Source of the DNA: Tepidiforma bonchosmolovskayae
GTDB taxonomy: Bacteria > Chloroflexota > Dehalococcoidia > Tepidiformales > Tepidiformaceae
Assembly (NCBI RefSeq): GCF_008838325.1
Contig: NZ_CP042829.1
Coordinates: forward strand, 744,001 to 808,000
DNA: 64,000 bases
Direction of reading: 5' to 3'
Positions 1 to 64,000 of the stretch are shown here, piece after piece. Each line of letters begins with the position of its first letter. Position 1 is the first letter of the stretch. The position numbers were made by a program, and so were the translations under genes. The notes beneath the pieces are model-generated. The model was not told the DNA's origin and did no database searches. It saw only the letters and a program-made list of their open reading frames with translations.

Positions 1-1058
1 AAGGGGCGCACGCGCTGGTGCTGCACGGGCACGAGGTGCTGGTGGAGAGCGGCGCGGGGGCAGGCTCGGGACACAGCGACGCGGCGTACATCGCCTCGGG
101 GGCGCGGGTGGTGCCGACGGCGGAGGAGGTGTGGGGCACGTGCGACCTGATCGTGAAAGTGAAGGAGCCGGTTCCGGAGGAGTACCGCTTCCTGCGGCCG
201 GGGCTGACGCTGTTCACGTACCTGCACCTGGCGGCGGACCGGACGCTCACGGAGCGGTTGGCGGCATCGGGCGCGACGGCGATTGCGTACGAGCTGGTGC
301 GGAAGGCGGACGGGAGCCTGCCGCTGCTGGCGCCGATGTCGCAGGTGGCGGGGCGGATGGCCGCAGAGATCGGCGCGCACCTGCTGAAGCACCCGGGACC
401 CGGCCGGGGGAAGCTGCTGGGCGGCGTGGCGGGCGTGCCGCCGGGACGGGTGGTGATTCTCGGGTCGGGGCAGGTGGCGACGGCGGCGGCGCGGGTGATG
501 ATGGGGCTCGAAGCGCGGGTGATGGTGATGTCGCGCGACCTCTCGCGGCTGGCGTACCTGCAGGAGAACTTCGGCGGGCGGATCGGGACGCGGGTCTCGT
601 CGCCGCAGGCGGTGGCGGAGGAGCTGGCCGGGGCCGACCTGGCGATCCTTGCGGTGCTGGTTCCGGGACACGCAGCGCCGAAGGTCGTGACCCGGCCGAT
701 GGTGCGGTCGATGGGAGAGGGCGCCGTGCTGGTGGACGTGTCGATCGACCAGGGCGGGGCCTCAGAGACGAGCCGGCCGACCTCGCACAGTGCGCCGACG
801 TACGTGGAGGAGGGGGTGGTGCACTACTGCGTGACGAATATGCCGGGGGCGGTGCCGCAGACCAGCACGCAGGCGCTGACGAGCGCGACGCTGCCGTACG
901 TGGAGGCGCTGGCGAACTACGGTGTGGAGGGTGCGCTGGCGCGGGACCGCGCGCTGGCGGAGGCGCTGAGTACGTACCGGGGGGCGCTGATTGCGGGGCC
1001 GGTGGCGGAGGATTTCGGGATGGAGGCGGTGCCGAACCCGTTCCTCGGGGAGCGGTAG
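1..1058 (+). CDS. ald: Alanine dehydrogenase, 5' truncated by window edge
   Basis: Catalyses NAD-dependent oxidative deamination of L-alanine to pyruvate and ammonia in the cytoplasm. The frame is open from base 3; about 350 residues are visible against roughly 370 in the family, so only about 20 N-terminal residues are missing. Family signatures are clear: VKVKEP near residue 50 (substrate lysine region), FTYLHLA with the conserved histidine, the Rossmann segment GSGQVATAAARVMMG, and the C-terminal VDVSIDQGG and HYCVTNMPGAVPQTST blocks. The GTG at base 18 is internal, not the true start. The stop codon abuts the stop of the convergent MFS gene with no gap. Confidence 0.95.
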   Translation, partial: GAHALVLHGHEVLVESGAGAGSGHSDAAYIASGARVVPTAEEVWGTCDLIVKVKEPVPEEYRFLRPGLTLFTYLHLAADRTLTERLAASGATAIAYELVRKADGSLPLLAPMSQVAGRMAAEIGAHLLKHPGPGRGKLLGGVAGVPPGRVVILGSGQVATAAARVMMGLEARVMVMSRDLSRLAYLQENFGGRIGTRVSSPQAVAEELAGADLAILAVLVPGHAAPKVVTRPMVRSMGEGAVLVDVSIDQGGASETSRPTSHSAPTYVEEGVVHYCVTNMPGAVPQTSTQALTSATLPYVEALANYGVEGALARDRALAEALSTYRGALIAGPVAEDFGMEAVPNPFLGER

Positions 1059-2468
1059 TCAGCGGGCGCCGGCCGCCTCGGCGGCGCGGCGCTGGTAATC
1101 GGCGAGGAAGGCGGCCATGGTGCGCTGGGCGTCTTCGGCGCAGGTGCGGCTGGCCTGGTAGGCGAGCCAGGCGCCGAAGGCCATGACGACGGTGGTAGCG
1201 GAGAGCATGGCCCAGCGGAGGGCTTCGCCTTCGGCCATGCCGGCGGAGGACTGGAGGAGCTCGGAGATGGCGCCGACGATGAGCGGCGCAGCGGCAGCGC
1301 CGAAGACGGCGAGGGCGAGGCCGAAGGCGGAGAAGGCCTGCGAGCGGACGCGCGGCGGGGAGACGGCGGCGACGATGGAGATGAGGCCGGGCGTGCCGAG
1401 GGAGGCGATGAACGCTCCGAACGAGAGGAAGAGGAGGCACAGGGCGGCGTTCGGCATGAGGAAGGCGAGCGTCCAGGTGATGGTGAGGATGATGGTGGCG
1501 ACGACGCCGATACGGCCGAGGTAGCGGAAGCCGCGGGCGACGTTGCGGTCGGCGAAGGGGCCGCCGTACCAGGTGCCGACGAAGGCGGCGAGGGCGAGCG
1601 CGGCGAGGGCGCCGCCTGCGCCGGTGGTGGAGAAGCCGAACTCGCGTTCGAAGAGGGCGGGAATCCAGAAGACGACGCCGAAGAGGGAAAATCCGAACGC
1701 GGCGTTCGTGAAGATGAGGAGGCGGAGGGAGCGGATGCGGAAGATGGTGTCGAGGCTCTGGCGGAAGCCGAGCTTATCGGGCGGGTCCTGGAGGAAGGCG
1801 GCGAAGAGGGGGTCCTGTTTTGCGGCGACGAGGAGGTCGGCCTCGCCGCGGCGGGGTTCGCGGAGGCGGAGGGCGTAGATGCCGAGGAGGAGGCCGGGGA
1901 CGGCTGCAGCGGCAAAGCCCCAGCGCCAGCCGAGGGCTGCGACGATGGCGCCGCCGAGGATGGCCCCGAGCACCTGGCCGAGGGGGTTGGCCGAGCGGTG
2001 GTAGCCGAGGGCGCGGCCGCGGACGCTGACCGGGTAGTAGTCGGAGAGGAGGCTGGCATGGGTGGGGACGATGGTGCCCTGGCCGAAGCCGAGGAGGGCG
2101 CGGGTGAGGAAGAGCTGGACGAAGTTCTGGGAGACGGAGGCGAGGAGCCCGGCGCCGCCCCAGACGATGGCGCCGCCGGAGAGGATGCTGACGCGGCGCC
2201 AGCGGTCGGCCCAGTTACCGGCGGGCAGGGAGATGACACCGGTGATGAAGACGACGGCAAGGGGGAGGAGGCCGACGGCCCAGTCGGCGAGGTCGAAGTC
2301 GCGGCGGATATCCTCCATGGCGACGGCGAGGACGGCCCGGTCGAGCTCGTCGACGGCGTTAAGGACGAAGAGCACGACGAGGGGGGCGAGGCCGAAGTCG
2401 CGCAGGCGGGGACGGGCGCCCAGGGGCGGGTCTGCGGGGGGCGTGGAGGAGGGTGCGTTCGCGGCCAC
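1059..2468 (-). CDS. MFS transporter
   Basis: Predicted inner-membrane permease of the major facilitator superfamily, about 469 residues. About twelve hydrophobic segments are visible. The loop after the second helix carries an A-motif-like GNWADRWRRV, and the first half holds GFGQGTIVPTHASLLSDYYP and RGRALG, typical of sugar-phosphate/anion or drug-type MFS proteins. The frame extends another 65 codons upstream, but that segment is low-complexity Arg/Pro/Ser. I place the start at GTG 2468, preceded by GAGG. Substrate is unknown. It is divergent from the mrp operon across a 270-base spacer. Confidence 0.85.
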   Translation of the reverse strand: MAANAPSSTPPADPPLGARPRLRDFGLAPLVVLFVLNAVDELDRAVLAVAMEDIRRDFDLADWAVGLLPLAVVFITGVISLPAGNWADRWRRVSILSGGAIVWGGAGLLASVSQNFVQLFLTRALLGFGQGTIVPTHASLLSDYYPVSVRGRALGYHRSANPLGQVLGAILGGAIVAALGWRWGFAAAAVPGLLLGIYALRLREPRRGEADLLVAAKQDPLFAAFLQDPPDKLGFRQSLDTIFRIRSLRLLIFTNAAFGFSLFGVVFWIPALFEREFGFSTTGAGGALAALALAAFVGTWYGGPFADRNVARGFRYLGRIGVVATIILTITWTLAFLMPNAALCLLFLSFGAFIASLGTPGLISIVAAVSPPRVRSQAFSAFGLALAVFGAAAAPLIVGAISELLQSSAGMAEGEALRWAMLSATTVVMAFGAWLAYQASRTCAEDAQRTMAAFLADYQRRAAEAAGAR

Positions 2469-2540
2469 GGAGCGCCTCGGCGGGGTAGGTGGGGCGGAAC
2501 GGGGCGAACCCGATTCGTGAATTTTGCGACATTCGTGATC

Positions 2541-2570
2541 TTGGAGCGAACCTCGACGTTCAGATAAGGT
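2541..2570 (+). promoter_or_regulatory. Putative promoter of the mrp operon
   Basis: TTGGAG at 2541-2546 and TAAGGT at 2565-2570 are separated by 18 bases, in the AT-richest part of the spacer. Transcription would start near 2577 and give a leader of about 160 nt before mrpA. This is a pattern match only. Confidence 0.4.
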
Positions 2571-2588
2571 AGGAATGGAAGGATGGCA

Positions 2589-2713
2589 GCGGAGGCGGGT
2601 GCCCGAGACGCCTCCGCGAGGCCCGACTGGGCGGGCCGCGCTCCCGTATCCGCGCCCCGGCACCGGGCGACGGCTGGCAGGACGTTCGACGGCCGGCGAG
2701 GTTTCGCCGGCCG
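2589..2713 (+). promoter_or_regulatory. Hairpin-rich leader upstream of mrpA
   Basis: Three perfect stems lie in the mrpA leader: 9 bp (2589-2597 with 2609-2617, 11-nt loop), 6 bp (2620-2625 with 2632-2637), and 10 bp with a GGTT loop (2690-2699 with 2704-2713). The last stem ends 24 nt before the GTG start. The loop of stem 1 contains GCCC, which could pair with GGGC in the second hairpin. It may be a structured regulatory leader. I recognise no known riboswitch consensus, and high GC makes chance stems more likely. Confidence 0.35.
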
Positions 2714-2737
2714 CTCAGTTCGCACCGGGGAGGGCCA

Positions 2738-5023
2738 GTGGGGCTCGCACTCGCGCTTGCCGGGGTGTTCGGGACCGTGCCCGTTGCCGCCGCGCTGCCG
2801 GGGCGCTGGTGGCGCGGGGCGGCGCTTGCGCTTGTGCCGGCGGGGGTGTTCGTCTACCTGCTGACGCTGCTGGAGCGGGCGAGGGATGGGGACCCGCTGA
2901 CGTGGAGCATCGAGTGGGTGCCGGCGCTGGGGATTGCGCTGGCGTTCCGGGCCGACGGGCTGGCGCTGCTGTTCGGGCTGCTGATCGCGGGGATTGGGGC
3001 GCTCGTGCTGGTGTACGCCGAGGCGTACATGGCGGGCAAGGCGGGGGCGGGCCGGCTGGAGGCGACGCTGCTCGCCTTCATGGGCGCGATGCTCGGGGTG
3101 GTATTCGCCGACGACGTGGTCACGCTGTTCGTGGCGTGGGAGCTGACGAGCATCACGTCGTTCCTGCTGATTTCGTTCGAGCAGGAGAAGCTGAAGGCGC
3201 GGAAGGCGGCGGTGCAGGCGCTGCTCGTGACGGGCGCGGGCGGGCTGGCGCTGCTGGCGGGGCTCGTGGTGCTGGGGCAGGCAGCGGGGACGTACCGGAT
3301 TTCGGAGATGCAGGCGGAGGCGGTGGCGGCGAGTTCGCTGGCCAACGGGGCGATGGTGCTGGTGCTGCTCGGGGCGTTCACGAAGTCGGCGCAGGTGCCG
3401 TTCCACTTCTGGCTTCCGGGCGCGATGGCGGCGCCGACACCGGTGAGCGCGTACCTCCACTCGGCGACGATGGTGAAGGCCGGGGTATACCTGCTGGCGC
3501 GGCTGAACCCGGTGCTGGGGGACCTCGACGGCTGGCGGCCGGCGGTGACGGCTGCGGGGGCGGCGACGCTGGCTGTGGGGGCGTTCGTCGCGCTGCACGA
3601 GGAGGACCTGAAGCGGATCCTTGCCTACACGACGGTCGGTGCGCTCGGCCTGCTGACGATGCTGATCGGGCTGGGGTCTGAGCTGGCGCTCAAGGCGGCG
3701 ATGGTGTTCGTGGTTGGGCACGCGCTGTACAAGGGCGCGCTGTTCATGACGGCGGGGACGATCGACCACGGGACGGGGACGCGGATGGTCGGGGAGCTGG
3801 GCGGGCTGCGGCGGGCGATGCCGTGGACGTTCGGGGCGGTCGCAGCGGGCGCGGTGGGCCTGGCCGGGTTCGGGCCGGTGCTGTCGTTCATCGGGAAGGA
3901 GGCGGCGCTGGAGGCCGGGCTGGAGGAGGCGGGGGCAGCGGGCGCGTGGGCGGTCGCTGCGCTGGTGGTTTCGGGGTCGCTGTTCACGGCGGCCGGGGTC
4001 GTGCTGCTGCGGCCGTTTTTCGGGGCGGAACGCGCGCCGCATGCGCCGCACGAGGGGAGCGCGGGACTGCTGGCGGGGCCGCTGGTGCTCGGCGCGCTGT
4101 CGATTGGGCTGGCGCTGGCGCCGGGCGTCATCGAGGGGCGGCTCATCGCGCCGGCGGCAGCGGCGGCGGCCGGGGAGCCGGTGAAGGTTTCGCTAAAGCT
4201 GTGGCACGGGTTCAACGCGGCGCTCGGGCTGAGCGCTGCCTCGGTGGCGGCGGGCATCGGGGCCGGGCTGGGAGCGCCGCGGCTGACGCGGCCGACCGCG
4301 CGGCTAATGGGCGCGCGGTGGTTCCCTTCGGGGCCGAAGGTGTATGACTGGCTGTACTACGGGATGCAGCGGGCCGCCCGGTTCCATACGGTCTGGATGC
4401 AGCGGGGGTATCTCCGCGGGTACATCGGCGCGGTGCTGCTGACGTCGGTGGTGCTGGTGGCGGCGGCGCTGGTGCGGTGGGGCGGGTCGCTGGAGCGGGA
4501 GTGGACCGAGCCGGCGTTCTACGAGGCGGTGGCGGCGGCGACGGTCATCGCCGGGGCGACGGCGGCGATTGTGCACATGTCGCGGCTGGCGGCGGTGACG
4601 GCGCTGGGTGCGGTCGGCTTCGGGGTGGCGATCATCTACGCGCTCTTCGGCGGACCCGACCTTGCCCTCACGCAGATCGTGATGGAGACGCTCTCGGTGA
4701 TGCTGTTCGTGCTGGTGTTCTACCGGCTGCCGAAGCTGGTGGAGCGCGGGCCGCTGCCGCGGCGGCTCCGGGACGGGGCGATCGCCCTGACGGTGGGCGT
4801 CACGATGAGCGTGCTGGTGCTGGCCTCGCTGGGGCACCGGGATGGCGAGCCGATTTCGCGGTACTTCGGCGAGACGGCGTACGTGGAGGCGTTCGGGCGG
4901 AACGTGGTGAACGTCATCCTCGTGGACTTCCGGGCGCTAGATACGCTCGGGGAGATTGTGGTGCTCGGGACGGCGGCGCTGGGCGTGTATGCGCTGCTGC
5001 GGGTGCGGAGGGGGCAGCGGTGA
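2738..5023 (+). CDS. mrpA: Na+/H+ antiporter subunit MrpA
   Basis: Largest subunit of the multisubunit Mrp-type cation/proton antiporter, 761 residues, in the cytoplasmic membrane. The N-terminal two-thirds is NuoL-like: conserved Glu135 in FVAWELTS and the FTKSAQVPFHFWLP segment are visible, as in proton-pumping antiporter subunits. The last ~180 residues form the MbhD/MnhB-like module (GGPDLALTQIVMETLSV). The start is GTG 2738 with GGAGGG just upstream. It leads a seven-gene operon in canonical A-G order; the stop overlaps mrpB in a GTGA junction. Such complexes export Na+ and keep cytoplasmic pH. Confidence 0.95.
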   Translation: MGLALALAGVFGTVPVAAALPGRWWRGAALALVPAGVFVYLLTLLERARDGDPLTWSIEWVPALGIALAFRADGLALLFGLLIAGIGALVLVYAEAYMAGKAGAGRLEATLLAFMGAMLGVVFADDVVTLFVAWELTSITSFLLISFEQEKLKARKAAVQALLVTGAGGLALLAGLVVLGQAAGTYRISEMQAEAVAASSLANGAMVLVLLGAFTKSAQVPFHFWLPGAMAAPTPVSAYLHSATMVKAGVYLLARLNPVLGDLDGWRPAVTAAGAATLAVGAFVALHEEDLKRILAYTTVGALGLLTMLIGLGSELALKAAMVFVVGHALYKGALFMTAGTIDHGTGTRMVGELGGLRRAMPWTFGAVAAGAVGLAGFGPVLSFIGKEAALEAGLEEAGAAGAWAVAALVVSGSLFTAAGVVLLRPFFGAERAPHAPHEGSAGLLAGPLVLGALSIGLALAPGVIEGRLIAPAAAAAAGEPVKVSLKLWHGFNAALGLSAASVAAGIGAGLGAPRLTRPTARLMGARWFPSGPKVYDWLYYGMQRAARFHTVWMQRGYLRGYIGAVLLTSVVLVAAALVRWGGSLEREWTEPAFYEAVAAATVIAGATAAIVHMSRLAAVTALGAVGFGVAIIYALFGGPDLALTQIVMETLSVMLFVLVFYRLPKLVERGPLPRRLRDGAIALTVGVTMSVLVLASLGHRDGEPISRYFGETAYVEAFGRNVVNVILVDFRALDTLGEIVVLGTAALGVYALLRVRRGQR

Positions 5024-5436
5024 ACTCGAGCATCCTGCGGACGATGGCGCGGCTGCTTGCCTCGCTGCTGCTGATGGCGAGCCTCTACCTGCTCTGGCGC
5101 GGGCACAATGCGCCGGGCGGGGGGTTCGCCGGGGGCATTATGGCGGCGGCGGCGTTCGTCCTCGTTGCTGTGGCATTCGAGCCGATGGCCGGCTGGCGGG
5201 CGACCCGGGTGTCGCCGCTGGTGCTCATCCCGCTGGGGCTGGCGATTGCGCTGGCAAGCGCGTTTGCGGGGGCGGCCGCCGGGGACGGGTTCATGGCGGG
5301 GCAGTGGATCAGCGTGGACGTGGGCGGCGAGGAGGTGAAGCTGGGGACGCCGCTGCTGTTCGATGTCGGGGTGTACCTCGTGGTGATCGGGGTAGCGCTC
5401 GCCGTGATCATCCCGCTGATGGGCGAGGAGGAGTAG
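5020..5436 (+). CDS. mrpB: Na+/H+ antiporter subunit MrpB
   Basis: 138-residue membrane subunit of the Mrp complex. It has about four hydrophobic helices and the signature HNAPGGGFAGGIMAAAAF near residues 27-44, found in MnhB/MrpB domains. The GTG start overlaps the mrpA stop by four bases, so it is probably translated by coupling. Its C terminus ends in an acidic GEEE. It is a separate gene rather than fused to mrpA, as in the seven-gene type of mrp operon. Confidence 0.93.
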   Translation: MNSSILRTMARLLASLLLMASLYLLWRGHNAPGGGFAGGIMAAAAFVLVAVAFEPMAGWRATRVSPLVLIPLGLAIALASAFAGAAAGDGFMAGQWISVDVGGEEVKLGTPLLFDVGVYLVVIGVALAVIIPLMGEEE

Positions 5437-5438
5437 CG

Positions 5439-5828
5439 GTGGAGCTGCTGCTGGCGGTGACGGTGGGCTGGCTGTACGCGTGCGGGCTGTACCTGCTGCT
5501 GCGGCGGACGCTGGCGCAGGTCGTCATCGGGCTGGCGCTGCTGACGAACGGGACGAACCTGCTCATCTTCACGGCGGCGGGGCTGGTGCGCGGCGAGCCG
5601 CCGCTCATCGGCGGAGGAGAGACGGCGCTGCGGGCGGGGACGGCCGACCCCCTGCCGCAGGCGATGATCCTGACCGCGATCGTCATCGGGTTTGCGATCC
5701 AGGCGTTTGCGATGGTGCTGGCGTACCGGGTGTACCGCTCGGTGGGGAGCGACGACATCGACGCGCTGACGACGACGGAGCCGCCTCCCCCGCCGGTGAA
5801 GGTCCAGGCCGAGGAGGCGGACGGATGA
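5439..5828 (+). CDS. mrpC: Na+/H+ antiporter subunit MrpC
   Basis: 129-residue NuoK-like subunit with three hydrophobic helices. The block GLALLTNGTNLLIFTAAGL and the later PLPQAMILTAIVIGFAIQAF are diagnostic of MnhC/MrpC. The GTG start lies two bases after the mrpB stop. The C-terminal tail (about residues 100-129) is Pro/Glu-rich and cytoplasmic. It ends in an ATGA overlap with mrpD. Confidence 0.94.
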   Translation: MELLLAVTVGWLYACGLYLLLRRTLAQVVIGLALLTNGTNLLIFTAAGLVRGEPPLIGGGETALRAGTADPLPQAMILTAIVIGFAIQAFAMVLAYRVYRSVGSDDIDALTTTEPPPPPVKVQAEEADG

Positions 5829-7315
5829 GCCTGCTCCTGGCGCTCCCGGTGGTGCTCCCGCTGGCAGCGGCGGTCGCCGGGATGCTGACGCTCGGGCGGC
5901 CGCGGTGGCAGGCGCCGATCGGGCTGGCGGGGAGCGGGGCGCTGCTTGCGGCGGCGGCGGCGCTGCTGGCGTGGACCTGGCGGGAAGGCATCCACGTGCT
6001 GGAGGTCGGCGGCTGGCCCGCGCCGTTCGGCATCGTGCTGGTGGCCGACATGCTCTCAGCGGTGATGGTGACCGTCACCGGGGCGGTGGGCCTCGCGGCG
6101 ACGGTCTACTCGTTCCGGGTGGTGGACGACGGCCGGCTGCGGGCGGGGTACTACGCGTTCATCCAGGTGCTGCTGATGGGGGTGAGCGGGGCGTTCCTGG
6201 CCGGGGACATCTTCAACCTGTACGTCTGGTTCGAAGTGATGCTGATGGCGTCGTTCGTCCTGCTGGTGATCGGCGGGGAGCGGCCGCAGTTCGAGGCCGG
6301 GATGAAATACGTGGCGCTGAACCTCGTGGGTTCGGTGATGTTCCTCTCGGGCATCGGCCTGCTGTACGGGGCGACAGGGACGCTGAACATGGCCGACCTG
6401 GCGGTGCGGGTGGCGGCCGACAGCGCGGAGGCGCGGTATGCGACGGTGGTGGCGATGCTGTTCCTGGTGGCGTTCGGGCTGAAGGCGGCCGTCTTCCCGC
6501 TGTACTCCTGGCTGCCGGCCTCGTACCACGTGGCGCCTGCACCGGTGGCGGCGCTCTTCGCGGGCCTGCTGACGAAGGTGGGGGTCTACGCGCTGCTGCG
6601 GGTGTTCACGCTGATTTTCACGCAGGACGCGGGGTACACGCGGGAGCTGCTGTTCTGGATCTCGGCGGCGACGATGGTGAGCGGGGTGCTGGGGGCGGCG
6701 GCCCAACAGGATATGAAGCGGATTCTCTCGTTCCACATCATCAGCCAGATCGGCTACATGACGATGGGGCTGGCGCTCGCGACGCCGCTGGCACTGGGCG
6801 GGGCGCTCTTCTACATGGTGCACAACATCATTGCGAAGACGAACCTGTTTTTCATCGCAGGGGTGGTGCGGCGGCTGCGGGGGAGCTACGAGCTGAGAGA
6901 GCTGGGCGGGCTGGCGCGGGCACACCCGTGGCTGGCGGCAACGTTCTTCGTCTCGGCGATGAGCCTTGCGGGCGTGCCGCCGCTCTCGGGGTTTTTCGCG
7001 AAGTTCATCATGGTGCGGGCGGCGATCGAGACGCGGGAGTACGCTGCGGCGGGGGTGATGCTGGGCGTGGGGCTGCTGACGCTCTTCTCGATGGTGAAGA
7101 TCTGGACGGAGGCGTTCCTGAAGCCAGCGCCGGCCGGGGCGGTGAGCGAGGGCGTGGTGGGGGCGCCGTCGTGGGTGCCGGTGCTGGCATTCGCGGCGCT
7201 GGCAATTGCGATGGGGGTGGGCGCGGAGTGGTGGTGGCGGCCGATGGCGATGGCCGGCGAGCAGCTGTTCGACCGGCAGGGATATATCGATGCCGTGCTT
7301 GGGGGTGCCCGATGA
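5825..7315 (+). CDS. mrpD: Na+/H+ antiporter subunit MrpD
   Basis: 496-residue NuoM/N-like antiporter subunit with about 14 helices. Functionally important residues known from Mrp and complex I are in place: Glu137 in YVWFEVMLMAS, Lys220 in FGLKAAVFPLYSWLP, and Lys251 in GLLTKVGVYALLR. The start is ATG 5825 in an ATGA overlap with mrpC. With MrpA it forms the proton/cation path of the complex. Confidence 0.95.
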   Translation: MSLLLALPVVLPLAAAVAGMLTLGRPRWQAPIGLAGSGALLAAAAALLAWTWREGIHVLEVGGWPAPFGIVLVADMLSAVMVTVTGAVGLAATVYSFRVVDDGRLRAGYYAFIQVLLMGVSGAFLAGDIFNLYVWFEVMLMASFVLLVIGGERPQFEAGMKYVALNLVGSVMFLSGIGLLYGATGTLNMADLAVRVAADSAEARYATVVAMLFLVAFGLKAAVFPLYSWLPASYHVAPAPVAALFAGLLTKVGVYALLRVFTLIFTQDAGYTRELLFWISAATMVSGVLGAAAQQDMKRILSFHIISQIGYMTMGLALATPLALGGALFYMVHNIIAKTNLFFIAGVVRRLRGSYELRELGGLARAHPWLAATFFVSAMSLAGVPPLSGFFAKFIMVRAAIETREYAAAGVMLGVGLLTLFSMVKIWTEAFLKPAPAGAVSEGVVGAPSWVPVLAFAALAIAMGVGAEWWWRPMAMAGEQLFDRQGYIDAVLGGAR

Positions 7316-7779
7316 AAGGGCTGCTCTGGGTGCTGCTGCTGGGAGGCGCGTGGGCGGCGCTGAGCGGCGTCGTTTCGGGGACGCAGCTGGCGGTCGGGAT
7401 GGCGATCGGGCTCGGGGTGCTCGTCTTCCTCGGCGGCGCGGGTACGGACTACCTGCGGAAAGCGCGGCAGGTGGCCGCCTTCGCCGTGTTTTTCGTCGTG
7501 GAGCTGGTGAAGGCGAATTTGCGGGTGACCCGGGATGTGCTTTCGCCGCGGCCGCCGATTGCGCCGGGAGTCGTGGGCATTCCGCTCGACCTGGAAGGGG
7601 ACGGGCCGATTGCGTTCTTCGCGGTCGTGATGACGCTGACGCCGGGGACGCTGGCGCTCGACGTTTCGGAGGACCGGAAGACGCTGTACGTGCACGGGAT
7701 GTGGGTGCGCGACCCGGAGGCGTTCCGACGGGAGCAGAAGGAGGGGTTCGAGCGGCGGGTGAAGGAGCTGGTGGAATGA
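7312..7779 (+). CDS. mrpE: Na+/H+ antiporter subunit MrpE
   Basis: 155-residue MnhE-type subunit. It has N-terminal membrane helices followed by a soluble domain containing the family block TLTPGTLALDVSEDRKTLYVH. Start ATG 7312 overlaps the mrpD stop (ATGA), and the stop overlaps mrpF the same way. MrpE is thought to help assemble or stabilise the antiporter. Confidence 0.94.
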   Translation: MKGLLWVLLLGGAWAALSGVVSGTQLAVGMAIGLGVLVFLGGAGTDYLRKARQVAAFAVFFVVELVKANLRVTRDVLSPRPPIAPGVVGIPLDLEGDGPIAFFAVVMTLTPGTLALDVSEDRKTLYVHGMWVRDPEAFRREQKEGFERRVKELVE

Positions 7780-8075
7780 CCGGGGTGCTGGACGGCAACG
7801 CCGCGGAGGTGATCGCGGTGGCGCTGCTCTGCGCGGGCGCGCTGCTGGCCGGATTCCGGCTGGTGCGCGGGCCGAGCCTGCCGGACCGGGTGGTGGCGCT
7901 GGACCTGCTGACCATCCAGGGGCTGGGACTGCTGACGGTGTATGCGATTGCCACGGGCAGGACCGCGTACCTCGACGTGGGGATTGTGCTGACGCTGGTG
8001 ACGTTCCTGGCGACGACGGCGTTCGCGTACTACATCGAGAAGGGGAGCCACCCCGGGGAGCGGCGCGATGGCTGA
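7776..8075 (+). CDS. mrpF: Na+/H+ antiporter subunit MrpF
   Basis: 99-residue subunit with three hydrophobic helices. The FRLVRGPSLPDRVVALDLL segment (about residues 27-45) is the MnhF signature. It overlaps mrpE by four bases and mrpG by eight bases. Its short cytoplasmic tail is charged. It is a structural member of the Mrp complex. Confidence 0.94.
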   Translation: MTGVLDGNAAEVIAVALLCAGALLAGFRLVRGPSLPDRVVALDLLTIQGLGLLTVYAIATGRTAYLDVGIVLTLVTFLATTAFAYYIEKGSHPGERRDG

Positions 8076-8517
8076 CGCAGCCGTGGCGGTGCTGCTGGTG
8101 GCCGGTTCGGGGCTGATGTTCGTGGCGGCGCTGGGGATTCTGCGGATGCCGGACCTGTTCACGCGGATGCAGGCGACGACGAAGGCGGCGACGCTGGGCG
8201 TGGGGCTGCTGCTGGCTGCGGCGGCGGTGGAGTTCGGGGAGCTGGCGGTGACGACACGGGTGATTGCGGCGGCGGTGTTCATCGCGATGACGGCGCCGGT
8301 GGCGGCGCATCTGCTGGGGCGGGCCGCGTACTTCCTGGGGGTGCCGCTGTGGGAGGGGTCGGTCCGGGATGAGCTGCGGGGGCGGTACAACGAGCGGGCG
8401 CATGCGCTGGCATCGATGGAGGAGCTGCTGGGGGAGGAGCGGCTGGCGCCGGGGCGGGCGACGCGGCGGGGGGCGGATGTCCGGGCTGCGGACGAAGAGC
8501 CCGGAAAGGGCGCCTGA
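8068..8517 (+). CDS. mrpG: Na+/H+ antiporter subunit MrpG
   Basis: 149-residue MnhG-type subunit. The core holds three helices with ILRMPDLFTRMQATTKAATLG and the later FIAMTAPVAAHLLGRAAY, both family hallmarks. It is longer than the usual ~110-120 residues because of a charged C-terminal tail after residue 110. It closes the mrpABCDEFG operon; no obvious intrinsic terminator follows. Confidence 0.93.
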   Translation: MADAAVAVLLVAGSGLMFVAALGILRMPDLFTRMQATTKAATLGVGLLLAAAAVEFGELAVTTRVIAAAVFIAMTAPVAAHLLGRAAYFLGVPLWEGSVRDELRGRYNERAHALASMEELLGEERLAPGRATRRGADVRAADEEPGKGA

Positions 8518-8645
8518 GCCGCAAATACTGGGCCAGTGCCGTCCGGGGCAGGGAGATCACGGATACGCGCGGGCTGGACGACTTCTGAATATCTGCGTAG
8601 CGCCCGCTCAGCAAGGTGCGAATCCGGGTATTCGAAGGACGAGCC

Positions 8646-10643
8646 ATGTCGTGGTTCATGAACTTGAAGGTGCAGACGAAGCTGCTCCTGGCGTTCGGCG
8701 TGGTGCTGGCGCTGAACGCGGCGGTGGCGGTCATCGGCATTGTGCAGGTGCAGGCGGCGGGCCAGCGGACCGATGCGCTGTACCGGGAGAACACGCTGGG
8801 CGTGAAGTACGCGCTGCTCACCAATGCGAACATGATTAGGAGCGCGTGGGAGGAGAAGCGCGCATTCCTCGAGAGCGACCCGTCAAAGCGGTCGCACTTC
8901 ATCAACCTTTCGCGCGAAGAGATGGCGAAGGCAAAACAGGCCGCACAGGACTACCACCAGACGTTCGCCAGCGCAGAGGATGCAGCGCAGTGGAAGGCGG
9001 TCGAGGAGAAAGTCGATGGGGTGATTGCCCAGCGAACGCAGGTGCTTGACCTGCTGGCAGCGGGCAAGGAGGCGGAGGCGAAGCAGGCCGCGGCCGCCAT
9101 GACGGACGCCATCAATGAGATGAACCGGGCGCTCGAGGACGCGGCCGACTTCAACGACAGGAGTGCGACGGATTCGCTGGAGGCGGCCAACTCCGCGACG
9201 GCAACAGCGCGGACGCTCCTGATTGGGCTGACGGTGGGGGCGGCTGCCGCCGGGCTGGGACTGGCGTCCTGGCTGGCGCGGTCGATGGCGCGGACGGCGC
9301 GCGAGGTGCGGGACGCTGCGCGGACGATCGCCCGGGGGAATGTCCAGGTGGAGGTGGCGGTCCGCTCGAAGGACGAGCTGGGCGAAGCCGCGCAGGCCTT
9401 CGCGGAGATGACCGGCTACCTCAAGGAGATGGTGAGCGTTGCCGACCGGGTAGCCAGCGGCGACCTGACCTCGCAGGTGCGGCCGCGCGGCCACGACGAC
9501 GCGCTGGGGAACGCCCTTCAGCGGATGGTGGCGGACCTCCTCGGTCTGGTGACGCGCGTCCAACAGAGTGCCGACGCGATTCTCAGTGCGGCGGGGCAGC
9601 TCGGCGAGGCGAGCGACCAGATGGCCGCGGCGACGGGGCAGATCGCGACCGCCATCAACGAGGTGACGCGTTCGACCGTGGCGCTCTCGTCGCTCTCGCA
9701 GGAGAGCGCACGGGAGGTGGAGCGGGTGGCGAGCGGGTCGCAGCAGGTGGCTGCGGGCGCACAGGAATCGGCGGCGGCCGCGGGCCAGTCGCGGGACGAA
9801 GCGGCCCAGATGGGCGAGCGGATCCAGGTGGTCGCGCGGGCCTCGGGCGAGGTCGCCGAGGCGGCGGAGGAGTCGCGCCGTGCGGCGCAGCAGGGCCAGG
9901 CTGCGGTGCGGCAGGCGGTCGCGGCGATGGAGTCGATTGCCGCGGCGGTGGAGCGCGCTTCGAAGACGGTGGACATGCTGGGCGAGTACGGCCAGCAGAT
10001 TGGCGACATCGTGAAGACGATCGACGAGATCGCGGCCCAGACGAACCTCCTGGCGCTGAACGCGGCGATCGAGGCTGCGCGCGCCGGCGAGCAGGGCCGC
10101 GGGTTCGCGGTGGTGGCCGAGAACGTCCGGTCGCTGGCAGAGCGCTCGAGCGCTTCGACCAAGGAGATTGCGGACCTGATCGCGAAGGTGCAGCAGGGGA
10201 CGCAGGAGGCCGTCCAGGCGATGGCCGCCGGGGTGCGGGATGTGCAGCAGGGCCAGCGGATTACCGCGGAAGCCGGGCAGGCGCTCCAGGCGATCATCGG
10301 GACGGTCGAGCAGTCGGCGGAGCGGATGCAGCAGATTGCGCGGGACGTGCAGGGCCTGGCCGCGGGCGCTGAGCGGATCGTGAGCTCGGCGGAGCAGATT
10401 GCGGAGCTGGCGCGCGATTCGGCGCAGGGCGCAGGCGAGATGGCCGCGGGCACATCGAAGGTGACCGAAGCGATCCTCCAGATTTCGGCGACGGGCGAGG
10501 AAACGAGCGCCTCGGCGGAGGAGGTTTCGGCCTCGACGGAGGAGCTTTCGGCGCAGGCGCAGGAGCTTGCCGCGACCGCGGCCCAGATGCGGGAGATGGC
10601 GAGCGCGCTGGCGGCCGCGGCAGGGAAGTTCCGCCTGGCCTGA
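8646..10643 (+). CDS. Methyl-accepting chemotaxis protein
   Basis: 665-residue transmembrane chemoreceptor. Helix 1 is at about residues 11-35. A mostly helical extracytoplasmic sensor follows to about 195, then helix 2 ([20 protein letters not shown]), two successive HAMP-like segments, and a long coiled coil. The highly conserved hairpin tip ([20 protein letters not shown], then [18 protein letters not shown]) binds CheA/CheW. I chose ATG 8646 with GGACGAG upstream; an in-frame GTG lies 30 bases earlier. No che genes are adjacent. Together with flgL at the right edge it implies flagellar motility. Ligand unknown. Confidence 0.93.
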
Positions 10644-10700
10644 GGCGCGAGACCGCCGGACCCGGGTGGGCCCCCTGGCCCGGGCCCGGCAGGATGCCGG

Positions 10701-10730
10701 CCGGGGCGCTGCCTGCGGGCAGCGCCCCGG
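10701..10730 (+). terminator. Intrinsic terminator hairpin after the chemoreceptor
   Basis: A 13-bp perfect stem (10701-10713 with 10718-10730) with a TGCG loop, followed by CGTTCGTTT. It lies 57 bases after the chemoreceptor stop. Confidence 0.7.
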
Positions 10731-10810
10731 CGTTCGTTTGCGGGCTTCAGCGGTGGCGGGCGAACGGGTAGGCTCGCGCTGAAGGAATCGTTCGCAACGA
10801 GGGGGACGCG

Positions 10811-11020
10811 GTGAAGACGTCGTTCTACGAAGCCGACCCGTTCAGCGGGAGCAAGGGCGAGCACTACTGCACGATCGACTCGGACTACCGGTGGGAGAAG
10901 GGCGACGAGGTGTGGGTCGAGACGGGCACGCGGAAGGTGAAGCTGCGGATCACGTGGGTGCACGTCACGGTGCACGCGGACGGGACGGTGACGCGGGAGC
11001 TGCTCGGGCTGAAGCTGTGA
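10811..11020 (+). CDS. Small hypothetical protein
   Basis: 69-residue soluble protein that I do not recognise. It starts at GTG 10811 with a strong GAGGGGG site eight bases upstream. It is rich in Trp, Tyr and Lys/Glu, with predicted beta structure (DEVWVETGTRKVKLRITWVHVTVHADGTVTREL); no signal peptide or membrane helix. It stands alone between the chemoreceptor terminator and the convergent carbonic anhydrase gene seven bases away. High GC3 and the ribosome site support a real gene. Confidence 0.65.
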   Translation: MKTSFYEADPFSGSKGEHYCTIDSDYRWEKGDEVWVETGTRKVKLRITWVHVTVHADGTVTRELLGLKL

Positions 11021-11027
11021 GGCGGCG

Positions 11028-11585
11028 TCAGGCTTCGCCGGGCGGGGGCACGTCGGCGCGGTTGAGTTCGCGGACGCCGGCACGGTGGAGCGCGGTAAGC
11101 ATGGCGTAGCGCTCCGGGCCGGTGCGGACCCATTCCTCGGCGGGGGTGCCGGCGAGCGGGCGCTTCACCTCGGCGGGGACGCCGACGGCGAGCATGCCGG
11201 CGGGGATGACGGTCCCGGGGGCGACGACGGCGCCGGCGGCAACGAGGGCGCCTTCGCCCACGGTCGCGCCATCGAGCACGATGGCGCCGTTGGCGATGAG
11301 GGCGCGGGCGCCGATGGTGGCGCCGTGGACGACGCAGCCGTGGGCGATGGAGACCTCCTCGCCGATGAGGGCGGGATTGCCGGCCCGGCTGTGGACGACG
11401 GCGCCGTCCTGCACGTTGGCGCCGCGCTCGATGACGACGCACGAGGTATCGCCGCGGACGACGGCGCCGTACCAGATGGAGGCGCCGGCGTGGATGGTGA
11501 CGTCGCCGACGACGGTGGCGGTCGGGGCGATGAAGGCGGTGGGGTGGATGCGCGGGACTTTGTCGCCGACAGCGTAGATGGGCAC
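11028..11585 (-). CDS. Gamma-class carbonic anhydrase family protein
   Basis: 185-residue left-handed beta-helix protein of the gamma-carbonic anhydrase/PaaY family. Hexapeptide-repeat periodicity runs through residues 15-145. The three expected metal-binding histidines are His65 (GAVVHSRAG), His82 and His87 (IAHGCVVHG), with the spacing seen in PaaY/CamH-type members that lack the long acidic loop of Cam. The N-terminal VVGDVTIHAGASIWYG and VVRGDTS blocks are typical. CO2 hydration is plausible but many homologues have other or unproven roles. Confidence 0.88.
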   Translation of the reverse strand: MPIYAVGDKVPRIHPTAFIAPTATVVGDVTIHAGASIWYGAVVRGDTSCVVIERGANVQDGAVVHSRAGNPALIGEEVSIAHGCVVHGATIGARALIANGAIVLDGATVGEGALVAAGAVVAPGTVIPAGMLAVGVPAEVKRPLAGTPAEEWVRTGPERYAMLTALHRAGVRELNRADVPPPGEA

Positions 11586-11689
11586 GGGTGGATTCTCGGG
11601 CAGGGCGCGGGGAGTGTCGATGTCGCGCAGCCGGGCGGGTCGCCTACAATGCCGTGGCGGGCGCGGACTGGCGCCGGAAGGAGGGATGC

Positions 11690-12445
11690 ATGGAGATCGA
11701 CGGGAAGGTCGCGGTCGTGACAGGCGGCGGTTCGGGGATCGGGCGGGCGACCGTGCTGGAGCTGGCGCGGAGGGGCGCGAAGGTGGTCGTGGCCGACATC
11801 GACGAAGCGGGTGCGCGGGAGACCGCGGAGCTTGCGGCGAAGGCGGGGGGCCTCGCGATTGCCCGGCGGTGCGACGTCACGCGGACCGAGGACCTCGCGG
11901 GGGCGATGGCGTGCGCGTTCGAGCACTGGGGCGCGCTGGACATCGTGTTCAACAACGCGGGCATCGGCGGCGAAGACCTGTTTGCGGACGACCCAGGGCC
12001 GTGGCAGCGGATCATCGAAATCAACCTGATTGCGGTCATCGACGGCACGCGGATCGCGGTGCGGGAGATGCGGCGAAGCGGCAGGGGCGGTGTGATCATC
12101 AACACGGCGTCGATGGGCGGGCTGCTGCCAATGCCGGATTCGCCGGTGTATGCGGCATCGAAGGCGGGCGTGGTGAACTTCACGCGGTCGCTGGCGTACC
12201 TTGCGGAGCAGGACCGGATCCGGGTGAACGCGGTCTGCCCGACATTTACGGATACGCCGCTGGTGCGGCGCGCGGGCGACGCGCGGGTGGAGGAGGTCGC
12301 GAAGCTGGTGGGGGGCATCCTCCAGCCGGAGGACGTTGCGGCCGGGGTGATCGAGCTGATCGAGGACGACTCGCGGGCGGGGGCGATCATGCGGGTGACG
12401 GTGCGCGGGGGGCGGGACTACGCGCGCGAGGTCCGGCCGTACTGA
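11690..12445 (+). CDS. Short-chain dehydrogenase/reductase (SDR)
   Basis: 251-residue classical SDR oxidoreductase. The TGGGSGIG cofactor motif is at residues 11-18, Asp37 (VVVADID) suggests NAD(H) preference, NNAG at 88-91, catalytic Ser141, and YxxxK with Tyr154 and Lys158. Start ATG 11690 has a strong AAGGAGGG site; an upstream in-frame start lacks one. It is joined to the next gene, an enoyl-CoA hydratase homologue, by a TGATG overlap, so an acyl-CoA or hydroxyacyl substrate is likely. The exact substrate is unknown. Confidence 0.9.
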   Translation: MEIDGKVAVVTGGGSGIGRATVLELARRGAKVVVADIDEAGARETAELAAKAGGLAIARRCDVTRTEDLAGAMACAFEHWGALDIVFNNAGIGGEDLFADDPGPWQRIIEINLIAVIDGTRIAVREMRRSGRGGVIINTASMGGLLPMPDSPVYAASKAGVVNFTRSLAYLAEQDRIRVNAVCPTFTDTPLVRRAGDARVEEVAKLVGGILQPEDVAAGVIELIEDDSRAGAIMRVTVRGGRDYAREVRPY

Positions 12446-13242
12446 TGGCGGGCGGCGGATTCGAGACGATCGCGTTCGAGCGGGACGAAGAGCTGCCGGG
12501 GCTGGCGACAATCACGCTGCGCCGGCCCGAGAAGCTGAACGCGATCAGCGGGCGGATGCACCGGGAGCTGCAGGAGGTCTGCCGGGAGCTGGCCGACGAC
12601 GCGGAGACGCGGGTAGTGATTGTCACCGGCGCGGGACGGGCGTTTTCAGCGGGGGCAGACCTCGGCGGGAGCACGTCGGACCCGAACCGGCCGCCGCTGG
12701 CAGCGCTGCAGGCGGAGCGGTCGCCGCTGCAGGAGCGGCTGCGGGCGATGCAGGGAAACCGGACGGCAGCAGCGCTGGAGGGGCTTCCGCAGGTGACGAT
12801 CGGTGCGGTGAACGGGCTGGCGATCGGCGGGGCCGTGGTGCTCCTGGCGTGCCTCGACCTGCGGATTGCGGCGGCTTCGGCGTGGTTTTCGATCCCGGAG
12901 GTGGACCTCGACATCCCGCTGACGTGGAACGCGCTGCCGCGGCTGATGCGGGAGCTGGGGCCGGCGCGGACGCGGGAACTGGTGATGACATGCAACCGCT
13001 TCACGGCGGAGCAGGCGGCGGCGTGGGGGTTCGTGAACCGGGTGGTGCCGGAGGGTGAGGCAGTCACGGCGGCGCGGGAGCTGGCGCGGCAGCTGCTGGC
13101 GAAGGACCCGGTCGCGCTGGCGGTGACGAAGAGCACCTGTGCGGCGCTGGCGGAGGCGATGGTGCCGACGCACGTGACGCACAGCGACCCGGACTACCTG
13201 GTGCTTGCGCGGCTGCTCGCGCAGGAACGAGGCGGGCGGTAG
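12445..13242 (+). CDS. Enoyl-CoA hydratase/isomerase family protein
   Basis: 265-residue crotonase-fold protein. The N-terminal LRRPEKLNAIS, the oxyanion-hole loop GRAFSAGADLGG, and the second loop VNGLAIGGAVVLLACLDLRIA are present, followed by a trimerisation-type C terminus. The active-site region after FSIPEVDLDIPLTW deviates from classical hydratases, so it may be an isomerase, hydrolase or other crotonase. It shares the TGATG junction with the SDR gene, implying one acyl-CoA pathway. Confidence 0.88.
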   Translation: MAGGGFETIAFERDEELPGLATITLRRPEKLNAISGRMHRELQEVCRELADDAETRVVIVTGAGRAFSAGADLGGSTSDPNRPPLAALQAERSPLQERLRAMQGNRTAAALEGLPQVTIGAVNGLAIGGAVVLLACLDLRIAAASAWFSIPEVDLDIPLTWNALPRLMRELGPARTRELVMTCNRFTAEQAAAWGFVNRVVPEGEAVTAARELARQLLAKDPVALAVTKSTCAALAEAMVPTHVTHSDPDYLVLARLLAQERGGR

Positions 13243-13271
13243 GTTCGACAGCGAGCGGCCCTGCAGGGAGA

Positions 13272-14048
13272 ATGCGGAGGGTGCAGCACGACCCCTACGG
13301 CGCTGACGCGGCCTTCTACGACGCGATCCACGACGGGTTCCGCGACGACATCGACCTCTGGCTGGCGTATGCAGGGCGGACGGACCGGCCGGTGCTGGAG
13401 GTGGGTTGCGGGACGGGGCGGATCGCGGTGGAGCTGGCGGCGCACGGGCACGAGGTGACCGGCATCGACCCCTCGCCGGCGATGCTGGCGCGGGCACGGC
13501 GGAAGGCCGAGGAGCGGGGCCTGGACGTGCGGTTCATCGAGGGCCGCGTGCTGGACCTTGCACTCGACCGGGGGCGGTACGGGCTGATCGTGCTGCCGCT
13601 CGATGTGTTCCTCTACTGCAGGGACGGGGACGAGCAGCGGTGGACGCTGAGCGCGCTCGCCGAGGCGCTGAGCTTCGACGGCGTGCTGGCGATCGACCTG
13701 CCGGGGCCCGGCGCGTGGCTGGACCCTTCGACGAACGGACAGCCGGTGCTGGCGTTTGCGGGCGAGACGGACGAGGGCATCCGGTTCGAGTGCTGGCACG
13801 TGCACGAGGACGACCTCGCCGAGCAGGTGCGGACGCTGCGGGTTGCGTATGAGACGGTGGACGACGACGGGACGGTGCGGCGCCGGACGGCGGTGCACCG
13901 GCTTCGGTACGTAGGACGGTGGGAGATGGAGTACCTGCTGGAGGCGGCAGGGCTGGACCTTGCCGACCTGTTCGGCGATTACGACCTCTCGCCGCTGACG
14001 GGCGGGAGCGAACGGATGCTGGTGATTGCGCGGAGGAGGCCGGCATGA
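13272..14048 (+). CDS. Class I SAM-dependent methyltransferase
   Basis: 258-residue cytoplasmic methyltransferase. Motif I is VLEVGCGTGRIAVELAAHG (about residues 41-59), motif II GIDPSPAMLARAR, and a later GLIVLPLDVFLYC strand. Start is ATG 13272 after CAGGGAGA; GTG 13281 is an alternative. Its stop overlaps plsX in ATGA, so it is co-translated with a phospholipid gene, but that does not establish its substrate. Confidence 0.85.
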   Translation: MRRVQHDPYGADAAFYDAIHDGFRDDIDLWLAYAGRTDRPVLEVGCGTGRIAVELAAHGHEVTGIDPSPAMLARARRKAEERGLDVRFIEGRVLDLALDRGRYGLIVLPLDVFLYCRDGDEQRWTLSALAEALSFDGVLAIDLPGPGAWLDPSTNGQPVLAFAGETDEGIRFECWHVHEDDLAEQVRTLRVAYETVDDDGTVRRRTAVHRLRYVGRWEMEYLLEAAGLDLADLFGDYDLSPLTGGSERMLVIARRRPA

Positions 14049-15100
14049 CGAGGCCGCGGATTGTGCTGGATGCGATGGGGGGCGACAACGCGCCGGGGGA
14101 GCCGGTCGCGGGCGCGCTGATGGCGGCGGGCGTGCTGGGGGTGGAGGTCATCCTCGTGGGGCGGAAGGACGCGATCGAGCCGGAGCTCCGGGGGACAGGG
14201 AACATCCGGGATGTGCGGCTGGTCGAGGCGCCGGACGTCATCGAGATGGACGAACACGCGACGGACGCGGTACGGGCGAAGCCGCTGAGCTCGATCAACG
14301 TCGGGCTGCAGATGGTGAAGCGGGGCGAGGCGGATGCGTTCGTGACGGCCGGGAACACGGGGGCGACGATGGCGGCGGCGCTGCTGACGCTCGGCCGGGT
14401 GAAGGGGATCGGGCGGCCGGCGCTGGCGACGATCTTCCCGGCGGCGGACGGGAAGCTGACGATGCTGCTCGACGTGGGGGCGAATGCGGACTGCCGGCCG
14501 ATCCACCTGGTGCAGTTCGCGCACATGGGCTCCGCGTACATGGAGCGGATGTTCGGGCTGCAGCGGCCGCGGGTGGCGCTGCTCTCGATTGGAGAGGAGG
14601 AGACGAAGGGGAACCAGCTGACGCTGGAGGTGCATCAGCTGCTGCGCGGGAGCCGGCTGAACTTCATCGGGAATGTGGAGGGGAAGGACCTGCCGCGGGG
14701 GCTGGCTGACGTGGTGGTCATGGACGGCTTCACCGGGAACGTCGTGCTGAAGACGGCGGAAGGGATTGCGGAGCTGCTCTTTACCGAGCTGCGGAAGGCG
14801 GTAGAGCTTACGCCGTGGAATAAGGCAGCGGGGCTGATCCTGATGTCGGAGCTGCGGAAGGTGAAGCGGCGGCTGGATTATGCGGAGTACGGCGGGGCGC
14901 AGCTCATCGGAGTGGACGGGGTCGTGGTGATCGGGCACGGGCGTTCGAACGCGCGGGCGATTTACAACGCGCTGAAGGCGGCGCGGGACGCGGTGCAGAA
15001 CGGGGTGCTGGAGACGATGCGGGCCGTTGGGAAGGAAGTGCCGGCGCGGGGGCAATCGGCGGGCGAGGCGGCGGCGGGGGACAACAGCGGGGAGGACTGA
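14045..15100 (+). CDS. plsX: Phosphate acyltransferase PlsX
   Basis: 351-residue enzyme that converts acyl-ACP to acyl-phosphate, the donor for PlsY in phosphatidic acid synthesis. The N-terminal LDAMGGDNAP block, EMDEHATDAVRAK, DAFVTAGNTGATMA, and DGFTGNVVLKTAEG are all family hallmarks; length is normal. It is peripheral to the membrane. fabD, fabH or fabG, often downstream, are absent; here it follows a methyltransferase and meets the ferric-reductase-like gene tail to tail. Confidence 0.96.
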   Translation: MTRPRIVLDAMGGDNAPGEPVAGALMAAGVLGVEVILVGRKDAIEPELRGTGNIRDVRLVEAPDVIEMDEHATDAVRAKPLSSINVGLQMVKRGEADAFVTAGNTGATMAAALLTLGRVKGIGRPALATIFPAADGKLTMLLDVGANADCRPIHLVQFAHMGSAYMERMFGLQRPRVALLSIGEEETKGNQLTLEVHQLLRGSRLNFIGNVEGKDLPRGLADVVVMDGFTGNVVLKTAEGIAELLFTELRKAVELTPWNKAAGLILMSELRKVKRRLDYAEYGGAQLIGVDGVVVIGHGRSNARAIYNALKAARDAVQNGVLETMRAVGKEVPARGQSAGEAAAGDNSGED

Positions 15101-15124
15101 ACGCCGCCGCCTCACCCTGCCGGC

Positions 15125-15799
15125 TCAGCCCGCCGGCTCTGCGGCAGCCCGGGACGGAGGGCGGGCTGCCGGCTGGCGGCGCGGGCGGACGTAGGTAAGC
15201 CGCACGGCGAGGGCGCCGAGCAGCAGGGAGGAGGTGAGGATGTACAGCAGGGTGACCGGGAGGGTGCCGGTATCGGTGCCGATGCGGACGCCGTGCCAGA
15301 GCGCGGCGATGTACGCAACGAACGAGGCGCGGTGGACCCAGCGCCAGGTGGCCGGGCCGATGGCGCCGCGGAACCAGAAACTGAAGCTGACGATGGCGAA
15401 GAGGTAGAGCGCCAGCGTGCCCATGGCGGCATCGGCGGGCTGGTAGTAGGACGCGAACGGCACGAAGAGGTCGGCCAGGCCGAAGTGGGTCCAGCCATCG
15501 GGGATGAGAACGAGCGCGTGCCCGAGGCCGAGTGCGAGGCCGGCAAGGGCGAGCGACTGGTGGAGAGCGAGGAGGCGGGCGCGGTTGACGATGCCGTCGA
15601 ACCAGGCGGAGGACATGACCAGGCCGCCGGCGAGGGACAGCCAGAGGAAGCCGTAGGCCACGAGGCCGGCGGCGCGGGAGGCATACCAGGCGCCGTGGCC
15701 TTCGGCGGGCGGGATGAAGCGGGCGAACGGCGCGGAGAGCAGCAGCCCGGCGGCGAGCCCGGCGAGGGCGGAAGCGAGGATGATCCAGCGGAGCTGCAT
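15125..15799 (-). CDS. Ferric reductase-like transmembrane haem protein
   Basis: 224-residue membrane protein with about six helices, of the ferric-reductase-like domain family (also MsrQ/YedZ-like). Paired histidines in adjacent helices fit haem b ligation: His80 and His94, then His156 and His169. No FAD/NAD-binding domain is fused, so it needs an electron donor partner. The start follows the stop of the upstream small gene by three bases, so it is third in a unit headed by the Asp/His/Glu-tailed protein at 16334. With nearby apbE this suggests extracytoplasmic electron transfer or metal reduction. Confidence 0.8.
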   Translation of the reverse strand: MQLRWIILASALAGLAAGLLLSAPFARFIPPAEGHGAWYASRAAGLVAYGFLWLSLAGGLVMSSAWFDGIVNRARLLALHQSLALAGLALGLGHALVLIPDGWTHFGLADLFVPFASYYQPADAAMGTLALYLFAIVSFSFWFRGAIGPATWRWVHRASFVAYIAALWHGVRIGTDTGTLPVTLLYILTSSLLLGALAVRLTYVRPRRQPAARPPSRAAAEPAG

Positions 15800-15802
15800 G
15801 GT

Positions 15803-16066
15803 TTACGACCCCCGGGAGGCGCGCTGGCGTTGCGCGGGTTTGACAGCCCGGTTCGGCTGGAAGTACGAGGCATCGGGTGCGGAGGCACCAGCCAGCGGGC
15901 GGCTGTCGGCGAGGAGGGCCGAGCCCGGCCGGGGTGTGATGATGGCGGCATCGCCATCGCCGGCGGCCGCAATAGCGACCCAGGCGGCTGCTACGAGGGA
16001 AGCCGCGGCGGCAGCAACCGCGAGCCGGGTAGCTTCGTAGCGCGGCCTCGAAGGGCGCTTAGTCAT
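15803..16066 (-). CDS. Small single-pass membrane protein
   Basis: 87-residue protein I do not recognise. A basic N terminus (KRPSRPRYEATR) precedes one hydrophobic helix at about residues 15-36, then an extracytoplasmic tail of about 50 residues ending in basic residues. Start ATG 16066 overlaps the stop of the preceding gene by eight bases, and its stop is three bases before the ferric-reductase-like start. Tight coupling implies it works with that haem protein, perhaps as an anchor or partner. It lacks a convincing flavinylation motif. Confidence 0.7.
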   Translation of the reverse strand: MTKRPSRPRYEATRLAVAAAAASLVAAAWVAIAAAGDGDAAIITPRPGSALLADSRPLAGASAPDASYFQPNRAVKPAQRQRASRGS

Positions 16067-16334
16067 CGTCGTGCTCGTGCTCTTCGTGCTCGTGCTCTTC
16101 GTGCTCTTTGTCCTTCTTACGCTGCTTCGCGTATCCGCTGCGGTCGTCGTCGCCGCGGTAGACGGCGGGTTCAGCGGAAAGCGCGGAGGCGTCGGTGCTG
16201 CTGACGACGGCTTCGTGGTCGTCGCTGGAGCCGCCCACATCGATGATGCCCTGTGAGGCGGCAACGGTTCCGAGCACAGCAACCGAGAGGCCGGTAGTCA
16301 CTGCGGCGGTCACGATGGAAGCGATGCGATTCAC
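16059..16334 (-). CDS. Small exported protein with Asp/Glu/His-rich tail (paralogue 1)
   Basis: 91-residue protein. Residues 1-30 form a signal peptide or anchor (VNRIASIVTAAVTTGLSVAV) nearly identical to the start of the protein at 17688. The C terminus (about 70-91) is Lys/Glu/His/Asp-rich (KEHEEHEHEEHEHDDD), which could bind divalent metals. GTG 16334 has AGGAGA seven bases upstream. It heads the unit ending in the ferric-reductase-like gene and is preceded by the shared promoter-like motif. Function unknown; metal binding is inferred from composition only. Confidence 0.75.
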   Translation of the reverse strand: MNRIASIVTAAVTTGLSVAVLGTVAASQGIIDVGGSSDDHEAVVSSTDASALSAEPAVYRGDDDRSGYAKQRKKDKEHEEHEHEEHEHDDD

Positions 16335-16368
16335 TGCGGATTCTCCTGGCAGCAGGGTGGTTTCATCC

Positions 16369-16400
16369 GGTACATCGGGGGAGGTTCGCCAGGGGTGTCA
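16369..16400 (-). promoter_or_regulatory. Shared promoter-like motif, copy 1
   Basis: On the minus strand TGACAC (16395-16400) is followed after exactly 16 bases by CCGATGTACC (16369-16378), 35 bases before the GTG at 16334. An AT-rich block (about 16406-16431) lies just upstream of the -35-like box. The same arrangement precedes two paralogous genes at 17688 and 18274. It looks more like an alternative-sigma (ECF-type) promoter than a sigma-70 promoter. Confidence 0.55.
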
Positions 16401-16432
16401 CGACGTTTACGAATTTTCCAAAAACCTTTTCC

Positions 16433-17032
16433 CTAGGATCCTTTGGACTTCTTCGGAGCGGGGGTAGCGGCCGGCCTGGGCGGTGCGGCCGGCGCGGGCT
16501 GCACGGCAGCGGGCGGGGGCGGGGAAGCAGGCGCAGGAGCTGCTGGTGCCGCGGGCAGGACCGGGGCAGGCGGTGCCGCGGGAACCTCGGGAAGAGGGGC
16601 CGGGGCTTCGGCCTGCGCAGCAGGGACAGGCGTTTCGGGGCTGCCGGCCGGGGAGGGAGCCGCCGGCAGGCCGGGGACCGTGGGGGCGGGGGTACCGGCG
16701 GCTGGCGGTGCGGCAGCCGTACTGCCGGGACCGGCCTGCACCGGGACCTGGACGACGTAGTAGACCGGCTGGCGCTGGATGATGACGACCTGCTGAGGCG
16801 GCTGCGCGGCGGGAGCCGGGGCGGGCTGCGCCGGGCCGGCAGTCTCGGGGGCGGCGGACGCCGTCGCGGGGTCTCCTGCTTCGGCGGCGACGGCATCCGC
16901 CTGGACGGAAGAGACCTGGCGGTGTTCAGCAACGGCGATGGCGTTCCAGGTGCCGACCAGGGTGGCGGCAGCGGTGACCCCCACGGACAGACGGGTGAAG
17001 AGGTAACGGACCACTCCGGCTGACCTGCTCAT
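16433..17032 (-). CDS. Pro/Ala-rich single-pass exported protein
   Basis: 199-residue protein with no recognised domain. A helix at about residues 9-34 (LFTRLSVGVTAAATLVGTW) is followed by an acidic/neutral linker, a short beta-like stretch QVVIIQRQPVYYVVQVPVQ (about 81-99), then about 90 residues of Pro/Ala repeats and a basic KKSKGS end. The start overlaps the previous stop (TGATG) and has AGGAG upstream. It is the second gene of the middle unit. The VVIIQRQPVYYVVQ segment resembles PVVIYQDARPMVIYQQAQ in the upstream protein. Confidence 0.7.
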   Translation of the reverse strand: MSRSAGVVRYLFTRLSVGVTAAATLVGTWNAIAVAEHRQVSSVQADAVAAEAGDPATASAAPETAGPAQPAPAPAAQPPQQVVIIQRQPVYYVVQVPVQAGPGSTAAAPPAAGTPAPTVPGLPAAPSPAGSPETPVPAAQAEAPAPLPEVPAAPPAPVLPAAPAAPAPASPPPPAAVQPAPAAPPRPAATPAPKKSKGS

Positions 17033-17688
17033 CAGTGGCGCTCCTTGCTGTCGTCGTGCTTCTTGTCATCGGACTTCTTGTCCTTTGACTCCTTGCCGTC
17101 GCTGTGCTGGTCGCGGTCGTCGTCGTGGTCGCGGTCGTCGTCGTGGTCGCGGTCGTCCTCGTGGTCGCGGTCGTCCTCGTGGTCATCGTCGTGGTCGTCC
17201 CTGTACCCGGCCGTTCCGGCGGTGTCGGCGGCCGCCGGTGCGGGAGGCGGCGGAGCGGGGGCTGCGGCCGCGGGCGGGGCAGCCGGCGGCTGCGGCGTGG
17301 GCGGGGGAGCCGGGGCGGATGGCTTCGCGGCCGCTGAGGGCGTCGGCGACGGAGGCGCCGGCGGCTGGGCCGGTGCGGTAGCGGCCGGGGGCGGGGACGC
17401 CGGCGCGGGTGTGGTACCAGCCGCCGGGACCTGGGCCTGCTGGTAGATGACCATCGGGCGGGCGTCCTGGTAGATGACGACGGGGGTCGGTTCGGCCGCG
17501 GCCGCCGGGTCGGCAAGGGACGGGACCGGTGCGGCCGGCTGGACGTCGGAGACGTAGGCCGCGGGCTCTGCGGCCTGCTCATGGCTGCCGAAGGAGAGGA
17601 GCCCCTGGGAGCTGGCGGTGACGCCGACCGCGGCCGCGGAGAGGCCAGTGGTCACGGCGGCGGTCAGGAGGGATGCGAGTCGGTTCAT
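17032..17688 (-). CDS. Exported protein with Pro/Ala linker and Asp/Arg/His-rich tail (paralogue 2)
   Basis: 218-residue protein. The N terminus (MNRLASLLTAAVTTGLSAAA) matches those at 16334 and 18274. A segment PTPVVIYQDARPMVIYQQAQ (about residues 58-77) precedes a Pro/Ala linker. The last ~55 residues are DDRDHDDDRD-type repeats ending in Lys/Asp/Ser. Start ATG 17688 has a perfect GGAGGT. The frame is open far upstream (to 18168), but the ribosome site and promoter-like motif mark this start. It is translationally coupled to the Pro/Ala-rich gene. Function unknown; the tail could bind cations or a charged polymer. Confidence 0.72.
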   Translation of the reverse strand: MNRLASLLTAAVTTGLSAAAVGVTASSQGLLSFGSHEQAAEPAAYVSDVQPAAPVPSLADPAAAAEPTPVVIYQDARPMVIYQQAQVPAAGTTPAPASPPPAATAPAQPPAPPSPTPSAAAKPSAPAPPPTPQPPAAPPAAAAPAPPPPAPAAADTAGTAGYRDDHDDDHEDDRDHEDDRDHDDDRDHDDDRDQHSDGKESKDKKSDDKKHDDSKERH

Positions 17689-17717
17689 GCGTGCACCTCC
17701 ACGTGCGGTTTCCGCCG

Positions 17718-17749
17718 GGTACATCGGGAGGCGCGGCCGAAAGGTGTCA
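17718..17749 (-). promoter_or_regulatory. Shared promoter-like motif, copy 2
   Basis: TGACAC (17744-17749), 16 bases, CCGATGTACC (17718-17727) on the minus strand, 30 bases before the ATG at 17688. Both boxes and the spacing are identical to copy 1. Confidence 0.55.
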
Positions 17750-17825
17750 GACGGGCGAGGACGAAGGCGGAACCGGGGAGGGCGCCGGCGGCCGCTGGCC
17801 GGCCCGGCGCCCCCGCGGCGGTCTC

Positions 17826-18168
17826 TCAGCCAGTCGTCGCCGGAGTCGCCATCGCGGTCGCCGGAGTCATCGCGGTCGCCGGCGTCGTCGCGGTTGTCGG
17901 TGTCATCGCGGTTGTCGGTGTCATCGCGGTCGCGGGCGTAGTCGCGGTCGCGGGCGTAGTCGCGGTCGGAAGGGGCGGCGCCGGCAGGAGCGGGGCCATG
18001 GTCAGCGGCGGAGAGCACGGGAGCCGGGGCATCGGACGCAGCGGGTTCACCGACCTCCATGGCGACCAGGGCGGCCGGGAGAGCAGCGGCCTTGCCGGCC
18101 GGGTCGTCCCCGGCGTCCGGCGCAGGGGCCGGGGGGTGCGCTGACCGCGACGGCAGCGGCCTGGTCAT
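17826..18168 (-). other. Charged-repeat reading frame out of frame with its likely N terminus
   Basis: A minus-strand frame open from 18168 encodes Ala/Pro-rich sequence, then DRDYARDRDYARDRDDTDNR-type repeats (about 17830-17990), strongly like the charged tails of the neighbours and with C-ending codons throughout. It has no start of its own kind and is offset by one base from the gene starting at 18274. The offset could be repaired at a G6 run (18131-18136). A TGA at 17826-17828 lies in yet another frame; the charged frame itself stays open into the next gene. It may be a sequencing error, a real frameshift, or programmed frameshifting. Confidence 0.45.
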
Positions 18169-18274
18169 CGGCCGGAAGGCCGGGCCGGGGCTCGCCGACA
18201 GCGGCAGCGGCGAGGGCGGCGAGGGAGAACGCCGCGGTCGCGGATGCGGTGAGGATGGTAGCCAGGGTGTTCAC
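18047..18274 (-). CDS. Small exported protein, paralogue 3, apparent frameshift
   Basis: As read, 75 residues: a hydrophobic N terminus (VNTLATILTASATAAFSLAA) related to those at 17688 and 16334, then a short linker and an Arg/Gly-rich end that looks out of frame. GTG 18274 has GGAGGA eight bases upstream and the shared promoter-like motif. Removing one base at the G6 run 18131-18136 would join it to the Asp/Arg repeat frame, giving the same layout as its paralogues. It lies 89 bases after apbE on the same strand. Confidence 0.6.
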   Translation of the reverse strand: MNTLATILTASATAAFSLAALAAAAVGEPRPGLPADDQAAAVAVSAPPGPCAGRRGRPGRQGRCSPGRPGRHGGR

Positions 18275-18303
18275 AGGTCTTCCTCCGTGGCAGGTTGCCG
18301 ACC

Positions 18304-18335
18304 GGTACATCGGAGGAAGGGCGTGACATCGATCA
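18304..18335 (-). promoter_or_regulatory. Shared promoter-like motif, copy 3
   Basis: CCGATGTACC (18304-18313) is identical to copies 1 and 2. Sixteen bases upstream is TGATCG (18330-18335), matching only TGA of the -35-like box. An AT-rich stretch lies upstream. The boxes sit 30 bases before GTG 18274. Confidence 0.45.
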
Positions 18336-18363
18336 TTTTGTTCCCTGAACTTCGATTCCTGTT

Positions 18364-19242
18364 CTACGGAGCAGTCCAGGACGGCGTTGGTGAGGGGGAG
18401 CCGTCGGCGGCGAGGGCGAAGGCGGCGACGCCGCGCAGGGCGGCGAGTTCGAGGCCCTCGTGCCCGCCGATAAGGACGGCTTTGGCCCAGGTTTCGGCTT
18501 CGCGGCAGGTCGGGGCGATGACGGAGACCTGGACGAAGGGCGAGGCTGCCGGCAGGCCGGTGCGGGGGTCGATGAGGTGGTGGGCGGTGCGGCCGTCGGC
18601 GGTGGTCCAGCGGCGGCGGAGGGTCGTGGAGGTGGCGAGGGCGCCGGCAACGATGCCGGACCAGGCGGTTTCGCCGGAGGGGCCCTCGACGGTGAGCTCC
18701 CAGCCGCCGCGGCCGGGGGCTTCTTCGCCGATGCAGCGGATGTCTCCACCGGCATTCACCATCGCGGGCGCCTTCGTGGCAGCTGCCAGGTGCTCGGCGG
18801 CGAGGTCGGCGGTCCAGCCTTTGACGATGCCGCCGAGGTCGAGCCGGCCCTCGCAGAGGCGCCAGCCGGCGGTCGTCCGTTCGATGGCGGTGCGCGGGTC
18901 GGGTGGAGGGAGCGGGACCGGCGCGCCGCCGGAGACGGTGCTGAAGGTGCGGTCGTAGCCGGCGGCTGCGAGCGCCGGGAGGATCAGCGGATTGAAGAGG
19001 CCGTCGGTGGTCTCCCAGGCGGCGAGGGCGAGGGGGAGAATGGCGTCGAGCCAGGGATCGGCGACGGTTTCACCGCGGTTGAGGCGGGAGACGAGGGAGG
19101 ATGGACGGAAGCGGGAGAAGCGCTCCTCCTGCTGGTCGAAGAGGAGGCGGGCCTCGAGGAAGGGGAGCATGGGGCGCTCGTCGGCGATGACGATGAGGTC
19201 GATGCCGGTGTCCATGGCGCGAAAGGATTCGATGTGCTCCAC
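18364..19242 (-). CDS. apbE: FAD:protein FMN transferase (ApbE family)
   Basis: 292-residue enzyme that moves FMN from FAD to a Thr/Ser of extracytoplasmic target proteins. Family blocks: FRAMDTGIDLIV near the start, RFSRFRPSSLVSRLN (41-55), LDLGGIVKGW, APAMVNAGGDIRCIG, HHLIDPRTGLPA, and the late AETWAKAVLIGG in place of the usual ADALATA. Some conserved positions are thus altered. No signal peptide or lipobox is visible. The GTG start at 19242 is chosen because it keeps the FRAM motif. No FMN-binding-domain target was found in the window, so its substrate is unknown; the adjacent exported proteins and haem protein are candidate partners. Confidence 0.85.
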   Translation of the reverse strand: MEHIESFRAMDTGIDLIVIADERPMLPFLEARLLFDQQEERFSRFRPSSLVSRLNRGETVADPWLDAILPLALAAWETTDGLFNPLILPALAAAGYDRTFSTVSGGAPVPLPPPDPRTAIERTTAGWRLCEGRLDLGGIVKGWTADLAAEHLAAATKAPAMVNAGGDIRCIGEEAPGRGGWELTVEGPSGETAWSGIVAGALATSTTLRRRWTTADGRTAHHLIDPRTGLPAASPFVQVSVIAPTCREAETWAKAVLIGGHEGLELAALRGVAAFALAADGSPSPTPSWTAP

Positions 19243-19281
19243 GGCTTTGCCCCTGCGGGGTGAGCATAGGAGGATCGGGGC

Positions 19282-20241
19282 ATGGAGACGACTGACCGCC
19301 CGCCGACCGACCGACCGTATTTCATCGTGAACCCGGCCTCCGGCGGGGGCCGGACCAGGAGCCGGGTGGGGGCGCTGATCGATGCGATTGAGCGGGCGGG
19401 GCTGGAGGCGGACTGCGCATTCACGACGCGCCCGGGCGAGGGGATCGACCTTGCGCGGGAGGCAGTCGCGGCCGGGCGGACGTTCCTGGTGGCGTGCGGG
19501 GGCGACGGGACGGTGAACGAGGTCGTGAACGGGGTCATGGCGGAGGGCGCGGCCGAACGGGTGAAGGTGGGAACCATCGGCATGGGCACGGGGAAGGACA
19601 TCGCGAAGTGCCTGGGCATCGGCCGGGGGTCGCGGGCCCTGCGGGCGATCGCGGAGGGGGCGGAGCGCCGGGTCGACCTCGGGAAAGTGACGGCCGTCGG
19701 CGAGGATGGGAAGGAGCAGGTGCGCTTCTTCCTGCTGGAGGCGTCGGCCGGGTGGGTGCCGGAGATTTCGCAATCGACGCCGCGCTGGCTGAAGCGGCTG
19801 GGGGATACGGCGCCCTACGTGATCATGACGGTGGTGAAGATGCTTGGGCCGATGGGGCGGAGCTTCACGCTGCGGATCGACGGCCAGGAGTACGACGGGC
19901 GGTACAACACCGTGAGCGTGCACAACATGGAGCTCTGGGGCGGCGACCTGGTGGCGGCGCCAGGCGCGGCGCCGGACGACGGACTGTTCGATGTGATCCG
20001 CTGGGGCGACCTCGGCCGGCGGGAGGTGCTGCGGGCGGTTTCGGGGCAGCGGGCCGGGGGCACCCACCTGGAGATGGAGGGGGTGGACCGGCACCCGGCG
20101 AAGGTGGTGGAGCTGTCGTCGCCGGCGCCGACGCGGCTGGACCTGGACGGGGAGCTCGGCGGCTACCTGCCGGCGCGGATCGAGATTGTGCCGGGGGCGA
20201 TCCGGTTCGCGGCGCCGCCGGGGGAACCGGGAGCGCGGTAG
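19282..20241 (+). CDS. Diacylglycerol kinase/YegS-like lipid kinase
   Basis: 319-residue protein of the DAG kinase catalytic family. FIVNPASGGGR (about 14-24) and VACGGDGTVNEVVNGVM (about 72-88) are the nucleotide-binding hallmarks; MGTGKDIAKCLG replaces the usual GTxNDFAR-like block; the C-terminal beta domain includes the LDLDGELGG motif. It phosphorylates a lipid, probably diacylglycerol, at the inner membrane face. The start has AGGAGGA. It is divergent from apbE. Confidence 0.9.
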   Translation: METTDRPPTDRPYFIVNPASGGGRTRSRVGALIDAIERAGLEADCAFTTRPGEGIDLAREAVAAGRTFLVACGGDGTVNEVVNGVMAEGAAERVKVGTIGMGTGKDIAKCLGIGRGSRALRAIAEGAERRVDLGKVTAVGEDGKEQVRFFLLEASAGWVPEISQSTPRWLKRLGDTAPYVIMTVVKMLGPMGRSFTLRIDGQEYDGRYNTVSVHNMELWGGDLVAAPGAAPDDGLFDVIRWGDLGRREVLRAVSGQRAGGTHLEMEGVDRHPAKVVELSSPAPTRLDLDGELGGYLPARIEIVPGAIRFAAPPGEPGAR

Positions 20242-20305
20242 CACGGGCGCGGGAGGCGGCCGTACACTTCAGGGGACAGTTCGTTCGGAACGAAAGGACC
20301 CCTCA

Positions 20306-21490
20306 ATGCGTGAAGTTGTGATTGTAGATGCGGTGCGGACACCGCTTGGCCGGCGCGGCGGCGTGCTCAGCAAGAACCACCCGGTGGAGACCTCGGCACT
20401 GCTGCTCCAGGCGCTGGCGAAGCGGAACAATCTTGACCCGGAGATGGTCGACGACGTGATCTACGGGTGCGTCTCGGAGGTTGGGGCGCAGTCGACGAAC
20501 CTGGCGCGGAATATCGTGCTGACGGCGCGGTGGCCGTACACGATCCCGGGGGTGACGCTGGACCGGCAGTGCAGCTCGGGGCAGCAGGCGGTGCACTTCG
20601 CGGCGAACCAGATCGCCTCGGGGGTGCACGATGTGGTGGTAGCCGGCGGGACGGAGTGGATGTCGCAGATTCCGCTGGGGGCGAACATCGGCCAGGGGCT
20701 GGGATTCCCGTTTACGGACGCGATGCGGGAGCAGTACGACCTGAGCAGCCAGGGCATCGCCGCGGAGCGGATTGCGGAGAAGTGGGGCATCACGCGGGAG
20801 GAGGCGGACGAGTTCGCGGTCGAGAGCCAGGCGAAGGCGGCGCGGGCGCAGGCGGAGGGCCGCTTCAAGAACGAGATGATCCCGGTGCCGGGCAAGAAGA
20901 AGATCAAGAAGGCGGACGGCACCGAGGAGTGGGAGGACGCCATCATCGACTTCGATGAGGGGATCCGGCCCGGCACGACGGTGGAGGTGCTGGCGCAGCT
21001 GAAGCCGAGCTTCAAGGAGAACGGCGTCCACCACGCCGGGAATTCGAGCCAGATTACGGACGGGTCGGCGGCGGTGCTGTTGACGCACCCGGAGAAGGCG
21101 AAGGAGATGGGGTGGAAGCCGCGGGCCCGGATCGTGTCGCAGGCGGTGGTGGGCTCGGACCCGGAGCTGATGCTGACGGGGCCGATCACGGCGACGCCGC
21201 TGGCGCTCCAGCGGGCGGGGCTGACGATGCGGGACATCGACCTGTTCGAGATCAACGAGGCGTTCGCGAGCGTCGTGCTGGCGTGGAAGCGGGAGCTGAA
21301 CCCGGATATGTCGAAAGTGAACGTGAACGGCGGGGCGATCGCGCTCGGGCATCCGACGGGCTGCACCGGCGCGCGGCTGTTCGCGACGCTGATCAACGAG
21401 CTGGAGCGGACGGGCGGCCGCTACGGGCTGATTACGATGTGCGTCGGCGGCGGTATCGGCACGGCGACGGTGATCGAGCGGCTCGACTGA
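20306..21490 (+). CDS. Acetyl-CoA acetyltransferase (thiolase)
   Basis: 394-residue thiolase. The acylated nucleophile is Cys89 in DRQCSSGQQAV; the GHPTGCTGAR histidine and the C-terminal CVGGGIGTA cysteine complete the active site. NEAFA is also present. It either condenses two acetyl-CoA or cleaves 3-ketoacyl-CoA in beta-oxidation. The start ATG 20306 has AAAGGA upstream. It is a single-gene unit ended by a strong hairpin. Many acyl-CoA enzymes in the window suggest a role in fatty acid or steroid-like degradation. Confidence 0.95.
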   Translation: MREVVIVDAVRTPLGRRGGVLSKNHPVETSALLLQALAKRNNLDPEMVDDVIYGCVSEVGAQSTNLARNIVLTARWPYTIPGVTLDRQCSSGQQAVHFAANQIASGVHDVVVAGGTEWMSQIPLGANIGQGLGFPFTDAMREQYDLSSQGIAAERIAEKWGITREEADEFAVESQAKAARAQAEGRFKNEMIPVPGKKKIKKADGTEEWEDAIIDFDEGIRPGTTVEVLAQLKPSFKENGVHHAGNSSQITDGSAAVLLTHPEKAKEMGWKPRARIVSQAVVGSDPELMLTGPITATPLALQRAGLTMRDIDLFEINEAFASVVLAWKRELNPDMSKVNVNGGAIALGHPTGCTGARLFATLINELERTGGRYGLITMCVGGGIGTATVIERLD

Positions 21491-21514
21491 GCCAGCCAGG
21501 AGCAGCGATATGAG

Positions 21515-21546
21515 GGCGGGGCGTCCCGGATCCGGGGCGCCCCGCC
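21515..21546. terminator. Bidirectional terminator-like hairpin between thiolase and BVMO
   Basis: A 9-bp stem (21515-21523 with 21538-21546) encloses a second palindrome CCCGGATCCGGG, making one long hairpin between two convergent genes. Confidence 0.65.
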
Positions 21547-21574
21547 TGTCTATGGGCGCGGGAGCCGCGCAGGC

Positions 21575-25526
<3,952 letters not shown>

Positions 25527-25583
25527 GCGGAGGAGGATACCGCCGGCGTCAGCAGGGCGGGGTCAAGCCGGGAGCGTGCGGCC

Positions 25584-26153
25584 TCAGGCGGGGCGGTAGT
25601 GGAAGGCCGGATTTTCGAGGTACTGGCGGAGGCTCATGCCGTTCTGGTCGCGCTGGGAGAGGACGGGGTTCTTGATCGGCCAGTCGACGCCGATGTCGGG
25701 GTCGTTCCAGGCGATGGCGCCTTCGGAGGGCGGGCTGTAGAGGCCGGTGCACTTATACTGGACCTCGGCGGCGTCGGTGAGGACCTGGAAGGCGTGGCCG
25801 AAGCCCTCGGGCACCCAGAGCTGGCGCATGTTCTCGGCCGTGAGTTCGATGGCGACGTACCTGCCGAACGTGGGGGAGCCGACGCGGAGGTCGACAGCGA
25901 CATCGAGGATGGCGCCGGCGGTGCAGCGGACGAGTTTGCCCATGGGGGCAGTCATGTCCTGGTAGTGGAAGCCGCGGAGGACGGCTTTGCCGGAGCGGGA
26001 GTGGTTGTCTTGGACGAAGTTGGTGGGGAGGCCGTGCTCGCGGAAGCGCTGCTCGTGGTAGACCTCGATGAAGAAGCCGCGCTCGTCGCGGAAGAAGTCG
26101 GTATCGATGACCAGGACGCCTTCGAGCGGCGTCGTGGAGACATGGATGTCCAC
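25584..26153 (-). CDS. rmlC: dTDP-4-dehydrorhamnose 3,5-epimerase
   Basis: 189-residue cupin-fold enzyme of dTDP-L-rhamnose synthesis. The RDERGFFIEVYH block, catalytic His63 in LRGFHYQ, LDVAVDLRVGSPTFG, LWVPEGFGHAFQVL and the WNDPDIGVDWP end are classic. GTG 26153 with GAGGAG six bases upstream lies three bases after the upstream epimerase stop. With rmlD two genes upstream in the same direction it is part of an envelope sugar operon; rmlA and a clear rmlB are not in the window. Confidence 0.95.
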   Translation of the reverse strand: MDIHVSTTPLEGVLVIDTDFFRDERGFFIEVYHEQRFREHGLPTNFVQDNHSRSGKAVLRGFHYQDMTAPMGKLVRCTAGAILDVAVDLRVGSPTFGRYVAIELTAENMRQLWVPEGFGHAFQVLTDAAEVQYKCTGLYSPPSEGAIAWNDPDIGVDWPIKNPVLSQRDQNGMSLRQYLENPAFHYRPA

Positions 26154-26156
26154 GTG

Positions 26157-27197
26157 CTACTCCTCGTCGAACGGTTCGAAGATGCGGGTGGAGGCCTGGT
26201 AGGCCGGGCGGACCTGCTCGAGCAGCTGCATCCAGGCGATGTTGTAGTACTTCGGGTGGCCGAGCTGCTCGACGGGGACGTTGCGGAAGGTTTCGACGAG
26301 CTCGGCGACAGCGTCGGCGGCGGTGGTCGGAAGCTGGATGCCGAGGCGCTGCTTGAGCTTTTCGCCGGAGCAGCGGTAGTTGCGGACGAGGTTGGGGAGG
26401 GGACCATCAATGAGGGCGACGGGCTGGCCGAGGCGGACGAGGGCGGCGGCGACGACTTCGGCGAGCTGGCGAATCTGGTAGTTATCGCCGACGACGTTGA
26501 AGATTTCGCCGGCGACGAGCTCGGAGGGGGCTTCAAGGACGGCGATGTGGGCGTCGGCGAGGTCCTGGACGGAGACGAGGGGGCGCCACATGCGGCCGCC
26601 GCCGTGGAGGATGAGGCGCTGGCGGACGAGGGCATCCTTGACGAAGGTGTTGAGGACGAGGTCGAAGCGCATGCGCGGGCTGAGGCCGAAGACGGTCGCC
26701 TGGCGGAGGATGACGGGCTCGAAGCCGGGGCCGGCGTGGGCCAGGAGGGCCTGCTCGGAGTAGCGCTTGGAGGTTGCGTAGGCGCCGCGCGGTGCGAGGG
26801 GGGCGTTTTCGTCGAGGAGGGTTTCGGCGTCGGGGGCGCCGTCGTAGAGGGAGCAGGAGGAGCCGAAGACGAGGCGGCGGACGCCGGCGGCGATGCACTG
26901 GCGAGCGATGGCATCGGTAGCGGCGGCGTTCATCTGCCAGTTGGCTTCGGGGCTGAACTCGGCGGTGGGGTCGTTGGAGAAGCCGGCGAGGTGGTCGACG
27001 GCGTCGATGCCCTCGAAGACGCCCTCGGGGAGGCGGCGGATATCGGCGTTGACGAGTTCGACGCCGGGTTCGTCGGCATAGTGGGGGAGGCCCCAGAACA
27101 TGCGGTCGACGACGCGGACCTGGTGGCCGCGGGCGAGGAGCTTCGGGACGAGGACGCTGCCGATGTAGCCAGCACCGCCGGTGACGAGGATGCGCAT
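26157..27197 (-). CDS. NAD-dependent sugar-nucleotide epimerase/dehydratase
   Basis: 346-residue extended SDR. The N-terminal Rossmann motif TGGAGYIG is at 6-13, the catalytic GSSCSLYDG region near 114-122, and Tyr-xxx-Lys in AYATSKRYSEQ. The start ATG 27197 has GGAGG six bases upstream. It lies between rmlD and rmlC, so it acts on a nucleotide sugar; it may fill the RmlB (4,6-dehydratase) step or make another sugar. It lacks the typical dehydratase STDEVYG block, so I leave the reaction open. Confidence 0.85.
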   Translation of the reverse strand: MRILVTGGAGYIGSVLVPKLLARGHQVRVVDRMFWGLPHYADEPGVELVNADIRRLPEGVFEGIDAVDHLAGFSNDPTAEFSPEANWQMNAAATDAIARQCIAAGVRRLVFGSSCSLYDGAPDAETLLDENAPLAPRGAYATSKRYSEQALLAHAGPGFEPVILRQATVFGLSPRMRFDLVLNTFVKDALVRQRLILHGGGRMWRPLVSVQDLADAHIAVLEAPSELVAGEIFNVVGDNYQIRQLAEVVAAALVRLGQPVALIDGPLPNLVRNYRCSGEKLKQRLGIQLPTTAADAVAELVETFRNVPVEQLGHPKYYNIAWMQLLEQVRPAYQASTRIFEPFDEE

Positions 27198-27259
27198 CGA
27201 GCCTCCGACCGGGCCATGCGTGGCCCGCATGGTGGTGGATGGTACGGAAGATGCGGGAT

Positions 27260-28117
27260 TCAGGACAGGTCGCCGTACTTTTCGCGGAGGTAGCGTTCGA
27301 GGCCGAAGCGCCAGTGGCGGAGGCGGGGGACGCGCTCTGAGCCCAGCACGCTGTAGAGCGGGCGGCGGACGGGACCGCCGAATTCGGCGGTAGTGGTCGG
27401 CCGGCAATCGGGGGCCAGGCGGCGGAGTTCGAAGATGGCGCGGGCGAAGTCGTACCAGCTGGTTTCGCCGTCGGCGGCGAGGTGGACGGTGCCGCGGAGA
27501 CCCTCGCGGAGGAGTGGGAGAAGCGCCTCGGCAATCTCGGCGGTGTTGGTGGGCGCGGTGACCTGGTCGGCGACGACGCGGATGGGCTGGCCTTCGCGCG
27601 CGAGGCGGAGCATGGTTTCGACGAAGTTGCCGCCCTTGCCGGCGGAGCCGGCGAGCCCGTAGAGGCCGGAGACACGCACGATGAGGTGGTCGGGGTTGGC
27701 GATGCGGACGGCGTCTTCGGTGGCGATCTTGGCGGCGCCGTAGATGTTGAGGGCACGGCGGGCGTCGGATTCGAGGTAGGGGGTGCACTTTTCGCCGTCG
27801 AAGACGTAGTCGGTGGAGAACTGGACGACGGCGGCGCCGGCTTCGCGGGCGGCTGTGGCGACGTTCCAGCCGCCGACGACGTTGACGGTCATTGCCGTTG
27901 CCGGGTCCTGTTCGCAGAGCGGGAGGTTATGGAAGGCGGTCGTGTTGATGACGACGGCGGGGCGGGCCTGCGCGACGAGGGCGCGGACGGCGGCGCGGTC
28001 GGTGACGTCGGCGTCGGCGCGCGTGGCCGGGAGGAGGTCGATGCCGGGCTGGCCGCGCCAGCAGCGGACGATATCGGAGCCGAGCTGGCCGCTGGCGCCG
28101 AGGAGGAGGATGCGCAT
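27260..28117 (-). CDS. rmlD: dTDP-4-dehydrorhamnose reductase-like protein
   Basis: 285-residue SDR of the RmlD family, the last step of dTDP-L-rhamnose synthesis. GASGQLG at residues 8-14 binds the cofactor, VQFSTDYVFDGE carries the catalytic region, and YGAAK the Tyr/Lys pair; TAPTNTAEIAEALL is also typical. The start ATG 28117 keeps the MRILLLGASGQLG beginning. It is first of the three-gene sugar set (rmlD, epimerase, rmlC). Rhamnose would feed a cell-envelope polysaccharide. Confidence 0.92.
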   Translation of the reverse strand: MRILLLGASGQLGSDIVRCWRGQPGIDLLPATRADADVTDRAAVRALVAQARPAVVINTTAFHNLPLCEQDPATAMTVNVVGGWNVATAAREAGAAVVQFSTDYVFDGEKCTPYLESDARRALNIYGAAKIATEDAVRIANPDHLIVRVSGLYGLAGSAGKGGNFVETMLRLAREGQPIRVVADQVTAPTNTAEIAEALLPLLREGLRGTVHLAADGETSWYDFARAIFELRRLAPDCRPTTTAEFGGPVRRPLYSVLGSERVPRLRHWRFGLERYLREKYGDLS

Positions 28118-28168
28118 GGCTCCCGATGCTAGCGGGCGCGGGCACCGGGAGCCAGCGGGGAGCAAGCG

Positions 28169-28567
28169 TCAGCCGCTGACCTGGACGTGTTCGGGCTGGA
28201 TGCGGAAGATGACACGCTGTTCACCGGGCTGGCGGAAGGGGTAGCGGTCCTGGCCGAGGTACTTCTTCGCAAGCCTGTCGATGTGGGCATCGGCGCCCTC
28301 GTGGGTGCGGGCAACGACGCGGCCGCGGACCTGGATGTAGCGGTAGGGGTTCTGCTGGTCGGCAACGGAGATAGCGACGCGGCCGTCGCGGTCGAGGTTG
28401 CGGGTTTTGACGCGGCCCTCGGCGGTGTTGATGAGGATGGTGTCGCCATCAATGTCGACCCAGACCGGCGTGACCTGGGGCGAGCCGTCGGGCATGAGGG
28501 TGGCGAGGTGGCCGAAGTTCGGTTTTTCGAAGAGGTCGCGGTGCGACGCGGGGATGGATGCAGGCAT
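28169..28567 (-). CDS. PPOX-class F420-dependent oxidoreductase-like protein
   Basis: 132-residue split-barrel flavin/deazaflavin-binding protein, similar to Rv1155-type enzymes. FGHLATLMPDGSPQVTPVWVDIDGDTILINT (about 18-48), KTRNLDRDGRVAISVAD and YIQVRGRVV are the hallmark strands. The start has AAGGAGG eight bases upstream. It may reduce a substrate with F420H2 or bind FMN; the sequence alone does not settle the cofactor. Monocistronic. Confidence 0.85.
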   Translation of the reverse strand: MPASIPASHRDLFEKPNFGHLATLMPDGSPQVTPVWVDIDGDTILINTAEGRVKTRNLDRDGRVAISVADQQNPYRYIQVRGRVVARTHEGADAHIDRLAKKYLGQDRYPFRQPGEQRVIFRIQPEHVQVSG

Positions 28568-28685
28568 GTGCAGCCCTCCTTACTGAAGGTGTGAACGTTA
28601 CCCGTTTGACGGTAGCAGCGGGGCGGTTGCAGGCACAACCATACGGGGGCTCGCGCGGTTGGCCGGCGGCGGGTTGAATGGAGGC

Positions 28686-29315
28686 ATGCGCGCGCTGGTG
28701 ATCGCCCATGGGGAGCCGCCCTCGGGCGGGCTGCTGCGGGAGCTCGCGGCGGCGGCGGACCTGGTGGTGGCGGCGGACGGCGGGGCGCTGGTCGCGCTCG
28801 ATGCGGGCATCACGCCGGACGCGGTGGTGGGCGACCTGGACACGATGGACCAGTTTCCGGAGGCGCCGGTGCCGCGGGAGCGGTTCGTGCGGGACCCGGA
28901 CCCGATGACGACGGACCTGGAGAAGGCGGTGCGGTTCGCCCTGAAACGGGGGGCGGAGCGGGTGGATGTGGCGGCGGCCGGCGGCGGGCGGGGCGACCAT
29001 GCGCTGGCGAACCTTTCGGTGCTGGCGGTGTTCCGGGACCACGAGGTGGTGCTGCACGACGACCTGTTCGAGGTGTGGCTGGTACGCGGCCGAACGGAGG
29101 TGCGCGGGGAGCCGGGGACAGTGGTGTCGCTGATTGCGCCGGGCGGCTGCCGGGGTGTGACGACGCGGGGCCTGCGCTGGGAGCTGCAGGATGCCGACCT
29201 CCCGTTCAGCCCGCGGGGTGTGCACAACGAACTGGTGGGTGAGCGGGCGGAGGTGGAGGTCCGAGACGGTGTCCTGCTGGTCTTCCGGGGGCGGTGGGTG
29301 GAGCGTCACCGGTAG
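28686..29315 (+). CDS. Thiamine pyrophosphokinase
   Basis: 209-residue enzyme that makes thiamine diphosphate from thiamine and ATP. VVAADGGALVALDAGITPDAVVGDLDTMD (about 28-56), the DPDPMTTDLEKAVRFAL block and GGGRGDHALANLSVL are the family's ATP and metal motifs, and the C-terminal beta domain is present. ATG 28686 has GGAGG close upstream (three bases), so a slightly earlier start is possible. No thiamine riboswitch was seen. Confidence 0.9.
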   Translation: MRALVIAHGEPPSGGLLRELAAAADLVVAADGGALVALDAGITPDAVVGDLDTMDQFPEAPVPRERFVRDPDPMTTDLEKAVRFALKRGAERVDVAAAGGGRGDHALANLSVLAVFRDHEVVLHDDLFEVWLVRGRTEVRGEPGTVVSLIAPGGCRGVTTRGLRWELQDADLPFSPRGVHNELVGERAEVEVRDGVLLVFRGRWVERHR

Positions 29316-29442
29316 GACAGGCAGGGTAAAGGCGGCCTGACCGGCGGCGCCGGGACGCGTCACCTCCGGGGAGGCTGGCGCCATGGTACAGGTGAGCGGC
29401 GGACGAACCGCCGCAATCCTCTCCGGACAAGGAGCAGACGAG

Positions 29443-30300
29443 ATGAAGTTTTCGATTCGGGACAGCCGGCTGGTATCGGTCGGCGTCGCCAGCGTCATCG
29501 CGGTCGGGGTGATCGGCTTCGGGAGCGCGGCGTTCGCGCAGGACAGCGGGACGCCGACGCCGACGCCAGCGACGCAGGACGGCGGGAGCGGGCCACTGGC
29601 CGGGTGCGAGCACGGGCTCGGCCTCGGGCTGGCGATGGGGCATCTGCTGAAGGGCGTCGGCCTGACGCCGCAGGAGATTGCCGAAGGCAAGGCCGCGGGG
29701 CTGACCTGGGGCCAGATCCTTGACCAGTACGGCGACGTGACCGCGGCGCAGGCGAAGCAGAAGGCGCTCGATGCGCTGAAGTCGAAGCTCGACCAGGCCG
29801 TTGCGAACGGGCGGCTGACGCAGGAGCAGGCCGACCAGCGGCTGGCTGACGCGGGCGCGAAGATCGACCAGTTCCTGAATTCGAAGCCGGGCGACCACCT
29901 CCCGGGAAGGGACGGCGACGGCAAGCCCGGGAAGGGCTTCGGGATCCCGAAGGGCGGCGCAAGCCTCGAGACGATCGCCGGCGTGCTCGGTACGGACGTC
30001 GAGACGCTCCGGAGCCAGCTCGCCGAAGGGAAGACGATCGCGGAGATCGCCGGCGACAAGACGCAGGCGGTGATCGACGCGCTCGTGGCCGAGGCGAACG
30101 CGAAGATCGATGAGGCGGTCGCGAACGGACGGCTGACGCAGGAGCAGGCGGACCAGCTGAAGACGAAGACCGCCGAGATGATCTCGAAGTTCGTGAACGA
30201 AGGCGGGCCGCTCAAGAAGTTCGGCAAGGGCTTCGGGCGCGGCCACCACGACCGGGGCGGGATGACCCCGCCGTCGGGCTCGAGCCAGCCGACGCAGTAA
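29443..30300 (+). CDS. Secreted helical-repeat protein of unknown function
   Basis: 285-residue exported protein. The signal peptide ends about residue 32 (GSAAFAQDS). Mature sequence has a Thr/Pro linker, then two related helical modules, each with QAVANGRLTQEQADQ-like repeats near residues 122-136 and 225-239 preceded by GxT-type helix pairs; the end is Gly/Lys/Pro-rich. Similar ANGRLTQEQAD helices occur in YckD/DUF2680-like secreted proteins. AAGGAG precedes ATG 29443; an in-frame ATG at 29383 also has GGAGG but would mask the signal peptide. A strong terminator follows. Confidence 0.75.
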   Translation: MKFSIRDSRLVSVGVASVIAVGVIGFGSAAFAQDSGTPTPTPATQDGGSGPLAGCEHGLGLGLAMGHLLKGVGLTPQEIAEGKAAGLTWGQILDQYGDVTAAQAKQKALDALKSKLDQAVANGRLTQEQADQRLADAGAKIDQFLNSKPGDHLPGRDGDGKPGKGFGIPKGGASLETIAGVLGTDVETLRSQLAEGKTIAEIAGDKTQAVIDALVAEANAKIDEAVANGRLTQEQADQLKTKTAEMISKFVNEGGPLKKFGKGFGRGHHDRGGMTPPSGSSQPTQ

Positions 30301-30339
30301 CGAACAGCAGGTTCCCCCTGGAGCGCCCGGGCGGGCGCA

Positions 30340-30371
30340 GCGAGGCCCCGGCAGGTGTGCCGGGGCCTCGC
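30340..30371. terminator. Strong hairpin terminator, bidirectional
   Basis: A 14-bp perfect stem (30340-30353 with 30358-30371) with a GGTG loop lies between two convergent secreted-protein genes. Confidence 0.75.
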
Positions 30372-30393
30372 CGTGCGCCGGGGGAGCGCGGGC

Positions 30394-31599
30394 TCAGTTG
30401 GGGATGGTGACGCCGGGGTCGGGGTAGGTCTTCTGGTCGGCGTTGCCGGGGACGGCGACGGTGGGCATAGTGGGCGCGATGTACTGGTCGAGGCAGACGT
30501 TCTGGTAGGTGACGCCGTAGCGGGTGGTGGTGCCGGAGCACCGTGGGTCGTTGTGGCCGGAGACGATTTCGCCGAATTGGGTGGCGACGAAGGCGCCGCG
30601 GATGGGGTTGCGGAAGGCGTACCAGGCGGCTTCGAGTCGGCGGGTGTTGCCGGTTTCGCCGGTGGGAATCCAGGTGGAGATATCGTAGGCGGTGGCGTTC
30701 TCGCCGGGGGTGTAGAGGGTGGTGGCGCCGCAGATAGTCCAGCCGAAGTCCCAGGACCAGTCGGGTTCACCGGGGGCGGAGTACCACTGTTCGCAGCCGA
30801 TGCCCTGGGCGATGGAGGTGGCGTCGCAGACGGCGACGATGGGGCGCTGGGCCTCTTCGGGGAGGGCGATGACGCGGCGGGGGACGCGGGAGCCGCCTTC
30901 GGAGGCGGGGCGGGGGTCGCCGGAGTTGTACCAGCCCTGCCAGAAGGAGACATTGCCGGAGGGGTCGCGGGCCCAGACCTGGTAGGAGTGGTAGCGGCTC
31001 ATGCGGTCGAGGGGGTTGGAGGCGGCGTGGACGCGGAAGTAGATATCGACGCCGTTGAGGCGGGTGCTGAAGCCTTTCATGGCGGCGTGCTTGTCGACGT
31101 TCTCGGCGGGGGAGGTGTTGAACGGGCCGGAGAAGGAGACGGTGTAGCCGGCGGCGGCGATCCAGGCGGGCGGCTCGTCGCCGTGCTCGTGGCCGGTGTA
31201 GCACGGTTTGCCATCGGGGCCGGTGACGACGGGCGGGTGCCAGCGGTCCATGGGTTCGCCGCAGCGGCCGACGGCGCCGGAGGACGGGGGCGGGGTGGCG
31301 GAGCGGGTGGGCGTCGGCGTGGGCGTGCGGGTTGGGGTAGCGGTGGGGGTGGCGCTGCGGGTGGGGGTCGGGGTGGCGGCCTGTCCGGTGCAATCGAGGC
31401 GGACCTCGCGCGTGTTGACGCGGGAGACGGTGAGCCGGGTGCCGCCTTCGCAGCGGACGGTGAGGGAGTCGCCGGGGGCGAGGACGGCGGTGCTCGAGCC
31501 GGCCGCGGCGAAGGAGAGCCCGAGGGCGGCGACGACGAGGGCCGCGGCGAGCACGGCGACCCGCCAGCCGGCCCGGAAGGGTGCGGTGATGCGTGCCAT
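30394..31599 (-). CDS. Secreted protein with Thr/Pro-rich linker
   Basis: 401-residue exported protein of unknown function. Signal peptide or anchor at about residues 14-36; a short beta-like domain (LAPGDSLTVRCEGGTRLTVSR); a mucin-like linker of Ala-Thr-Pro-Thr-Arg repeats at about 74-106; then a ~290-residue Trp/Tyr/Cys-containing domain with HEHGDEPPAW and YFRVHAASNPLDRMSRYHSYQVW. Seven or more cysteines suggest disulfides or metal binding. ATG 31599 has GGAGG. Cell-surface or extracellular role inferred only from export. Confidence 0.75.
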   Translation of the reverse strand: MARITAPFRAGWRVAVLAAALVVAALGLSFAAAGSSTAVLAPGDSLTVRCEGGTRLTVSRVNTREVRLDCTGQAATPTPTRSATPTATPTRTPTPTPTRSATPPPSSGAVGRCGEPMDRWHPPVVTGPDGKPCYTGHEHGDEPPAWIAAAGYTVSFSGPFNTSPAENVDKHAAMKGFSTRLNGVDIYFRVHAASNPLDRMSRYHSYQVWARDPSGNVSFWQGWYNSGDPRPASEGGSRVPRRVIALPEEAQRPIVAVCDATSIAQGIGCEQWYSAPGEPDWSWDFGWTICGATTLYTPGENATAYDISTWIPTGETGNTRRLEAAWYAFRNPIRGAFVATQFGEIVSGHNDPRCSGTTTRYGVTYQNVCLDQYIAPTMPTVAVPGNADQKTYPDPGVTIPN

Positions 31600-31759
31600 A
31601 GGGAACCTCCGTTGAGGGCGCATCTGCAGGTTCGGCCGGGGAACGTTGCCGTTCGACCGCCGGGCGGTAAATTCGCCGTGAAATCCGGGAGCTGGCCGGG
31701 AACAGGGCCGGGTTGCGGGAGCCGGGTAGAATGGATGGACCCCCTGCGGAGTTGGTGCG

Positions 31760-32650
31760 ATGGCTGAACTGGGACGTTTGCTGACGGCGATGGTGACGCC
31801 CTACACGGACGAGGGTGCGGTGAACCTGCCGATGGCGCGGGAGCTCGCGCGGATGCTTGTCGAGAACGGGAACGACGGCGTGGTCGTGACCGGGACGACG
31901 GGCGAGGCGCCCCTCTTGAGCGACGACGAGAAGTACGCGCTCTGGTCGGAGGTGAAGCAGGAGCTGGGCGGGGCGACGGTGGTGGCGGGCGCCGGGACGA
32001 ACGACACGCGGCACTCCATCCACCTCGCGAAGCTGGCGGAACGGGCCGGGGCCGACGCGATCCTTGCGGTGGTGCCGTACTACCTGAAGCCTTCGCAGGA
32101 AGGGATCTACCAGCACTTCCGGGCGATTGCGGAGAGCACCAGCCTGCCGGTCATCCTGTACAACGTGCCGGGCCGGGTCGGGGTCGGGATGACGGTGGAG
32201 ACGATCCTGCGGTGCGCGGAGCTGCCAAACGTGGTTGGGAACAAGGAGGCGAACGGCGACCTGCGCCACACGGCGGCGGTGATGGAGGCGGCGCCGGGCT
32301 TCAAGATCTGGAGCGGGAACGACAACGACAACTTCCACCTGTGGTGCATGGGGGCGTGGGGCGCCATCAGCGTGACGGCGCACATCGTGGCGCGGCAGCA
32401 GCGGGCGATGCTCGAGGCGGTGCTCGGCGGGCGGCTGGCGGAGGCCGCGGCGATCCACAGGGCGCTCTGCCGGGTAACGGACGCGTGCTTCCTGAACGGG
32501 AGCCCGAGCACGATCCGATATGTGCTGCGGCAGCTGGGCTTCGCCATCGGGGCGCCGCGGCTGCCGGTGGTGGAGCCGGACGAGGCGGTGGGGGCGAAGG
32601 TGATGGCGGAGCTGCGGCGGCACCGGCTGGACGTGCCGGTGCCGGCCTGA
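31760..32650 (+). CDS. dapA: 4-Hydroxy-tetrahydrodipicolinate synthase
   Basis: 296-residue TIM-barrel aldolase that condenses pyruvate with aspartate semialdehyde for lysine/diaminopimelate synthesis. VVTGTTGEAPLLSDDEK (42-58), Tyr134 in LYNVPGR and Schiff-base Lys162 in GNKEANGDL are all present. Length is normal. No other dap gene is near. Other DapA-family aldolases exist, but the motif set favours DapA. Confidence 0.92.
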   Translation: MAELGRLLTAMVTPYTDEGAVNLPMARELARMLVENGNDGVVVTGTTGEAPLLSDDEKYALWSEVKQELGGATVVAGAGTNDTRHSIHLAKLAERAGADAILAVVPYYLKPSQEGIYQHFRAIAESTSLPVILYNVPGRVGVGMTVETILRCAELPNVVGNKEANGDLRHTAAVMEAAPGFKIWSGNDNDNFHLWCMGAWGAISVTAHIVARQQRAMLEAVLGGRLAEAAAIHRALCRVTDACFLNGSPSTIRYVLRQLGFAIGAPRLPVVEPDEAVGAKVMAELRRHRLDVPVPA

Positions 32651-32660
32651 CGGGCGCGCC

Positions 32661-33017
32661 ATGCCGGCTGGCCGGTGGGAGGTGGTGTGGCGGGGGCCGA
32701 CGGAGGTTGATGCGGAGCTGACCGCAGGTCAGCTGCGGGCGGCAGGCATCCCGGCGCTGGTTGAGGGGTCGGCGACGCCGTACCGGGCTGCGGCGTTCCC
32801 GCTGGGCGGGACGTGGCTGATCCGCGTGCCGGCGGAGGCCATCGAGCCGGCGCGGGCGCTGCTGGAGGAGGTGGGCGAGGGGCCGAACCTGGAGACGGAG
32901 GAGGGCGGGGACTTGCTCGACGCGAACCAGCGGGCCACGCTGAAGGCGGCAGGGTTCGGGCTGGCGGTGCTGGGCATCGTCATCCTGCTGCTGTTGATTC
33001 GGGAGGCTGCGGGATGA
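32661..33017 (+). CDS. DUF2007-like protein with C-terminal membrane helix
   Basis: 118-residue protein. The N terminus (WEVVWRGPTEVDAELTAGQLRAAGIPALVEG) matches the DUF2007 fold, a small alpha/beta domain, and one membrane helix lies at about 95-113 (GFGLAVLGIVILLLLI). It ends in an ATGA overlap with the DUF433 gene, after dapA by ten bases. Function unknown. Confidence 0.75.
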   Translation: MPAGRWEVVWRGPTEVDAELTAGQLRAAGIPALVEGSATPYRAAAFPLGGTWLIRVPAEAIEPARALLEEVGEGPNLETEEGGDLLDANQRATLKAAGFGLAVLGIVILLLLIREAAG

Positions 33018-33283
33018 GCAGACTGGACTGGCGGGAGTACATCGAGGTCGACGCTGCGGCGCCGGGCGGGCGGCCGGTGGTGCGGGGGACGCGGATTTCG
33101 GCGCAGGAGGTGCTGGACGCGGTGGACCGGGGCGAGGAGATCGCCGCGATCCTCGCGGCGTATCCGCAGCTGACGCGGGAATCGGTGCTGGCGGTGATCC
33201 AGTTCCGGCTGGCGCACCAGTACGTGCAGGAGCGGAAGCACGCGGAGCGGCGCCGGTTGCCGTTCGCGCCGGGCCCGGGCTGA
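33014..33283 (+). CDS. DUF433 antitoxin-like protein
   Basis: 89-residue protein with GGRPVVRGTRISAQEVLDAVDRGEEIAAILAAYPQLTRESVLAVIQF, the DUF433 winged-helix signature. DUF433 proteins often pair with a DUF5615 PIN-like toxin, but no such gene follows here. It is coupled to the DUF2007 gene by an ATGA overlap and meets the anti-sigma gene seven bases away. Confidence 0.82.
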   Translation: MSRLDWREYIEVDAAAPGGRPVVRGTRISAQEVLDAVDRGEEIAAILAAYPQLTRESVLAVIQFRLAHQYVQERKHAERRRLPFAPGPG

Positions 33284-33290
33284 GAGCAGC

Positions 33291-34151
33291 TCAGTTGCGG
33301 GTGAGGCGGGAGAGGTCGGTCACAAAGAAGACGGTCGGGCCTTCTCGGACGGGCGAGCCGCCGGCGCGTTCGATGGTGACGACGGCGGTGTCGTAGCTGG
33401 TGATGCCCTCGGGGACGCGGGTTTCGTAGCGGGCGAAGCCGGCGTCGTCGGGGGCGAAGGTGCCGAGGGAGTAGTAGCGGCCGCCCGAGTTGACCCAGAG
33501 CTGGTAGGTTTCGCCGGGTGGGAGCTGGCGGAGCTGGCTGGCAACGAACCAGACGCGCTTCTGGTCTTCGTCCCAGACGAGGCGGCCGATGGAGCCGCGC
33601 TCAGGGGAGACGGAAACGACGGCGGCGACCTGGCTGTTGGGCGAAATCAGGGCGATGAAGAGCTCGGAGTCGGACTTGAGCGTTTCGCGGAGTTCGGCGG
33701 CGACGGCCTGCTGGTCTTCCAGCTTTTGGGTCAGGGCTGCGAGTGCGACCTTCTGGGAAAGGGCTTCATCGATCTGGCGCTGGAGGTCGGCATTCTGGGA
33801 GCGGAGGGCATTAACCTGGGTGCGGAGGCCGAGCATGCCGGAGAAGGCGCCGACGGCGATGATGATGGCGGCCAGCCCTGCGGCGGCGCGGCCGATGGTG
33901 AAGGCGCGCCAGGCGGGGCCGGGCTTGCGGATGCCGGCGGCGGCGAAGACCCGGCTGCGAAGGCGGGGCGAGGCCCGGCGGAGGGGCTGGCTGGCGGCGA
34001 GGAGGGCGGCGACGCGCTCGGCTTCGCGGACCATGTCGCGGCAGCGGGAGCATTCGGCGAGGTGGAGGGCGATGGCGCGGGCAAGCTCGGGTTCGAGCGA
34101 ACCGATGGCGTACTCGTCAGCCTGTTCCTGGGTGATGTGCGGGGCGTCCAT
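33291..34151 (-). CDS. Anti-sigma factor (RskA/ZAS type)
   Basis: 286-residue single-pass membrane protein. The cytoplasmic N terminus has a zinc anti-sigma motif, His30-xxx-Cys34-xx-Cys37. A helix at about 88-106 is followed by a coiled coil and the extracytoplasmic RskA domain (GETYQLWVNSGGRYYSLGTF). It would sequester the sigma factor encoded 12 bases upstream and release it on proteolysis. No ribosome site is visible, so coupling to the sigma gene is likely. Confidence 0.9.
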   Translation of the reverse strand: MDAPHITQEQADEYAIGSLEPELARAIALHLAECSRCRDMVREAERVAALLAASQPLRRASPRLRSRVFAAAGIRKPGPAWRAFTIGRAAAGLAAIIIAVGAFSGMLGLRTQVNALRSQNADLQRQIDEALSQKVALAALTQKLEDQQAVAAELRETLKSDSELFIALISPNSQVAAVVSVSPERGSIGRLVWDEDQKRVWFVASQLRQLPPGETYQLWVNSGGRYYSLGTFAPDDAGFARYETRVPEGITSYDTAVVTIERAGGSPVREGPTVFFVTDLSRLTRN

Positions 34152-34163
34152 GGCGGTTGCGGG

Positions 34164-34823
34164 CTACCGGCCGCGTTCGAGGCAGCGGCGGAGCTTCTGC
34201 ATGCCGAGGCGGATTCGGGTCTTGATGGTGCCGAGGGGCTCGCGGAGGACGGCGGCGATCTCCTGCTGGGTGAGGCCGCCGAAGTAGGCGAGTTCGAGGG
34301 CGCGGCGCTGCTCGGGCGGGAGCTCGTTGAGGGCGCGGCGGACGGCGAGGCGTTCTTCGTTCAGCTCGGCGGTAGCGCCCGGGTCGAGCGCAGCGGCGTG
34401 GAAGACGGGTTCGGCCGACTCGGCGGGGTCGCCGAGGGGGCCGCCCTCGCGCTTCCAGCGGCGGCCGCGGGCGCGGACTTCGTCGAGGGCGCGGTTGCGG
34501 GTGACGCTCATGAGCCAGCTGATGAAGCGGCCGCGTTCGGCGATGAAGGTTTCGGGGCGGCGCCAGAGGCGGACGAAGACGTCCTGGGTCGTGTCCTCGG
34601 CGAGGCCGGGGTCGCCGAGGATGCGGTAGGCGGCAGAGTAGACGAGGTCGACGTAGCGGTCGTAGAGGACGGCGAAGGCGTGCTGGTCGCGTTCGAGGAT
34701 GGCGAGCATGAGGGTTTCGTCCGGCCAATCGGTGCGGTCGGCGAGCGCTGCGTCGGCAGGGCGCGCGAATTCGACCGTTCGATCGAGGTTACGTATACCG
34801 GCGGGCGTCGGATTGCCGTCCAT
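34164..34823 (-). CDS. ECF RNA polymerase sigma factor (SigK-like)
   Basis: 219-residue ECF sigma factor. Region 2 spans AFAVLYDRYVDLVYSAAYRILGD through FISWLMSVTRNRALDEVRAR (about 50-120), and region 4 ELPPEQRRALELAYFGGLTQQEIAAVLREPLGTIKTRIRLG (about 165-206). It is followed by its RskA-type anti-sigma gene. ATG 34823 has no clear ribosome site at ideal spacing. Its target promoters are unknown. It is divergent from an HtrA-like protease that could process the anti-sigma factor. Confidence 0.92.
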   Translation of the reverse strand: MDGNPTPAGIRNLDRTVEFARPADAALADRTDWPDETLMLAILERDQHAFAVLYDRYVDLVYSAAYRILGDPGLAEDTTQDVFVRLWRRPETFIAERGRFISWLMSVTRNRALDEVRARGRRWKREGGPLGDPAESAEPVFHAAALDPGATAELNEERLAVRRALNELPPEQRRALELAYFGGLTQQEIAAVLREPLGTIKTRIRLGMQKLRRCLERGR

Positions 34824-34973
34824 CGCGCGGGGTGGTCCCTTCGGCAGGGGATGATACACCGCGGCGTGATGGGCGCGAACGGCTTTACCGGTAGCGTGAA
34901 GGCGGCTTTCATCTTTACCTTTTGCACGGCGAGCGGCTGTGAGACTGGGAGGAGAACCTGAGGGGTGCGAGAG

Positions 34974-36083
34974 ATGAACACCAGGATGGTGCTGGCGGCG
35001 GGGCTTGCGGCGCTGGCGCTGGCCGGCGGGGCAGCCTGCTCCGATACCCACGAGGCGAACCCGGCGGCGCCGGCCGGGAACGCAGCGGCTGCGGCCACGC
35101 CGACGGCAGGGCGGTCGCAGCCGACGTCGCTGCCAGCGGGGCAGATGACCGTGGCGGAGGTGGTGCAGTTCGCCGAGCCGGCGATCGTGCGGATTCAGAC
35201 CAACGCGGGCGTGGGCTCGGGGTTCGTCGTGGCGAGCGACGGCTACATCGTGACGAATGCGCACGTGGTGACCGGGACGACGGGGCGGGTAGCGAGCGCG
35301 ATTACGGTGACCCTGAGCGATGGTTCGCAGTACCAGGCGCGGGTGGTGGGCGTGGACCCGCGGGCGGACATCGCGCTGCTGAAGATTGAGGCGACGGGGC
35401 TGAAGGCGCTGGAGTTCGCCAGCCTGAAGGACGTGGCGGTGGGGCAGGATGTGGTGGCGATGGGGTACGCGCTCGACCTGCAGGGCGGCGAAGGCGGCGC
35501 ATTCAGCGTGACGAAGGGGATCATCAGCCAGAAGAACAGGGTCATCAACGAGGGGTCGAACGCGGCGATCTTCGGTTCGGTGCAGACGGACGCGGCGATC
35601 AACCACGGGAACAGCGGCGGACCTTTGCTCGACCTGACGGGGAAGGTGGTGGGCGTGAACACTGCGCTGGCGCCGGACCCGACGACGGGCGAGGCGGCGC
35701 CGGGCATCGGCTTTGCGGTCGGCTCGGACATCGTGAAGGCGATCATTGAGCAGCTGAAGGCGCAGGGCCGGGTGAACCGCGGCTTCCTCGGCATCCAGGG
35801 GTTCGAAGCGCTGCGGCCGGCGGTCGCGCGGCAGCTGGGGATCCCGGAGAGGGAGGGCGGAGTGGTCATCCAGACGGTCCTGGCTGGCGGGCCGGTGGCG
35901 CAGGCCGGGCTCCAGGCAAAGGACGTCATTGTGAAGATCGGCGACGTGGAGATTGACAACGAGGCAGACCTGGCGGTGGCGCTCATCAAGTACCAGGCCG
36001 GCCAGAAGGTGAAGGTGGAGTTTTACCGCAACGGGAAGCGGCAGAGCGCGGAGGTGACGCTCGGCTCGCCGCCGTCGAACTGA
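34974..36083 (+). CDS. HtrA/DegP-like serine protease, lipoprotein-type
   Basis: 369-residue exported protease. A signal region ends in GGAACSD (Cys22, imperfect lipobox). The chymotrypsin-like domain has His97 (TNAHVV), Asp132 (DPRADIALLK) and Ser214 (HGNSGGPL). A C-terminal PDZ domain (RGFLGIQGF to the end) follows. It acts in the periplasm-like space on misfolded or signalling substrates. ATG 34974 has GAGGGG eight bases upstream; GTG 34965 is an alternative. It is next to sigma/anti-sigma genes, consistent with envelope stress. Confidence 0.93.
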   Translation: MNTRMVLAAGLAALALAGGAACSDTHEANPAAPAGNAAAAATPTAGRSQPTSLPAGQMTVAEVVQFAEPAIVRIQTNAGVGSGFVVASDGYIVTNAHVVTGTTGRVASAITVTLSDGSQYQARVVGVDPRADIALLKIEATGLKALEFASLKDVAVGQDVVAMGYALDLQGGEGGAFSVTKGIISQKNRVINEGSNAAIFGSVQTDAAINHGNSGGPLLDLTGKVVGVNTALAPDPTTGEAAPGIGFAVGSDIVKAIIEQLKAQGRVNRGFLGIQGFEALRPAVARQLGIPEREGGVVIQTVLAGGPVAQAGLQAKDVIVKIGDVEIDNEADLAVALIKYQAGQKVKVEFYRNGKRQSAEVTLGSPPSN

Positions 36084-36108
36084 CCGGCGAACGGGGACAG
36101 GGCCACGG

Positions 36109-36131
36109 GGGCCGGCGGTGAGCCGGCCCCT
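36109..36131 (+). terminator. Terminator-like hairpin after the HtrA gene
   Basis: A 9-bp stem (36109-36117 with 36123-36131), five-base loop, then TCTTCG; 25 bases after the protease stop. Confidence 0.5.
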
Positions 36132-36165
36132 CTTCGCGCGCGGGCGGAGGGACGATAATGGGCGC

Positions 36166-36894
36166 ATGCGGGTCGTGAGCCTGGTGCCGAGCCTGACGGA
36201 GCTGACCTGGGAGCTGGCGCCGGAAACGCTGGCGGGGCGGACGAAGTTCTGCACGGAGCCGCCGGAGATGGCGGCGGCGGTTCCCGCCTTCGGGGGAACG
36301 AAGGACCCGGACGTGGCGGCGATTGCCGCGCTGCGGCCGGACCTCGTGATTGCGAACCGGGAGGAGAACCGGCGGGAGGACGTGGCGGCGCTGGAGGCCG
36401 CCGGGCTGCGGGTGCTGGTGACGGTGATCGATTCGGTCGAGGAGGCGCTGGCGGCGATCCGGGCGATCGGCGCGGAGGTGGGGAACCCGGGCAGGGCGGA
36501 CGCGCTCGCGGCGGAAGTCGAAGCTGCGCTGGCGGATGCCGCGCCCGGCGAAGGGCCGCGGGTGTTCGTGCCGATCTGGCGGCGGCCGCTGCTGGGGCTC
36601 GGCGGGGGGACGTACGGCAGTTCGCTGCTGGAAGCATGCGGGGCGGTGAACGTGCTGCGGGAGCGGGAGCGCTACCCGGAGGTGACGCTGGAGGAGGTGC
36701 GGGCGCTCAGGCCGGACCTGGTGCTGCTGCCGGATGAGCCCTACCACTTCCGGGAGGAGCACTGCGCCGAGTTTGCGGAGGCGGCGCCGGCGCGGCTGGT
36801 GGATGGCAAGCTGCTGTGGTGGTACGGGCCGCGGATGCCGGGGAGCATCCGGGCGCTGCGTACGCTGCTGGCGGAGGCTGCGGCATGGCGGTGA
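36166..36894 (+). CDS. Cobalamin/Fe(III)-binding-type protein (BtuF-like), no signal peptide
   Basis: 242-residue protein of the helical-backbone metal-receptor (TroA/BtuF) superfamily. MRVVSLVPSLTELTWEL at the start, DPDVAAIAALRPDLVIANREENRREDVAALE, and the linking helix and second lobe (LGGGTYGSSLLEACGAVNVL) are typical. Unlike canonical binding proteins it starts directly at the fold with no signal peptide or lipobox, so it appears cytoplasmic. It overlaps the next hydrolase gene by ten bases. Ligand unknown. Confidence 0.82.
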   Translation: MRVVSLVPSLTELTWELAPETLAGRTKFCTEPPEMAAAVPAFGGTKDPDVAAIAALRPDLVIANREENRREDVAALEAAGLRVLVTVIDSVEEALAAIRAIGAEVGNPGRADALAAEVEAALADAAPGEGPRVFVPIWRRPLLGLGGGTYGSSLLEACGAVNVLRERERYPEVTLEEVRALRPDLVLLPDEPYHFREEHCAEFAEAAPARLVDGKLLWWYGPRMPGSIRALRTLLAEAAAWR

Positions 36895-37829
36895 GACGCG
36901 CGGCAGCGGCGGCGGCACTGCTCGGGGCGGCCGGCGCAGGCGCTGCTGCGGGCTTGGCCGCAGCGGACCGGCGGCGGTGGCGGCCGCCGCAGCCGGCGGG
37001 GCTGGTGCGGGAGGTGGCGGGGGCACGGCTGCACTACCTCGACGAGGGCGCCGGGCCGGCGCTGGTGCTCGTGCACGGCTTCGCCGGGAGCACGTTCAGC
37101 TGGCGGGCGGTGGTGCCGGAGCTGGCGAAGGAGTTCCGGGTGATTGCGGTGGACCTGCCGGGCTTCGGGCTGAGCGACCGGCGGCCGGGGATCGGCTACG
37201 GGCACGAGCGGCACGTCGACCGGCTGCTGGCGCTGCTCGACCTGCTGGGCATCGAGCGGGCGGCGTTTGCCGGGCATTCGATGGGTGGAGCGGTGGTGCA
37301 GCGGCTGGCGGCGCGCGCGCCGGGGCGGGCCGAGCGGCTGGTGCTGGTGGGGTCGGTGAGCGCTGGGGCGAACCTCGACATCGGCCGCCGGCGGCGGGCG
37401 AGCCGGCTGATGTTCGGGGCGATCCGGCTGGCGGCGATCTCGCCGACGGTGATGTACGCGGCCGGACGCCGGGGGCTGCGGCAGATGGTGGCCGACCCCT
37501 CGTTCGTGACGCCGGAGGTGGTGCGCGGGTACATCGACCCGCTGCTCATCCCGGGGACCGTCCGGGCGGTGGCGGAGATGGCGCGGGAGCATGCCGCGGA
37601 GCCGGCGGTCGACCTCGGCGCCATCGCGGCGCCGGCGCTGGTGGTGACCGGCGAGGCGGACGTGGTGGTGCCGCCGCTACGGGCGGAAGAGCTGGCGAAG
37701 GCGCTGCCGGCGGCCGGACCGGCGGTCGTGATCGACCGGGCAGGGCATCTGCTGGCGGAGGAGCGGCCTGACGCGTTCCTGCGGGCGACGCTGCCGTTCC
37801 TGCGGGCGGGGGCTCAGGCGCGGCGGTAG
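36885..37829 (+). CDS. Alpha/beta hydrolase
   Basis: 314-residue hydrolase. An N-terminal hydrophobic segment (about 7-27, Ala-rich) may anchor it. The core has VHGFAGSTFSW (oxyanion), nucleophile Ser in FAGHSMGGAVV, a late Asp in VVTGEADVVVPP, and the catalytic His in IDRAGHLLAEE. Start ATG 36885 with GGAGG. Its 3' end overlaps nagA by 16 bases. The substrate is unknown; bromoperoxidase- or epoxide-hydrolase-like members share this layout. Confidence 0.88.
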   Translation: MAVRRAAAAAALLGAAGAGAAAGLAAADRRRWRPPQPAGLVREVAGARLHYLDEGAGPALVLVHGFAGSTFSWRAVVPELAKEFRVIAVDLPGFGLSDRRPGIGYGHERHVDRLLALLDLLGIERAAFAGHSMGGAVVQRLAARAPGRAERLVLVGSVSAGANLDIGRRRRASRLMFGAIRLAAISPTVMYAAGRRGLRQMVADPSFVTPEVVRGYIDPLLIPGTVRAVAEMAREHAAEPAVDLGAIAAPALVVTGEADVVVPPLRAEELAKALPAAGPAVVIDRAGHLLAEERPDAFLRATLPFLRAGAQARR

Positions 37830-38965
37830 GCGACCTCGCCGCGGCAGATGGTGGCGGCGACATGGAGGTCGTGGTCGAGGAGGACGATGTCGGCATCGAA
37901 GCCGGGTTCGAGCTGACCCTTGCGGTCGGCGGCGCCGGCGACGCGGGCGGGGTTGGTGCTGGCGAGGCGGAAGGCGGCGGGAAGGTCGAGACCGAAGATC
38001 TCCACGGCGTTGCGGAAGTGGACGTCGAAGGTGGCGACGCTGCCGACGATGGTGCCATCGGCCTTGCGGGCGTGGGCTCCGGAGACGGTGATCTCCTCGC
38101 CGGCGAAGACGGCCTGGCCGGCATCGACGCCGGCGAGGTGGAGGTTATCGGTCACGATGACGGCCCGGAGCGGGCCGAGGAGGCGGTAGGCGAGGCGGAG
38201 GACGGCCGGCTCGACGTGGGCGCCGTCGCAGATCAGTTCGCAGGTGACATCCGGGGCTTCGAGGGCGGCGACGACGGGGCCGCCTTCGCGCTGGTGGATG
38301 GGGCGCATGGCGTTGAAGAGGTGAGTGACGTGGGCGATGCCGGCTTCGAAGCCGTGGCGGCATTCGGGCACGGTGGCGTCGGTGTGGCCGAGCGCGGGTA
38401 CGGCGCCGAGGCGGGCGATGGTGTGGATGAGGGGCAGCGCACCGGGCAGCTCGGGGGCGACGGTGACCTGGCGGACGAGCCCGCCGGCCGCCTCGTGGAA
38501 GGTTTCGTACTCGGCGATCGAGGGCTCGCGGAGGTAGTGCGCGGGGAAGGCGCCGCGTCGGATGGGGTTGAGGAAGGGGCCCTCAAGGTGGAACCCGAGC
38601 GGTTCGGCTGAGCCGGGCAGGGGCTGGATCGCCGGGCGCAGGGCGGACAGGCGGGCGGCGGTAGCGGCGGCATCGGGGCCGACGGTGGAGACGAGGAAGG
38701 CGGTGACGCCGCGGGAGGGCGCCCAGGCGGCATAGGCGGCGACTTCGGCGGGGTCGTCGCTGAAAAAGGTGCGGCCGCCGCCGCCGTGGACGTGGACATC
38801 GATGAAGCCGGGGCCGGCGGTCAGCCCTTCGGCATCGAGGATTTCGGCGCCGGGCGCTTCGAGGTCGCGGCCGACGGCGACAATGCGGGGCCCCTGGACG
38901 AGGATATCGGCGCGGTGGGGGCCTGAGGGGCTGGCGACAACGGTGTTGCGGATGAGGAGGGACAT
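37814..38965 (-). CDS. nagA: N-acetylglucosamine-6-phosphate deacetylase
   Basis: 383-residue amidohydrolase that deacetylates GlcNAc-6-P for amino-sugar recycling. GPGFIDVHVHGGGG (about 52-65), FHLEGPFLNPIRRGAF (metal Glu), LGHTDA, VTHLFNAMRPIHQREGG and VTDNLHLAG are the metal and substrate blocks. The usual catalytic VTDAM is VTDNL here. ATG 38965 lacks a strong ribosome site. nagB and transport genes are not adjacent. It is divergent from an LCP-family gene. Confidence 0.92.
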   Translation of the reverse strand: MSLLIRNTVVASPSGPHRADILVQGPRIVAVGRDLEAPGAEILDAEGLTAGPGFIDVHVHGGGGRTFFSDDPAEVAAYAAWAPSRGVTAFLVSTVGPDAAATAARLSALRPAIQPLPGSAEPLGFHLEGPFLNPIRRGAFPAHYLREPSIAEYETFHEAAGGLVRQVTVAPELPGALPLIHTIARLGAVPALGHTDATVPECRHGFEAGIAHVTHLFNAMRPIHQREGGPVVAALEAPDVTCELICDGAHVEPAVLRLAYRLLGPLRAVIVTDNLHLAGVDAGQAVFAGEEITVSGAHARKADGTIVGSVATFDVHFRNAVEIFGLDLPAAFRLASTNPARVAGAADRKGQLEPGFDADIVLLDHDLHVAATICRGEVAYRRA

Positions 38966-39045
38966 GACGGCTTTACCCGGAAGCTTGACTGAGCGGTAGA
39001 CGGCGGAGAAGGTGAGGGGCAACCTCCCTGGAGGCTGGCGGGGCA

Positions 39046-40386
39046 GTGAGCACCGGAGTGACGCGGCGGCGAGCCGCCGCTGCAGGGATTGTTGTCGGCT
39101 TCCTTGCCGCGGTCTACGTCGCACTGGTCGTGCTTGGACGGGTCGACCAGTACCTGTTCCCGGCGAACGAGGTGGCGGTGCCGGCCGTGCCGGCAAAGGT
39201 GCCGGGGACCGACCTCGGCGTGAACGTGTCGCTGCCGGGGGTTTCGGAGCAAGGGCCGAAGCCGTGGACGCCGGATGCGCGGCTGAACATCCTGGTGCTG
39301 GGGATTGATAAGCGGCCGGGGCAGCCGGAGGACGGAAGCTACCGGAGCGACACGATGTTCATCGCGAGCATCGACACCCATGCGGGACGGCTGCAGCTGC
39401 TGGCGATACCGCGGGACTTCTGGGCGGAGATCCCGTACGGGAATACGCCGGGGGTGTGGGCCGAGAACAAGATCAACGCGGCGTACTCGTACGGGCAGTT
39501 CTACAGGTACCCGGGGGGCGGAGCGGCAGCGGCGGTCGCGGCGGTGCAGCACAACCTGAACATCACCATCCGGCACTACGTGGTGATCGACTGGGAGGGG
39601 TTCGTGCGGCTGATCGATGCGCTGGGGGGCATCGACATCGACGTGCCGGAGACGATTTCGGACTTCGGGACGGACGTGCTGGAGGTCTTTCCAAACAACA
39701 CGGTGCAGGCAGGCCGGCAGCATATGGACGGCAGGCAGGCGCTGGGGTACTCGCGGGTGCGGGTCGACGGCGACCTGAAGCGGATTGAGCGGCAGCAGCT
39801 GGTGATCCGGGCGGTTGCGGAGAAGGCCGTGAGCCTGGGGTATATCGCGCGGATCCCGGAGCTGTGGAGCGCCTACCGGGACGCGTTCAAGACCGATATC
39901 GACAACGGGCTGATCCCGGGGTATGCGCTGATGGCGCGGCAGGTGGACCTCGGGAGGATCGAGACGTTCTCGCTCGGGAAGGCGATGTACGGCGGGGTCT
40001 CGGAGGACGGCCAGCTGATCCTGCTGCCGAACCGGGAGCAGATGTACGCGATCATCGATGAATTCCTGGCAGACCCGCAGGCGCGAGATGAGGCGCCGAA
40101 GATCGCGCTGGTGACGCCGCCGGGCGGGCAGGCCGCGGGGAAGGCGGCACTGGCCCATCTCGCGGCATGGGGAATCTCGGAGGCGTGGGTGACGGTGGTG
40201 GCGGGCGACGGGACGGGGCAGGCCGGGATTGTTGATGTGACGGGCAAGCCGTACACGGCGGGGAAGCTGACCGGGCTGTTCGACCTGCGCATGCAGAACC
40301 CCGACGGCACGGAGCCGCCGGGGTTCGACATCGTGGTTCGGCTGGGCGAGAACACGGCGCTGCAGACGCCGAAGGGCGGGAACTAG
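39046..40386 (+). CDS. LytR-CpsA-Psr (LCP) family protein
   Basis: 446-residue membrane-anchored protein. One helix at about 13-33, then the LCP domain: LNILVLGIDKRPG (about 80-92), YRSDTMFIASID, AIPRDFWAEIP, HYVVIDWEGFVRLIDALGGIDIDVPE, and ALGYSRVRVDGDLKRIERQQ with the pyrophosphate-binding Arg residues. A ~100-residue C-terminal domain resembles LytR_C. LCP enzymes transfer polyprenyl-linked glycans to the cell wall. The GTG start has GGGGCA. Confidence 0.92.
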   Translation: MSTGVTRRRAAAAGIVVGFLAAVYVALVVLGRVDQYLFPANEVAVPAVPAKVPGTDLGVNVSLPGVSEQGPKPWTPDARLNILVLGIDKRPGQPEDGSYRSDTMFIASIDTHAGRLQLLAIPRDFWAEIPYGNTPGVWAENKINAAYSYGQFYRYPGGGAAAAVAAVQHNLNITIRHYVVIDWEGFVRLIDALGGIDIDVPETISDFGTDVLEVFPNNTVQAGRQHMDGRQALGYSRVRVDGDLKRIERQQLVIRAVAEKAVSLGYIARIPELWSAYRDAFKTDIDNGLIPGYALMARQVDLGRIETFSLGKAMYGGVSEDGQLILLPNREQMYAIIDEFLADPQARDEAPKIALVTPPGGQAAGKAALAHLAAWGISEAWVTVVAGDGTGQAGIVDVTGKPYTAGKLTGLFDLRMQNPDGTEPPGFDIVVRLGENTALQTPKGGN

Positions 40387-40772
40387 CTCCCGGTGACGGT
40401 GACGGTCGCTTTCATCTGCGGGTGGTAGTCGCAGGTGATTTTGTAGGATCCGGGCTGCTGGAAGACCCAGGTGAAGACGTCGTTCTTCTTCATGTTGCCC
40501 GAGACGTTCTTGCCGTCGATGTCGACGGTGTGGAGTGCGGTTTCGCTGTTCTTGAAGTAGACGGTTTCGCCGACTTTGACGGTGAGCTGGCTGGGGTTGA
40601 ACTGGAGCTTATCCTGGTCGATGAGCGGGGCGCCGGCGGGGATGCGGCTGTCGGAGCCGTCGGCGACGCCCTTGTCGGACGAGCTGCTGCTGCCGCCGCC
40701 GCAGGCGGCGAGGGCGAGCGCGGCGGCGACGGCGAGTGTGGCTACGAGTACGGGGCGGGTGAAGCGGTGCAT
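40383..40772 (-). CDS. Cupredoxin (plastocyanin-like) lipoprotein
   Basis: 129-residue exported copper protein. Lipobox LAAC with Cys24; Ser-rich linker; cupredoxin domain with type 1 copper ligands His81 (ALHTVDI), Cys114, His117 and Met120 (TCDYHPQM). It can shuttle electrons outside the membrane. AAGGAGG precedes the start. It overlaps the convergent LCP gene by four bases. No oxidase gene is nearby in the window. Confidence 0.92.
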   Translation of the reverse strand: MHRFTRPVLVATLAVAAALALAACGGGSSSSSDKGVADGSDSRIPAGAPLIDQDKLQFNPSQLTVKVGETVYFKNSETALHTVDIDGKNVSGNMKKNDVFTWVFQQPGSYKITCDYHPQMKATVTVTGS

Positions 40773-41133
40773 GGCCAGATGAATCCTCCTTCCCGCGGGC
40801 TGCGCGCGGGTCCTGTCGTTTCCAGTGTGCCCAATCCGCGCCGGGGATGGCGTGCGGCGGGCGAGCGGGTCGACAGGTTCGATGGTGCCATTGACGGGGG
40901 CTATGGAGCCGGCCGAAGGTCCGTTCCGGGGGCGCCGATAGCCCGTTTCGAGGGCGGCGGGTGAAGCCCGGGGAAACGGTGCGAGGCCCCGTTCACGGCG
41001 GGGCCTCGCGGAGCGGGAGGCGGGGTGCGCGACCCGGGAAGAAGCGCTGCGGCAGGTTCAGGGTGTGCGAAACTGTTGAAATGGTCAAGCAGTTACGCGA
41101 TTCGAGTGGCGTGGAGGGCGGGGCTGTGCTGAA
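40773..41133. other. 361-base spacer with one terminator-like hairpin
   Basis: No supported gene. It contains the cupredoxin ribosome site and promoter area, a possible short hairpin near 40793-40812, the strong hairpin at 40981-41009, and a weak promoter-like TTGAAA near 41074 ahead of the zinc-ribbon gene. Confidence 0.6.
40981..41009. terminator. Orphan terminator-like hairpin
   Basis: An 11-bp perfect stem (40981-40991 with 40999-41009) with a seven-base loop in the spacer. On the plus strand no gene precedes it except the LCP gene 595 bases away, across the antisense cupredoxin gene; on the minus strand it could stop read-through from the gene at 41551. Confidence 0.5.
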
Positions 41134-41262
41134 ATGGCCGGCATGGGCGACAGCAGCATCCCGGTGCAGGTGTGCCCGCGGTGCGGCTCAGCGATGGCGG
41201 ACATCAAAGGTTCGCGGCTGGCCGTCTGCCGGCGGTGCGGCTACAAAGACGACTGCTGCTGA
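41134..41262 (+). CDS. Mini zinc-ribbon protein
   Basis: 42 residues from ATG 41134 (39 if ATG 41143). Two knuckles, VCPRCGSAMAD and VCRRCGYKDDCC, give a CPxCG...CxxCG zinc ribbon, 17 residues apart. It would bind one Zn2+ and perhaps nucleic acid or protein. A second zinc-ribbon gene lies 11 bases downstream on the opposite strand. Clean four-cysteine spacing supports it despite its small size. Confidence 0.65.
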   Translation: MAGMGDSSIPVQVCPRCGSAMADIKGSRLAVCRRCGYKDDCC

Positions 41263-41272
41263 CGGCCCGGTG

Positions 41273-41551
41273 TCAGGCAGCGCGGCCCCGCTTCCGTTTC
41301 GGGGTATCGAAGGCGGCGAGCTGCTGGCGCATGCGCTGGATGCGGCGGAGGCGGTAGGAGCTGGCCACCGGCATGGCATCATCGAGGTAGACGGGGCCCT
41401 GGCAGCGGGCGCAGCGGACGGGTGCAGCGGGGTCGGTGCCGGGCAGGAGGGGGCGGAGTCCTGCGAAGGTGAGCGGCGCACCCTTGGGGCCGACCCAGCG
41501 GGCCGTGATGTGGCCGCAGTGCAGGCATTTGAGGTCGCCGGTGACGAGCAT
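41273..41551 (-). CDS. Zinc-ribbon hypothetical protein
   Basis: 92 residues from ATG 41551, chosen because GGGAGG lies six bases upstream; an upstream GTG at 41590 lacks one. Cys pairs KCLHCGH (about 8-14) and RCARCQG (about 46-52) form a zinc ribbon, followed by a helical, strongly basic C terminus (PKRKRGRAA). Might bind nucleic acid. Family not recognised. Convergent with the mini zinc-ribbon gene. Confidence 0.7.
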   Translation of the reverse strand: MLVTGDLKCLHCGHITARWVGPKGAPLTFAGLRPLLPGTDPAAPVRCARCQGPVYLDDAMPVASSYRLRRIQRMRQQLAAFDTPKRKRGRAA

Positions 41552-41685
41552 GCTTGGCCTCCCAGTGATGGTGGGAGGAGTATTCGTCACCGTGTGCGGA
41601 TGCCGGATTGGGGAGATCCCGCGATGCGGCCGGGAAAATCCCGCGATGCGCAGCGGCGGGGCCTGCGTTCCGGGGCCGGTGCGGG

Positions 41686-42516
41686 CTACGGGTCGTGGAT
41701 GATGGCGTCGATGCGGTAGCGCATCGTGCCCTGGGGGGCTTCGACCTCGACTTCTTCGCCGACGCGGCGGCCGAGGAGGACGCGGCCCACAGGGGATTCG
41801 ACGCTGATCTTCTTCTCAGCGGGGTTGGCTTCGCGCGGGCCGACGAGCTGGTAGGTCACCTGAATGTTGCGCTCGAGGAAGGTGACCGTGACGCCGGAGC
41901 CGATGGCGGCGACGTCGGCATCGAGTTCGGAGCGGTCGGCGACGACGGCGCGCTTGAGTGATTCTTCAAGCTGGCGGCGGCGGTTCTCGGCGAGGGCGAG
42001 GGCTTCGCGGGCGGCGTGGTAGGGGGCGTTCTCGCGGAGGTCGCCGTCGGAGCGCGCGGTTTCGACGGCGCGGATGAGGTCGGGGATGCGGCGCTCGAGT
42101 TCGGCGAGCTCGCGCCTGAGGGCTTCAATGCCTTCGGCGGTCATTTCGATGGGGGTTTCGACGACGCGGGTGCTGGCGCTGGTGGCGCGGGGGCCGTTCG
42201 CCTTCGGGAGGCGGAGGCCGGTGCCCAGGTTGCGCTCGGTGTACCCCTTGTTCTTGAGGAACCTGAACCAGGCCTTGAGGGCGTCGAGGCGACGCTGGCC
42301 GTTGGGGTCGGTGGGACGGAGGTTGCGCTCGCCGTACTGCTCGACGATGGCGGGGGTGAGGTCAGCGGTGATGCGGTCGAGGCCGATGTCGTTGCAGAAC
42401 TTTTCGGCGTAGGCGGCGTATTCGCGCTCGGCGGGTTTGAGGCTGGCGGAGAACTGTCGAAGGGCTTCGCGGAGGGTGACCTGGGTGGCCGGTACTCCAG
42501 CGGGCGTTTGTGTCAT
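41686..42516 (-). CDS. greA: GreA-type transcript cleavage factor with N-terminal recombinase-like core-binding domain
   Basis: 276 residues, versus about 158 for GreA. Residues 14-106 resemble the SAM-like core-binding domain of tyrosine recombinases (LREALRQFSASLKPAEREYA, then RRLDALKAWFRFLKNKGY and LRLPK). Residues 123-195 are the GreA coiled coil with the catalytic acidic tip GDLRENAPYHAA (158-169), and 205-276 the FKBP-like C domain. No recombinase catalytic domain is present. It rescues arrested RNA polymerase; the extra domain could bind DNA. ATG 42516 is 42 bases from divergent rsmG and has no clear ribosome site. Confidence 0.88.
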   Translation of the reverse strand: MTQTPAGVPATQVTLREALRQFSASLKPAEREYAAYAEKFCNDIGLDRITADLTPAIVEQYGERNLRPTDPNGQRRLDALKAWFRFLKNKGYTERNLGTGLRLPKANGPRATSASTRVVETPIEMTAEGIEALRRELAELERRIPDLIRAVETARSDGDLRENAPYHAAREALALAENRRRQLEESLKRAVVADRSELDADVAAIGSGVTVTFLERNIQVTYQLVGPREANPAEKKISVESPVGRVLLGRRVGEEVEVEAPQGTMRYRIDAIIHDP

Positions 42517-42558
42517 GGCTCTACTGTACCATTCGGGCGGGGGTTTGTGCTGTACGCA

Positions 42559-43320
42559 ATGGATAACGTTCTCGGATGGGATGACCTGGAGCGGCTGTTC
42601 GCGGGGGTTGCGGACCGGGAGGGGATTGCGCGGCTGCAGCGGCACTGGGCGCTGGTGGAGGCGGACGAGGCGGCCGGGCGGCTGACGGCGGTCGATGCCC
42701 GGGAGGCGGTGCGGCGGCAGTACGGGGAATCGCTCGAGCTGGTGCGGATTGCGGAGGAGGCGCTCGGGAGGGGCGAGGGGGTGCGCTACGCCGACATTGG
42801 CACGGGAGGCGGATGGCCGGGGCTGGTCGCGGCATGCGTGCGGCCCGGCTGGGAGGTGCACCTGGTGGAGCCGCTGCAGAAGCGGGCGCGGTTCCTCGAG
42901 GCGGCAGCCCGGGAGCTGGGATGCACGAACGTGACCGTGCACGCGCTGCGGGCGGAGGAGGCGGGACGGGGGCCGCTGCGGGAGGCGTGCGGGCTGGTGA
43001 CCGCGCGGGCAGTGGCGGAGCTGCGGGTGGTGCTGGAGTATGCGGCGCCGCTGGCGGCGGTGGGCGGGGTGATTGCGCTCCCGAAAGGGAGCCGGCTGGA
43101 GGAGGAGCTCGCGGCTGCGGAGACGGCGATTGGGGAACTCGGGTGCGAGCTGGATGCGATCCTGCCGATGCGGCCGGAGGTGAGCGAGACGGTGCGGGTG
43201 GCGCTGCTGCGGAAGCGCGCGTCCTGCCCGGGGCGGTATCCCCGGCGTGTGGGGCTGCCGGAGCGGCGGCCGATCGGCGGGCCGGTGCGCCGCACAGGCG
43301 TCATTGGCGCAGATTGCTGA
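42559..43320 (+). CDS. rsmG: 16S rRNA m7G527 methyltransferase RsmG
   Basis: 253-residue SAM methyltransferase acting on G527 of 16S rRNA. ADIGTGGGWPGLVAACVRP is the RsmG motif I, followed by VEPLQKRARFLEAAARELG, VTARAVAELRVVLEYAAPL and ALPKGSRLEEEL. A Pro/Arg-rich extension of about 30 residues follows the usual end. ATG 42559 or GTG 42547 could be the start; GTG has GGGGG close by. parA/parB or mnmG, often neighbours, are absent. Confidence 0.92.
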   Translation: MDNVLGWDDLERLFAGVADREGIARLQRHWALVEADEAAGRLTAVDAREAVRRQYGESLELVRIAEEALGRGEGVRYADIGTGGGWPGLVAACVRPGWEVHLVEPLQKRARFLEAAARELGCTNVTVHALRAEEAGRGPLREACGLVTARAVAELRVVLEYAAPLAAVGGVIALPKGSRLEEELAAAETAIGELGCELDAILPMRPEVSETVRVALLRKRASCPGRYPRRVGLPERRPIGGPVRRTGVIGADC

Positions 43321-43351
43321 TCATTTCATTCGCGTGTTGGCAGCCGCGTGC

Positions 43352-43357
43352 TATAGT
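43352..43357 (+). promoter_or_regulatory. Extended -10 promoter-like element
   Basis: TGCTATAGT gives an extended -10 (TGnTATAGT), 63 bases before the Yip1-like start. No good -35 box. Confidence 0.4.
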
Positions 43358-43420
43358 GCCGCGCAACTGGCGGGAGACCATTCGATGGCCGCCAGAAACG
43401 GAAGGCATGCAGGAGGCAGC

Positions 43421-44011
43421 ATGGACCCGAACGTCATTGTCAATCACGTGATGCGGCTGGTGCGGTTCGACACCAGCGTCTTCGACGAGGTCCGCGACGA
43501 TGCGAACGAGCTGATCCCGGCGCTGGTGGTGGCGGCGGTTGCGTCGCTGCTGGCAGGGCTCGGCGCGACGCTCTTCTGGGAGTTCAACTTCGACTTCGGC
43601 CCGAAGAGCCCGTGGCTGAACCTGTTCATCCTGGGCGGCATCTTCATGGCGGCGCTGTACGCGGTGTGGGTGCTCGTCGTGTACGTGATGCTGGCGCAGG
43701 TGTACAAGGCCTCGGCCGATGTGCAGTCGCTCTTCCGGACGATGGGGTATGCGGCGTGGCCGCTGGCCCTGAGCGTGCTGATGTTCATCCCGGTGCTGTA
43801 CCCGGTGTTCGCGCTGGGTTCGATCGTCCTGCTGTTCGTGATGAGCATCTATGCGGCGCAGTCGGTGACGAATGCTGACTCGACGCAGGTGGTGATGGCG
43901 AACCTGGCCGGGATGGTGGTGTTCACGCTGGTGCTGAGCATCATCGCGTTCTCGAGCGACACGACGATCATCGGCGCAGGTATTTTCGCGATCCTGCAGC
44001 AGATTCCGTAG
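43421..44011 (+). CDS. Yip1-domain-like membrane protein
   Basis: 196-residue integral membrane protein. After a soluble N terminus (MRLVRFDTSVFDEVRDDANELIPAL) there are five hydrophobic helices (about 31-50, 66-95, 110-130, 130-155, 165-190), as in bacterial Yip1-family proteins. ATG 43421 has a perfect AGGAGG site. Function in bacteria is unknown. It is ended by a T-rich terminator. Confidence 0.75.
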   Translation: MDPNVIVNHVMRLVRFDTSVFDEVRDDANELIPALVVAAVASLLAGLGATLFWEFNFDFGPKSPWLNLFILGGIFMAALYAVWVLVVYVMLAQVYKASADVQSLFRTMGYAAWPLALSVLMFIPVLYPVFALGSIVLLFVMSIYAAQSVTNADSTQVVMANLAGMVVFTLVLSIIAFSSDTTIIGAGIFAILQQIP

Positions 44012-44038
44012 CGCCCGGGCGGCAGCGCGGGCAGGGCC

Positions 44039-44083
44039 GACAGCGGGGACTCCGGGCTCCGGAGGCTCCGCTGTCGCTGTTTT
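44039..44083 (+). terminator. Intrinsic terminator with T-run
   Basis: An 8-bp outer stem (44039-44046 with 44068-44075) encloses an inner CTCCGG/CCGGAG stem, followed by GCTGTTTT. Confidence 0.75.
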
Positions 44084-44126
44084 CCGGGCGAGGTTCTAGC
44101 GGCCAACCGTGGGATGATGGGCGGCA

Positions 44127-45329
44127 ATGTCTCCGGAAGTCGTCGCCCGGCGTAATACGCGCCTCTACTACGCGTTCGTCCTGTTCAACGACTTCGGGCT
44201 CTGGTTCGGCATCTGGATCAAGTACCTGGTGGTCGAGCGCGGGCTGGAGCTGAAGTACATCCTGCTGATGGACCTGCCGTTCTGGTTCGCCGTGGCGGCG
44301 CTGGAGGCGCCGTTCGGGGCGCTGGCCGATCGGGTGGGCCACAGCAGGGTGCTGGCGCTCGGGGCTGCGGTGTATGCGCTGACGATCCTCGGGTTCGGGC
44401 TTACGACGAACTACTGGATGCTGTTCGCGGACTACATGCTCTGGGCGGTGGCGCAGGCGTGCCGGAGCGGGGCGGACCAGGCGATCGTGTTCGATTCGCT
44501 GAAGGCCGCGGGGCGGGAGGACCGGTTCGCGCGGATTGCCGGGCGGGGTTTTGCGCTGACGATGACGGGCGGGCTGGCGGGCATCGTGCTGGGCGGGTTT
44601 GCGGCCGCGACCTGGGGGATGACGTTCACGGTGCAGGTGAGCGCGGTGACGCCCCTGGTCGCGATGGCGGCGGCGCTGCTGATGGTGGACCCGCGGCTGA
44701 CCCATGCGCGGCGGCCGTACCTGGAGCAGGTGCGCAGCGGATTTGCCTATGCGTGGTCGCACCCGCCGGTACGGGCGACGATGCTGCTGCTGACGGGGCT
44801 GCTGATGGTGACGTTTGCGCCGGTCGTGCTGGTGCAGCCGTTCCTGATCGTGCACGAGGTGCCGACGGGGCTGTTCGGGGTGTTCCAGGCGCCGGTCCGG
44901 CTGGTGGGCCTTGCGGCGGCGCTGGTGGCGTGGAGGGTGACGGCGCGGGCCGGCCGCGACCGGGTGGTGGGAGCGGCGTGCCTCAGCGTGGTGGCGGCGT
45001 TCGCCGGCCTGGCGCTCTGGGACTCGGTGGCCGCGTTTTCGCTGTTTGCGGTGCCGGCGGCAGTGCAGGGGCTCATCCGGCCGACCCTGGATGCCTACAT
45101 CAACGAGCACACGCCAAGCGACCGGCGGGCGACGGTCCTCAGCGTGGTGTCGCTGGCGTTCAGCGTGCAGGTCGGGTTTCTGGAGGCGACGCTCGGTTTC
45201 ATCACCGACGACATCGGCATCCGGGCGGCGTTTGCGTTCACGGCGGCGGCCTTCGCGGTTCTGCTGCCGCCGCTGTACTTCGCGTGGCGGCGCGTGTATC
45301 GAGAGACAGCTGCAGCCGGCACACGGTAA
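44127..45329 (+). CDS. MFS transporter
   Basis: 400-residue permease with about 12 helices. The A-motif-like loop is GALADRVGHSRVLALG (about 60-75); FDSLKAAGREDRFARIAGRG follows helix 4, a feature of exporters related to the tetracycline/macrolide-type MFS group. Start ATG 44127. The stop lies in the loop of a perfect hairpin. Substrate unknown. Confidence 0.87.
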   Translation: MSPEVVARRNTRLYYAFVLFNDFGLWFGIWIKYLVVERGLELKYILLMDLPFWFAVAALEAPFGALADRVGHSRVLALGAAVYALTILGFGLTTNYWMLFADYMLWAVAQACRSGADQAIVFDSLKAAGREDRFARIAGRGFALTMTGGLAGIVLGGFAAATWGMTFTVQVSAVTPLVAMAAALLMVDPRLTHARRPYLEQVRSGFAYAWSHPPVRATMLLLTGLLMVTFAPVVLVQPFLIVHEVPTGLFGVFQAPVRLVGLAAALVAWRVTARAGRDRVVGAACLSVVAAFAGLALWDSVAAFSLFAVPAAVQGLIRPTLDAYINEHTPSDRRATVLSVVSLAFSVQVGFLEATLGFITDDIGIRAAFAFTAAAFAVLLPPLYFAWRRVYRETAAAGTR

Positions 45330-45342
45330 CCGTGCCGGCTGC
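45312..45342. terminator. Hairpin spanning the MFS stop codon
   Basis: An 11-bp perfect stem (45312-45322 with 45332-45342); the TAA stop at 45327-45329 is in its loop. It sits between convergent genes and could terminate both. Confidence 0.6.
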
Positions 45343-45367
45343 GGGCGGATGAACGAACGGGGATGCC

Positions 45368-46303
45368 TCAGCTGAGGGCGGTGCGGAGGGCTTCGCAGGC
45401 CTCGGCCATCCCCTTCTTTGCGCCGTCGAGCATGGCGGTGAGCTGCAGGAAGATGTGGGGCTGGTCCTGGTAGATGCTGAGTTTGACGGGCACGCGGGCC
45501 TTCTGAAGGGCCTCGGCGTAGAGCTTCGAGTCGTCGAGCAGAGGGTCGAGCGTGCCGACGATGAGGTGAGCGGGCGGCAGGCCGCGGAGGTCGCCGTTGA
45601 TGGGGAAGATGTACGGGTCCTTCGGGTCGGCGCCGGCGGAGAGGTAGTGGCGGTAGAACCAGTCCATCATCTGGCGGGTGAGGATCTTGCCTTCGCCGTT
45701 TTCGATGACGGAGGGGAGGTCGTTATTGCCGGTGAAGGCGCCGTAGAGGAGGAGCTGGAGGCGGGCCCGGGGGCCGCCTTCGTCGCGGAGGCGGAGGGCG
45801 GCGCAGGCGGCGAGGTTGCCGCCAGCGCTGTCGCCGGCGAGGGCGAAGCGGGAGCCGTCGGCGTTCAGTTCGGCAGCGTGGTCGACGGCCCAGCGGACGG
45901 CGGCGACGCAGTCATCGAGCTGGGCGGGCGGGGTGTGCTCCGGCGCGAGGCGGTAGTGGACGCTAACGACGACAGCGCCGGCGCCCTCGGCGAGCTCGGC
46001 GCAGAGCTTCGTGTGGGTAGCAGGCGACCCGATCACCCAGCCGCCGCCGTGGAAGTAGACGACGAGGGGGAAGGGGCCCTGGCCGGCGGGGGTAAAGATT
46101 TTGACGGGGATTTCGCCGGCCGGGCCGGGAATCGTGCGGTCAGTGATCGTGACGGAGGCAGGGAGCGGCTGGTTGAAGGCCTGGAAGGAGACTTCGGCGT
46201 TGGCGCGGGCGGTTGCCGGGTCGAGTTCCCACAGGGGCGGGACGCCTGCGGCCTGGGCCTGGGCGGCCATCATCTGGAGCAGGGCTTCGACCTGGGGGTC
46301 CAT
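45368..46303 (-). CDS. HSL-family esterase (alpha/beta hydrolase)
   Basis: 311-residue hormone-sensitive-lipase-type carboxylesterase. VVYFHGGGWVIGS carries the HGGGW oxyanion motif, the nucleophile is in LAGDSAGGNLAAC, Asp in VGTLDPLLDDS, and His in YQDQPHIFLQL. No signal peptide. GAGGAGG precedes the ATG. It hydrolyses short to medium esters. Convergent with the MFS gene; its upstream side faces the heptamer array. Confidence 0.92.
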   Translation of the reverse strand: MDPQVEALLQMMAAQAQAAGVPPLWELDPATARANAEVSFQAFNQPLPASVTITDRTIPGPAGEIPVKIFTPAGQGPFPLVVYFHGGGWVIGSPATHTKLCAELAEGAGAVVVSVHYRLAPEHTPPAQLDDCVAAVRWAVDHAAELNADGSRFALAGDSAGGNLAACAALRLRDEGGPRARLQLLLYGAFTGNNDLPSVIENGEGKILTRQMMDWFYRHYLSAGADPKDPYIFPINGDLRGLPPAHLIVGTLDPLLDDSKLYAEALQKARVPVKLSIYQDQPHIFLQLTAMLDGAKKGMAEACEALRTALS

Positions 46304-46373
46304 GGGCTGGTCCTCCTCGGGAGAGCTGTCGGGCGGACTCTACGGGGAGGTGGGGGAGGGGGCAAGGGGAGCG

Positions 46374-46397
46374 GGGAGGAGGGAGGAGGGAGGAGGG
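46374..46397. repeat. Short GGGAGGA heptamer run
   Basis: Three to four tandem GGGAGGA units between the esterase start and the main array. Same length and near-same sequence as the main unit. Confidence 0.7.
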
Positions 46398-46406
46398 AAC
46401 CCCGCC

Positions 46407-46422
46407 TGCTCCCCGCTCCCCG
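46407..46422. repeat. Inverted copy of two array units
   Basis: TGCTCCCCGCTCCCCG is the reverse complement of about two GGGAGCR units of the adjacent array, giving a potential hairpin with it. Confidence 0.75.
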
Positions 46423-46427
46423 CCCCA

Positions 46428-46595
46428 GGGAGCAGGGAGCGGGGAGCAGGGAGCAGGGAGCAGGGAGCGGGGAGCAGGGAGCGGGGAGCAGGGAGCGGGG
46501 AGCAGGGAGCGGGGAGCCGGGAGCAGGGAGCAGGGAGCAGGGAGCGGGGAGCAGGGAGCGGGGAGCGGGGAGCGGGGAGCAGGGAGCGGGGAGCG
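46428..46595. repeat. 24-copy GGGAGCR heptamer tandem array
   Basis: Twenty-four consecutive 7-base units (168 bases) with no indels. The first six bases are GGGAGC in every unit; base seven is A or G, with a single C (unit 13). The array ends five bases before the stop codon of the membrane gene to its right. One strand has a GGG run every seven bases, so G-quadruplexes are possible. Confidence 0.95.
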
Positions 46596-46599
46596 GGGG

Positions 46600-47433
46600 T
46601 CAGGTGGGGCGGCCGGTGAGGAACATGAGGCCCTTGGCGAGGACTTCGCCGACGAAGACGGCGCCCATGGCGATGTAGAGGAGGCCGGTGGCGCTCTGCA
46701 TGGCGCGGATGCGGGTGGTCCGGTAGGCGAGGTAGGCGAGGATGATGGGGAAGACGAGGCCGACGCCGATGCGGAGATAGAGGACGGGGTTGGCGAACAG
46801 GCCGACGTCGACAGGGTTGGCGGGGAGCGGGACCTCGCGGACGGGCACGGCGAGGTTGACCGCGAGGACGATGAGCTGGAGCGCGTGGGCCCCGAGGAGG
46901 ATGAGGCAGAGGTCGCGCAGGGGCCAGGCCGGCAGTGCGCCTTCGGTGAGGTACCAGTGGCCCCAGGTCATGGCGACGGAAACGGCGCCGAGGGCGAGCG
47001 TGCCGGCGAAGAGGCCGAGGAAGATGGCGGGGTAACCCCAGGTCGGCGGGGCGAACATGATCGATAGGAGGACGATAGCGGCGAGCCCGGCGAGGGACCC
47101 GAAGATGCCGGCGATGCGGCCGATGGGGTCCCAGCCCATGAAGACGGCGAACATGTAGACGCCGCTGGCGATGGTGACGACCAGGAGCGCCTGGCGGAAG
47201 CGGGGGAAGGGGTCGGGGTCGATGCGGTAGCCGTCGACGTCGGGGCCGAGGGAGAGGGAGCTGGCGGTCCAGAGGGCGAGGATGCCGGCGATGGCGATGC
47301 AGAGCGCCATGGTGAGGACGAACCCGCGGGTGACGCCGCCGCGGAGGTCGCTGGCGAGGGTGACCCAGAGGCTGCCGATGGTGAGTTCGGCGAGGATAAT
47401 GAGCAGGGTGTAGGGGAGGGCCTCGACGTTCAC
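46600..47433 (-). CDS. Polytopic membrane protein of unknown function
   Basis: 277 residues, about eight hydrophobic helices (for example 8-28, 37-57, 82-100, 109-128, 133-153, 174-195, 220-238, 250-270). Short loops; no motif recognised. A loop carries WDPIGRIAG and another RVPREVPLPAN-like proline residues. GTG start at 47433. The heptamer array sits at its 3' end, so its transcript may carry the repeat. Its NrfD-like helix count is not enough to assign it. Confidence 0.7.
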   Translation of the reverse strand: MNVEALPYTLLIILAELTIGSLWVTLASDLRGGVTRGFVLTMALCIAIAGILALWTASSLSLGPDVDGYRIDPDPFPRFRQALLVVTIASGVYMFAVFMGWDPIGRIAGIFGSLAGLAAIVLLSIMFAPPTWGYPAIFLGLFAGTLALGAVSVAMTWGHWYLTEGALPAWPLRDLCLILLGAHALQLIVLAVNLAVPVREVPLPANPVDVGLFANPVLYLRIGVGLVFPIILAYLAYRTTRIRAMQSATGLLYIAMGAVFVGEVLAKGLMFLTGRPT

Positions 47434-47465
47434 CGGTTCGAGTGTAGGGGCGGGCCTGCCAAGGG

Positions 47466-48644
47466 TCAGGTGCGCGCGCGGGCGAACTGGCGGCGGGCAG
47501 CTTCGACGGCGCCGGGGAGGAGCTTGAGGACGGCGTCGATCTCGGCGGGGGTGGTGGTTTCGCCGAGGGAGAAGCGGATGCTGCCGACGGCGCGGCGGAT
47601 AGGGACGCCCATGGCCATGAGGACGTGGGACGGCTCCCAGGTGGAGCTGCTGCAGGCGCTGCCGGAGCTGACGGCGACGCCGCGCTCGTCGAGTGCGGCG
47701 ACGAGGGCATCGCTTTCGAGGCCGCCGAAGGCGACGTTGAGGATGTTCGGGAGGCAGTTGACCTGGCAGCCGTTGACCTGGACGTCGGGGATGGCCGCCA
47801 GGATGCCATCGCGGAGGCGGTTTCGGAGTTCGAGGACGCGGGCGGAGCGCTCGGCGGTGCCGGCAGCGGCGACCTGGAGGGCGGCGGCCGTGCCGGCGAT
47901 GCCGGCGACGTTTTCGGTGCCGGCGCGCTTGTGCATCTCCTGGCCGCCGCCCAGCAGCAACGGGTGGAAGGGGGTGGCGCGGCGGAGGTAGAGGATGCCG
48001 GTGCCCTTGGGGCCGCCGAACTTGTGGGCGGAGAGGCTGAGGGCATCGACGCCGAGGGCTTCGACATCGATGGGGAGCCAGGCGGGCGCCTGGACGGCGT
48101 CGGTGTGGAGGACGATCCGGTGGCCGCCGGGCGCGGTCCGTTCGCGGAGGAGGGCGGCGAGCTCAGGGATCGGCTGGATGGTGCCGACCTCGTTGTTGGC
48201 GAGCATCACGTTGACAAGGATGGTGCCGAGCCGGATGGCGCGGTCGATTTCGGCGAGCGAGACGCGGCCCGAGGCGTCGCAGCCGACGACGGTGACCTCG
48301 AAGCCGAGCTCCTCGAGGAAGGCGGCGGCGTGGATGCCGGCGTGGTGTTCGATTGCGCTGGTGATGACGTGGTTTCCGGCGCCGGCGCGGCGGAGGGCGT
48401 AACTGATGCCGAAGAGCGCGGTGTTGATGCTCTCGGTGGCGCCGCTGGTGAAGATGATTTCCGAAGGGCGGGCGCCGAGGCAGGCGGCCACGGCGGCGCG
48501 GGCCTCGTCGAGGGCTTCCTGGGCATCGCGGCCGATGGCGTAGAGGCCGCTTGGGTTGCCGAAGCGGACATCGAGGAAGGGGGCCATGGCCTCGCGGGCG
48601 ACGGGCCGGAGGGGACTGGTGGCGGCGTGGTCGAGGTAGATCAT
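47466..48644 (-). CDS. Cysteine desulfurase (NifS/IscS-like)
   Basis: 392-residue PLP enzyme that takes sulfur from cysteine for Fe-S cluster or thionucleoside synthesis. YLDHAATSPLRP at the start, IFTSGATESINTA (64-76), AIEHHAG, NNEVGTIQP, TDAVQ, PLP Lys208 in SAHKFGGPKGTG, and the catalytic Cys loop SSGSACSSSTWEPSHVL are present. The Cys loop is of the group I type. It precedes the small membrane gene by 32 bases. mnmA or iscU are not adjacent. Confidence 0.95.
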   Translation of the reverse strand: MIYLDHAATSPLRPVAREAMAPFLDVRFGNPSGLYAIGRDAQEALDEARAAVAACLGARPSEIIFTSGATESINTALFGISYALRRAGAGNHVITSAIEHHAGIHAAAFLEELGFEVTVVGCDASGRVSLAEIDRAIRLGTILVNVMLANNEVGTIQPIPELAALLRERTAPGGHRIVLHTDAVQAPAWLPIDVEALGVDALSLSAHKFGGPKGTGILYLRRATPFHPLLLGGGQEMHKRAGTENVAGIAGTAAALQVAAAGTAERSARVLELRNRLRDGILAAIPDVQVNGCQVNCLPNILNVAFGGLESDALVAALDERGVAVSSGSACSSSTWEPSHVLMAMGVPIRRAVGSIRFSLGETTTPAEIDAVLKLLPGAVEAARRQFARART

Positions 48645-48714
48645 CTGCCGGGTCCAGCGTAGCAGAGGCGGCTGCGGTTGACGGCTGCCGGGCGGCGCGT
48701 GCAGGCTTTCGGCC

Positions 48715-49179
48715 ATGCCGGAGGCTTCGCTGCTGACGGATGAGGTGCGCGCGCTGGTGGGCCGGGAGACGCGGCTCGGGCGGGTGCAGGTGACGCCGCG
48801 GGCGTACCGGCGGGCGCACGAGGTGTACGTCGGCGGAGCGCCGGCGCGGGTGCCGGCGGAGGGCGAGCCGGTGCCGGGGTACGTGATTACCGGGCTGGAA
48901 TCGGAGTCAGAGGCGCCTCCCTTCCCGGAGCTGCTGCCGAACTCGCTGCTGATTGCGAACGAGTGGGCGTTCGAGCGGCCGCTGCGGATGGGCGAATGGC
49001 TGGAGATGGTGCACCGGGTGACGGATGTGCGGGAGCGGTTCGGCGGCCGGTTCGGGTACAGCATCGACGTGCTCTCGGAGACAGCGTTCTTCGATTCCGA
49101 GGGGCGGCTCGTGGCGCGGAGCGGGCGGACAATGACGCAGTACTCGGCGGCGGAATCGGGTGCGGGAGGGGTGGAATGA
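48715..49179 (+). CDS. MaoC-like N-terminal hydratase (FAS1-type)
   Basis: 154-residue hot-dog-fold protein with LGRVQVTPRAYRRAHEVYVGG and PNSLLIANEWAFERPLRMGEWLEMVHRVTDVRERFG, typical of the FAS1/MaoC N-terminal partner. It lacks the full catalytic site; the partner downstream supplies the rest. It ends in ATGA with that gene. The pair would hydrate an enoyl-CoA or act as a dehydratase. Confidence 0.82.
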   Translation: MPEASLLTDEVRALVGRETRLGRVQVTPRAYRRAHEVYVGGAPARVPAEGEPVPGYVITGLESESEAPPFPELLPNSLLIANEWAFERPLRMGEWLEMVHRVTDVRERFGGRFGYSIDVLSETAFFDSEGRLVARSGRTMTQYSAAESGAGGVE

Positions 49180-49604
49180 GCGTCGCGCCGTCACTGCGGG
49201 AAGGGGACGAACTGGGGCCGTTCGAGCTGCGGCCGGAGCTGGGGCAGGTGATCCGGTACTGCGCGCTGCAGTGGGCGTTTCCGCCATTCTTTTATGACGA
49301 ATCTGCTGCGCGGGCGCAGGGGATGCCGGGGACGATCGTGCCGGGGCCGCTGAAGGTGGGGCTGCTCTACCGGGCGGTTGAGGAGTGGCTGGCGGGACGG
49401 GGGTGGATCCGGCAGGTGCGGGCGGCGCACCGGCGCCCCGACCTGGTCGGGCGGCCGATTGCCATCGTGGGCCGGGTTGCGCGGGTATATGCCGAGGATG
49501 GCGCGGAGCGGGCTGACCTCGAGCTGGCGATCATCAATGAGGAGGGGCAGCCGAGCGTGCGGGGGTTTGCGGTGGTGGAGCTGGCGGGGGCCGGTGAACG
49601 CTGA
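49176..49604 (+). CDS. MaoC-like dehydratase
   Basis: 142-residue hot-dog protein. IRYCALQWAFPPFFYDESAARAQGMPGTIVPGPLKVGLLYR contains the MaoC segment and substrate channel; the end is VRGFAVVEL. It is coupled by ATGA to its FAS1-type partner and overlaps the next gene by 11 bases. The two probably form a heteromeric acyl-CoA (de)hydratase. Confidence 0.85.
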   Translation: MSVAPSLREGDELGPFELRPELGQVIRYCALQWAFPPFFYDESAARAQGMPGTIVPGPLKVGLLYRAVEEWLAGRGWIRQVRAAHRRPDLVGRPIAIVGRVARVYAEDGAERADLELAIINEEGQPSVRGFAVVELAGAGER

Positions 49605-49968
49605 GGCGGACCGGGCCGCGGAGGAGGGTCGGGCGCGGATCCGCGCGCTGCTGGCGGAGTTCGAGGAGGTCGACGAGCGGGTGAGCCACGGCGAGGCGGC
49701 GTGGTTTGTGCGCGGGCGCCGGCAGGCAGCGATGTTCGCTGACCGCCACCATGATGGGCGGGTGGCCGTATGGATTGCGGCTCCGCCCGGCGTGCAGGAG
49801 GCGCTGGCGGCCGCGCGGCCGGACCGGTATTTCCGGCCGCCCTACGTTGGCCAACGGGGCTGGGTCGGCGCGTGGCTCGATACAGACTGCGACTGGGACG
49901 AAATTGGCGGTCTGCTGGCGATGGCGGTGGAGCTGGCGCGCGGAAGGAGCAGCGGGCGCCGGCGATAG
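49594..49968 (+). CDS. MmcQ/YjbR family protein
   Basis: 124-residue DNA-binding-fold (CyaY-like/YjbR) protein. EVDERVSHGEAAWFVRGRRQAAMF and RYFRPPYVGQRGWVGAWLDTDCDWDEIGGLL match the family. GTG 49594 lies inside the MaoC gene's end. Family function is unknown. Confidence 0.85.
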   Translation: MNAEADRAAEEGRARIRALLAEFEEVDERVSHGEAAWFVRGRRQAAMFADRHHDGRVAVWIAAPPGVQEALAAARPDRYFRPPYVGQRGWVGAWLDTDCDWDEIGGLLAMAVELARGRSSGRRR

Positions 49969-49987
49969 GTGACCAGGCAGGCCCCGT

Positions 49988-50017
49988 TTGGTCCGTTGGC
50001 GGCGAGATAGCGATAAT
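49988..50017 (+). promoter_or_regulatory. Putative promoter of the HD-glpX unit
   Basis: TTGGTC (49988-49993), 18 bases, GATAAT (50012-50017), about 30 bases before the ATG at 50047. Confidence 0.45.
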
Positions 50018-50046
50018 TCCCGCGAAGTTCACCCCGGGAGGCGCGT

Positions 50047-50604
50047 ATGCACCGGGAAGACGCCTGGCAGATCTTGCTCGATTACACGCAGGAGGAGCGG
50101 ACGCGGAAGCACGGGATCGCGGTTGAGGCGGTGATGCAGGCGTACGCCCGGCTGCTGCACGAGGACGAGGAAAGGTGGGGGATTGTCGGGCTGCTGCACG
50201 ACTTCGACTGGGAGATCCACCCGACGGAGGAGCTGCACCCGATGGAGGGGTCGAAGCTGCTGGCAGCGCGGGGTGTGCCGGAGGACATCCGGTATGCGAT
50301 CCTCTGCCACGCGCCGTTCCTGGGGCTGGAGTACCGTTCGACCATGGACCGGGCGATTTACGCGTGCGATGAGCTGAGCGGGTTTGTGATCGCCTGCGCA
50401 CTGGTGAAGCCGGACCGGTCGCTATCGTCGGTGGAGCCGGCTTCGGTGCGGAAGAAGATGAAAGACAAGGCGTTTGCGCGGAGCGTGCGTCGGGAGGACC
50501 TGGTCAACGGCGCCCGGGACCTTGGGGTGGACCTCGACGAGCACATCCGGTTCGTGACGGACGCGCTGAAGCCGGTAGCACACTTGCTGGGGGTGAATCC
50601 ATGA
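50047..50604 (+). CDS. HD-domain protein
   Basis: 185-residue HD-superfamily metal-dependent phosphohydrolase-like protein. HGIAVEAVM (His22), [11 protein letters not shown] (HD at about 55-56) and later ILCHAPFLG and [12 protein letters not shown] carry the expected metal residues. Start ATG 50047 follows a GGGAGG site. It is coupled to glpX by ATGA, suggesting a linked role, but the substrate is unknown. Confidence 0.87.
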
Positions 50605-51587
50605 GGGCTGAACAGATCCCGGACCGCAACATCGGCATGGAGATGGTCCGCGTGACCGAGGCGGCGGCGCTGGCGGCGGCGCGGTGGATGGGCCGCGGCG
50701 ACAAGAACGGCGCCGACAAGGCGGCGGTGGATGCGATGCGGCTGATGCTGGACACGGTGGCGATGGACGGCGTGATTGTCATCGGCGAGGGCGAAAAGGA
50801 CGAGGCGCCGATGCTGTACAACGGCGAGCGGGTGGGGAACGGGAAGGGCCCGCAGATGGATGTGGCGGTGGACCCGCTGGAGGGCACCCGGCTGACGGCG
50901 ATGGGCCGGCCGGGGGCGGTGAGCGTGATTGCGTGTGCGCCGCGGGGGACGCTGTACAGTCCGAAAGACATCTTCTACATGGAGAAGATCGCGGTCGGGC
51001 CGGAGGCGAAGGGGCGGATCGACCTTTCGGCGCCGGTGAAGTGGAACCTGGAGCAGGTGGCCAAGGCGAAGGGGATGCCGGTGGAGGAGCTGACGGTGAT
51101 CATCCTCGACCGGGACCGGAATACGGAGATTGCGGACCAGGTGCGGGCGGCCGGCGCGCGGATCAAGTTCATCACCGACGGCGATGCGCCGGCGGCGATT
51201 TCGACGGGCATCGCGGGTTCGGGCGTGGATGTGATGCTCGGCATCGGCGGGTCGCCGGAAGGGGTGATTGCGGCGGCAGCGCTGAAGTGCCTGGAGGGGG
51301 ATTTCCAGGGGCGGCTCTGGGCCCGCGATGAGGAGGACAGGAAGAAGGCCGCCGAACTCGGGCTGGACCTGGACCGGGTGCTGACGATCGACGACCTGGT
51401 GAAGAGCGACGATGTGTTCTTCGCGGCCACGGGAGTGACCGGCGGCGAGCTGCTGGCGGGTGTGGAGTTCACGCCGCGCGGTGCGGTGAGCGAGTCGCTG
51501 GTGATGCGGGCGCGTTCGGGGACGATCCGGCGGATCCGGGCGGAGCATCACTGGCGGAAGCTGCAGGGGATGGCGAACGGCCGCTGA
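50601..51587 (+). CDS. glpX: Fructose-1,6-bisphosphatase class II
   Basis: 328-residue GlpX-type fructose 1,6-bisphosphatase for gluconeogenesis. [64 protein letters not shown] (metal site) and [11 protein letters not shown] are all present. Normal length. ATG overlaps the HD gene stop. No other glycolytic gene is near. Confidence 0.96.
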
Positions 51588-51749
51588 CGGGCGGCATGAC
51601 GTTCGGCCACGGAGACGACAGGGGGTGACGCGGGAGCGGTGCAGACTGGCGGATGCCCGCTGCGCTGGACGCTGGCGGGCGGAAGGAGGCGCAGGCTGCC
51701 GTGGCCGACGGAGCGCCGCCGGGGAGGAATTGTTCAGGCGGGTTACCGA

Positions 51750-51878
51750 ATGCGTTCCCACGCGGCGGCGTTTCGTGCGACACTGTGGGCCGTGAACGGG
51801 ACCAGGCTGGTGCTGCTGATGGTCGGCGGGGCCGTTGCCATCGTGCTCGTCTTCCAGGCGCTGAACCAGTGGGGATGA
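51750..51878 (+). CDS. Possible 42-residue membrane protein
   Basis: From ATG 51750: RSHAAAFRATLWAV, then a hydrophobic helix (LVLLMVGGAVAIVLVFQAL) and a short end. A GTG at 51792 would give only 28 residues. No strong ribosome site at ideal spacing. The helix is the only support. Confidence 0.3.
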   Translation: MRSHAAAFRATLWAVNGTRLVLLMVGGAVAIVLVFQALNQWG

Positions 51879-51950
51879 GGCGCCCGGGAGGGGCCGGCAA
51901 AAGTTACAGACCGTTTACACGACCCCGGGCAGATGGGCGACAGAATTCGT

Positions 51951-51980
51951 TGACCCTATTTCTGCGCGATTCCTACACTG
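51951..51980 (+). promoter_or_regulatory. Sigma-70-like promoter of the secreted-protein gene
   Basis: TTGACC (51951-51956), 18 bases, TACACT (51975-51980). The start would be near 51987, 16 bases before the ATG; GAGGAG then lies just downstream. Confidence 0.6.
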
Positions 51981-52002
51981 CCGGGAGATGAGGAGATGCC
52001 AT

Positions 52003-53589
52003 ATGGAGCGTAGATTTCTTCGACGCATGGCGCTCGGGCTGGTGCTCGGGGCGCTGACGATCATCCCTGCGGTCTCGGCTTCGGCGGGGAGCATGCCGGG
52101 CCGGGAGCCGGAGACCGTCCGGGGCCGCGGGTTCGACCACGTGGCGGTGCTGCCGGCCCTGCTGCCGAACAGCAAGGAGAACACCAGCACGATCGCGCAG
52201 AACAACGGCACCGCGCCGGCGACGATTGTGATGGACATCTACACACCGGCCGGGGTGCTGATCCCCTCGGCGACGGTGGCGTACAGCAATGTGCCGCCGG
52301 GCGGCACGCGGGTGTTCGCGCAGGCGGCGAACAGCGGCCTGACGCCGGGCTTCCGCGGCGTGGGCGTGATTTCGAGCGACCAGCCGATCAACGCGCTGCT
52401 GGTGCGCGACATCGAATCCAACGTCAACTTCGCCAAGTCGTACTCGATTCACAACGCGTACGCGACGGGCGGCACCAAGGTGACGCTGCCGTATGTCGCG
52501 AACGCGCTGAACGGCCTGTACAACACCCGGTTTGCGGTGGCGAATACGGGCACGACCGAGGCGTGCGTAACCATCACCTACGTCTTCCCCGGCTCTTCCG
52601 CGGCGCCGGTGGTCGATGCGGGCTCGGGCTCACTGGCGTGCTCGGGCGGCGGCTACCGGATCCCGGTAGGCGGCCAGATCTCCTTCGCGCCGACCGCCGT
52701 GGACGGCGCTATCCCGATGCCGGCCTCGACGGCGAACTCGCTGATGGCGGCGACGCTGCAAACGTCGAGCTCGACGATCACGGTCGCGGTTGACGCCTAC
52801 CTGAGCGGCGGGCTCCGGAAGCTGGCGTCGTACGACGGCTTCATCGTGGAGCCGGCGAGCGCGAGCGACCTCGGGACACAGATCTCGATGCCGCTGGCGA
52901 TCAAGCTGGACGGGTTCTACACGCAGTACCTGCTTTCGAACCCGAACCCGACGGCCACGACGGCGACCATTACGTACGTGGGCAACACCGGGACCTACAC
53001 GGTGAACCTGAACATCCCGGCGAACGGCACGGCCAGCCACAGCGTCTATGAAGCGGCCGGCGGCATCCCGGAGGGGTTCGTCGGTGCGGCGACCATCACG
53101 GCGAGCCAGCCGATTGCGGCGGTGCTCTTCCGCTCGAAGATGACGGCGCCGGGAAGCTTTGTGGATGAGGACCTGTACACGGCCGTCAACGGCATCCCGG
53201 TGAACAAGGCGACGACGACGGCGAAGCTGCCGCTGATCTTCCGCCGGGCCTACCAGACCGGGAGCTTCAGCGGCTACAACACCTGGGTGAGCGTGAGCGT
53301 GGCCGACGGCGGCACGGCGAACGTGACGATCACGGCGATCAACGACACGTCGAACACAGCGCCGGGCTGCAACGCGCCGGGCACGTACACGACGACGAAG
53401 ACGATCAACGGGTCGTTCATCTTCTACCAGAACGCGAACGTGGATTCGGGCCTCGGGGCCTCGCCGCCGAGCTGCTTCTGGGGCGGGATGACGATTACGT
53501 CGGACCGGCCGATTGTGGTCATCGCGAACGCGACGAACGACCTGAACCTGGGCGATAACGACGGCCTGTACAACGCTTTCAGCAACTAG
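52003..53589 (+). CDS. Large secreted beta-rich protein of unknown function
   Basis: 528-residue exported protein. Signal peptide at about 1-28 (LVLGALTIIPAVSASAGS). The mature part is Gly/Thr/Ala/Asn-rich with repeating beta-sandwich-like units: blocks such as TIVMDIYTPAG/VTITYVFPGS/TITYVGNTG and VISSDQPINALLVRD/TITASQPIAAVLFRS/TITSDRPIVVIANA recur about every 170 residues, three times. It resembles surface or S-layer-type domain repeats, but I cannot name the family. ATG 52003 with GAGGAG. It is an isolated unit with its own promoter and terminator, suggesting high expression. Confidence 0.75.
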   Translation: MERRFLRRMALGLVLGALTIIPAVSASAGSMPGREPETVRGRGFDHVAVLPALLPNSKENTSTIAQNNGTAPATIVMDIYTPAGVLIPSATVAYSNVPPGGTRVFAQAANSGLTPGFRGVGVISSDQPINALLVRDIESNVNFAKSYSIHNAYATGGTKVTLPYVANALNGLYNTRFAVANTGTTEACVTITYVFPGSSAAPVVDAGSGSLACSGGGYRIPVGGQISFAPTAVDGAIPMPASTANSLMAATLQTSSSTITVAVDAYLSGGLRKLASYDGFIVEPASASDLGTQISMPLAIKLDGFYTQYLLSNPNPTATTATITYVGNTGTYTVNLNIPANGTASHSVYEAAGGIPEGFVGAATITASQPIAAVLFRSKMTAPGSFVDEDLYTAVNGIPVNKATTTAKLPLIFRRAYQTGSFSGYNTWVSVSVADGGTANVTITAINDTSNTAPGCNAPGTYTTTKTINGSFIFYQNANVDSGLGASPPSCFWGGMTITSDRPIVVIANATNDLNLGDNDGLYNAFSN

Positions 53590-53616
53590 CCGACGGCCGA
53601 ACTGAGGCCACCTGTA

Positions 53617-53642
53617 CGGCGCCCGCAGTGATGCGGGCGCCG
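53617..53642 (+). terminator. Intrinsic terminator after the secreted-protein gene
   Basis: An 11-bp perfect stem (53617-53627 with 53632-53642), GTGA loop, followed by TTTCGCTTT. Confidence 0.75.
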
Positions 53643-53693
53643 TTTCGCTTTGCCGGGGAGCGGCGGTTCGCCGGTTGGCCGGGCCGCCCTACC

Positions 53694-55004
53694 ATGGGGG
53701 CGATGTCGATCGCGTTCGGGGGCATCGTCGCCCTGTTCTTCCGGGGGCTGAACCTGGTCGTCGCGCTCGGGCTGGTGGGGCTGTGCTCGTACGAGCTGGA
53801 GAAGGGCGACTACGGGCGGTTCGTGCTGGGCCTGACGTTCGTGGGCATCGTGAACGCGGCGACGGGCGGCCTGACGGCGGCTACGGCCTACCAGGTGGCG
53901 AACCAGCGCCGGCCGCCGGGGATGGCGCTGGCGAACGGCGGGGTGCTGGGGGGCGGCCTGGGGGCGGCGGCCGTCGCCGGGGGGCTGCTCGCGGGCTGGT
54001 GGTTCGCGGGGGAGGCGCGGCAGGAGGCGCTGGCGGTCGGGGCGGCGTGCGCGGCGGTGGTGGTGAACGGTGTGGTGGCCGGGGTGTTCCTGGGCCGGGA
54101 GGCCTTCATCCGGTACAACCTGGCGCTGGTGTGCCCGCCGCTGTTCGCACTGGCGGGGATTGCAGCGACGTTCTTCGTGCTGGGTCAGCGGACGCCCGAC
54201 GCGGCGCTCTGGGCGTACGCCGCAGGCTGGTGGGCGGCGGTCGCGCTGCTGCTGGTCTCGGGCGGGGGGGCAGGTGCGCGGAACGCGCGGCTGGAGGGTG
54301 CGATGCTGGCCGCCATCGGGCGGTTTTCGCTGCTGGCGGGCATCGCGAGCGGGATTTCGTACCTGAACTACCGGGCCGACCTGTTCGTGGTGCGGCATTT
54401 CGAGGGGGAAGAGGGCGTGGCGGTCTACTCGCTGGCGGTCTATCTCGCGGAGTCGGTGTGGCAGGTGAGCGGTTCGCTGGCGCTTGCGACATACGCGCGG
54501 GTGGGGTCGCTCTCGCGGCCGGAGGCGGCAGCGCTCACGGCGCGGGTGATGCGGCACACGGTGGTGCTGCTCGGGGTGATCTGCGCGGGGCTGTTTGCGG
54601 CGTCGTGGGCGATTGAGGCGGTGGTGTTCCCGAAGTACGACGGCATGGGGTCGGCGCTGCGGTTCATCCTGCCCGGGGTGCTGCTGTACGGGCTGGCGCA
54701 GTCGTTCTCGGGGTTCTACACATACCAGCGGGGGATGCCGTGGGTATCGGCGGTGGTTGCCGGGGCAGGGCTCGTGCTCGACATGGCCTTCGCGTTCACG
54801 CTGGTGCCGCGGATGGGCGTCGATGGCGCGGCGCTAGCGAGCGCGCTGGCGTACAGCCTGGCGATTCTCGGGGGGCTGACGGTTTTCATGCGGCAGGAGC
54901 GGATCGGGCCGGCGGGGATTTTCGGGTTCGGGCGCGCGGAGCTGGAGGACTACCGGGCGCTGCTCAGCCGGCTCCGGGCCGGGCTTGTGCGGGCGCAGGG
55001 GTAG
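53694..55004 (+). CDS. Polysaccharide/lipid flippase-like membrane protein
   Basis: About 436 residues with about 12 helices; a MurJ/Wzx-like MATE-superfamily layout. FFRGLNLVVALGLVGLCSYELEKGDYGRFVLGL near the start and LNYRADLFVVRHFEGEEGVAVYSLA around the middle are typical of O-antigen/teichoic-type flippases. Start ATG 53694 or 53703 is uncertain. It overlaps the convergent ABC ATPase by 41 bases. It could serve the rhamnose polysaccharide made by the rml genes, but is 26 kb away. Confidence 0.8.
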   Translation: MGAMSIAFGGIVALFFRGLNLVVALGLVGLCSYELEKGDYGRFVLGLTFVGIVNAATGGLTAATAYQVANQRRPPGMALANGGVLGGGLGAAAVAGGLLAGWWFAGEARQEALAVGAACAAVVVNGVVAGVFLGREAFIRYNLALVCPPLFALAGIAATFFVLGQRTPDAALWAYAAGWWAAVALLLVSGGGAGARNARLEGAMLAAIGRFSLLAGIASGISYLNYRADLFVVRHFEGEEGVAVYSLAVYLAESVWQVSGSLALATYARVGSLSRPEAAALTARVMRHTVVLLGVICAGLFAASWAIEAVVFPKYDGMGSALRFILPGVLLYGLAQSFSGFYTYQRGMPWVSAVVAGAGLVLDMAFAFTLVPRMGVDGAALASALAYSLAILGGLTVFMRQERIGPAGIFGFGRAELEDYRALLSRLRAGLVRAQG

Positions 55005-55797
55005 GCGCGGCGGGGCAGAGGGCGGGGTCGGGCCGGGGGATGGGGATGGGGAGCCCGGTATCGGGGTCGGCCAGGACGAGCATCGGGACGCCGAAAACGC
55101 GTTCGAGGGCCTCGGGCTGGAGGACGGCCGAAGGCGGGCCGTCGAAGGCGAGGCGGCCCTCGCGCAGGGCGATGATGCGGGAGGTGAAGCGGCCGGCGAG
55201 GGCGAGGTCGTGGAGAACGGCGACGATGGTGATGCCGCGGGCGTTGAGGCGGCGGAGGAGGTGCATGACCTCGACCTGGTGGGCGACGTCGAGGAAGGTG
55301 GTGGGCTCGTCGAGGAGGAGGATGCGCGGCTCCTGGGCGAGGGCCATGGCGATCCAGGCGCGCTGGCGTTCGCCGCCGGAGAGTGCGGCGAGGGGACGGT
55401 CGGCAAGGTGGAGGGAATCGGTGGCATCGAGGGCCCATTCGACGGCGTCGATATCGCGACGGGTGACGCGCTGGAGGAGGCCCTGGTGGGGGTAGCGGCC
55501 GCGGAAGGCGAGTTCGCGGACGGTAAGGTCGAGGCCGCCGGCGGGCGCCTGGGGGAGGATGGCGAGGACGCGGGCGACGTGGCGGGAGTTCATCGCGCGA
55601 ATGTCCCGGCCATCGAGGAGGACGCGGCCGGCGCGGGGCGGGTGGAGGCGGGCCATACCGCGGAGGAGGGTGCTCTTGCCGGAGCCGTTCGGACCGAGGA
55701 TGGCAACCATTTCGCCGGCTTCGACGGTGAAGGAAACGTCGTGGACGACGACGCGGTGGCCGTGGGCGAGGGTGAGGTGGTCGACCGTGAGGTTCAT
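54964..55797 (-). CDS. Fe(III)-siderophore/cobalamin/haem ABC importer ATPase
   Basis: 277-residue ATP-binding subunit (FecE/BtuD-like). Walker A GPNGSGKST (about 34-42), the signature ALSGGERQRAWIAMALAQ, Walker B RILLLDEPTTFLDVAHQ and the switch His in LHDLALA are intact. A Pro/Ala-rich tail follows the fold. Start overlaps the permease stop by ATGA. With the permease and binding protein it forms a FecCD-type importer. Confidence 0.95.
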   Translation of the reverse strand: MNLTVDHLTLAHGHRVVVHDVSFTVEAGEMVAILGPNGSGKSTLLRGMARLHPPRAGRVLLDGRDIRAMNSRHVARVLAILPQAPAGGLDLTVRELAFRGRYPHQGLLQRVTRRDIDAVEWALDATDSLHLADRPLAALSGGERQRAWIAMALAQEPRILLLDEPTTFLDVAHQVEVMHLLRRLNARGITIVAVLHDLALAGRFTSRIIALREGRLAFDGPPSAVLQPEALERVFGVPMLVLADPDTGLPIPIPRPDPALCPAAPTPAPAQARPGAG

Positions 55798-56834
55798 CGG
55801 AAGCGGACCAGGTAGAGGAGGAAGGGGGCGCCGATGGCTGCGGTGATGATGCCCATGGGAACTTCGGCGGGCTGGATGATGAGGCGGGCGCCGAGGTCGG
55901 CGAGCACGACGAGGATGGCGCCGTAGAGAGCGCTGAAGGGGATGACGAGGCGGTTGTCGCTGCCGACGGTGTAGCGGGCGATGTGGGGGCAGACGAGGCC
56001 GACGAAGCTGACCAGACCGGCGATGGAGACCGCGGCGGCGGTCAGGATGCCGACGACCGCGAGGACCATGAGGCGGGTGCGGTCGGTGAGGAGGCCGAGG
56101 CCGGCAGCGACGTCGTCGCCGAGGGCGAGGATGTTGAGGCGGCCGGCGAGGAGCACAGCAGCCGCCAGGCCGCCGGCGAACCAGGGCAGGGCGGCCCAGA
56201 GGTCGCGCCATTCGGAGCCGTAGAGGCCGCCAGCGAGGAAGCCGAGGCTCGTCTGGAGGAAGGTGCGGGAGGAGGCGAGGAGCCCGACAATGGCGGCGCC
56301 GAAGAAGGCGGAGAGGGCGACGCCGGCGAGGGTGAGGCGGAGGGGCGAGACGGCGCCGCGCCAGGCGATGACGTAGAGGACGCCGGCGCCGACGAGGCCG
56401 CCGGCGACGCAGGCGGCGGCGATAGCCCACTGGGGCGACTGGGGGTCGCAGACGATGAGGCTGGCGCTGGCGAGCCCGCAGGCGGCGGTGACGCCGAGGA
56501 TGGTGGGGTCGGCGAGGGGGTTGCGGGTGACGCCCTGGAGGAGGGCGCCGGATACGGCAAGGCCGGCGCCGACGATCATGGCGTCGAGGAGGCGGGGATA
56601 GCGGATCTGCCAGACGACGTTGCGGGCGAAGACGTCCTCGGGGGAGGTGAGCCCGGACCAGACTTCGCCGGGGGAGAGCCGGACAGCGCCGAACATGAGG
56701 CTGGCGTAGCCGGCGGCGGCGAGGACCGCAAGGCCGAGGAGGAGGATGGCGAACGGCCGCCACGCGCCGCGGGGGAGCGCCCTCGATGGGACGCTCCCGG
56801 CTGGTGCAGCGGTTTCGGCGGCCATGTTCGCCAT
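55794..56834 (-). CDS. FecCD-family ABC permease
   Basis: 346-residue membrane permease. About ten helices; RYPRLLDAMIVGAGLAVSGALLQGVTRNPLADPTILGV is the family signature, and GLVSFVGLVCPHIARYTVGSDNR the ATPase-coupling loop with GxxxFxGLxxPHxxR. Homodimer with the ATPase dimer. The usual ligand is a ferric siderophore, haem or cobalamin. Confidence 0.95.
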   Translation of the reverse strand: MANMAAETAAPAGSVPSRALPRGAWRPFAILLLGLAVLAAAGYASLMFGAVRLSPGEVWSGLTSPEDVFARNVVWQIRYPRLLDAMIVGAGLAVSGALLQGVTRNPLADPTILGVTAACGLASASLIVCDPQSPQWAIAAACVAGGLVGAGVLYVIAWRGAVSPLRLTLAGVALSAFFGAAIVGLLASSRTFLQTSLGFLAGGLYGSEWRDLWAALPWFAGGLAAAVLLAGRLNILALGDDVAAGLGLLTDRTRLMVLAVVGILTAAAVSIAGLVSFVGLVCPHIARYTVGSDNRLVIPFSALYGAILVVLADLGARLIIQPAEVPMGIITAAIGAPFLLYLVRFR

Positions 56835-56871
56835 GGTACGGGGCGACGGCTGAGCCGCCAGCGGCGCGGGA

Positions 56872-57888
56872 CTACTGCCCGCCGACGGCCTTCGCCACAG
56901 CGTCGAGGGCCAGCTTGACGCGCGGGCCGGGCGCCTGGACGAAGAGCTCGACGTCGGCGTCGATGACGTGGTTACTGGTGACGGCCTTGAGGCCGCGGAA
57001 GGGCGGGATGGTCGGGATCAGGCTGGCGAGGCGCGGAGCCGGCGGGGGCGCCGGGGTGATGGCGAAGATGTAGTCGGGGTTGAACTCGATCATCTTCTCG
57101 GGGGCAATGGTCGCGTAGCCGGGGAAGGGACCGGCATCGGGGAGGGCGTCGGCGGGGTTCTTGATGCCGAGCTCCTTGAGGATGTCGCCGGTGTAGCTGG
57201 TGCTCTTGGCAGCGTAGAGGGTCTGGTCGCGGTCGGAGAGGATGGCGACGGCGGTGATGTTCTTGCCGGCCACGGCCTTCTTTGCGTTGGCGAGGGACTG
57301 CTCGATATCGGCGATGACCTTATCGGTGGCTGCGGTGGCGTTGAGCGCCTTGCCGACGAGGCGGAGGGCATCGAGGACCTGCTGGTAGCTGTTGGCGCCG
57401 GCGAAGATGACAGGAACGGGGAGCCCTTCGAGCGGCTGGCGGAGGGCGGGCTGCGCGTGGATCACGGAGTCGGCGATGACGAGGTCGGGCTTGAGGGCGA
57501 GGACAGCCTCGAGGTTCGGCTGGTAGGCGGTGCCGACGGCCTGCGCCGACTGGGCCTCAGGCGGGTAGTTGGCACTCGACGGGCGGCCGGCGACGGTCTT
57601 GCCGGCTGCGTAGACGAGCTCGACGGCGGTCGGGCTGACGGCGACGATGGTCTTCGGCTCGGCTTTAATCTCGACCTTGCGCCCGAGCATATCGGTGACG
57701 GTGACGGGGTAAGCGGCTGCCGGCGAGGGGGAGGCAGGCGCCGCGGTGGCGGTCTGGCCGGCCGGGGCAGTTGGCGCCGGGGTGCCCTGGTCGTCATCGT
57801 CGCCGCCGCAGGCAGCGACGACGAGGGCGGAGGCGGCAACCGTTGCGGCTGCGCCGAGCAGGAGGAGACGGCGGAGTGAAACTTTCAT
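56872..57888 (-). CDS. ABC substrate-binding lipoprotein (FepB/BtuF-type)
   Basis: 338-residue exported lipoprotein. Lipobox VVAAC (Cys27), Asp/Pro linker, then helical-backbone domain: VTVTDMLGRKVEIKAEPKTIVAVSPTAVEL, LKPDLVIADS, GLPVPVIFAGANSYQQVLDALRLVGKAL, and FNPDYIFAI. The first gene of the three-gene importer unit. It captures the metal-chelate and docks on the permease. Ligand not determinable. Confidence 0.93.
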   Translation of the reverse strand: MKVSLRRLLLLGAAATVAASALVVAACGGDDDDQGTPAPTAPAGQTATAAPASPSPAAAYPVTVTDMLGRKVEIKAEPKTIVAVSPTAVELVYAAGKTVAGRPSSANYPPEAQSAQAVGTAYQPNLEAVLALKPDLVIADSVIHAQPALRQPLEGLPVPVIFAGANSYQQVLDALRLVGKALNATAATDKVIADIEQSLANAKKAVAGKNITAVAILSDRDQTLYAAKSTSYTGDILKELGIKNPADALPDAGPFPGYATIAPEKMIEFNPDYIFAITPAPPPAPRLASLIPTIPPFRGLKAVTSNHVIDADVELFVQAPGPRVKLALDAVAKAVGGQ

Positions 57889-57936
57889 TTCTGCTGAGAC
57901 CTTCCTGATTCGCGGCTTGGCGGAGAACTTTGGACC

Positions 57937-57964
57937 AGTATACCGAGCCTTGGTCTTCGGTCAC
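57937..57964 (-). promoter_or_regulatory. Putative promoter of the FecCD-type importer
   Basis: GTGACC (57959-57964), 16 bases, TATACT (57937-57942) on the minus strand, about 49 bases before the binding-protein start. The -10 box is unusually good for this genome. Confidence 0.5.
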
Positions 57965-58051
57965 GTGTGCGAAAAGACGGGGCGGCGGCTCACTGCGCGA
58001 TGGAGGCGGGTGTGTCACGATGGGAGCGACTTCACCTGCGGAGCTGCGACC

Positions 58052-58612
58052 GTGTCCCATCCCCAATTGCCCTCGCTGCCGGGTTCGCCGAAAGAGCTCT
58101 CCGGCGTTGAGAAAGCGCTCCTAGCGCTTTCGTACGGCGTGCATGTCATCGGTTCGCGGGCTGCGGACGGGACGCTGAACGCGATGCTGGCGGACTGGGT
58201 GATGCAGGTATCGTTCAAGCCGCGGCTGCTGGCGGTTTCGATTGAGAATGATGCGCGAACGCTGCGGTTCATCCGGGAGACACGGGTCTTCACGGTGAAC
58301 CTGCTGCACGAGAAGGACGGCATCACGATCGCGCGAAAGGTGGTGATGCCGTCGGAGGCGAAGAAGGTGCGGGGCCGGTCGGAGGCGATGGCGGCGCAGG
58401 TCATCGACAAGCTGGCGGGCATCCCCTACGGGCTGCACGACAACGGCTGCCCGGTGCTCGACCAGGCGCTGGGGTGGATTGCGTGCAACGCCGTGCAGTT
58501 CGTCGAAGTGGGGGACCACACGCTCGTCATCGGCGAGTGCGTGGACGGGGAGCGGCTGCGGCCGGGAGAGATGCTGATCGAGCGGGACCTGGGCTGGGAG
58601 TACGGCGGGTAG
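58052..58612 (+). CDS. Flavin reductase-like protein
   Basis: 186-residue split-barrel FMN-binding protein of the flavin-reductase-like family. LLALSYGVHVIGSRAADGTLNAMLADWVMQVSFKPRLLAVSIEND (about 20-63) and RFIRETRVFTVNLL are typical. GTG 58052 is a tentative start; in-frame upstream codons to about 58010 are possible. It could supply reduced flavin or act as an oxidoreductase on its own. Divergent from the metal importer. Confidence 0.83.
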   Translation: MSHPQLPSLPGSPKELSGVEKALLALSYGVHVIGSRAADGTLNAMLADWVMQVSFKPRLLAVSIENDARTLRFIRETRVFTVNLLHEKDGITIARKVVMPSEAKKVRGRSEAMAAQVIDKLAGIPYGLHDNGCPVLDQALGWIACNAVQFVEVGDHTLVIGECVDGERLRPGEMLIERDLGWEYGG

Positions 58613-58627
58613 CGGAGGCCGGGCCGG

Positions 58628-59203
58628 TCAGTCGGCGAAGAGGGCGGCGAGGGGGAGTTCGAAGCCGGGGACGGGGAAGGCGGCGTCGTCGCTCGCGAGG
58701 GTGTCGCGCTCGGTGTAGGTGTGGGCATCGCCGCCGGGCCGGTGGACCGTGATGGTGCGGTTGCGCGGCCGGACGATCCAGACGCGGCTGGCGCCGGCAT
58801 CGAGGTAAGCCTGGATCTTGCGGGCGACGTCGGCTTCGCGGTCTTCGGGCGACATGATTTCGATCGCGAGGGTCGGGGCGCCGTCGACGTAGCGGTCGGA
58901 GGGCGGGCCCTGGATGCGGTCGGCGGCCCGGAAGGCGAGGTCTGGCGCGAGCACCGTGTCGGGATTGCGGGCAACGCGGTAACCGGTTTCGAGATCGAGC
59001 CTGCCGAGGTGGTGGCGCTTGACGAACGAACCGAGCGCGAGCGCGAGCTCCGCAGCGATGGCGCCGTGGCGTTCTCCGACGGGCATGTGCTCGATGACCC
59101 TCCCTTCGACCAGTTCGAGCCGGCCGCCGTGGGGCGGGTCAGGAAGCTGCCAGAATTCGTCGGCCGTGAGCAGGGCCGGCACCGGGCCGGGCTGGGCGCT
59201 CAT
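58628..59203 (-). CDS. Uma2 family (DUF820) PD-(D/E)XK nuclease-like protein, copy 1
   Basis: 191-residue restriction-nuclease-fold protein. TADEFWQLPDPPHGGRLELVEGRVIEHMP, APDLAF (catalytic Asp region) and IEIMSPEDREADVARKIQAYLDAGASRVWIV (ExxK-like) are the DUF820 hallmarks. Start ATG 59203. It lies in tandem with copy 2, starts 613 bases apart. The two proteins have the same length and near-identical ends, but their middles differ (about residues 43-105). The biological role of Uma2 proteins is unsettled; they are abundant in Chloroflexota and cyanobacteria. Confidence 0.88.
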   Translation of the reverse strand: MSAQPGPVPALLTADEFWQLPDPPHGGRLELVEGRVIEHMPVGERHGAIAAELALALGSFVKRHHLGRLDLETGYRVARNPDTVLAPDLAFRAADRIQGPPSDRYVDGAPTLAIEIMSPEDREADVARKIQAYLDAGASRVWIVRPRNRTITVHRPGGDAHTYTERDTLASDDAAFPVPGFELPLAALFAD

Positions 59204-59240
59204 GCCGCCATGATACCAGCGGGCGCAAAGGCCGGGCCGG

Positions 59241-59816
59241 TCAGTCGGCGAAGAGGGCGGCGAGGGGGAGTTCGAAGCCGGGGACGGCAAAGGCGGCGTC
59301 GTCGCTCACGAGGTTGTCGCGCTCGGTGTACGTGTGGGCATCGCCGCCGGGCCGGTGGACCGTGATGGTGCGGTTGCGCGGCCGGACGATCCAGACGCGG
59401 CTGGCGCCGGCATCGAGGTAGGCCTGGATTTTGCGGGCGACGTCGGCTTCGCGGTCTTCGGGCGACATGATTTCGATCGCGAGGGTCGGGGCACCTTCGA
59501 CGTAGCGGTCCTGGGCTGCTTCGTGCAGGCGGTCGCGGTCGAGGAAGGCGACATCGGGGGCGACGACGGTGTCGGGGTCGCGGGCGAGGCGATACCCGAC
59601 CTCGGTGTGCACCTCGCCGAGTCCGTTCCGGGAGACGAGGGAATGGAGTTCCGCGACGATGCGGGCGGCGATCCTCCCGTGGCGGCGCCCGACGGGCATG
59701 TGCTCGATGACCCTCCCTTCGACCAGTTCGAGCCGGCCGCCGTGGGGCGGGTCAGGAAGCTGCCAGAATTCGTCGGCCGTGAGCAGGGCCGGCACCGGGC
59801 CGGGCTGGGCGCTCAT
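59241..59816 (-). CDS. Uma2 family (DUF820) PD-(D/E)XK nuclease-like protein, copy 2
   Basis: 191 residues, tandem paralogue of copy 1. Residues 1-42 and the last ~80 are near identical to copy 1; the middle differs (RIAARIVAELHSLVSRNGLG in place of AIAAELALALGSFVKRHHLG). APDVAF and IEIMSPEDREADVARKIQAY are kept, so both could be active. Its upstream flank continues into the acyl-CoA dehydrogenase stop. Confidence 0.88.
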   Translation of the reverse strand: MSAQPGPVPALLTADEFWQLPDPPHGGRLELVEGRVIEHMPVGRRHGRIAARIVAELHSLVSRNGLGEVHTEVGYRLARDPDTVVAPDVAFLDRDRLHEAAQDRYVEGAPTLAIEIMSPEDREADVARKIQAYLDAGASRVWIVRPRNRTITVHRPGGDAHTYTERDNLVSDDAAFAVPGFELPLAALFAD

Positions 59817-59853
59817 GCCGCCATGATACCAGCGGGCGCAAATGCCGGGCCGG

Positions 59854-61023
59854 TCAGTCGCGCGGGAGGCCGAGGCCGCGCTGGGCGATGATGTTGCGCT
59901 GGATTTCGCTCGAGCCGCTGTAGATGGTCGGCGCGACGTTGACGAGGTGGCCTTTTTCGAAGACGCCGTTCGCGACGGCGTACTTCGAGTCGGGCTCGAG
60001 GGCGCCGGCAGGCCCGAAGAGGTTGACGCCGAAGTTCGTAATGCGCTGGGCAAGCTCGGTGGCGAAGACCTTGATGACGGAGGCTTCGTAGTTGGGGATA
60101 CGACCGGCCTCCTGCATCCAGGCGATGCGGTAGGCGAGCATGCGGCCGACCTCATTCGCGACCCAGAGGTCGGCGATGCGGTGGCGGAGGATGTCGCGGT
60201 AGGCTTCGCCGGAGCGGCGTTCGCGCCAGAGCTGCATGAGGAGTTCGAGCTGCCGCTGGTTGGCAGCGATGGAGGCGACGTTGGAGCGCTCGAAGTCGAG
60301 CAGGGTCATGGCGACGTACCAGCCGCGGTTCTCCTCGCCGACGCGGTTGCGGACCGGCACGCGGACGTCTTCGAAGAAGACTTCGTTGAATTCGTGGTAG
60401 CCGGCCATGTTGATGAGCGGGCGGACGGTGATGCCCGGCGTCTTCATGTCGACGAGGAGGAAGGAGATGCCCTTGTGCTTCGGTGCGTCGGGGTCGGTGC
60501 GGACGAGGAGGAAGCACCAATCGGCGTGGTGGGCGCCGGTGGTCCAGATCTTCTGGCCGTTGACGACGTAGTCGTCACCGTCGCGGACGGCGCGGGTCTG
60601 GAGGGAGGCGAGGTCGGAGCCGGCGCCGGGTTCGGAGTAGCCCTGGCACCAGGTGACTTCGGCGTTGGTGATGCGGGGGAGGTGTTCGGCTTTCTGCTCG
60701 GGGGTGCCGTGGACGATGAGGGTGGGGCCGATCATGCCGACGTTGAAAACGCGGCCGCCGTCGGGGGCGCCGGCGTAGGCGAGCTCTTCGCTGAAGATCA
60801 TCTGCTTGATGTGGCTCCAGCCGAGGCCGCCGTACTCCTTCGGCCAGGCGGGGGCGATCCAGCCCTTCTTCGCCAGCTTTTTGTTGAAAGCGAGCTGCTC
60901 TTCCCAGTTCTCCTGGGAGGTGGGCCGGACGGGGCCGACGCCGCGGTTGGGGAGGGCTTCTGCGAGGAAGTCGCGCACTTCCTTGCGGAGGGCTTCGTGT
61001 TCAGCGGTGAACTTGAATTCCAT
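59854..61023 (-). CDS. Acyl-CoA dehydrogenase
   Basis: 389-residue flavoprotein for alpha,beta-dehydrogenation of acyl-CoA. MEFKFTAEHEALRKEVRDFLAE, CQGYSEPGAGSDLASLQTRA (FAD-binding), VVNGQKIWTTGAHHADWCFLLVRTD, LLDFERSNVASIAANQRQLELL, and the C-terminal PTIYSGSSEIQRNIIAQRGLGLP are all typical. The catalytic base Glu is likely in that final block by family analogy but not certain. GAGGAGG precedes ATG. A perfect inverted repeat lies upstream. It pairs with an unidentified ETF. Confidence 0.94.
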   Translation of the reverse strand: MEFKFTAEHEALRKEVRDFLAEALPNRGVGPVRPTSQENWEEQLAFNKKLAKKGWIAPAWPKEYGGLGWSHIKQMIFSEELAYAGAPDGGRVFNVGMIGPTLIVHGTPEQKAEHLPRITNAEVTWCQGYSEPGAGSDLASLQTRAVRDGDDYVVNGQKIWTTGAHHADWCFLLVRTDPDAPKHKGISFLLVDMKTPGITVRPLINMAGYHEFNEVFFEDVRVPVRNRVGEENRGWYVAMTLLDFERSNVASIAANQRQLELLMQLWRERRSGEAYRDILRHRIADLWVANEVGRMLAYRIAWMQEAGRIPNYEASVIKVFATELAQRITNFGVNLFGPAGALEPDSKYAVANGVFEKGHLVNVAPTIYSGSSEIQRNIIAQRGLGLPRD

Positions 61024-61051
61024 GGGGTGCGAACCTCCTCGGGAGCTCGTA

Positions 61052-61073
61052 GTGCGGTTTCAGCTTACCGCAC
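61052..61073. promoter_or_regulatory. Inverted repeat upstream of acyl-CoA dehydrogenase
   Basis: GTGCGGT (61052-61058) and ACCGCAC (61067-61073) are a perfect 7-bp inverted repeat with an eight-base gap, 29 bases upstream of the acyl-CoA dehydrogenase ATG in a 122-base divergent spacer. Could be a repressor operator (TetR-like size). Confidence 0.4.
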
Positions 61074-61145
61074 GGTAGCGGCTGGCGCCCGTGAGCGAAT
61101 CGGGTAGGATGCGGAGGTTGCATCGATTTCCGGGGGGCGAGGCGC

Positions 61146-61553
61146 GTGGGCGAACCGGCGCGGCGGCTGAACGTGTTCTTCGACGTGGACAACACGATAA
61201 TCACGTGGGACGTGAAGCTCCGGCCGGGCGTGCGGGAGGTGTTCGAGGAGCTGCGCGCGGACGGGCATACGGTCTACCTGTGGAGCGGGATGGGCCCCCG
61301 ATGGGAGGTAGTGCGGCGGTTTTCGCTGCACGAGCATGTGGCGGACTGCTTCTGGAAGCCGCTGACGGACCACCACAACCGGCTGCGGGAGCTGGGAATC
61401 CCGGTGTGGCCGGATTTCGTGATCGACGACCACCGGGAGGTGGTGGAGGCGTTCGCGGGGGTGCAGGTGGCGGAGCCGCTGCTGCCGCTGGAGCGGGACC
61501 GGGAGATGTGGCGGGTGCTGGAGGCGATCCGGGTGTTCGCGGCGGGGCGGTAG
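61146..61553 (+). CDS. HAD-superfamily hydrolase-like protein
   Basis: 135-residue small HAD-fold protein. Motif I FFDVDNTIITWD (Asp13, Asp15), LRADGHTVYLWSGMGPRW (motif II-like), and DFVIDDHREVVEAFAG (motif III/IV-like) are present. GTG 61146 has GAGG upstream. Phosphatase role and substrate are unknown; cap domain absent. Confidence 0.82.
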   Translation: MGEPARRLNVFFDVDNTIITWDVKLRPGVREVFEELRADGHTVYLWSGMGPRWEVVRRFSLHEHVADCFWKPLTDHHNRLRELGIPVWPDFVIDDHREVVEAFAGVQVAEPLLPLERDREMWRVLEAIRVFAAGR

Positions 61554-61593
61554 GGGCACAGCCCATGCGGAACGATGGCATACTGGAAGTACG

Positions 61594-61851
61594 ATGGCGA
61601 ACGTCACCATCCGCAACATACCCGAAGACCTCCACGCAGCGCTGAAGGAACGCGCACGGCGAAACCGGAGGAGCCTCAACGAGGAGGTGCTGGCGCTGCT
61701 GGAATCCGCCTGCCAGGCACCTCCCGGTCCTGCCGACGAGCTCGCGGTCGCTATCGAGGCCGCGCGCGAACGCTGGCGTGACAGCGCAGGGGAGCAGGAG
61801 CTGCCGACATCTGATGACGTCGCGGGCTGGATTCGCAGCGGGCGGGCGTGA
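61594..61851 (+). CDS. FitA-like/RHH antitoxin
   Basis: 85-residue ribbon-helix-helix protein. VTIRNIPEDLHAALKERARRNRRSLNEEVLALLES (residues 4-38) is the FitA-type DNA-binding arm, and the C-terminal half is the toxin-binding tail. It forms a toxin-antitoxin unit with the PIN gene three bases downstream. A small inverted repeat TACT-GGA-AGTA (61581-61591) overlaps the start region and may be its operator. Confidence 0.88.
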   Translation: MANVTIRNIPEDLHAALKERARRNRRSLNEEVLALLESACQAPPGPADELAVAIEAARERWRDSAGEQELPTSDDVAGWIRSGRA

Positions 61852-61854
61852 GGA

Positions 61855-62268
61855 GTGATTGTCGCCGACGCCTCCCTCATCGCGTGTCTCCTGCTCCCGG
61901 TGGCAGAGCGAACCGCAAATGCACTCGCCGTCCGCGTGCGCTCGCTCGACGCCGGGTGGGTGGCTGCGCCGATCGGGCGGCTGGAGTTTTTGAACGCCGC
62001 TGCGGGGTACCTGCGGCGCGGACTGATCAGCGCCGAGGGCCTCGTGGATGCCTATGACCTGGCGGCGCGCGCCGTCGCGTCGTTTCGTCCCTCCTACCGC
62101 GCGGTAGCGGAGCTGCCCGCCCAGAGCAGCTGCACCTCCTATGACCTCGCGTATGTGCAGGTCGCCCGGGAGACCGGAGCACCGCTCGTTACATTCGACC
62201 GGGAGCTCCTGAACGAGTTCCCAGGCACAGCGACCCACCCCGAGGTCTTCCTTGCGGGGCAGGGCTGA
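61855..62268 (+). CDS. PIN-domain toxin (FitB/VapC type)
   Basis: 137-residue PIN ribonuclease. Conserved acidic residues Asp5 (VADASLIACLL), Glu44 (RLEFLNAA), Asp97 (TSYDLAYVQVA) and Asp115 (TFDRELLNEF) are all in place, so it is likely active. GTG 61855 has GAGGA overlapping the antitoxin end. It cleaves RNA unless held by the antitoxin. The pair is probably of VapBC/FitAB class; the RNA target is unknown. Confidence 0.9.
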   Translation: MIVADASLIACLLLPVAERTANALAVRVRSLDAGWVAAPIGRLEFLNAAAGYLRRGLISAEGLVDAYDLAARAVASFRPSYRAVAELPAQSSCTSYDLAYVQVARETGAPLVTFDRELLNEFPGTATHPEVFLAGQG

Positions 62269-62332
62269 GGCGCGGGACCGCTGGCGGAGCTGCGCGTAGA
62301 ATGCGCGCACACCCTGCCGCGGAGCTGTGTCC

Positions 62333-63139
62333 ATGGAGTACGAGGCGATCCTGTACGACGTCGAGGACGGCGTCGCGACGATTACGCTGAACAAGCCGGA
62401 GCGGCTGAATGCGTTCGACGACCAGATGCTGGCGGAGTGGGCGGATGCGATCCGGCGGGCGGACCAGGACCGCGGGGTTGGGGCGATTATCATCACCGGG
62501 GCGGGCCGCGGATTCTGCAGCGGGATGAACGTGGCGGCCGAGGCCGGCGGTCACGGCGTGCTTCGAACGCAGGCGACGGTGGCGGACCGGCGGCACAGCC
62601 TGCGCGACCGTGTGCATCCGATTCCGCGGGCGCTCATCCAGCTCGAGAAGCCGTACATCGCGGCGATCAACGGGGCGGCGGCCGGCGCGGGGATGGACAT
62701 GGCGACGATGGCCGATATCCGCTTTGCGGCGACGACGGCGCGGATGGGGATGACCTATGTGCGAATGGGGCTGGTGCCGGGGGATGGGGGAGCGTACACG
62801 CTGCCGCGGGTGATTGGGGTGCAGCGAGCGCTGGACTTGATCTGGACGGGGCGGATGATCACGGCGCAGGAAGCGCTGGAGATGGGGTATGTGCTCGCGG
62901 TGTACGAGCCGGAGGAGCTGCTGCCGCGGGTGAAGGAGTATGCACGCCAGATTGCGAAGGGGCCGGGGGTGGCGGTGCAGCTTTCGAAGAAGCTGGTGTA
63001 CCGGTCGGCGAACATTTCGTTCGACGAGCACCTGGACATGGCGCAGATGGCGATGTTCATCGCCCAGTCGACGGAGGATGCCCGGGAGGGTCCGCGGGCG
63101 TTTGTGGAGAAGCGGGAGCCGCAGTTCAAGGGGTACTGA
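62333..63139 (+). CDS. Enoyl-CoA hydratase/isomerase family protein
   Basis: 268-residue crotonase-fold enzyme. NKPERLNAFDDQM, the oxyanion loop GRGFCSGMNVAAEA and INGAAAGAGMDMATMADIRFAA are typical, with RMGMTYVRMGLVPGDGGAYTLPRVIG near the active site. The C-terminal tail fits a hexamer. ATG 62333 with GGAG spaced eight bases; GTG 62327 is too close. It probably works in acyl-CoA degradation. Confidence 0.9.
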   Translation: MEYEAILYDVEDGVATITLNKPERLNAFDDQMLAEWADAIRRADQDRGVGAIIITGAGRGFCSGMNVAAEAGGHGVLRTQATVADRRHSLRDRVHPIPRALIQLEKPYIAAINGAAAGAGMDMATMADIRFAATTARMGMTYVRMGLVPGDGGAYTLPRVIGVQRALDLIWTGRMITAQEALEMGYVLAVYEPEELLPRVKEYARQIAKGPGVAVQLSKKLVYRSANISFDEHLDMAQMAMFIAQSTEDAREGPRAFVEKREPQFKGY

Positions 63140-63176
63140 ACGGGGCGGCTGGACGGGGAGGGCTGCCGGGCGGCGG

Positions 63177-64000
63177 TCAGCGGAGGAAGTTGAGGAGGGA
63201 GAGGTTGGCCGTGCGGCCGATGGCCCCGAGGGCGGCTTCGAGGGCGTTCTGAGCGGCGGTGAAGCGGACGATCGTCTCGGCGATGTCGACGTCTTCGACG
63301 CCGGCGCGGAGCTCCTGGAGGTTGGTGTCGGTCTCTTCGGAGCGGGAGGTCGTGGCTTCGAAGCGGTTGAGGCGGGCGCCGACTTCGGCGCGGGCGTTGA
63401 GGACGCGCTCGAGGCCGCTGTCGATATCGGCGATGTAGGGGCGGACCTGAGCGCCCGGGGCGCCGGACTGGAGGGCGTCGCGGAGCTGGATGAGACGGTC
63501 GAAGAGGTTGCCGAAGACCTGGTCGCCGATGATGTTGACGGGGACGACGTCGCGGGTGGAGACGCGGCGGAGGCGTTCGCCGTTGTCGCCCTGCCAGGTG
63601 ATGGCCGCGGGCGGGGTGCCGCCGACGGCGTAGGCGGGGGTGGTGGTTTTGTGGCCGCTGAAGATGTAGACGCCGCCGAAGCTGGTGTTGGCGACCTGGG
63701 CGAGCTGTTCGATGATCTGGTTGACCTCGGCGGCGATGTTCTGGCGCTCGCTGACGCCGAGGGTATCGTTGGCGGCCTGGACGGTGAGTTCGCGGACGCG
63801 CTGGAGGAGGTCGGTGGCGCCGGAGAGGGCGGCTTCGGTGACGTTGAGGAAGGCGGTGCCATTCTCGAGGTTGCGGCGCATCTGGGCTTCGAAGGCGATG
63901 GACTTCCGGTACTGCATGGCGAGGGCGGCGCCGGACGGGTCATCGCTGGCGCGGTCGATGCGGCGGTTGGTGGCGAGCTGGCGCTGGACGCGGTCCATGC
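63177..64000 (-). CDS. flgL: Flagellar hook-associated protein FlgL, 5' truncated by window edge
   Basis: At least 274 residues visible, open at the window end. INxxSDDPSGAALAMQYRKSI-type start (RRIDRASDDPSGAALAMQYRK), LLQRVRELTVQAANDT, and the C-terminal VEDVDIAETIVRFTAAQNALEAALGAIGRTANLSLLNFLR match FlgL (HAP3), the hook-filament junction protein. The canonical first ~20 residues are beyond the edge; the apparent ATG at 63998 is internal. It implies a flagellum; other flagellar genes likely follow. Confidence 0.92.
   Translation of the reverse strand, partial: MDRVQRQLATNRRIDRASDDPSGAALAMQYRKSIAFEAQMRRNLENGTAFLNVTEAALSGATDLLQRVRELTVQAANDTLGVSERQNIAAEVNQIIEQLAQVANTSFGGVYIFSGHKTTTPAYAVGGTPPAAITWQGDNGERLRRVSTRDVVPVNIIGDQVFGNLFDRLIQLRDALQSGAPGAQVRPYIADIDSGLERVLNARAEVGARLNRFEATTSRSEETDTNLQELRAGVEDVDIAETIVRFTAAQNALEAALGAIGRTANLSLLNFLR

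Follow-up and report, generated by a model that had tools for sequence, protein, structure and literature searches.

Proteins known to receive FMN from ApbE comprise FMN_bind, NqrB/RnfD, DUF2271, DUF3570, Flavodoxin_4 and FMN_red substrates (PMC8238504, PMC11334425). In the FMN_red protein of L. lactis, the flavin sites lie on an unstructured C-terminal extension (PMC8238504, PMC11334425). Seven residues suffice for ApbE flavinylation, changing the motif Asp to Ala has a minor effect, and tags work best at protein termini (PMC12052999). In the last census, about 4% of genomes with extracytosolic flavinylation parts (670) carried an ApbE without a known substrate (PMC8238504). The closest described relatives of the locus considered here are the MsrQ-like (PF01794) flavinylation clusters (Meheust et al. 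2021, PMC8238504), with which it shares a six-TM, two-haem ferric-reductase-like protein accompanied by apbE and a predicted transfer of electrons from the membrane to the outside.

The window, a 64,000-nucleotide stretch of the Tepidiforma bonchosmolovskayae genome, carries on its minus strand the gene order apbE, A1 (frame-broken), A2, B1, A3, B2 and FR, where A and B are two paralogous families and FR is the haem protein. The features are as follows.

apbE, 18364..19242, minus strand: FAD:protein FMN transferase (Pfam ApbE, 4.9e-44)
CGATGTAC element upstream of A1, 18305..18312, minus strand
A1, 17800..18274, minus strand: decayed A-family copy, from three-frame translation (compare T. flava L014)
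Promoter-like TGACACC-N16-CGATGTAC upstream of A2, 17719..17749, minus strand: conserved before Tepidiforma A genes
A2, 17032..17688, minus strand: one TM helix, Pro/Ala linker and Asp/His/Arg/Lys tail (dN/dS 0.21 against T. flava)
B1, 16433..17032, minus strand: one TM helix between a basic N-terminus and a Pro/Ala-rich arm, with KKSKGS at the C-terminus
B1 C-terminal hexapeptide KKSKGS, 16436..16453, minus strand: proposed ApbE site (last Ser), class-wide motif
Promoter-like TGACACC-N16-CGATGTAC upstream of A3, 16370..16400, minus strand: conserved before Tepidiforma A genes
A3, 16059..16334, minus strand: one TM helix and Glu/His/Asp tail
B2, 15803..16066, minus strand: B-family protein ending in RASRGS
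B2 C-terminal hexapeptide RASRGS, 15806..15823, minus strand: proposed ApbE site, class-wide motif
FR1, 15125..15799, minus strand: six-helix ferric-reductase/MsrQ-like protein with invariant His80/His94/His156/His169 and no NAD/FAD domain

A preliminary description of this DNA had placed on one strand apbE and three successive units that each begin with a paralogous N-terminus, and the Pfam match confirms apbE. A-type N-termini do stand at 18274, 17688 and 16334, and the pairs A1-A2, A2-A3 and A1-A3 share 11, 19 and 11 identities over their first 30 residues, in agreement with the paralogy. Unit 1 is frame-broken, however: the reading frame of the A1 N-terminus stops at 18047, and three-frame translation places the Asp/Arg-repeat tail in a different frame, with no stop before A2. 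The first A copy is intact in T. flava (L014). Pro/Ala linkers were seen, as were Asp/Glu/His/Arg-rich tails on A2 and A3, and the general A architecture is one TM helix with an acidic/His tail. A promoter-like TGACACC-N16-CGATGTAC element lies 5' of each A gene, the unit 1 copy being weaker; this two-block element is conserved before the A genes in Tepidiforma, which are a candidate ECF-sigma regulon, and ECF genes lie next to the cassette in other genera. The small membrane protein said to end the last unit is present as B2 but is not unique to it, being paralogous to B1, the second open reading frame of unit 2.

The genes are tightly packed. A2 and B1 overlap at stop and start (TGATGA), the A3 stop overlaps the B2 start, and FR starts 3 nt after the B2 stop. 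Relative to T. flava, dN/dS was 0.21 for A2, 0.28 for B1, 0.30 for FR and 0.34 for apbE. Because A2 and B1 are thus under purifying selection at values like those of FR and apbE, their frames are coding. Codon differences from T. flava in the B1 tail are either synonymous or exchange only K and R. Chance does not account for the A N-terminus or the B tail, since each turns up again throughout the family with its gene order kept.

FR is a six-TM, four-His protein of the ferric-reductase/MsrQ-like kind. It scores 22.6 bits against Pfam Ferric_reduct, below the 28-bit cut-off, and matches PDB 8qt6 by profile (E 2.9e-6). H80, H94, H156 and H169 are invariant across the alignment of the FR family, and together with the sub-threshold Pfam match they sustain the earlier identification of the last gene as a haem-binding, ferric-reductase-like protein. 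All six helices appear in a low-confidence model (pLDDT 52) predicted from two sequences. Alignment of the three FR subtypes gave no conserved stretch.

The ApbE motifs are intact (DLGGIVKG, NAGGD and HHLIDPRTG), and DLGGI-KG, AGGD and HH-IDP align to 1vrm, which is among its PDB relatives with 4xdt and 6nxi. The enzyme of this locus has no signal peptide, and a TM or lipobox signal is missing in 77 of 78 ApbEs, so ApbE seems cytosolic. No FMN-binding-domain target for ApbE had been recognized beside it, and the gap is real, central to the interpretation and extends to the genome: a Pfam search rejected an FMN_bind target elsewhere in this Tepidiforma genome, whose inventory is one ApbE, three FR, four B and zero FMN_bind. 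Across 400 surveyed Chloroflexota genomes, ApbE was present in 200 of 204 genomes with FR (uncorrected for phylogeny), a co-occurrence that supports the proposal that apbE is functionally part of a flavin/haem electron-transfer module. FMN_bind was missing in 146 of the 200 genomes having both, and 146 of 156 orphan-ApbE genomes contained FR. The local FMN_bind profile was built from four sequences, so the evidence that FR has no FMN_bind neighbour comes chiefly from Pfam searches and from the B genes as read. The ApbEs associated with FMN_bind form a separate tree branch (100/100), and one true FMN_bind protein of the family (L027) has TRAT at its site, with SGAT, SGAS or SGST in relatives. 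Judged by the refuting condition set in the preliminary description, the module has no single fixed gene neighbourhood: apbE is sometimes unlinked to B and FR (L060, L062), but the B-FR pair and the genome-level co-occurrence of ApbE with FR persist.

The constant partner of FR is B, a family overlooked in the preliminary description, with its C-terminal tail the likely target of ApbE. At almost all loci read at the family, class and phylum levels, B stands immediately 5' of either FR or apbE-FR. A few FR loci in the phylum show neither ApbE nor B (L201, L210, L211 and L216). Its architecture is a basic N-terminus, one TM helix, an arm rich in Pro/Ala/Ser/Thr and a conserved C-terminus. No Pfam or NCBIfam family matched B at cut-off, and NCBIfam gave only chance-level matches, far under cut-offs, to A, B and FR. 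A C-terminal sorting signal of the sortase or PEP-CTERM type was rejected for B, as its sole TM helix is near the N-terminus and its C-terminal stretch is Pro/Ala/Ser/Thr-rich. The flanks of the TM helix differ in charge (N-flank +3.2, C-flank -0.7), on which basis the arm is predicted to lie outside.

The tail [ST]-x-[GASQVM]-S-COOH ended 65 of 66 distinct class-level B proteins, with Ser last in 65/66, S/T fourth from last in 65/66 and K/R third from last in 61/66. Shuffled tails matched 1.1 times on average and at most 6 times in 2000 shuffles, counts that are not corrected for phylogeny. The background was 5 of 736 genes, two of which were one missed B and an FR-B fusion. A fixed nucleotide pattern of the tail had no match in the host genome, although it also missed known B genes because of codon choice. 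The tail is looser outside the class (27/34). Its register is that of the ApbE flavinylation motif D-x-x-[ST]-G-A-[ST], the candidate acceptor S/T being directly preceded by a small residue and, three positions back, by another S/T. It departs from the strict motif in having Lys/Arg for Gly (61/66) and usually no Asp, although the B protein of L140 retains the Asp (DGSTNGS) and the true FMN_bind protein of L027 likewise has Arg at the Gly position. Tail type tracks ApbE clade: residues beyond the motif occur in 17 of 18 proteins of one clade and 0 of 42 in the rest (uncorrected for phylogeny), and the ApbE accompanying the class exception, L145 (RTRSSQ), belongs to the matching clade. In L157 the B-type TM helix and tail are fused onto FR, which has a seventh TM helix and the tail SRTSRGS.

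These patterns suggest that B is probably a domain-less ApbE substrate in a cell-envelope system for flavin/haem electron transfer. We also lean, a little less firmly, toward a fuller reading in which B would be a natural substrate without a flavin-binding fold. Recognized via [ST]-[KR]-[GAS]-S, its disordered arm would be tethered to the membrane and carry FMN at the terminal Ser. B would then be the standard flavin carrier for Chloroflexota MsrQ-like haem proteins and would account for most orphan ApbEs of the phylum.

B is rich in Ser/Thr, so it could be modified in some other way or serve for docking. It might act as a subunit for the assembly or docking of FR, using its basic tail to bind haem propionates, lipid, FR itself or the acidic tails of A, while ApbE acts on another, unlinked protein. 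B and FR are indeed the tightest gene pair, a natural fusion of the two exists (L157), and a basic B tail alongside acidic A tails would suit such docking. However, the FR3 loci of the host genome have basic tails without any A gene, and some B tails contain neither Lys nor Arg (STNGS, NTGVS). Conservation is as strong at the Ser/Thr positions as at the basic ones, with the terminal Ser the most constant residue, and a docking role sits poorly with both the clade-matched tails and the near-perfect co-occurrence of ApbE and FR where FMN_bind is often missing. We therefore consider this explanation unlikely.

In the scheme that we infer for B flavinylation, electron direction, acceptor and the timing of ApbE action, electrons would leave the membrane, probably from quinol, given the lack of an NAD domain in FR, and pass through two b-haems expected in FR to FMN placed by ApbE on the B tail, most likely on the last Ser of its motif. 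B would serve as a TM anchor, and its disordered Pro/Ala/Ser/Thr arm, tipped with the flavin, would swing back and forth from FR to acceptors located in the wall space. A point against this scheme is that ApbE seems cytosolic whereas the predicted place of the tail is outside, so that ApbE would have to act before B is exported. The acceptor, which would most simply be a metal ion, is probably held by the optional acidic/His A proteins, whose tails possibly bind metal.

Charged "bristles" had earlier been described as part of the module, but A as a core conserved part was rejected. The A proteins are an optional accessory, missing from FR3 loci where B and FR are present, and elsewhere the acidic tail lies in B, at the end of FR or after a PepSY-like domain. 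A version of the metal-capture surface suggested earlier, in which both A and B form disordered, charged bristles that sequester Fe/Cu/Zn while FR works as a ferric reductase and ApbE is incidental, could draw on these recurrent, movable Asp/Glu/His tails, on the two-component system adjoining an acidic/His protein at FR2 loci, and on VIT1 iron transporters in MsrQ-like clusters elsewhere (PMC8238504). It is nonetheless highly improbable: B arms are mostly uncharged save for the last six residues, which are basic, and FR3 loci keep B and FR with no acidic protein. Least probable of all is that ApbE modifies FR itself, or A, with B acting as a spacer or anchor. Although FR occurs wherever B does and has a conserved G[TS]D[TS] after its last haem His, the invariant FR columns contain no ApbE-type [ST]-x-x-[ST], and FR3 loci have no A.

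Were B the substrate, much of the orphan-ApbE gap would be closed for an entire phylum, and a flavin-binding domain would not be required for flavinylation. The swinging-arm principle is known for lipoyl domains and would be extended to extracellular flavin electron transfer. The domain-less substrate reading also predicts a short natural flavin tag with cognate ApbEs from thermophiles.

Relative to described systems, the locus differs chiefly in its flavin carrier. MsrQ-like clusters typically include a gene for an FMN-binding domain and often an NAD-binding domain on FR (PMC8238504), whereas here there is neither, and a domain-less tailed protein takes the place of the former. FR shares the ferric reductase fold and paired haem His with the MsrPQ/NOX family (PDB 8qt6), but it has no FAD/NAD domain and no MsrP partner was read beside it. 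Like known ApbE substrates (PMC8238504, PMC11334425), B presents Ser/Thr in an [ST]-x-x-[ST] context beside apbE; in those substrates a folded domain or TM protein holds the flavin, whereas B consists of a TM helix plus a disordered arm and nothing more. The engineered flavin-tag of seven residues (PMC12052999) resembles B in being a short terminal peptide, and it suffices for FMN attachment by ApbE. That tag is a laboratory construct, whereas B would be its natural counterpart, with Lys/Arg at the Gly position.

The locus is a genuine flavin/haem system that extends throughout the phylum. The preliminary description took it for a single surface module, for metal capture or flavin/haem electron transfer, built around one set of paralogous exported proteins. 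The flavin/haem module proved real, and so did those proteins (A1 to A3, each with one TM helix), which share a start, MNR(L/I)AS...TTGLS...ASQG, followed by a linker and an acidic/His tail. That description missed a second paralogous family, B, which is the key component of the system. B proteins have a basic N-terminus, one TM helix, an arm rich in Pro, Ala, Ser and Thr (median 68 residues, range 26-356, n = 100 loci) and a fixed C-terminal hexapeptide, and they matched no Pfam or NCBIfam family at or above its cut-off. The genome is complete (2.75 Mb), and its locus is laid out as follows.

Features of the locus (window positions)
19242-18364, minus strand: apbE, FAD:protein FMN transferase
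start 18274, minus strand: A1, broken
17688-17032, minus strand: A2
17032-16433, minus strand: B1
16334-16059, minus strand: A3
16066-15803, minus strand: B2
15799-15125, minus strand: FR1, six-TM, four-His ferric-reductase/MsrQ-like protein

Co-translation of each A-B(-FR) unit is suggested by A and B starts that overlap the stops before them and by the gap of only 3 nt between the end of B2 and FR1. A1 (18274-17800) is frame-broken within a low-complexity Asp/Arg repeat region; the first A copy is intact in the same-genus genome of Tepidiforma flava YIM 72310 (G001). Elsewhere in the window, 58628-59816 holds a tandem duplication of two adjoining ORFs with near-identical N-termini (MSAQPGPVPALLTADEFWQLPDPPHGG...).

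Synteny of this kind recurs in the family, the class and the phylum. Many genera of Tepidiformaceae keep the order apbE-A-B-FR with variations, and three FR subtypes occur: FR1, that of the window locus; FR2, whose loci hold A-like genes, B genes and a two-component system that is divergent; and FR3, a B-FR pair without A, present twice in the window's genome. B lies directly upstream of nearly all FR genes whose upstream sequence was readable. ApbE and FR occur together in 14 of 22 family genomes (completeness ≥ 90%, contamination ≤ 5%) and are both absent from the other 8. The class-level order is B-apbE-FR or B-FR, and at apbE-FR loci across the phylum the gene immediately upstream of apbE is almost always B-type, ending in [ST]x[GAS]S, [ST][KRQ]SSR, SRSTR, NSKGSK, TRQSGG or TTQSG(K/R)xxP. 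Among 400 Chloroflexota genomes (completeness ≥ 85%), with counts not corrected for phylogeny, FR was found in 204, ApbE in 246 and both in 200; FMN_bind was absent from 146 of these 200, and FR was present in 146/156 genomes having ApbE without FMN_bind.

The acidic/His stretch varies in position, forming a separate A protein, lying within B or at the FR end, or following a weakly PepSY-like domain. Partners of the last kind were seen in other Chloroflexota classes (L203, L212, L218, L235). In Tepidiforma genome G004, which has apbE and lacks FR1, a short ORF in the A position (locus L058, 7743-8042) carries a Cys-containing CAVPVPTHPR-type repeat.

Upstream of every A gene at the window locus stands CGATGTAC, preceded in units 2 and 3 by TGACACC at 16 nt. 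Other Tepidiforma have this element too, and several further genera have a variant of it, GCGACTCTTTTCG ... GCGATGTGC. In several genera the cassette has ECF sigma genes as neighbours, which makes an ECF-type regulon plausible. An ECF sigma factor, a putative anti-sigma and an HtrA-like protease are encoded at 33291-36083 of the window; this block adjoins apbE in sister genera (e.g., L060, L062, L066 and L068), so a rearrangement has taken place in Tepidiforma.

The B tails are the proposed flavinylation sites. B1 ends in KKSKGS and B2 in RASRGS, and B1 tail codons differ from those of relatives only synonymously or by K/R exchange, so selection acts on the peptide. Without correction for phylogeny, [ST]x[GASQVM]S closes 65 of 66 distinct class-level B proteins; when the last 50 residues were shuffled 2000 times, the mean number of matches was 1.1 and the highest 6. 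Of the other genes of the same loci, 5/736 match, two of them being a B missed by our filter (L156) and an FR bearing the tail (L157). The latter (1457-2368), lengthened by a seventh TM helix and ending in SRTSRGS, is a natural FR-B fusion. In the rest of the phylum, a looser form fits 27/34 B proteins where 1.7 were expected, again uncorrected for phylogeny.

Tail and enzyme also vary together. The six ApbEs associated with FMN_bind group on a single branch, separate from the 71 others, which are of FR/B-type; a few of those 71 do not adjoin a B gene. Residues beyond the tail motif occur at 17/18 loci of one ApbE clade versus 0/42 elsewhere, and that clade also includes the ApbE of L145, the sole class member with an extended tail (RTRSSQ).

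From these sequence patterns we strongly predict that B is flavinylated by ApbE, and consider this probable. FR would relay electrons, probably from quinol, via two haems to FMN at the end of the B arm, and the arm would deliver them to wall-space acceptors. The acceptor, most simply guessed to be metal, may be held by A proteins. Tepidiforma is a monoderm with a ~40 nm periplasm beneath an S-layer (PMC10284905), so a long flexible arm would make sense. Charge bias places the arm outside in 94/100 loci and ApbE lacks a signal peptide; flavinylation therefore probably precedes export, the weakest step of the mechanism. The missing signal peptide also helps explain why a survey confined to genes predicted to have a signal or lipidation site would miss these ApbEs.

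The known ApbE target is the seven-residue motif D-x-x-[ST]-G-A-[ST], modified at its final residue and performing best at protein ends; replacing Asp has minor effects, and replacing Gly or Ala roughly halves labelling (PMC12052999). In the B tail, [ST], the small residue and the acceptor Ser stay in register, and Gly is replaced by Lys/Arg. The flavinylation site reads TRAT in one of the family's FMN_bind proteins (L027) and SGAT, SGAS or SGST in its relatives, and the B of L140 ends in DGSTNGS. MsrQ-like clusters are published, as are the substrates FMN_bind, NqrB/RnfD, DUF2271, DUF3570, Flavodoxin_4 and FMN_red. Our literature search found no report of an ApbE substrate without a domain, nor of the apbE/B/FR arrangement in Chloroflexota. 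As an ApbE-based electron-transfer system, the locus is a new variant.
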